From a virus: 20,183 nucleotides of DNA. The notes beneath the pieces are model-generated. The model saw only the letters and a list, made by a program, of their open reading frames with translations. It was not told the DNA's origin and did no database searches. The first letter of the stretch is position 1; the number at the start of each line of letters is the position of its first letter. This document shows, piece by piece, positions 1-20,183 of the stretch. Location: positions 1 to 20,183 of the IMG/VR virus record IMGVR_UViG_3300009183_000451. The stretch is one strand, 5' to 3'. The translations under genes and the position numbers were made by a program.

Positions 1-992
1 AATGTAGAACCTAATGCTACTGCATCTATGTTTGTGCCGTCAGAGATATTAAATGAGTTACTTCCTGAAGAAGTTAACTCAAAAGGTAACATCTTAGTAG
101 CTTGGTATGTATAAGTCCCTGTGTAAGGCTCTAGTATTGACAATAACTCTCTTAGAATAGCTTCTGAGCCATCTTGTGTATTTGTAGTGTACCTAGCAAT
201 CAAGTGAGAATATAACGCTACAACTAAATCGTACTGCTCACTTAATATATTAAACTGAGTGTCATTAGTCTCCTTATATCCATCTATAATTGCCCTATAA
301 GCATTAATCTTAGTAACTAACTCTAGTTGGTTAGGACATTTCTTGACGCTAAACGTCTTAGAGAATGTTCTTGTATATAAGATTGTTAACCAAGCGTTAG
401 AAGTATGGGTATAGGATACAGAAACATTACTTGTAGGGGTATAACTCCCTTCGTAGTAGTTTGTTCCAGAAACAACCGTAACTGTATTTGTCGAAGTAGA
501 TGTTATTGGAGAGTTAGCCGATGCCTCAGAAGTACTAGGGAATGAACCAGTAATAGTTCTTGTAAGTGCTCCCGTAAAACTACCAATAGGAGAGTAAGAC
601 GTAAGGTCTTTAAATACTACCTCAGGAATAATAACATCTGAGAAATTAGTAATTCCATTACTTGGCTCAATCCAATTAAAATCAAATGTTCTTACTAACG
701 GAGTTTGTACAGTAGCGGTATTATTTATAGCAGCGTAACTAATTGTATACGTTCCTGTAATTACATTATTATTTATATCTGTAACGCAAGGAATATCAAT
801 ATATCCTACACTTACTACAGTTGTTGAATCTAAGTCAGCATTAGCAAAGTCAGGTAAGTTCCTAACAGAACCGTCAGGAAACTCTACTTTAAAACAACCC
901 TTGCCGTATGTAAATCCTGTGGAGGTATCAGTTAAGCGAATAACTTTTGTTGCAACGCTTATTCTAAACTGTATATTGAAGTTTACTGCCAT
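1..992 (-). CDS. Large virion or tail-associated protein, C-terminus beyond window
   Basis: The reading frame starts at the ATG at 992-990 (MAVNFNIQFRIS) and stays open for 330 codons to the left edge, so the stop lies outside the window. Residues 1 to about 210 are rich in Thr, Ser, Asn and Val with short alternating beta-like stretches (for example TSTSTNTVTVVSGTNYYEG), as in beta-sandwich or Ig-like virion modules. After about residue 215 it becomes helical (LVTKINAYRAIIDGYKE and onward). I see no signal peptide or catalytic motif. It is the last visible gene of the leftward structural block and is separated from the 271-residue gene by a strong terminator, so it probably has its own promoter in 993-1042, although I find no clean consensus there. 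The frame is secure; a tail, neck or appendage role is inferred from position and composition only. Confidence 0.8.
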   Translation of the reverse strand, partial: MAVNFNIQFRISVATKVIRLTDTSTGFTYGKGCFKVEFPDGSVRNLPDFANADLDSTTVVSVGYIDIPCVTDINNNVITGTYTISYAAINNTATVQTPLVRTFDFNWIEPSNGITNFSDVIIPEVVFKDLTSYSPIGSFTGALTRTITGSFPSTSEASANSPITSTSTNTVTVVSGTNYYEGSYTPTSNVSVSYTHTSNAWLTILYTRTFSKTFSVKKCPNQLELVTKINAYRAIIDGYKETNDTQFNILSEQYDLVVALYSHLIARYTTNTQDGSEAILRELLSILEPYTGTYTYQATKMLPFELTSSGSNSFNISDGTNIDAVALGST

Positions 993-1042
993 ATCAGAGC
1001 CAAGTATAATTTGTGTAAATATACTATAATTTATTAACCTAT

Positions 1043-1076
1043 AAAAAAAGAAAGAGACTACAATATGCAGCCTCTT
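1043..1076 (-). terminator. Intrinsic terminator after the 271-residue gene
   Basis: Read on the minus strand, AGAGGCTGCA, a three-base loop, and TGTAGTCTCT form a 10-bp stem with two G-U pairs. It is followed by TTTCTTTTTTT. It lies about 50 bp after the stop of the gene at 1124-1939 and before the next leftward gene, where a terminator is expected. Confidence 0.8.
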
Positions 1077-1123
1077 CTAATTAACCTAAACCAAACAAAA
1101 AAAATGCCAATCCTGTGACGGAT

Positions 1124-1939
1124 TTAACCTAATCGGTTCTTGATAGCTTCTAGCTCATCTGGGGCATTCTCTTCTAGGTAGTCGGCTAAGTCCTTAATGT
1201 AATTCTTATTTGGAGCTTTCTTGTACTTCATTAACTCCTTTCCTGTCTCAGACCAAGAAAATACTTGGGCGTTAACGTCGTTCTTAATTACACCTTTCTT
1301 AATAGCTTCTTTAATCATTGTCTCTAAGCTAAGGGAAGCCCTCTCAACAATATCCATAAACTCTTCAGGATTCTCCTCTGAGAAGTCCTCTAATTGGTTA
1401 CGAATCTCTTCAATTGTCTCCGCATCAATTCCTAATGCCATTGCCACTTCCTTAGCTCTCTTGTCATCTAATTCTAAAGCCGTATTAACTGCCTTAACAA
1501 TTAACTTACGCAAACTTCTTTCTTCTATAGCTTCTTTCTTGTTGTCAACTCTATAAAAGATAGCTTCATTGTCAGCATTCCTGTCTTTATTGGAAGAATT
1601 AAAGTTACACAATTCTATGAACTGATAAATCTTCTGGTGAACAGGATTCCCTCCGTTCAAAAACAAATACCCAAGGTTGGTAGCCGTAAAAACAATGTTT
1701 AAAAATACCGGATTGCCTTCTGGATCTGTTCTGTCAATAGCTGCAATAGTAACAAAATCTCCCTTAGTCTTATCGTACACCACATCCGTAGATGGAATCT
1801 GATAAGCTGATGGGATTAAAAACTTACCGTAATTGTCTGGATCAGGTCTTACATTAAGTACCCGGTAAGTTGCTCTTTCTTCTGGTTTCAATTTCTTTTG
1901 CATGGCAGCCGAAAATTGGTTGTATTCTGATGCTTTCAT
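1124..1939 (-). CDS. Unknown phage protein downstream of capsid genes (271 aa)
   Basis: I do not recognise this family. The protein is soluble and mixed alpha/beta. Residues 1-110 contain short hydrophobic strands (FVTIAAIDR, FLNIVFTATNLGYLFLNGG). Residues 130-271 are predominantly charged and helical, with many Glu and Lys residues. There is no membrane segment or recognisable catalytic motif. It is preceded by a good Bacteroidota promoter (1974-2005) located inside the 3' end of the HNH gene and followed by a terminator, so it can be a single-gene unit. The leader before the ATG is ACCAAACAATAATAAAA, like the leaders of other genes on this strand. Its place after the major capsid gene suggests a virion, assembly or head-completion function, but nothing in the sequence proves this. 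Confidence 0.85.
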   Translation of the reverse strand: MKASEYNQFSAAMQKKLKPEERATYRVLNVRPDPDNYGKFLIPSAYQIPSTDVVYDKTKGDFVTIAAIDRTDPEGNPVFLNIVFTATNLGYLFLNGGNPVHQKIYQFIELCNFNSSNKDRNADNEAIFYRVDNKKEAIEERSLRKLIVKAVNTALELDDKRAKEVAMALGIDAETIEEIRNQLEDFSEENPEEFMDIVERASLSLETMIKEAIKKGVIKNDVNAQVFSWSETGKELMKYKKAPNKNYIKDLADYLEENAPDELEAIKNRLG

Positions 1940-1944
1940 TTTTA

Positions 1945-2685
1945 TTATTGTTTGGTTTTATAATTAACTCCTTCAAAGGTAGCACCTTTAGATAAATTAT
2001 CCAAACACCACAATGGTTGAAGATTGGTGTAGTGACATAATGCTATTAACTCCTCTTCCGTTTTAGCAGATGCTAAAGGTTGGATATGATCAACGTGGAT
2101 CTCTCCGGAAATAAATGCCTCCCAAGTCATGCCATCATTGAACTGTGAAACAAAGTGTTCTTTGACGGTTTCCCAGTCTGCGCCTATAACTTCTGAAACT
2201 CGTTTTGTTTTATTGTGTTTTAGTCGATAAAAAGAGTTTTTGACTAAACATCTTATGCGTTCTTTGAATTGCAATAATGGAGATGCATTAACACGTTCTT
2301 TGCGTTTTTGCATTAATGCTGCATGATTATTTTTTTGATATTTTTGGTTTCTTATTAAATAACTAACTTTATACTTTTCGTAAGTAACCTTTTGTTTTAA
2401 AGATATTTTATCTTTATTTTCTTGGTAATATTTTTTTCTATACTCAGACCATTTTTGAGGATTATTTTCTCTCCACCTGTAAGTTTTTGCGGTGCATTTA
2501 TCTACATTTTCTGCTCTCCATTTTGCTTCGTATTGTCGTCTTGCTTCTGGATTTGCGGCATACTTTTCTTTTGATGATTTTGCTATGCAAGATTTACATT
2601 TGTTTTTATGGCCATCTTTTGCCATTTTTTCTTTAGTAAAACGTTCGTAAGGTTTTACGATTTCACAAGTGTTACATTTTTTCAT
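1945..2685 (-). CDS. Free-standing HNH endonuclease (homing-type)
   Basis: This is a 246-residue nuclease. The N-terminus has a zinc-ribbon-like pair CNTC (4-7) and CKSC (30-33). A long basic helical middle (40-160) is rich in Lys, Arg and Tyr and probably contacts DNA. The C-terminal HNH domain shows HVDH (197-200), IQPL, YTNLQPLW (219-226) and DN followed by K (229-233), the usual beta-beta-alpha metal finger. This arrangement is common in phage homing and HNH endonucleases that cut near their own insertion site. The gene sits between the major capsid gene and the 271-residue gene on the same strand. It has its own consensus promoter and lies just beyond the capsid terminator. Its last codons contain the promoter of the next gene. 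A regulatory or packaging nuclease cannot be excluded, but the position looks like an insertion. Confidence 0.88.
   Translation of the reverse strand: MKKCNTCEIVKPYERFTKEKMAKDGHKNKCKSCIAKSSKEKYAANPEARRQYEAKWRAENVDKCTAKTYRWRENNPQKWSEYRKKYYQENKDKISLKQKVTYEKYKVSYLIRNQKYQKNNHAALMQKRKERVNASPLLQFKERIRCLVKNSFYRLKHNKTKRVSEVIGADWETVKEHFVSQFNDGMTWEAFISGEIHVDHIQPLASAKTEEELIALCHYTNLQPLWCLDNLSKGATFEGVNYKTKQ
1974..2005 (-). promoter_or_regulatory. Bacteroidota-type promoter for the 271-residue gene
   Basis: The minus strand reads TTTG (2005-2002), 20 bases, then TACCTTTG (1981-1974), an exact match to TTTG-N19/21-TAnnTTTG. It lies inside the 3' end of the HNH coding sequence and 34 nt upstream of the ATG at 1939. 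Confidence 0.75.
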
Positions 2686-2711
2686 TTTATTATTTGTTTG
2701 ATTTACAATAG

Positions 2712-2743
2712 CAAAGATAGATATAGTTTATCGTAAAAACAAA
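2712..2743 (-). promoter_or_regulatory. Bacteroidota-type promoter for the HNH gene
   Basis: The minus strand reads TTTG (2743-2740), 20 bases, then TATCTTTG (2719-2712). The ATG follows after 26 nt, with the leader ending CAAACAAATAATAAAATG. The same 18-base leader and 26-nt spacing occur at the GroES-like gene (11082). Confidence 0.8.
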
Positions 2744-2744
2744 T

Positions 2745-2781
2745 TAAAAACAAAAAAGGGAAGAATCTCTTCCTCCCTTTT
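2745..2781 (-). terminator. Intrinsic terminator after the major capsid gene
   Basis: The minus strand carries GGAAGA, loop GAT, TCTTCC, with flanking AAAAG/CTTTT pairing around a small bulge, followed by a T-rich tail (TTTTTTGTTTTT). It starts about 20 bp after the capsid stop codon and abuts the -33 element of the HNH promoter. Confidence 0.75.
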
Positions 2782-2800
2782 CGTAACTACTTGATAATCA

Positions 2801-4132
2801 CTAGATTGAATACTTAATGAAGTGATCGTTTCCGATTGTCTCTAACCCCTCTATGGATGTGTACACTATATCGAGTGTATCTGTATCGTTAGTAGGAGTT
2901 GGGGCAAGTCCACCAAGCATTTTTTCACGGAACCTGCTATTGATGCCGTCAGCCATTTCCAAGTAACGAATTTGCATACGATCTACTTGTCCACCACCTT
3001 GCTCAACCTTGATCTTTCCTGCAGGAACTAAGTATGCTTCTTTAGTATAAGCAGTGTTAGTAGCAGTAGAAGTAATTTGAGGATGAGATAATGCGTTCAA
3101 ACGCTTCTTGTGAAGAGTACGTCCAAATGCGAAGAATGAATTAACACCTAAGTTAATTGCAACTTCTTTACTTCCGCCGAATGAAGCGTAGTTAATAGCA
3201 CCATTTACAAACTGAGTTGCAGCAGAGATAGTAGTATCAAAACCATTATCAAAGTCAGCACCAGCCCATAATTGATACTCAGAAGGGCAACGGTTAGCGT
3301 CCATCAAACGAGATAAAGCAGATAAGTCAGACAAAGCAACAGTACCAGCAGATGCAACAGAAGAAGTAATACCTCCAGCGTTGATGATAGTATCACGCAA
3401 TCCACGAGTTGTGTTAATAGCGTTACCGGCAGCATCAGTTAAACCTGCAGACTCACGTCCAAACAAGATAGAATAAAGAATATCCATTCTATGCTTCAAA
3501 TAAGCATCGTGTTGTTGCTTTAAGAAGTAGTAAGGCTTTCCTTTGAATTCAACCTCAATCTTAGAACCGTAAGCGATATCTGTGATAGAAGTCTTAGTCT
3601 TGAAGATTTGAAGTTTGTTAGAACGCTTGATCAAATCTGATTTACGCATTTGGTTAGAAGCAGTTCCTTCAGCATAAGCATTAGAGAAGAAAGACAACTT
3701 AGCACCAGTTGCAGCCGCAGGAATTGCGTCAGCAGAGTTAACAGGCTTAACAGTGATAACAGGATCAGTAGCTGCAGAAATAGCAGAAACATAACCTACA
3801 ACACCGTTAGCGAATAAAATCAATTCACCTACTACAGGCTTAACAGAAGTTGCGCCAACAGCAGTAATATCTACAGAAGCACCAGCAGCACCCGCAGAAG
3901 TTCCTGGAGTCTTAACTGTAGCTGTAGCATATAAAAAGTTATTTTGTACAGTAAAGTACTCAGTTTGAGCAGAAGCTTTCGCCTTACCTGTCCAATCCAT
4001 TACGTCTAGCATAGACGCTTCTTCATCGTAGATGTCTAAAACATCCTTTAAAATTTCACGTTGCTCTAACGTGTTTGTGAAAGAAACCGTACTTAAAAAG
4101 GTACGATCTATATTTCCTGCTCCAATAGCCAT
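2801..4132 (-). CDS. Major capsid protein (HK97-fold inferred)
   Basis: This 443-residue protein is called major capsid from its size, composition and place after large terminase, portal and a scaffold-like gene. The N-terminus (1-55) is helical, as in HK97-type N-arms. Residues about 70-165 are Ala, Gly, Thr and Val rich (for example TPGTSAGAAGASVDITAVGA), resembling a surface insertion or flexible segment. The middle has long charged helices (FLKQQHDAYLKHRMDILYSILFGRE, about 205-229 by eye), resembling a spine helix and P-domain. The C-terminal third is beta-rich. Codon use is visibly richer in GCA/GCT Ala and other regular codons than its neighbours, which fits high expression. It follows the scaffold-like gene by 27 bp and ends at a strong terminator. 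The capsid role is firm; the HK97 fold is an inference. Confidence 0.88.
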   Translation of the reverse strand: MAIGAGNIDRTFLSTVSFTNTLEQREILKDVLDIYDEEASMLDVMDWTGKAKASAQTEYFTVQNNFLYATATVKTPGTSAGAAGASVDITAVGATSVKPVVGELILFANGVVGYVSAISAATDPVITVKPVNSADAIPAAATGAKLSFFSNAYAEGTASNQMRKSDLIKRSNKLQIFKTKTSITDIAYGSKIEVEFKGKPYYFLKQQHDAYLKHRMDILYSILFGRESAGLTDAAGNAINTTRGLRDTIINAGGITSSVASAGTVALSDLSALSRLMDANRCPSEYQLWAGADFDNGFDTTISAATQFVNGAINYASFGGSKEVAINLGVNSFFAFGRTLHKKRLNALSHPQITSTATNTAYTKEAYLVPAGKIKVEQGGGQVDRMQIRYLEMADGINSRFREKMLGGLAPTPTNDTDTLDIVYTSIEGLETIGNDHFIKYSI

Positions 4133-4159
4133 TTTTCTTTAAAATTAAAAGTGAAAAAA

Positions 4160-5260
4160 TTATTTTTTAATAACTTTCATCTCCTTTAAGAATCCAATTT
4201 TATCGTCATACGGATTGTCGGAACGTTCCGTTTGAGGGATATCTTTTGATTTCAATTCAGGAGTTGCGTTTTTCAACTCAGATTCCATCATTTTCCTGCC
4301 TAAAGATTTTCCATGTTTAATTAACTCGCTAACAAATAAAGTAGGGTTTTCTGCAAATGCAACAACCTTAGTCCATTTAGCCCAATCAATTTGTCCATCT
4401 TTAGCAAAAGTTGACAAAAACTTTGTCTGATCCAATGCATAATCAACAACTTTGTTAGCATCATCAATTTGAAAGTTAATCCCTTCCCCATTGGCTTCTA
4501 CTTTAATTAAATTGTTTTTTAATACATTTGAAATTCCAGTCTGAACAATTTCACGGCTTTTGCGCATTTCCGATTCTTGTTGTTCTGCAGAAATTTCTGG
4601 TTCAATATCTAGAGGCGTTACAGATTCCAAAAATTCTTTTTGGTTTTCTTTTAGAGAAACTCTAAGCTTATTAGCATCTCGCTTTAGCAAAGCTTGTCCT
4701 ATCTCAGCATCTTCATCATCAAATGCCTCTAAATTATATTTCTCAAGTTCCTTTTCAAATAAACGAGCTTGCGCCTTGGGACTTAAATCAGAATTTTCTT
4801 TTTCAAAATTCATCTTTAAAATGTCAACATCGGCAACAGTATCGTAATTTGTTTTGGTGGCTTCTAAAAAAGGTTGCAGTGTACCAAACTTCTCGTAGTA
4901 GTCTACAGCTTTTTTTATAAAGTCATCCTTGAATTTATACTCAACCTTTTTAGATTTATCTTCTATCTCTTTTGAATCCGACTCATCAATTAATGCCATA
5001 TCGGCTGTTTGATCTTCCGGAGTTACATCAACTTCAATATTTGATTCCTCTAAATCAGTACTTGTACTCTCGTCATTTAAAGCTTCAACTTTCCGAAGCT
5101 CATTATTTTCAATATCTTCAACAGTTCCATTATCTTCAGAATTAATATCTTCTGTAATAGTTTCTGCGGAAGTTTCCGCTGCTGTTGAGTCTGTTGTTTC
5201 TTCAATTATAGTTTCCCCTTTATCTAAAAGTTCATCTAAGTTTATAGGGCTTTCGCTCAT
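4160..5260 (-). CDS. Acidic scaffold-like protein before major capsid gene
   Basis: This 366-residue protein begins with about 105 strongly acidic, Ser/Thr-rich, probably disordered residues (ETTDSTAAETSAETITED and similar). A helical charged body follows, and the tail is basic (KEMKVIKK). This pattern, and the position between portal and major capsid genes, is typical of head scaffolding proteins that fill the procapsid and are lost during maturation. There is no visible protease triad. It probably shares a transcript with the capsid gene (27-bp gap). The leader before its ATG contains CCAAACA as at other leftward genes. A minor head protein or inhibitor-like function is the alternative. The scaffold call rests on context and composition. 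Confidence 0.7.
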   Translation of the reverse strand: MSESPINLDELLDKGETIIEETTDSTAAETSAETITEDINSEDNGTVEDIENNELRKVEALNDESTSTDLEESNIEVDVTPEDQTADMALIDESDSKEIEDKSKKVEYKFKDDFIKKAVDYYEKFGTLQPFLEATKTNYDTVADVDILKMNFEKENSDLSPKAQARLFEKELEKYNLEAFDDEDAEIGQALLKRDANKLRVSLKENQKEFLESVTPLDIEPEISAEQQESEMRKSREIVQTGISNVLKNNLIKVEANGEGINFQIDDANKVVDYALDQTKFLSTFAKDGQIDWAKWTKVVAFAENPTLFVSELIKHGKSLGRKMMESELKNATPELKSKDIPQTERSDNPYDDKIGFLKEMKVIKK

Positions 5261-5281
5261 ATTAATTTATGTTTGGTTGTG

Positions 5282-5289
5282 CAAATCTA
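5282..5289 (-). promoter_or_regulatory. Possible -7 element for scaffold and capsid genes
   Basis: The minus strand reads TAGATTTG, matching TAnnTTTG, 21 nt before the ATG at 5260. I find no TTTG at the -33 position, so this is a half-consensus promoter inside or just after the portal 3' end. Confidence 0.4.
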
Positions 5290-5293
5290 TGAA

Positions 5294-7591
5294 TTATTTC
5301 TTTAATTCTTTAGTTTTTTCGTCAGCCTTCTTTATTTGAGCAATATACTCTCTTGAAGAAGCCTCTATCTGGCTCATATTAATCTTACCATTTATTACCA
5401 TTTGTTGTATTTGTGCTTCTAATTGCAATTTGGTAGTAATAACTTGAGCCTCTAATTCTTTCTCTTTTTGAATCAATTGCAATTTAGCTTGCATTTCAAC
5501 CTGAATAGTCTGTTGCTTTGCTTGTTCTGCTGCCATTGCTGACTGTTGCTGAACTTGTGCGTTTGCCTGTTGCAACTCTAAGCTTCTCTTTTGTGTTTCC
5601 TCTTGGTTCTTTTTAATCTTACTCCCAAGTAACGCTTCAGCATACTTTAAATTGCTAACATTCTCTAGCATCATTGCGTCAGCTAAATTAATTTGTTGCG
5701 TTTGAATAGCTAAATCAATTCTTTGCCCAAATTTTTCTTTTTCGTATTCGTTAGGTTTTTGTTGTATAACTAAACCACATTCATATGCAGAAACGTTTGG
5801 ATCTAATTTAAAGAAATTAACACTATTGGTTCCTAATGCCCTAGTAAACCCTTCAATTGTTCCATTTGTTGCCGCATCTTGAATTCTTAATGTTAACGAA
5901 TAACATAACCTTTCTAATAATTTTCTTTCTGCTCTACGCAAGAAGTCTAATGAATTATTAGTTGACTCAGATGCATATTTTGCAACTCCTTTTAATGTTC
6001 TTGGATCTGGAGTAGAACCGTCAGTAATTTCGTTGAATCCTAGAATGTCGCGTAATAACTGAATATTGTTTGTGATTATACCAAAATACTCTTGAGCTTC
6101 GCCGCCAATACCATTATTTAATTCTTCAATAGGCTTGTAATTACTAGCTTGCCCTTCTTCAGAAAGTCTTCTGTAAACAAGGTTACCTGTTTGATTATAT
6201 AAATCAATAATCTCCATAGGCTTTAATGCTTGCCCTCCTCGTCCTAATGGCACTCCCTCAAGGGCACCAAGTTCAATCATTATACCTCTTGGCCTAGCTC
6301 TTAACATTACATTTTGTAATTTATACCAAGCCATTTGTATTTGATCGGCAATTGCTTTCATCTGATCTCCTAATGAATAAGTACTCATTTGGTATATATT
6401 AGGAGCAACAATATGATATGATAACGACGTGTCAGTCATTGACGACTTAGCGCGCTTCATGTTTGTAGCTAGTTTGCAATCAAAGAATATATCTGAATCA
6501 ATAATCCATTTCCCTTGGTAAACAACCTTATAATCTGTCTTAGTATATTTCTTTTCTTTCTTTGCGTCTTTTACTTTAGATGCTCTGCCAACAACAACGT
6601 TTCCTTTTGAGTTAACCCTTTCCTCAAGAACCATGCTATTGGTAGAATAGAATTCCAAATCTAATACGCGAATTCTAAATCCATCATAATTTTTGTTTTG
6701 ATTAGAATTCATGTTTCGAAGTAATCCGGGATTCCCTAATTTGTTAACATATCGTTCTGCTAACATTTCGTAATCTGCTTCAGTAATTTGATCGCCAGCT
6801 AATTGTTTTAAATCAGAAATTGTTATTTCAATTACTTCTCCTATATACTGAACGTCTTCAAAGTGTGGATCAATAGAATAAGACATAACCATATTAGATG
6901 GGTTAACTCTTCTTATCTTAATGTTACCTTCTCCGTCAAAATATTCTTTGTAACCGGTAATCCCTAAGTCATGAAGATCTTCAATTGCTTGCTCTCTAAT
7001 ATTATCAAACTTGTTAAGGTTCATAATTAATTCAAGAGCTTGCTCCATTTCAATTGCCATTCTATGCTTATACGAATAATCCATATAAGTATCCAACTCT
7101 TTAATACTTTCAGCGTCAACTTCTGCATCTGGAATCATTGAGGGATCTAACCCTTGTTTAGCAAATTCTTCTTTTAATAAAATCTTTGCGGCATTCTGAG
7201 CATAAAACTCTTTTTTATCGTCTTGCGCTAATGGATCAATTGCATCTACTGAAATATTATAATCTGCTTTAATTAAAGTTGCTAATGCAATTCGTCTAAA
7301 CTTTGGGATGATAGGAAGAATATCCCAGTTAATGTTAATCCAAGATTGATCTTCGTTAGCGGTTTGATTAGGTTGAAACAGTTTTTTATACCTTGTAATC
7401 GATTGCTTCCCTAACATATATAATTTTATCTCGTGGTATTTATCCCTTCCGTTATACAATTGATTAGGATAGTAAGTTGAGAAATCTGTCCACGCAGATT
7501 TTATATATTGAGAAATCCAAGACTTGTCTTTCTTAGAGTTTTCTACTAAGTGACTTGGAAAACCAAGGATTTGTTTTACGTTATCTTCCAT
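5294..7591 (-). CDS. Portal protein
   Basis: This 765-residue protein is the expected dodecameric head-vertex portal through which DNA is packaged and ejected. It directly follows the large terminase gene (2-nt gap) and precedes the scaffold and capsid genes. The body shows portal-like features: an early segment with Trp and Tyr-rich helices, an aromatic, charged central region (YEMLAERYVNKLGNPGLLRN), and the run LGFNEITDGSTPDPRTLKGV, which resembles the region before the channel helix in large portals. The last 100 or so residues form a Gln/Glu/Lys-rich coiled coil (QQQSAMAAEQAKQQ), consistent with a barrel or crown. The length is at the large end for portals, similar to those of crAss-like and other Bacteroidota phages as I recall. 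There is no separate promoter, so co-transcription with terminase is likely. Confidence 0.85.
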   Translation of the reverse strand: MEDNVKQILGFPSHLVENSKKDKSWISQYIKSAWTDFSTYYPNQLYNGRDKYHEIKLYMLGKQSITRYKKLFQPNQTANEDQSWININWDILPIIPKFRRIALATLIKADYNISVDAIDPLAQDDKKEFYAQNAAKILLKEEFAKQGLDPSMIPDAEVDAESIKELDTYMDYSYKHRMAIEMEQALELIMNLNKFDNIREQAIEDLHDLGITGYKEYFDGEGNIKIRRVNPSNMVMSYSIDPHFEDVQYIGEVIEITISDLKQLAGDQITEADYEMLAERYVNKLGNPGLLRNMNSNQNKNYDGFRIRVLDLEFYSTNSMVLEERVNSKGNVVVGRASKVKDAKKEKKYTKTDYKVVYQGKWIIDSDIFFDCKLATNMKRAKSSMTDTSLSYHIVAPNIYQMSTYSLGDQMKAIADQIQMAWYKLQNVMLRARPRGIMIELGALEGVPLGRGGQALKPMEIIDLYNQTGNLVYRRLSEEGQASNYKPIEELNNGIGGEAQEYFGIITNNIQLLRDILGFNEITDGSTPDPRTLKGVAKYASESTNNSLDFLRRAERKLLERLCYSLTLRIQDAATNGTIEGFTRALGTNSVNFFKLDPNVSAYECGLVIQQKPNEYEKEKFGQRIDLAIQTQQINLADAMMLENVSNLKYAEALLGSKIKKNQEETQKRSLELQQANAQVQQQSAMAAEQAKQQTIQVEMQAKLQLIQKEKELEAQVITTKLQLEAQIQQMVINGKINMSQIEASSREYIAQIKKADEKTKELKK

Positions 7592-7593
7592 AA

Positions 7594-9603
7594 TTAAAAC
7601 GGAAATACATCTCGTATTTCGTATAAAGTTTGTTTTTGTTCAATCCTTTGCGCAAATTTTGATTTGCTTGAGGCAATTAACGTGTAACCACTTGCCATCG
7701 TCGCATCAAATTTAGTTGTTTTATTAATATCAAACATCAACCAATCCTTTAAAAGATTTATAAAAATTACTTTATGTACATTGTCTGTTACATAAGCTTC
7801 AATCTCTTCAGCTATTTGCTGATGCGTTTTAACTGTAGCCGATATCCCATATTTATTGGCCCCCGGCATCTTTGTTAAAAACCTATCATAACCCCTATAT
7901 TCAAAGTATTTAATTAACCCTACCTTATTGTCTTCTGGAAGTATTTTACATCCAAAGAAATGAGCAAGCTTAATTATATCTTCATAAAATATTTCCGCTT
8001 TTTCTGGGCGATTTAAATATTCTACTAAAAACGTTTCACTCAATTCATCCATGGCATCAAACTTACGATAAACATAAGCCGCCCCATCAGATCTATTTGT
8101 TCCAGTTGTAATACTATGATCAAAAGGATCGGATCCAATTGCATACTTCCTATCACTATCCGGTTCCTTTTTGCTTCCGTATTGCTTTACCTGGTTGTAA
8201 AAATCTGTGTCAAAAGGATTAACCTTTTTGTGAACAAGAAACTTTCCATTAGATGTTTCCTTAAAAACAACCCTGGTATCTCGTTCTCCTTTTTCCCACA
8301 TGAATTCACCTTGCAAATATAATTCTTTTTTATCAATCCATGATATACTTTCTATTTGTCTATTTAAAGACATCGCATCAAATAAACAACTCTCTGCTTC
8401 GCTAAAAAACGCTTCCTCAATAGTAAATGGATTCTTTCGTATATAAGACGCTAGTGCTCTATGATCCGACTCAAGAGCCTCCCTTGCATTTATGTAATAT
8501 TCTTTTGCCTTCTCTTCGTCACCATATCCAAACTTGTCATAGAACAAAGTCTTATAGGCAGGCATAAAGTATTGGTACAATCCAGACATCGTTCTTCCAT
8601 TGCCATCCCTGACAGATTGGTTTGAGGCTTGCCATAAATTCTTAAATGACTCGCCACCGTCTTCCATCTCCTCAACAGTTGTGGTATAGAGAGCCTTGCC
8701 AATTATCATTTCTTCTTGTTGCAAACAGAATTGAACAACCTGGTGTCTATCGTATACGTTTACATTCTTTGTTTTACCCGCTTCATCAGCAAGGTATCTA
8801 TGTAACTTTGTCCCATCATAAGCAAACTTGTCAGCAGATTTAAATGTAATCATTGACTCTAACTCAACCTTTTTTTCAAAATCAAAATCTGCAGCACCCC
8901 TTTTATTTGTTTTAAAGAAACGAAGTTCCCCCTTAGGTGTCATTCCTTTTTCAGTATCGTATATTGGTACAAAAAAATCAGGTAAGTATTTAAACGGCAT
9001 TACAACTCCCTTGGCAAATACGTTATCTCTTGCATCATCAAAAGTCTTGCTTTGAATCCCTGCATTCTTATTCTTACTTCTAGACGTTAACTCAAATAAG
9101 AAAGCTCCTGCCCTCATAGTTTTTCCTTGACGACGCTTTGTTACCTCAATCATCCCTAAGCATACCGGATCTTGCATACAGTACTCTAAAAAATAAAAGA
9201 AATGCAAATCAGTCATCCTAAAATCAGGATACCCCACATCAATCTTCCAGTGAACCAAATAAAAATAATGCAATCCAGTAACATAAGTCCCTTTGCCATT
9301 ATTCATAAACCAAAATCCATTAAGTCTTCTGTCCCATTCTTGATTACGATATGATTGTAATTCAGGATTGTAGTAATCGGGATTAGATTTTTGTGCCAAG
9401 ATTTCTTTCTTACGCTTAAGCTCGTAATCTGCTGGCGGGATAGGACGCTCCCAGTATTGGTATGCAGGTTTTGCAGAACGTTGAATAATATCCCTAGTCT
9501 CCCATTCGTTAGTTACAATATTCCAAACAACTCCATTAGGAGCAAGATTAACAGTTATCCCATTAATCTCAATCTCCCTATTTCTTTTATGTTTACGATA
9601 CAT
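7594..9603 (-). CDS. terL: Terminase large subunit (packaging ATPase and nuclease)
   Basis: This 669-residue packaging motor protein has both expected domains. ATPase: Walker A-like TKRRQGKT (155-162), Walker B with acidic pair in HRYLADEAGK (268-277), and a coupling motif LYTTTVEE (305-312). RNase H-like nuclease: YAIGSDPFD with D492, a second acidic site near FLVEYL (E528), the PEDNKVG segment (556-562) and KFDATMASGY with D633. The N-terminal 100 residues are an aromatic-rich extension (AYQYWERPIPPADY) seen in large-terminase groups of Bacteroidota phages as I recall. It starts one base after the stop of the preceding small gene and ends two bases before the portal start, so these three genes form one operon. 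It would act at the portal vertex, cutting concatemers and driving DNA into the prohead. Confidence 0.93.
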   Translation of the reverse strand: MYRKHKRNREIEINGITVNLAPNGVVWNIVTNEWETRDIIQRSAKPAYQYWERPIPPADYELKRKKEILAQKSNPDYYNPELQSYRNQEWDRRLNGFWFMNNGKGTYVTGLHYFYLVHWKIDVGYPDFRMTDLHFFYFLEYCMQDPVCLGMIEVTKRRQGKTMRAGAFLFELTSRSKNKNAGIQSKTFDDARDNVFAKGVVMPFKYLPDFFVPIYDTEKGMTPKGELRFFKTNKRGAADFDFEKKVELESMITFKSADKFAYDGTKLHRYLADEAGKTKNVNVYDRHQVVQFCLQQEEMIIGKALYTTTVEEMEDGGESFKNLWQASNQSVRDGNGRTMSGLYQYFMPAYKTLFYDKFGYGDEEKAKEYYINAREALESDHRALASYIRKNPFTIEEAFFSEAESCLFDAMSLNRQIESISWIDKKELYLQGEFMWEKGERDTRVVFKETSNGKFLVHKKVNPFDTDFYNQVKQYGSKKEPDSDRKYAIGSDPFDHSITTGTNRSDGAAYVYRKFDAMDELSETFLVEYLNRPEKAEIFYEDIIKLAHFFGCKILPEDNKVGLIKYFEYRGYDRFLTKMPGANKYGISATVKTHQQIAEEIEAYVTDNVHKVIFINLLKDWLMFDINKTTKFDATMASGYTLIASSKSKFAQRIEQKQTLYEIRDVFPF

Positions 9604-9604
9604 A

Positions 9605-10165
9605 CTATAAATTAGCTATAGACTCAGGTGTAATATTCATTATATCACTTTTCTTTTCTTTATTATCTCCAAAGATTTTATCTTCATAAGCATCAATCCT
9701 TTTTATAATTGAATCGCACTCATTCATTAACTTACTTTTAATCTCAAGAGCTTGCAATTTATCCTTATCATTTTTAAAATTAACAATAGGTGTTAACAAT
9801 TCTTGTTGGTACTGCCATAATACTTCCTCGTTAGCCGTCAATATAGCCCATACCTTGGACGATTGGAACCTTAGATAGGAGTTTATATACCCCAGTATAT
9901 TATCGTGGCTTAAATCAAAGATTTTATCAGTAGCTGTTTTTAATTCAGCCATCTCAGCACACTCCTCTTTTCTTAAGTTAATGTCAGGGATCTTTAATCT
10001 CATAGGAGATTTTAAATCATACAACAAAACAACGTATTTAATAATAGGTACCTCAGAAATATTAATGCTTCCAAAGATTTGCTTAACCATAACATTGTTT
10101 TGAAAATTCTTGTCGTTAATAGGTAACGCTAAATCATCAAATTCTTTTTGCGTAAATGTTGCCAT
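9605..10165 (-). CDS. Unknown protein in small-terminase position (186 aa)
   Basis: This 186-residue, largely helical protein is encoded immediately before the large terminase gene with one base between stop and start. The C-terminal half is charged and helical (NDKDKLQALEIKSKLMNECDSIIKRI), compatible with an oligomerisation region. I cannot identify a clear helix-turn-helix. Its place suggests a small terminase subunit that recognises viral DNA for packaging, but sequence alone does not show this; small terminases diverge strongly. Upstream, within 40 bp of its start, is a GC-rich patch (10184-10201), then an AT-rich and iteron region, which together make a plausible DNA recognition zone for this protein. 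No close promoter matches the TAnnTTTG consensus, so transcription may come from the GroES promoter. Confidence 0.8.
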   Translation of the reverse strand: MATFTQKEFDDLALPINDKNFQNNVMVKQIFGSINISEVPIIKYVVLLYDLKSPMRLKIPDINLRKEECAEMAELKTATDKIFDLSHDNILGYINSYLRFQSSKVWAILTANEEVLWQYQQELLTPIVNFKNDKDKLQALEIKSKLMNECDSIIKRIDAYEDKIFGDNKEKKSDIMNITPESIANL

Positions 10166-10183
10166 AATGTGTTTATTTTTTTA

Positions 10184-10201
10184 GCGGGCGCCGGCGGACC
10201 G
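10184..10201. other. GC-rich island, candidate cohesive-end (cos) site
   Basis: GCGGGCGCCGGCGGACCG is an 18-bp, almost pure G+C stretch in an otherwise AT-rich region. It contains the palindromes CGCCGGCG and GGCGCC and lies about 20 bp upstream of the gene in small-terminase position. GC-rich cohesive ends just before terminase genes are known in lambda-like phages. This is an inference; there is no direct evidence of cutting. Confidence 0.3.
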
Positions 10202-10261
10202 TAATCCCTTCTTTTTTTTCTTTTTCACTAAGGAAAAAATTCTTTTTCCTTTTTTTGAAAA

Positions 10262-10434
10262 TAATTGATAATATATTTTTTATTATTAAATCTATTATTA
10301 TATTCTATTATTATGTGGTGAGATCTAGAGGGAGGGTGTAGTGAGATCTAGAGGGAGGGTATGCCTAAATCTCACTAGGGGGTATAGTGAGTTCTCACTA
10401 GGGGGTATGCCTAAATCTCACTAGGGGGGTACCC
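10262..10434. repeat. Iteron array with AT-rich 13-mers (second origin-like locus)
   Basis: Positions 10262-10314 are nearly all A/T and contain two 13-base repeats, TCTATTATTATAT (10291-10303) and TCTATTATTATGT (10304-10316). From 10315 five related units follow with about 23-bp period: two near-identical 23-mers (10315-10337 and 10338-10360), then three units carrying CTCACTAGGGG (at 10371, 10394 and 10417). A perfect 25-bp direct repeat occupies 10358-10382 and 10404-10428. The central unit contains the inverted repeat TAGTGAG-TT-CTCACTA. AT-rich 13-mers beside iterons are the classical layout of an iteron origin. The same cassette occurs inverted inside the initiator gene (18188-18345). 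The last unit overlaps the 3' end of the GroES-like gene. Confidence 0.75.
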
Positions 10435-11082
10435 CATTCTTTTACCTAAAATATCCTCTTGGCGTACCGTGTAGTAGTCTTTTCCTTCAATCTTATTTTT
10501 GAAGTGTGCATTTTTTGCAAGAATAATTTCATCATTTTGTTTTACCTCAAGTTCATTTTCTCCAATAAATGGTTTTCCAATAAATTTTAATTTTGCAACC
10601 CTAATTGATGAAGTTTTATGCAAACTCATTACAATTCCTGAAGTACTTACTGTTGCATTTATCTTTTTCGAAAGTACCTCCACCTGATTATATTCATTCT
10701 CCTGCTCAACCACTTCTTCGCAAAGTGTCCATGCGCCAACAGGTATAATACAACTATCCCTAACAGAACAAAAAATCCAATAATAAGGTACTTTATAATA
10801 GTTCCCATAAATGCAATTTGTTTCATTGTTTGTTACTAAGTAATGAAAATAAATTTTATCCCCAACTCTTACCTCTTTCTCAATTTCAAATCCGTTCTCG
10901 TTTATGCATTTTCCTTCAGGTACCGCGATGACAGTACCATAGATTTTAGCATGATGTGTGGGGTTGAATAATGGATCAATATGAAGTTTCATACTACCAT
11001 ATTCTATAGTGTCTTCTAACGCAGAATCTACCCTAACTATGACAGTGTTTACGGGTGACTGCTTAAGCTCGTATGTAAGCAT
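10411..11082 (-). CDS. Tandem-domain GroES-like co-chaperonin
   Basis: The 223-residue protein looks like two GroES-type beta-barrels in one chain. Domain 1 (about 10-120) has VIVRVD, IYGTVIAVPEG (48-57) and VRVGDKIYFHY (71-81). Domain 2 (about 135-215) has TSGIVMSLH, a shortened loop, VKQNDEIILAKNAHF (180-194), then GKDYYTVRQEDILGK (200-214), the typical GroES ending. In GroES the segment before the VGD-like turn closes the dome and a mobile loop binds GroEL. Phage co-chaperonins such as T4 gp31 adapt host GroEL for capsid protein folding. Here the gene is the first of the leftward block that contains the capsid genes. Its promoter is at about 11109-11116. The match is by pattern only; the second domain is more convincing than the first. 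Confidence 0.72.
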   Translation of the reverse strand: MLTYELKQSPVNTVIVRVDSALEDTIEYGSMKLHIDPLFNPTHHAKIYGTVIAVPEGKCINENGFEIEKEVRVGDKIYFHYLVTNNETNCIYGNYYKVPYYWIFCSVRDSCIIPVGAWTLCEEVVEQENEYNQVEVLSKKINATVSTSGIVMSLHKTSSIRVAKLKFIGKPFIGENELEVKQNDEIILAKNAHFKNKIEGKDYYTVRQEDILGKRMGYPPSEI

Positions 11083-11108
11083 TTTATTATTTGTTTGGTT
11101 TGTAAACT

Positions 11109-11116
11109 CAAAGATA
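11109..11116 (-). promoter_or_regulatory. -7 promoter element of the GroES-like gene and leftward block
   Basis: The minus strand reads TATCTTTG, matching TAnnTTTG, 26 nt before the ATG. The leader ends CAAACAAATAATAAAATG, identical to that of the HNH gene. There is no TTTG at the expected -33 position, so an activator may be needed, or the promoter may be weak. Confidence 0.6.
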
Positions 11117-11254
11117 TACTATAAAAAGTAATTTTCATAGCGTAAGCTTATGAGTCAAAGGTTATGGATTAAAACGCACGGGAGCCAAGCCAAAAGAAGA
11201 AACGCAAAAAAAATACTGGGTGGCATTACCTTTTTGAATCCAAAATCCTAATTT

Positions 11255-11575
11255 CCAGGTCCTAGAGCGTGTTTTCCTAAAGCATAAATATGTTGAAACA
11301 TATATTTTTTCCATAGATCTAATTTTCTCCAGGATAACAATCCAAAAAACAAAAACGCTCCCAAAATTTATGCGGGAAAATAAACGCGGAAAGGGGCTAC
11401 GCTCCAGGACGTCTATACGCTTCACATATCACCATTTACCAGGGACCTAAGATAAATCTATTCACCAGGTAAAAACCCAGGTAAAACAATCACCAGGAAG
11501 AAGGTCCAGGAAGATAAAACCCAGGGAATAAATACCAGGTTAAAACCAGGTTTTGTCCAGGAAGCATTTACCAGG
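11255..11575 (+). repeat. Strand-biased CCAGG pentamer array in the divergent control region
   Basis: CCAGG starts at 11255, 11329, 11404, 11439, 11465, 11477, 11493, 11506, 11521, 11535, 11546, 11557 and 11571. All 13 are CCAGG on the plus strand and none is CCTGG. From 11465 on, the spacing is 11-16 bp. Frequent extensions are ACCAGGTAAAA and GTCCAGGAAG. The stretch 11083-11728 contains no convincing gene; besides this array it holds promoters and the TTTCGTCGA repeats. Confidence 0.85.
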
Positions 11576-11627
11576 TAAAACGTGGAAAATCATATAACTT
11601 TTTTAAGAATTCATTGTGTTCTCATTT

Positions 11628-11669
11628 TTTCGTCGACACAATTACCCTATTTCGTCGAGATTATTTTTG
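11628..11669 (+). promoter_or_regulatory. Early promoter region with direct repeat TTTCGTCGA
   Basis: TTTCGTCGA occurs at 11628-11636 and 11650-11658, 22 bp apart (two helical turns). The second copy is followed three bases later by TATTTTTG (11662-11669), which matches TAnnTTTG. There is no TTTG at -33, but the first repeat lies just upstream of that region. This arrangement fits a regulator binding over the promoter of the rightward genes. Confidence 0.45.
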
Positions 11670-11728
11670 ATATAAAACCGTTTTTGCCTTGTTTCGAAAT
11701 ATCATTTAAACAAAAAAATATCTTAATT

Positions 11729-11914
11729 ATGAAAAAGGTCCAAACATTATTTCAATCAATTTTATTTATCCTATCATTTTTAGCCTTAGGGCAAATTTTT
11801 TATTTATTATTAACTAGAAAATACGATAGCGAGAATTTAATAGCTATCCTAGTTTTTTCTTTTCCCGTTTTATTATCATTTATATTTTCAGGTAGTTTAC
11901 TTATTAAAAAATAA
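11729..11914 (+). CDS. Small two-helix membrane protein (61 aa)
   Basis: I choose the ATG at 11729 (MKKVQTLFQS) because it follows an A-rich leader (TTAAACAAAAAAATATCTTAATT) like other starts here; an in-frame ATG at 11582 would add a poorly composed extension and run through the operator and promoter. Residues about 9-28 and 36-58 are two hydrophobic membrane segments joined by a polar turn (TRKYDSEN). The protein ends in Lys-Lys. It is the first gene of the rightward run. Its function is unknown; early phage membrane proteins of this size often affect the host envelope or exclude other phages, but that is only a suggestion. Confidence 0.65.
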   Translation: MKKVQTLFQSILFILSFLALGQIFYLLLTRKYDSENLIAILVFSFPVLLSFIFSGSLLIKK

Positions 11915-11941
11915 TCCTTTAATCCTTAAAAATTTACAAAC

Positions 11942-12226
11942 ATGAAAAAGCCCAAAAATCAAATCTTTAATTTAATGAAGTCAAACGAAGCTTTTAATCC
12001 GTATTTATGGATATTAAAAGACGCGGAAAACTTAAGAGAGCTGAGGAGCTCAATAGCTTATAACTATTCGAAATATACATGTTTAAAACGCCAGGACCAT
12101 TTAGGACGAAAGCATTTTTTAGGTGAAGTATATTTTACTGATGCGGATATGATTAAACGACGTTTATTTATGCTTGAGCAAATTGCTCAGGAATTTGGAT
12201 ATGACATAAACCGTTTAACCTGGTAA
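11942..12226 (+). CDS. Unknown early protein (94 aa)
   Basis: I do not recognise it. It is a basic, soluble protein rich in Arg, Lys, Tyr and Phe (YNYSKYTCLKRQDHLGRKHF), with a helical C-terminal part containing FTDADMIKRRLFMLEQIAQEFG. The start is preceded by the A-rich leader TTAAAAATTTACAAAC. Its stop lies two bases before the start of the next tiny gene, so the two are translated from one message. The basic character could fit nucleic acid binding, but no motif supports a specific role. Confidence 0.75.
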   Translation: MKKPKNQIFNLMKSNEAFNPYLWILKDAENLRELRSSIAYNYSKYTCLKRQDHLGRKHFLGEVYFTDADMIKRRLFMLEQIAQEFGYDINRLTW

Positions 12227-12228
12227 TT

Positions 12229-12324
12229 ATGGAAGCATTAATAATATTTTTAGCGTCTTTTTACTTATCATTTATCTATCTATTTGCCTGGAATTATAAC
12301 CAGGATAAAACCCCAAAAAAATGA
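12229..12324 (+). CDS. Tiny single-helix membrane protein (31 aa)
   Basis: This short frame begins at ATG 12229 (MEALIIFLASFYLSF) and ends at 12324. Residues 3-21 are a single hydrophobic segment with an aromatic end (FAWNY), followed by a short polar tail (NQDKTPKK). The start is two bases after the previous stop, and the stop overlaps the next ATG as ATGA, the coupling expected of a real gene. Its function is unknown. Confidence 0.55.
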   Translation: MEALIIFLASFYLSFIYLFAWNYNQDKTPKK

Positions 12325-12515
12325 AAAATTACCGTTTAACTTTTAAAGACATTTACAGCGACGTTCTTTACACGTCAATAATTCAAGCTAAGTCAATACG
12401 CGGGGCTGTTCAGCGCTCCAGGAAGCTAGGACCTTTGGAATATGTTTCCAGGTCCATTACAAGCCTAGAATCTGAATTTAATTTAAAACTTGACAAAATA
12501 GAATTTAATTATTAA
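12321..12515 (+). CDS. Unknown small early protein (64 aa)
   Basis: This basic 64-residue protein is translationally coupled (ATGA) to the tiny membrane gene before it. It shows a beta-like start (MKNYRLTFKDIYSDVLYTS) and a basic helix (IRGAVQRSRKLG). This resembles small phage proteins that modify host enzymes, but there is no identifiable family. CCAGG occurs twice in the coding sequence (12418 and 12448), part of the local enrichment. Confidence 0.7.
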   Translation: MKNYRLTFKDIYSDVLYTSIIQAKSIRGAVQRSRKLGPLEYVSRSITSLESEFNLKLDKIEFNY

Positions 12516-12543
12516 TCCAATCATTTTAAACAAAAAAAATCAT

Positions 12544-13290
12544 ATGAAAACTATCATAGCACCCAACGGAAACAAATTGCAAATTTCAAATAATCTTTTG
12601 AGCAAAGGGGATACCAATGCAAAACTGATTAAAAACTTTTTAGAGTCGCATATTTTATACCTTAACCCCTGGAAGCAAAATTCACTAAGTATTAATCTTT
12701 GTGCCGGGGCTTCCGATAATTGTATTCAGGTATGTATTTATACTACCGGACGCGGAGTAATGGCACCAGTCCAGGAAGGAAGGACGCGACGGACTGAGCT
12801 TTATATTCAGCATAGAAATTACTTTTTAAACATGCTATTAAATGAATTAACGAAGCTTAACAAAAAAGCTTTAAGGGAAGGTAAACAAATTGCAGTCAGG
12901 TTAAATGGAACGTCGGACCTGGATTTTATAGCTATCCTTAAAAACCGTTTTAATATCAATATCATGGACGCGTTTCCTGGACTTGAATTCTATGATTACA
13001 CAAAGATTCTAGGTAAGGTAAAAAAATACGCGGGGACCAGGTATAAATTAACTTTTTCGCGTAGTGAGACAAACGAATTGGAGTGCATAGAAGCTTTAAA
13101 CCTGGGCGCTCCCATTTCCGTAGTTTTCGACGACAAAAAGCCCATGCCTAGTATTTATTTAGGGGCTAAGGTTATTGACGGGGACCTAGCCGACGACATT
13201 ATGCTAACTGCTGAACCTGGAACGATTATAGGCTTAAGGGCTAAAGGGAAAGCGCGCAAAGATAAAACGAGCGGATTCGTAGTAATTTAA
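12544..13290 (+). CDS. gp88-like phage protein
   Basis: The 248-residue protein matches the pattern I recall for the phage 'gene product 88' family: an N-terminal SKGDTNAKL, then a cysteine cluster LCAGASDNCIQVCI (C53, C60, C64), RTELYIQHRNYFLNMLLNEL (83-102), IAVRLNGTSDLDF (116-128), and a C-terminal EPGTIIGLRAKGKARKD (224-240) with FVV at the end. The family is common in phages of diverse hosts and its biochemical role is not established. The Cys-X6-Cys-X3-Cys spacing suggests a metal site. It lies in the early region, is preceded by an A-rich leader (TTTTAAACAAAAAAAATCAT) and is followed by the hairpin at 13306-13331. CCWGG sites are dense within it. Confidence 0.8.
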   Translation: MKTIIAPNGNKLQISNNLLSKGDTNAKLIKNFLESHILYLNPWKQNSLSINLCAGASDNCIQVCIYTTGRGVMAPVQEGRTRRTELYIQHRNYFLNMLLNELTKLNKKALREGKQIAVRLNGTSDLDFIAILKNRFNINIMDAFPGLEFYDYTKILGKVKKYAGTRYKLTFSRSETNELECIEALNLGAPISVVFDDKKPMPSIYLGAKVIDGDLADDIMLTAEPGTIIGLRAKGKARKDKTSGFVVI

Positions 13291-13305
13291 TTAATCAATT
13301 CACCA

Positions 13306-13331
13306 GGTCCAGGGGCTAAACTTCCTGGACC
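13306..13331 (+). promoter_or_regulatory. Hairpin just upstream of gene 13347
   Basis: GGTCCAGG and CCTGGACC form a perfect 8-bp stem around the loop GGCTAAACTT. It lies 15 nt before an ATG. The loop resembles the CTAAAAT loop of two other hairpins (13684-13714 and 17668-17684). There is no T tract after it, so a role in RNA stability, processing or protein binding is more likely than termination. Confidence 0.6.
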
Positions 13332-13346
13332 ATAAATAAACCAAAT

Positions 13347-13694
13347 ATGAAAAACGAAATAGAAATTTTGCAAAGTAAACTAGTAGAATTTGAAGCTAGG
13401 GAACAAAGATTAAGGAAGCTAGTCCAGGACCTAGTCCAGGTAACAAGCTACGAGAACTACCAGGAAACGAACGAGGAAACGGACGAAGTTACTACCTGGA
13501 AGCTAGGAGAAATTTATTTCAATTTAACGGATTTAGCTATCTGCGATTTTGACGAAGCTAGGGACCAAATGATTTCTAGGGACATGGACGCGGACGACAT
13601 ACTAGGAAGCAACCTAGATTTAATCACTACTTTCCAGGACTACATTAGCCCAATCCTAAACGAATTAAATTATTTGACGGAAGAAATTCCCTAG
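13347..13694 (+). CDS. Acidic coiled-coil protein, unknown (115 aa)
   Basis: Residues 1-33 form a probable coiled coil (IEILQSKLVEFEAREQRLRK), followed by a strongly acidic region with DEVTTWKLGEIYFNLTDLAI and DEARDQMISRDMDADDILG. The protein is acidic overall, like many small phage proteins that mimic DNA or inhibit host enzymes, but no family is recognised. Its stop codon lies inside the left arm of the hairpin at 13684-13714. The coding sequence contains CCWGG sites at 13424, 13436, 13460, 13495 and 13634, and repeated AGCTAGG-type words, so base use differs from genes farther right. Confidence 0.75.
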   Translation: MKNEIEILQSKLVEFEAREQRLRKLVQDLVQVTSYENYQETNEETDEVTTWKLGEIYFNLTDLAICDFDEARDQMISRDMDADDILGSNLDLITTFQDYISPILNELNYLTEEIP

Positions 13695-13714
13695 GCTAAA
13701 ATCCTAGGGAATTT
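13684..13714 (+). promoter_or_regulatory. Perfect 12-bp hairpin over a stop codon, loop CTAAAAT
   Basis: AAATTCCCTAGG (13684-13695) pairs perfectly with CCTAGGGAATTT (13703-13714) around the loop CTAAAAT. It overlaps the stop codon of the 115-residue gene. No T run follows on the plus strand (next bases CCGCTCTCAAC), so it is not a standard terminator. The same loop and closing AGG/CCT pairs occur at 17668-17684. Confidence 0.75.
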
Positions 13715-13774
13715 CCGCTCTCAACAATACTAACCCAATCGCAAAAATAAATCAATCAATTAAATAATTTGAAA

Positions 13775-14047
13775 ATGAAAAACCAAATAAAAGATTTAAG
13801 TAATTTCTCAGACATGGAATTATTAAATGAACTAGAGAAACGCGGGCATTATGTGGAAGACACGCCGAGCGTTATCGATGTAGAAGTCGCCATGAGTTTA
13901 TACGGAATAGGATACAATGAACTCAAGTTTAATGAGAAGCATGAAATCCTAATGACTGCAGTCAAGAAATCAAAACTTTCAAAAACTAGTGTTTTCGATC
14001 AAATGAGTATAGAATTAGAAAATTGGATATCATATATTAAAAACTAA
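13775..14047 (+). CDS. Unknown early protein (90 aa)
   Basis: I place the start at the ATG at 13775 (MKNQIKDLSNF); an in-frame TTG two codons upstream is less likely. Acidic N-terminal helix (SDMELLNELEKRGHYVED), then a soluble helical region ending in LENWISYIKN. The DLSNFSDMELLNELEKRG element is a motif I associate with small proteins of Bacteroidota phages, but no function is known to me. The gene lies two bases before the next gene. Confidence 0.72.
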   Translation: MKNQIKDLSNFSDMELLNELEKRGHYVEDTPSVIDVEVAMSLYGIGYNELKFNEKHEILMTAVKKSKLSKTSVFDQMSIELENWISYIKN

Positions 14048-14049
14048 TA

Positions 14050-14385
14050 ATGAAAAACATAAATGCGAATCATGTAATTCATTTAAGAAATGAATACATC
14101 ACAAAGATTTTTAACATAGTCAAGGAGCAAAATCTAGGCGGGACTCTCTTAAGCTTAAGAGAAGCCGACGAATTTAGGTGCTTTCAGTTGGTGCCTACAT
14201 ACGGAGAAGATAGCGACATAATTAGATATGAGCAGTTTGAAGCCAATGAAATAGAGATAGCAGAAAACGTATATATTTTAGGCAATAATTCGGAAGGTAG
14301 TTCTGACTGCATATTACTAATGGATTTAGATATTAACGAAATAGCTATAGTCCTGGACATATTAGAGAACAAAAAATATTTTTAA
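14050..14385 (+). CDS. Unknown early protein (111 aa)
   Basis: I do not recognise this family. It is an acidic alpha/beta protein with SLREADEFRCFQLVPTYGED in the middle, beta-like NVYILGN and a C-terminal DLDINEIAIVLDILENKKYF. It starts two bases after the previous stop, indicating one operon. The frame has no membrane segment. Its function is unknown. Confidence 0.72.
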   Translation: MKNINANHVIHLRNEYITKIFNIVKEQNLGGTLLSLREADEFRCFQLVPTYGEDSDIIRYEQFEANEIEIAENVYILGNNSEGSSDCILLMDLDINEIAIVLDILENKKYF

Positions 14386-14404
14386 CTAAAACCCAAAAAT
14401 TAAC

Positions 14405-14944
14405 ATGAAAAAGCATTTTTTATTTGGCAAGCATGCCATCAACGTTTACAAAACTAAGGGCATCAATGCGGTTGCCGAAATATCTAGAGACGGGTATGAT
14501 ATTATAACCTGGAATAACGAAACCACAGCTCCTGAGGACCTATTAGATATATTAATTCCCTGGGGTGAATACGTCCAAATTAAGGAAGAAGAACTAGCCT
14601 TCCTTCAAACCAAATCCAACGAAAATAAATGGAACAAATTTTTTGAAAGATTGGACCCTGAAGACGAAATGAGCGACGGGGAAATGATTGATTTTTTAAT
14701 GGCAAATTATAAGATTCCTGAACCATTGGAAAGGATTAAATTAACCGAAAACGATTACGTTTTATATAACCCTGAATCCTGGGAATATGAAAGGTTTGAC
14801 GACGGTGACATAGTAATCTATACCTCAATGTCAGAAGCTTTAACACAAGCCAAAGGACGAAGCTATTACGCAGTAAAATGTTTTAACCTAGAAGAAGAAA
14901 TCCAAAAAATATTAATCAACCAAATAAATAGAACACAAAAATGA
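14405..14944 (+). CDS. Unknown acidic early protein (179 aa)
   Basis: This acidic protein has two regions. Residues 1-60 contain IDAV-like strands (KGINAVAEISRDGYDIITW) followed by WGEYVQIKEEELAFLQ. Residues 75-179 contain DPEDEMSDGEMIDFLMANYK and a beta-rich tail (GDIVIYTSMSEALTQAKG). It overlaps the next gene at ATGA (14941-14944), so translation is coupled. No catalytic signature or known family is evident. Confidence 0.72.
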   Translation: MKKHFLFGKHAINVYKTKGINAVAEISRDGYDIITWNNETTAPEDLLDILIPWGEYVQIKEEELAFLQTKSNENKWNKFFERLDPEDEMSDGEMIDFLMANYKIPEPLERIKLTENDYVLYNPESWEYERFDDGDIVIYTSMSEALTQAKGRSYYAVKCFNLEEEIQKILINQINRTQK

Positions 14945-15303
14945 AAGACTTAACAAAAGAACAGCAATTAATGGTAGAGTCATTAGTTGCACATTTCACA
15001 AATGAAAACGGAAGAAAAGAGGAGCCTTACGTTTTAGAAACGGACATAGACTTTAGCGCTCCCGAACTTGGTAAACAGCATAGCGGATACGATTTTAAAT
15101 GTTACGACGGGTATGCCGTTGGAGAAAATAAAGTTGTTGAAATAATAGTAACATACCCTAAAATGATAGACTTAACTCATTCTGAAGTTGATGAATGCAT
15201 GTATTTTAGGTATGGATCCGATCATAAAAAATATGATTATGAAATTCATTTTGGCGATGTAATGATGTTTAAATCAAAGCTTAAATCCTTTAGACTTTTA
15301 TAG
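14941..15303 (+). CDS. Unknown early protein (120 aa)
   Basis: The start overlaps the preceding stop (ATGA). The N-terminus is MKDLTKEQQLMVESLVAHFTNENGRK, a helix; then come acidic, Tyr-rich beta-like segments (GYDFKCYDGYAVG, KVVEIIVTYPK, YDYEIHFGDVMMF) and a short basic end. No family is recognised. The next gene follows after two bases. Confidence 0.7.
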   Translation: MKDLTKEQQLMVESLVAHFTNENGRKEEPYVLETDIDFSAPELGKQHSGYDFKCYDGYAVGENKVVEIIVTYPKMIDLTHSEVDECMYFRYGSDHKKYDYEIHFGDVMMFKSKLKSFRLL

Positions 15304-15305
15304 CG

Positions 15306-15512
15306 ATGAAAAATAACCTACAAGAAAACACCTGGTTTGAAGTGTACAAAACTTGTGCAGACGAATCAACTGAAACAATTGCAATGTTTTTATCCTTAAG
15401 GGATGCATCTGATTTTATATCGCAAACTGATAGGCATAGTGAAGCATTAAACATCGACGAGTGGAGCGGGAACGGAGTAAGCATACCTAGAAGAATAGGC
15501 AGAATCAAATAA
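15306..15512 (+). CDS. Unknown small early protein (68 aa)
   Basis: This 68-residue protein has the composition of a small alpha/beta domain (TWFEVYKTCADESTETIAMF, then SLRDASDFISQTDRHSEALN). It starts two bases after the previous stop. Its beginning resembles small regulatory or accessory phage proteins, but no family is assigned. Following it are 43 non-coding bases with only a weak 4-bp hairpin. Confidence 0.68.
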   Translation: MKNNLQENTWFEVYKTCADESTETIAMFLSLRDASDFISQTDRHSEALNIDEWSGNGVSIPRRIGRIK

Positions 15513-15555
15513 CATTATCCTTGTAGGTGGGTTAGGTAAACCTTCATTAAATAAA

Positions 15556-15954
15556 GTGATAGAAATAAAACAAGAAGACTTAGAATATTGGCTATCGGGC
15601 GCGCTCGAAGGCGGTTCAAATTATTGGTACTTAATAATTAATGATTACGATAAGAGCGGTTTTGATAAGAAGCTTTGCACTATAGATAACTTTGCCAAAT
15701 CATTACTTGAAACACCCAACTTTTCGATCAAAATATATGACATCGAAAACTTTAGTGAAGACGAAGATTTAGATTTAGATCCGAGCGGTGCATTACTTGG
15801 CGAAATATCTTTAGCAAATATTGTTAGGGGCATGGACCTAATGAAGGAAAACTATAGGGATATGTATGATAGACTTTATAGTGGTGATTACGACGCGGAC
15901 GATTGCGATGTATGGCTACAGCTAATAGTAATGGGCGACGTAGTATTCTGCTAG
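15556..15954 (+). CDS. Unknown acidic early protein, GTG start (132 aa)
   Basis: There is no in-frame ATG near the beginning, and an in-frame TAA precedes at 15538, so the GTG at 15556 is the best start (read as Met-Ile-Glu-Ile). The protein is very acidic, with DIENFSEDEDLDLDPSGALL in the middle and YDADDCDVWLQLIVMGDVVF at the end. The composition resembles that of DNA-mimic or inhibitor proteins, without proof. It is followed by a 126-bp intergenic stretch. Confidence 0.68.
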   Translation: MIEIKQEDLEYWLSGALEGGSNYWYLIINDYDKSGFDKKLCTIDNFAKSLLETPNFSIKIYDIENFSEDEDLDLDPSGALLGEISLANIVRGMDLMKENYRDMYDRLYSGDYDADDCDVWLQLIVMGDVVFC

Positions 15955-15957
15955 TGC

Positions 15958-15989
15958 GTCTACAAATTGCTCGCGTTTGTCTACAAATT
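15958..15989 (+). repeat. Direct repeat GTCTACAAATT in an intergenic region
   Basis: GTCTACAAATT occurs at 15958-15968 and 15979-15989, a 21-bp period, close to two helical turns. The second copy continues into TAGAC, giving GTCTA-CAAATT-TAGAC, a small inverted repeat. It lies about 100 bp before a start codon, so it may be an operator; no promoter consensus is seen beside it. Confidence 0.4.
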
Positions 15990-16050
15990 TAGACTAATTA
16001 AAGCATTGGAATTATCTTTAAATTATAATTAATCAAACAATTAGCCACCT

Positions 16051-16073
16051 CCTGGTGATATAGGTTAACCAGG
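16051..16073 (+). promoter_or_regulatory. Hairpin just before gene 16081
   Basis: CCTGGT (16051-16056) pairs with ACCAGG (16068-16073) around an 11-base loop. TTTTG follows and the ATG comes at 16081. It may be a weak attenuator, a translation control element or an RNA-binding site. A hairpin directly before a start codon also occurs at 13306 and at 17686. Confidence 0.45.
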
Positions 16074-16080
16074 TTTTGTA

Positions 16081-16446
16081 ATGTTAGGAAGCGAATATTT
16101 TGAGTATTATTTAGTCGAAGAGGAGCAGGAATTGTTTAGAAACAATTTGCTCAACCAGGTGACTGAAAGTTATTTATGGGAATACTTGGATAGGGATTTT
16201 GATTCCTTTAAGGATTTTCTCACCCAAGCATTTTGGTTTAAGGAAACTCCCGAAGGGAATGAGTATTGGGAATTATTATGTAGCATTAGAAATGATATGC
16301 ATGAAAAGAAAGTAAAGATTATCCAGGATTTTATCCGTCTTCAAATTTCAGATGAACATCAACTACGCAAGTTATTGTTGCGGGCTGAAATGCATGTAAG
16401 ACAATATGGTACAAACGAATTTTATTATTTTAGAGATGAAGAATAG
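16081..16446 (+). CDS. Unknown acidic helical protein (121 aa)
   Basis: This 121-residue protein is acidic and helical with many Tyr, Phe and Leu (MLGSEYFEYYLVEEEQELFR), and ends with acidic DEE. I do not recognise a domain. It follows the hairpin at 16051-16073 and overlaps the next gene by 11 bp, suggesting coupled translation. The N-terminal part has the amphipathic, Glu-rich look of small phage host-takeover proteins, but that is only an impression. Confidence 0.7.
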   Translation: MLGSEYFEYYLVEEEQELFRNNLLNQVTESYLWEYLDRDFDSFKDFLTQAFWFKETPEGNEYWELLCSIRNDMHEKKVKIIQDFIRLQISDEHQLRKLLLRAEMHVRQYGTNEFYYFRDEE

Positions 16447-16681
16447 AGCAAAAATTATTAATGCAATCAAAGATTGTTCCTTAGAGCAGTTAGATATTAA
16501 TACGTTATTGGATATCGCGTCAATGAATGACGAAGAGCTTGTACAATACCTAGCCCTGGAATTATATTCATTAAAGTATGAGTATGAAAATCTTTTAGAC
16601 AAATCAATTGTCACTGAGAATACATTGTTTGAAAAAGTTAAAGAATTAGAAATCAAATTAGCCATCAAAGAAACATGTTAA
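16436..16681 (+). CDS. Unknown coiled-coil protein (81 aa)
   Basis: I choose the ATG at 16436 (MKNRAKIINAIKDCSLEQL), which overlaps the previous stop by 11 bp; an ATG at 16406 adds ten residues but would deepen the overlap. The rest is a helical, Leu and Glu-rich sequence ending in TLFEKVKELEIKLAIKE, so a coiled coil is likely. It overlaps the next gene by seven bases. No family is recognised. Confidence 0.68.
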   Translation: MKNRAKIINAIKDCSLEQLDINTLLDIASMNDEELVQYLALELYSLKYEYENLLDKSIVTENTLFEKVKELEIKLAIKETC

Positions 16682-16947
16682 ATTTTAATATTTTAGTAAA
16701 TCCTTTTACGCGTAGAATTTTAATATCATCGCGGATCAATAAAGTAAGCCATGAAGTGGTAATCGAATACGGAGATTTAGACGAATGGCATGCATTTATG
16801 TTTGACGATGAAGTGTTTGATATCCACCTCTTATACGAAGGAGAATTAGAAATTAGCATCTATAGGGTAACGGAAGGAAACACCCTAGTAAATAAAGATG
16901 ATTCAATCCATGTTAAATATAAAATTATTTGCAAGGATGAGTTTTAA
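16675..16947 (+). CDS. Unknown early protein (90 aa)
   Basis: The start overlaps the previous stop by seven bases. Residues form a beta-rich pattern (ILISSRINKVSHEVVIEYGD, then LLYEGELEISIYRV) with no cysteine cluster. The end overlaps the next tiny gene by 11 bases. The family is unknown. Confidence 0.68.
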   Translation: MLNFNILVNPFTRRILISSRINKVSHEVVIEYGDLDEWHAFMFDDEVFDIHLLYEGELEISIYRVTEGNTLVNKDDSIHVKYKIICKDEF

Positions 16948-17032
16948 AGAGAAGCCTACTAAATCAGATTACTTTTGGGCGTTTATGTCTTATGTAATTT
17001 TATATTTAGTATACAAGTTAATAGTCCCATAA
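16937..17032 (+). CDS. Tiny single-helix membrane protein (31 aa)
   Basis: The ATG at 16937 overlaps the preceding gene by 11 bases. The protein has 12 polar residues (MSFKEKPTKSDY), then a hydrophobic aromatic segment (FWAFMSYVILYLVYKLIV) and ends in Pro. The arrangement matches the other tiny membrane gene (12229-12324). It is too short for certainty; the evidence is the coupling and the clean membrane helix. Confidence 0.5.
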   Translation: MSFKEKPTKSDYFWAFMSYVILYLVYKLIVP

Positions 17033-17072
17033 TCACGCGGTAGTTCCGCTATCAACAATTTAATTAAACCAA

Positions 17073-17291
17073 ATGAAAAAAAGATTCGTAATTGAGGCTA
17101 TTGCTATAGCTGTTTTAGTCACATGTTTATTAGTGATATGGATTAACCTTACCATAAAAGAAAAAGAGGTTTATATCAAAGGGCATGTGCCGTATGAAGA
17201 GTTTGGCATAGAAACATCTGCTGATATTTATGTAGATAATATGCTTAAAAGACCATATACTAAAAGCGGTAGACTTATAGGTGAAGAATAA
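17073..17291 (+). CDS. Membrane-anchored small protein (72 aa)
   Basis: Residues 5-27 are a hydrophobic signal anchor (VIEAIAIAVLVTCLLVIWINL) after a basic start (MKKRF). The rest is a polar, probably extracytoplasmic, domain with KGHVPYEEFGIETSADIYVD. There is no lipobox or cleavage motif. The ATG is preceded by TAATTAAACCAA, an A-rich leader. Its role is unknown; an envelope-located early protein is plausible. Confidence 0.72.
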   Translation: MKKRFVIEAIAIAVLVTCLLVIWINLTIKEKEVYIKGHVPYEEFGIETSADIYVDNMLKRPYTKSGRLIGEE

Positions 17292-17322
17292 TTAAAATTT
17301 AAATATATAAAATCAAATAAAA

Positions 17323-17610
17323 ATGGAAAGAAGAATTGAGTCGACGGTTATTTCTCGTCATGGAAACCTTATTAATATTTATGCGGTAGAAAATCCTCTT
17401 GTTAGGAAAGAAATGCTTAAGCCCTATAGCTCTTATGAAATTGAATATAGATTTGGGGCAAACGGTTCAGATACTTTTATAGGGGAATACATTGATTGTA
17501 CTCCCGAAATGAGAAGTCTAATCTTTACTCATCCAACTAAAGGAGAAGGTAGAAGAATTATTGTACCAACAAATAATATTATTAAATTACGTCATTTGTT
17601 TGATAAATAA
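17323..17610 (+). CDS. Unknown early protein (95 aa)
   Basis: This basic 95-residue protein has a beta-rich pattern (SHGNLINIYAV-like, YSSYEIEYRFGANG) and ends in IPTNNIIKLRHLFDK. It starts after an AT-rich leader and ends 8 bp before the -7 element of the promoter at 17595-17625; the -33 element lies within its last codons. I do not recognise the family. Confidence 0.7.
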   Translation: MERRIESTVISRHGNLINIYAVENPLVRKEMLKPYSSYEIEYRFGANGSDTFIGEYIDCTPEMRSLIFTHPTKGEGRRIIVPTNNIIKLRHLFDK

Positions 17611-17625
17611 TTTGAGTTATATTTG
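17595..17625 (+). promoter_or_regulatory. Bacteroidota-type promoter for the RNA and replication genes
   Basis: TTTG (17595-17598), 19 bases, then TATATTTG (17618-17625) is an exact consensus match. Transcription should begin near 17631-17633, just before the first RNA hairpin. Confidence 0.8.
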
Positions 17626-17631
17626 TGAGTA

Positions 17632-17722
17632 GTATTTTGAATTGCATTGAGGGATGCGATTCAAAGTATAGGCTAAAATCCTATCGCCCAAGTTTCTTCC
17701 CTCAAGGACTTGGGCATTTTTA
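17632..17722 (+). ncRNA. Three-hairpin RNA with terminator: small RNA or replication-operon leader
   Basis: Beginning at the predicted transcription start there are three hairpins. H1: TTTGAATTGCAT (17636-17647) with ATGCGATTCAAA (17654-17665), 12 bp with one U-G pair, loop TGAGGG. H2: ATAGG (17668-17672) with CCTAT (17680-17684), loop CTAAAAT. H3: GCCCAAGT (17686-17693) with ACTTGGGC (17708-17715), 14-base loop, followed by ATTTTTAT, a terminator form. All six bases of loop H1 are complementary to CCCTCA (17699-17704) in loop H3, and the pairing could extend to eight bases (TTGAGGGA with TCCCTCAA). The product would be about 90 nt. It is either an independent small RNA or an attenuator leader, since the next ATG (17729) is only 13 bases after H3. 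Confidence 0.6.
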
Positions 17723-17728
17723 TCTTCA

Positions 17729-17923
17729 ATGGATCTAGAATTAATGGCATTTATGGCGGTAGTTAAAGTTAAGCTGATTCATACTCAAATGGACCTGGCT
17801 GACTACCAAAAAGCATTATCATTTGCAACTCCAGGAATGGAAGCCTTTGATATTTTATTAAAAAATGCAGAAGAACTAGTCAAAGAAATTCAGTTTTACG
17901 AAAATAAATTAAAAGAAATATGA
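17729..17923 (+). CDS. Small protein preceding the initiator (64 aa)
   Basis: This 64-residue helical, Leu-, Ala- and Glu-rich protein (MDLELMAFMAVVKVKLIHTQ, then an acidic helix ELVKEIQFYENKLKEI) lies directly after the RNA hairpins, and its stop overlaps the initiator ATG (ATGA, 17920-17923), so translation is coupled. It could help load or regulate replication proteins, but no family is identified. Confidence 0.72.
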   Translation: MDLELMAFMAVVKVKLIHTQMDLADYQKALSFATPGMEAFDILLKNAEELVKEIQFYENKLKEI

Positions 17924-18609
17924 GTTGGTTTGCGGTGATTTCTTCGGAGATATTGGTGCGAAAAGATTTGTCTGCTAATGAGAAATTATTGGTTGGATTA
18001 ATACAAAGTTTATCCCATCAAAAGGGGCATTGCTTTGCAAGTAATTCTTATATGGCTGAATGTATTGGAATATCAGCAAGTTCGGTTAGACAATACCTAA
18101 AATCTTTAGAAGATAAGGATATTATTACTAGGGATTTAAAGAAAAAAGAGTCTGGAGAGGTTGAAATAAGGGAAATCAAGTTGACTACCCCTCTGCCGAG
18201 AACTCACCATACCCCTAGTGAGAACTCACTACACCCTCTGCCTAATTCTCACCCCCCCTCTGCCGAGAACTCACTACATAATAAGAGAGATAATAATAAA
18301 GAGAATAAAAAAGAAGAAATAGTTAATAATCGATTTGAGGAATTTTGGGAATTGTATGGGAAGAAAGTAGGGAAGGAAAAAGCAAAGCTTAGTTGGATTA
18401 AACTAAAAGAAAAAGAAAAAGATGATTGTCTATTGGCGATCCCGAAGTACACCAAAGCTAGACCCGATATAATTTATCGAAAGGACCCTGAGCGTTACTT
18501 AAAAAATAGAGTTTGGGAAGATGAGATTGTAGGTTCCAATCTAAATGTTAAATCAGAACCAATTGATCAAAAACAATTTGAATTAATCATACCTGACAAA
18601 TGGCTTTAA
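17920..18609 (+). CDS. Replication initiator (O/P22-gp18-like), iterons in its gene
   Basis: This 229-residue protein has an N-terminal winged-helix or HTH region (about 15-75: LSANEKLLVGLIQSLSHQKG, SYMAECIGISASSVRQYLKSL), a linker (88-122) rich in Pro, His, Ser and Thr (PSENSLH and SAENSLH repeated) and a C-terminal domain (about 135-195: FEEFWELYGKKVGKEKAKLSW, then PERYLKNRVWEDEI) as in phage replisome organisers and helicase-loading proteins. The linker is encoded by iterons (18188-18275). By analogy with lambda O and P22 gp18, it would bind these iterons at the origin and recruit the helicase encoded just downstream. Start at 17920 overlaps the preceding stop. Its C-terminus overlaps the helicase start by ten bases. 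Confidence 0.85.
   Translation: MSWFAVISSEILVRKDLSANEKLLVGLIQSLSHQKGHCFASNSYMAECIGISASSVRQYLKSLEDKDIITRDLKKKESGEVEIREIKLTTPLPRTHHTPSENSLHPLPNSHPPSAENSLHNKRDNNKENKKEEIVNNRFEEFWELYGKKVGKEKAKLSWIKLKEKEKDDCLLAIPKYTKARPDIIYRKDPERYLKNRVWEDEIVGSNLNVKSEPIDQKQFELIIPDKWL
18188..18345. repeat. Iteron origin inside the initiator gene with AT-rich flank
   Basis: Four units lie at 18188-18208, 18212-18232, 18234-18253 and 18255-18275 with 21-24 bp spacing. CCCCTCTGCCGAGAACTCAC is exact at 18188-18207 and 18255-18274. The second unit includes CCCCTAGTGAGAACTCACTA (18212-18231), whose reverse complement occurs exactly at 10385-10404. From 18276 to about 18345 the DNA is A/T and purine rich (coding for Asn, Lys, Glu), a possible unwinding element. 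A 23-bp junction (18266-18288) is 20/23 identical, inverted, to 10304-10326. The array also fixes the composition of the protein linker. Confidence 0.8.
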
Positions 18610-20033
18610 ATAAAAAAATAGTAATTGAAGATTTTTTCCTTGAGGAGGATGTTATTGCATACCTACTAGAGAATTCTCACATGGTTCAAGATGCTTCTAA
18701 GATTATAACTGATAACTGCTTCGTAGACTTGTTGTTTAAGGCGTCATTTAACGCGATGGTTGAATTATCTATTGACAATAAGATATTCAATCGTTACGAT
18801 GTTTTTAGACTGCTTAAATCAAAGAATTTGTCTATAGGTGTAGATCCCTCGCATTTGCTAAGTTTGTTACCTAAGGGTAAAGTAGAGCTACCTAAAGTTT
18901 GCGGTGAGCTAAAAGAATTAGAAGTTAAGAGGATTGCTAATGACTTATCAATCTCTATTCAACAAAGTCTAGCTAATGGCGACGACATAACAAAGCTTTC
19001 GAGCGTAGTAGAACTAGGTTTGGCGGAAATTCAAAATGGTCCGCTCTCAACTGAAATATATTCCCTGGACAATGTCTATGAATCCGTGATGGATAAAATG
19101 GAAGCTACTGCTGGGGTGCTTAAATTTTCGGGCGTTGACACTGGTTCGCGTAAACTTAATTACGTCTTAGGGGGTTGGCAACCAGGAGTAACAATTATAG
19201 CGGCTCGCCCTGGTATGGGGAAGACTATTGCTGGGTTAGAGCATGCAAAATCTGCATCAAAGACGGGTGTTAAAGTATTATTTCTTTCGTTAGAGATGCC
19301 TAAAGAATCATTAGTTTATAGATATATATCTAGTGAATTTGAGGATTATAAGTATTCTGATTTAAAGGCAAATCGCATTAGCAAAGAAGATGTAACTAAG
19401 ATTAGGAATTCTAATGCTAGGGTCCTCAAGCAATTACCTATTTCGTTTTACGATTCTGATAATAGGGATGTTAACTATTTAAATTTGCTATTAATTAAGG
19501 AGTGCAGGAAGAATGGCATAGGACTCATTGTTATTGACTATCTGCAGTTAATACGCGACAATCAAATCAAAGATCAAAGTGACTTCGCCCAGGTATCATC
19601 CGTATCGAATAAAATTCAGAAGCTTACTCGCAAGTTAGGGATCCCAATTGTAGCATTATCTCAGTTATCTAGGAGTGTTGAATCCAGGGCTAATAAGCAC
19701 CCAATGTTATCCGATTTAAGAAGCAGTGGTAATATTGAGCAAGATGCAATTGTAGTTATTCTATTATACCGAGACGACTATTATAAATATGTTGAAGCTA
19801 AAGAATCAAATCAGCCCGTAGCTCAGATGGATAATAAGCTATTATACATAGTTGCCAAGAATAGAGACGGAGAGGTTGGCGATGTTAACAGAATTGTTGA
19901 CGTTAAAACAAATAGGATTGCCGATGAAGAATCAGAATTGTTTGGATTCAAGGAACCCCAGGTAGCATTTAAAGATTCAGCAATCAATAAGATTCAACCT
20001 AATTTTGATGATATAACAATTAGACCATTTTAA
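18600..20033 (+). CDS. dnaB: DnaB-type replicative helicase
   Basis: This 477-residue protein has the DnaB two-domain layout: an N-terminal helical domain (about 1-110) for hexamer packing and initiator contact, a linker, and a RecA-like motor domain. Motifs include Walker A AARPGMGKT (201-209), the catalytic Glu in LSLEMP (E232), Walker B LIVIDYLQLI (309-318), the sensor-type SQLSR (354-358) and SDLRSSGNIEQDA (371-383). It would unwind DNA at the phage fork, loaded by the initiator encoded just upstream with ten bases of overlap. The IEQDA motif is followed by Ile where many DnaB proteins have Asp (IEQDAD), a mild deviation. Length is normal. The order O-like initiator then DnaB helicase matches P22 rather than lambda, which encodes a loader (P). 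Confidence 0.93.
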   Translation: MALNKKIVIEDFFLEEDVIAYLLENSHMVQDASKIITDNCFVDLLFKASFNAMVELSIDNKIFNRYDVFRLLKSKNLSIGVDPSHLLSLLPKGKVELPKVCGELKELEVKRIANDLSISIQQSLANGDDITKLSSVVELGLAEIQNGPLSTEIYSLDNVYESVMDKMEATAGVLKFSGVDTGSRKLNYVLGGWQPGVTIIAARPGMGKTIAGLEHAKSASKTGVKVLFLSLEMPKESLVYRYISSEFEDYKYSDLKANRISKEDVTKIRNSNARVLKQLPISFYDSDNRDVNYLNLLLIKECRKNGIGLIVIDYLQLIRDNQIKDQSDFAQVSSVSNKIQKLTRKLGIPIVALSQLSRSVESRANKHPMLSDLRSSGNIEQDAIVVILLYRDDYYKYVEAKESNQPVAQMDNKLLYIVAKNRDGEVGDVNRIVDVKTNRIADEESELFGFKEPQVAFKDSAINKIQPNFDDITIRPF

Positions 20034-20035
20034 TT

Positions 20036-20183
20036 ATGACACCAAAAGAAAAAGCAGAAGAATTATTTTCACATTATAATTCAATTTTAATTGATGGGAT
20101 GAATCACGGAGGAGCAAGAGGTTATGCTTCATATAAATGTGCATTAATTGCAGTCGATGAAATAATTAAATTCGGTAACGAGC
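20036..20183 (+). CDS. Phage protein, C-terminus beyond window
   Basis: The ATG at 20036 lies two bases after the helicase stop, and the frame stays open to the right edge (49 codons). It begins MTPKEKAEELFSHYNSILID and continues with CALIAVDEIIKFG, a CALIAVDEII-type element I have seen in small proteins of Bacteroidota phages. Its function is unknown. Confidence 0.7.
   Translation, partial: MTPKEKAEELFSHYNSILIDGMNHGGARGYASYKCALIAVDEIIKFGNE

Follow-up and report, generated by a model that had tools for sequence, protein, structure and literature searches.

Virus contig IMGVR_UViG_3300009183_000451 of IMG/VR (20,183 bases; "the window" below means this whole contig) carries, between a promoter and its replication genes, two hairpins whose loops are complementary to each other. 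The question raised by this locus is whether the loops pair in a conserved RNA and, if so, what such an RNA might do for the genes that follow it. That these are replication genes had been proposed in a sequence-only reading of the same DNA, and PHROG matches of the initiation protein and of the DnaB-like helicase (Table 1) bear this out; the 64-aa protein encoded ahead of them had no match in the PHROG comparison. The terminase and portal proteins of the window are distant kin of those in Flavobacterium elemo, Cellulophaga and Tenacibaculum phages, and for this reason its host is probably a member of the Flavobacteriia. The minus strand (10411-11082) also encodes a protein with a GroES-like co-chaperonin domain (phrog_3188, phrog_13932), and GroES/GroEL genes are also present in the elemo and phi38:1 records.

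Promoter, hairpins and complementary loops in the window

Promoters of the Bacteroidota follow the consensus TTTG/TAnnTTTG, and in Flavobacterium johnsoniae the G of TAnnTTTG lies at -5 (PMC6847099). The + strand of the window has a single TTTG-N19-TAnnTTTG, the one listed in Table 1, and the F. johnsoniae spacing places its predicted +1 near 17630, two bases before hairpin H1 begins. H3 has the GC-rich hairpin and the T-run expected of an intrinsic terminator and is a putative one, and the ATG at 17729 stands 13 nt past this hairpin. H2 is weak, overlaps the foot of H1 and is absent from some of the classes of relatives described below. The sequence-only reading had claimed an exact promoter, a hairpin within about five bases of the start and a terminator hairpin 13 bases ahead of the next ATG, and all three were found as described.

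Table 1. Positions of the RNA and of the neighbouring genes in the window
Feature	Position	Strand	Remarks
Gene for 95-aa protein	17323-17610	+	stop falls between the -33 and -7 elements; 0 PHROG families
-33 element TTTG	17595-17598	+	consensus from PMC6847099
-7 element TATATTTG	17618-17625	+	19-nt spacer after TTTG
Hairpin H1	17632-17669	+	17632-17647 with 17654-17669, about 16 bp
L1, apical loop of H1, TTGAGGGA	17647-17654	+	
Hairpin H2	17668-17684	+	weak, 5 bp: 17668-17672 with 17680-17684
Hairpin H3	17686-17715	+	intrinsic-terminator-like stem GCCCAAGU/ACUUGGGC; 17686-17693 with 17708-17715
L3, loop of H3, TCCCTCAA	17698-17705	+	complementary to L1
T-run (T5)	17717-17721	+	of the predicted terminator
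Gene for 64-aa protein	17729-17923	+	small gene kept near the initiator in dozens of relatives
Replication initiation protein	17920-18609	+	phrog_270, E 3e-28
DnaB-like replicative helicase	18600-20033	+	phrog_19, E 1e-63

L1 and L3 are exact reverse complements over 8 nt, the full extent that had been claimed for them, and eight contiguous pairs are reached with a probability of about 0.0002 when the letters of both loops are shuffled. For the 90-nt stretch a folding energy of -34.7 kcal/mol (z = -5.6) was obtained, a value equalled by none of 200 shuffles. A descriptor combining the promoter box, a hairpin, a terminator and a loop complement of 7 or more matched once in the window and six times in 1.2 Mb of dinucleotide-shuffled sequence, both strands included. 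An Rfam search with the leader RNA gave no match, in agreement with the earlier impression that it belongs to no recognised family.

Relatives of the RNA and covariation of its loops

Six IMG/VR contigs encode an initiator 96-100% identical to that of the window and have leaders 93-99% identical to its own (compared stretches carry labels beginning with L). Their substitutions in H1 are C to T changes in the 3' arm (L003, L004) or in the 5' arm (L007), each of which turns a Watson-Crick pair into G-U. In one contig, L002, a deletion of 8 nt shortens the H3 loop; its terminator stem is intact, and five loop pairs (TTGAG/CTCAA) are left. The exact 16-base H1 pattern occurred in 20 IMG/VR stretches; two of these (L015, L021) are close relatives, and the others share only 16-23 nt and were taken as chance. 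Gapped-pattern matches in L117, L118 and L123 lie in unrelated sequence and were discarded.

More distant relatives were found by a helicase alignment search and then with an HMM of the 64-aa protein, by which the equivalent site was located in dozens of phages with helicases 52-66% identical. These have a like promoter followed by H1, H2 and H3, all 5' of the 64-aa gene. Class A (the window, L043, L045-L047, L049, L052, L056, L106, L113, L120) has the loops TTGAGGG/CCCTCAA, a G-U version with CCCTCGA and, in L106, TGGGGG/CCCCCA. Class B (L048, L051, L053-L055, L057, L059, L062-L063, L065-L066, L068, L070-L072, L074, L089, L111) has GTTGCG(G)/(C)CGCAAC, GTTGAG/CTCAAC and GTCGCG/CGCGAC. Class C came to light through weak class A model matches; the contigs of these phages reach about 33 kb, and their RNA sits between the 64-aa gene and the following gene of the replication module, with the loops GTGAGAG/CTCTCAC and GTAGGAG/CTCCTAC as well as GTGGTAG, GTGGAAG and GTCAGAG with their complements. 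Cross-searches link classes A and B: with a model made of class B RNAs only, class A members are recovered at this very site (E 3e-5 to 0.08), and L068 of class B is recovered with the class A model (E 5e-6).

The RNA lies directly 5' of the replication genes and on the same strand, and in class C the next ATG follows 10-16 nt past the TTTT regardless of which gene comes next. Whole-record searches gave one strong copy per genome; four genomes have weak class A model matches some 5 kb upstream as well, which resemble ordinary terminators and were set aside. A second, class C-like RNA with the loops GTGAGAG/CTCTCAC precedes a gene for an HNH homing-type endonuclease in L051 (4942-5040) and in L050 (3458-3557), so that these class B phages hold two loop types within one genome. 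The survey covered IMG/VR contigs, which are often partial, and records of cultured phages; a scan of genome contigs returned a remote helicase only.

Since MAFFT misaligned the loops in a mixed A+B alignment, which made it unusable in RNAalifold, the classes were analysed apart, and since the alignment of class A shifts at H2, this class was left out of the covariation count, its evidence being the loop pairs themselves. In class B, 95.0% of the alignment cells pair, and the kissing helix is paired in 100% of cells over 14 RNAs, with double changes at two of its pairs. In class C, 99.3% of cells pair, compared with 35-48% when the partners are slid by 1-3 columns, and the kissing helix is again fully paired (100%, 19 RNAs), with 20 double-changed cells at its three central pairs. 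Together, the two classes show double changes at five kissing positions, and the H1 stems covary in both. The observed covariation score was never reached by shuffles in either class, a control that is inflated by relatedness; neither the sliding of partners nor the count of different loop pairs depends on it. Among 16 representative loop pairs, contiguous Watson-Crick pairs between L1 and L3 average 6.9 when the loops are matched and 3.2 in mismatched combinations, of which only 3 of 236 reach six or more. The single loop pairs are each modest (p 0.0002-0.019), and the combined p of about 1e-22 over the 16 is overstated because some pairs are related. Across the classes the L1-L3 pairing extends over 6-9 bp.

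Conservation of the loop pairing in relatives, with the letters changing many times, is strongly supported by these comparisons, as is the structural part of the sequence-only reading, in which the loops pair within a structured RNA tied to the replication genes. The covariation of loop and complement, which it had named as a check, is present in classes B and C, where every kissing pair is kept in every sequence. Uncompensated drift of the loop away from its complement was also sought among the relatives and was not encountered, apart from L002 with its five remaining pairs. Apart from the match to its own partner, no loop sequence shows conservation.

In DNA, L1 and L3 are inverted repeats adjoining initiator genes, as would befit initiator operators or origin repeats lying in hairpins by chance. 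However, the repeats occupy the loops of hairpins flanked by a promoter and a T-run, and at stem cells G.T far outnumbers A.C (45 to 4 in class B, 37 to 2 in class C), which indicates that the conserved molecule is the sense-strand RNA. Moreover, the loop type does not follow the initiator type, the class C initiator gene of the MQKDAYY type being preceded by RNAs of the GTAGGAG, GTGAGAG and GTGGTAG types. On the strength of this bias and this independence the DNA operator was rejected, and a DNA element of either kind is very improbable.

The 54 rows of classes A-C form one supported group (96/100) in the helicase tree, and the RNA-less relatives (L032-L036, L109 and L037/L038/L270) fall outside it. 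L037 and L038 keep the promoter, with a single hairpin in front of the 64-aa gene; this retention before the same gene suggests that the promoter serves the operon. Their hairpin (about 5032-5090 in L037, about 5043-5100 in L038) has 12 bp with compensatory changes and comes straight after the promoter. In L032-L036 the genes abut with no RNA between them, and L109 (about 4075-4100) has a promoter-like TACTTTTG two bases 5' of an ATG, possibly giving a leaderless or differently started message. A lone 5' hairpin after the same promoter, as in L037 and L038, would suit the idea that H1 merely stabilises the 5' end ahead of an ordinary terminator and that the loop match is incidental, but the kissing positions of classes B and C covary, and every other class has matches of 6-9 bp, so that an incidental match is extremely improbable.

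Loop pairs of this kind also precede replication genes in other phages, including cultured ones. A descriptor scan found L184 and L200, with helicases about 28% identical to a search query, in which a promoter, H1 and a terminator with an 8-9-nt complement of the H1 loop stand before the initiator and helicase. Inspection of the equivalent spot revealed loop pairs, each with p about 0.008-0.019, in the replication-gene leaders of the Flavobacterium phages elemoE/F (GTGGAGG/CCTCCAC) and elemoA/D (TGAGAGC/GCTCTCA), in those of the Polaribacter phages Freya and Danklef (GGTGGAA/TTCCACC), and ahead of the replication genes of Cellulophaga phage phi10:1 (GTACGAC/GTCGTAC, with a -7-like TATATTTA). 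These leaders are supporting, not decisive, evidence for what is seen in classes A-C, and common ancestry is not implied. ElemoA and elemoF are nearly identical up to the promoter and differ in the RNA, the next small gene and the initiator gene; because the divergence runs through all three, the RNA seems to move with the replication cassette. The comparison of L273 and L275 with L272 and L274 (elemoA/D, elemoE/F) shows a swap of the replication cassette starting after the promoter. No matching element was seen at the places scanned in the Bacteroides phages Barc2635 and UZM3, in phage MW202828 and in phi38:1. In the record of phi38:1 (L283, 35200-35600) a leader with TATATTTG lies ahead of a tRNA array, and its terminator arm CCCTCCCC complements a GGGGAGG upstream, possibly a different kind of attenuator.

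Probable role of the RNA in the replication operon

Attenuating leaders are built of a promoter, a self-contained folded RNA with a terminator at its end and, a few bases further on, the operon itself. A matching layout is seen here, and we consider it on balance probable that the RNA is a structured attenuating leader of the phage replication operon. We infer transcription, termination at H3, read-through and an effect of the loop pairing on termination, in one direction or the other and in cis or in trans, as follows. RNA polymerase would start near 17630 and H1 would fold at the 5' end of the transcript. The H3 terminator would form next, and many transcripts would stop near 17721, giving a compact RNA of about 92 nt, while some would read through into the 64-aa gene, the initiator and the helicase. 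Pairing between the H1 and H3 loops would tune the choice between stop and read-through, either within one transcript or when a finished RNA meets a nascent leader, and in the latter case output would be tied to phage copy number. The sequence-only reading had offered a stable small RNA or an attenuator, acting as in plasmid replication control; the position, the short spacing from terminator to ATG and the diversification of the loops are consistent with this.

Several points count against an attenuating leader. A classical antiterminator was sought and not found, the longest leader matches to the terminator arms being of 3-6 (7 with wobbles, in L184), and the sole long match between leader and terminator hairpin is that of L1 with L3, of 6-9. 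As this match leaves the terminator stem intact, the pairing may stabilise or time the terminator and not replace it. In addition, H2 is not found in all classes, the operon of L032-L036 works without the RNA, the copy in L050/L051 precedes an HNH gene, and the element is lacking at the places examined in Barc2635, UZM3 and MW202828.

The last copy named, before an unrelated gene, would fit a free-standing small RNA of about 92 nt, stabilised by kissing and acting in trans on host or phage targets or on proteins, its location providing early expression only. The compact form with a hairpin at both ends and the one strong copy per genome agree with this. Yet the RNA is immediately 5' of the replication operon in almost all cases, the interval from TTTT to ATG in class C is too tight for another promoter, and the absence of loop conservation beyond the partner argues against a fixed external target, which makes such a small RNA rather unlikely.

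Each RNA molecule carries both partners, and pairing between molecules is therefore equally possible on sequence. If the 6-7 kissing pairs were stacked coaxially with both stems, about 30 bp would result by our own estimate, and in classes A and B the linker of 16-20 nt would be nearly stretched out and H2 melted; this strain mildly favours a bent or an intermolecular arrangement. A trans-pairing specificity RNA, in which L1 of one molecule would meet L3 of another in dimers or when a finished RNA binds a nascent leader, would be a stronger form of the attenuating leader and is a tentative possibility. Equally tentative is the wider proposal of fast-evolving self-complementary loops, widespread in Bacteroidota phages, whose pairing in trans would set replication dosage and co-infection compatibility. 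The class C loop types are dispersed over the helicase tree among near-identical helicases (8 changes in 10 rows for GTGAGAG, 7 in 8 rows for GTAGGAG) and freely combined with downstream genes; differing types share a metagenome sample (L053/L055, L085/L104) or a host (elemoA/elemoF), and the loops diversify yet stay self-complementary. Ordinary recombination, however, would scatter any allele, and cis pairing alone predicts the same covariation. If trans pairing is true, the loop type would act like the antisense loops in plasmid incompatibility and would define compatibility or immunity groups among phages.

Comparison with known RNA regulators

Gene regulation in Bacteroidota phages is little explored, and the RNA described here, an element with no Rfam entry, is common to phages with different replication modules. 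The many distinct natural loop pairs make its mechanism directly testable and are candidate orthogonal parts. A search of open-access text found no description of this RNA or its family, and it is probably a leader attenuator whose sequence family appears so far undescribed.

Intramolecular loop-loop pairing in a 5' leader is found in riboswitches, as between L2 and L3 of the purine and L5 and L13 of the cobalamin riboswitches. Unlike these, the phage RNA has in H1 a plain, variable helix and matches no Rfam model, and no conserved ligand-binding or internal-loop core was found in the RNA alignments, the stems being variable. The packaging RNA of phi29 also has a pair of loops complementary to each other, through which separate molecules can join. 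The present RNA differs from it in lying at replication genes and not at packaging genes, in having one loop within a terminator hairpin and in the lack of an Rfam match.

In plasmid pT181 the gene under control is that of the initiator, repC. The leader attenuator of this Staphylococcus aureus plasmid uses loop-loop kissing as its recognition step (PMC4878617). Both systems have a 5' leader, an intrinsic terminator (predicted in the phages) ahead of a replication gene, and kissing loops. In pT181, in contrast, the antisense RNA is a molecule of its own and the leader contains an antiterminator; in the phage RNA a single strand bears both loops, and the terminator hairpin provides one of the two. 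Among the features of pT181-type control, the replication-operon leader ending in a terminator-like hairpin is present, and an antiterminator pairing with a terminator arm was not found.

In satellite P4, the leader-derived CI RNA pairs with complementary leader sequences, leading to premature termination, so that the replication genes are not expressed, and the related IsrK RNA of Gifsy-1 is made by termination, with read-through yielding an mRNA (PMC4825925). The P4 CI RNA arises by processing of the leader, and its partners are seqA and seqC on either side; in the phage RNA one hairpin loop pairs with another that belongs to the terminator. Rfam models of P4 CI/c4-type and other described phage RNAs did not match it. 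To our knowledge, neither pT181 nor P4 CI/IsrK has a 5' loop paired to a terminator loop of the same strand. In its working, the phage RNA may be closest to the pT181 attenuator or to the P4 CI RNA, by analogy and not by membership in either group. The occurrence of such RNAs suggests that phages of Bacteroidota commonly control their replication through RNA, as plasmids and satellite P4 are well known to do.
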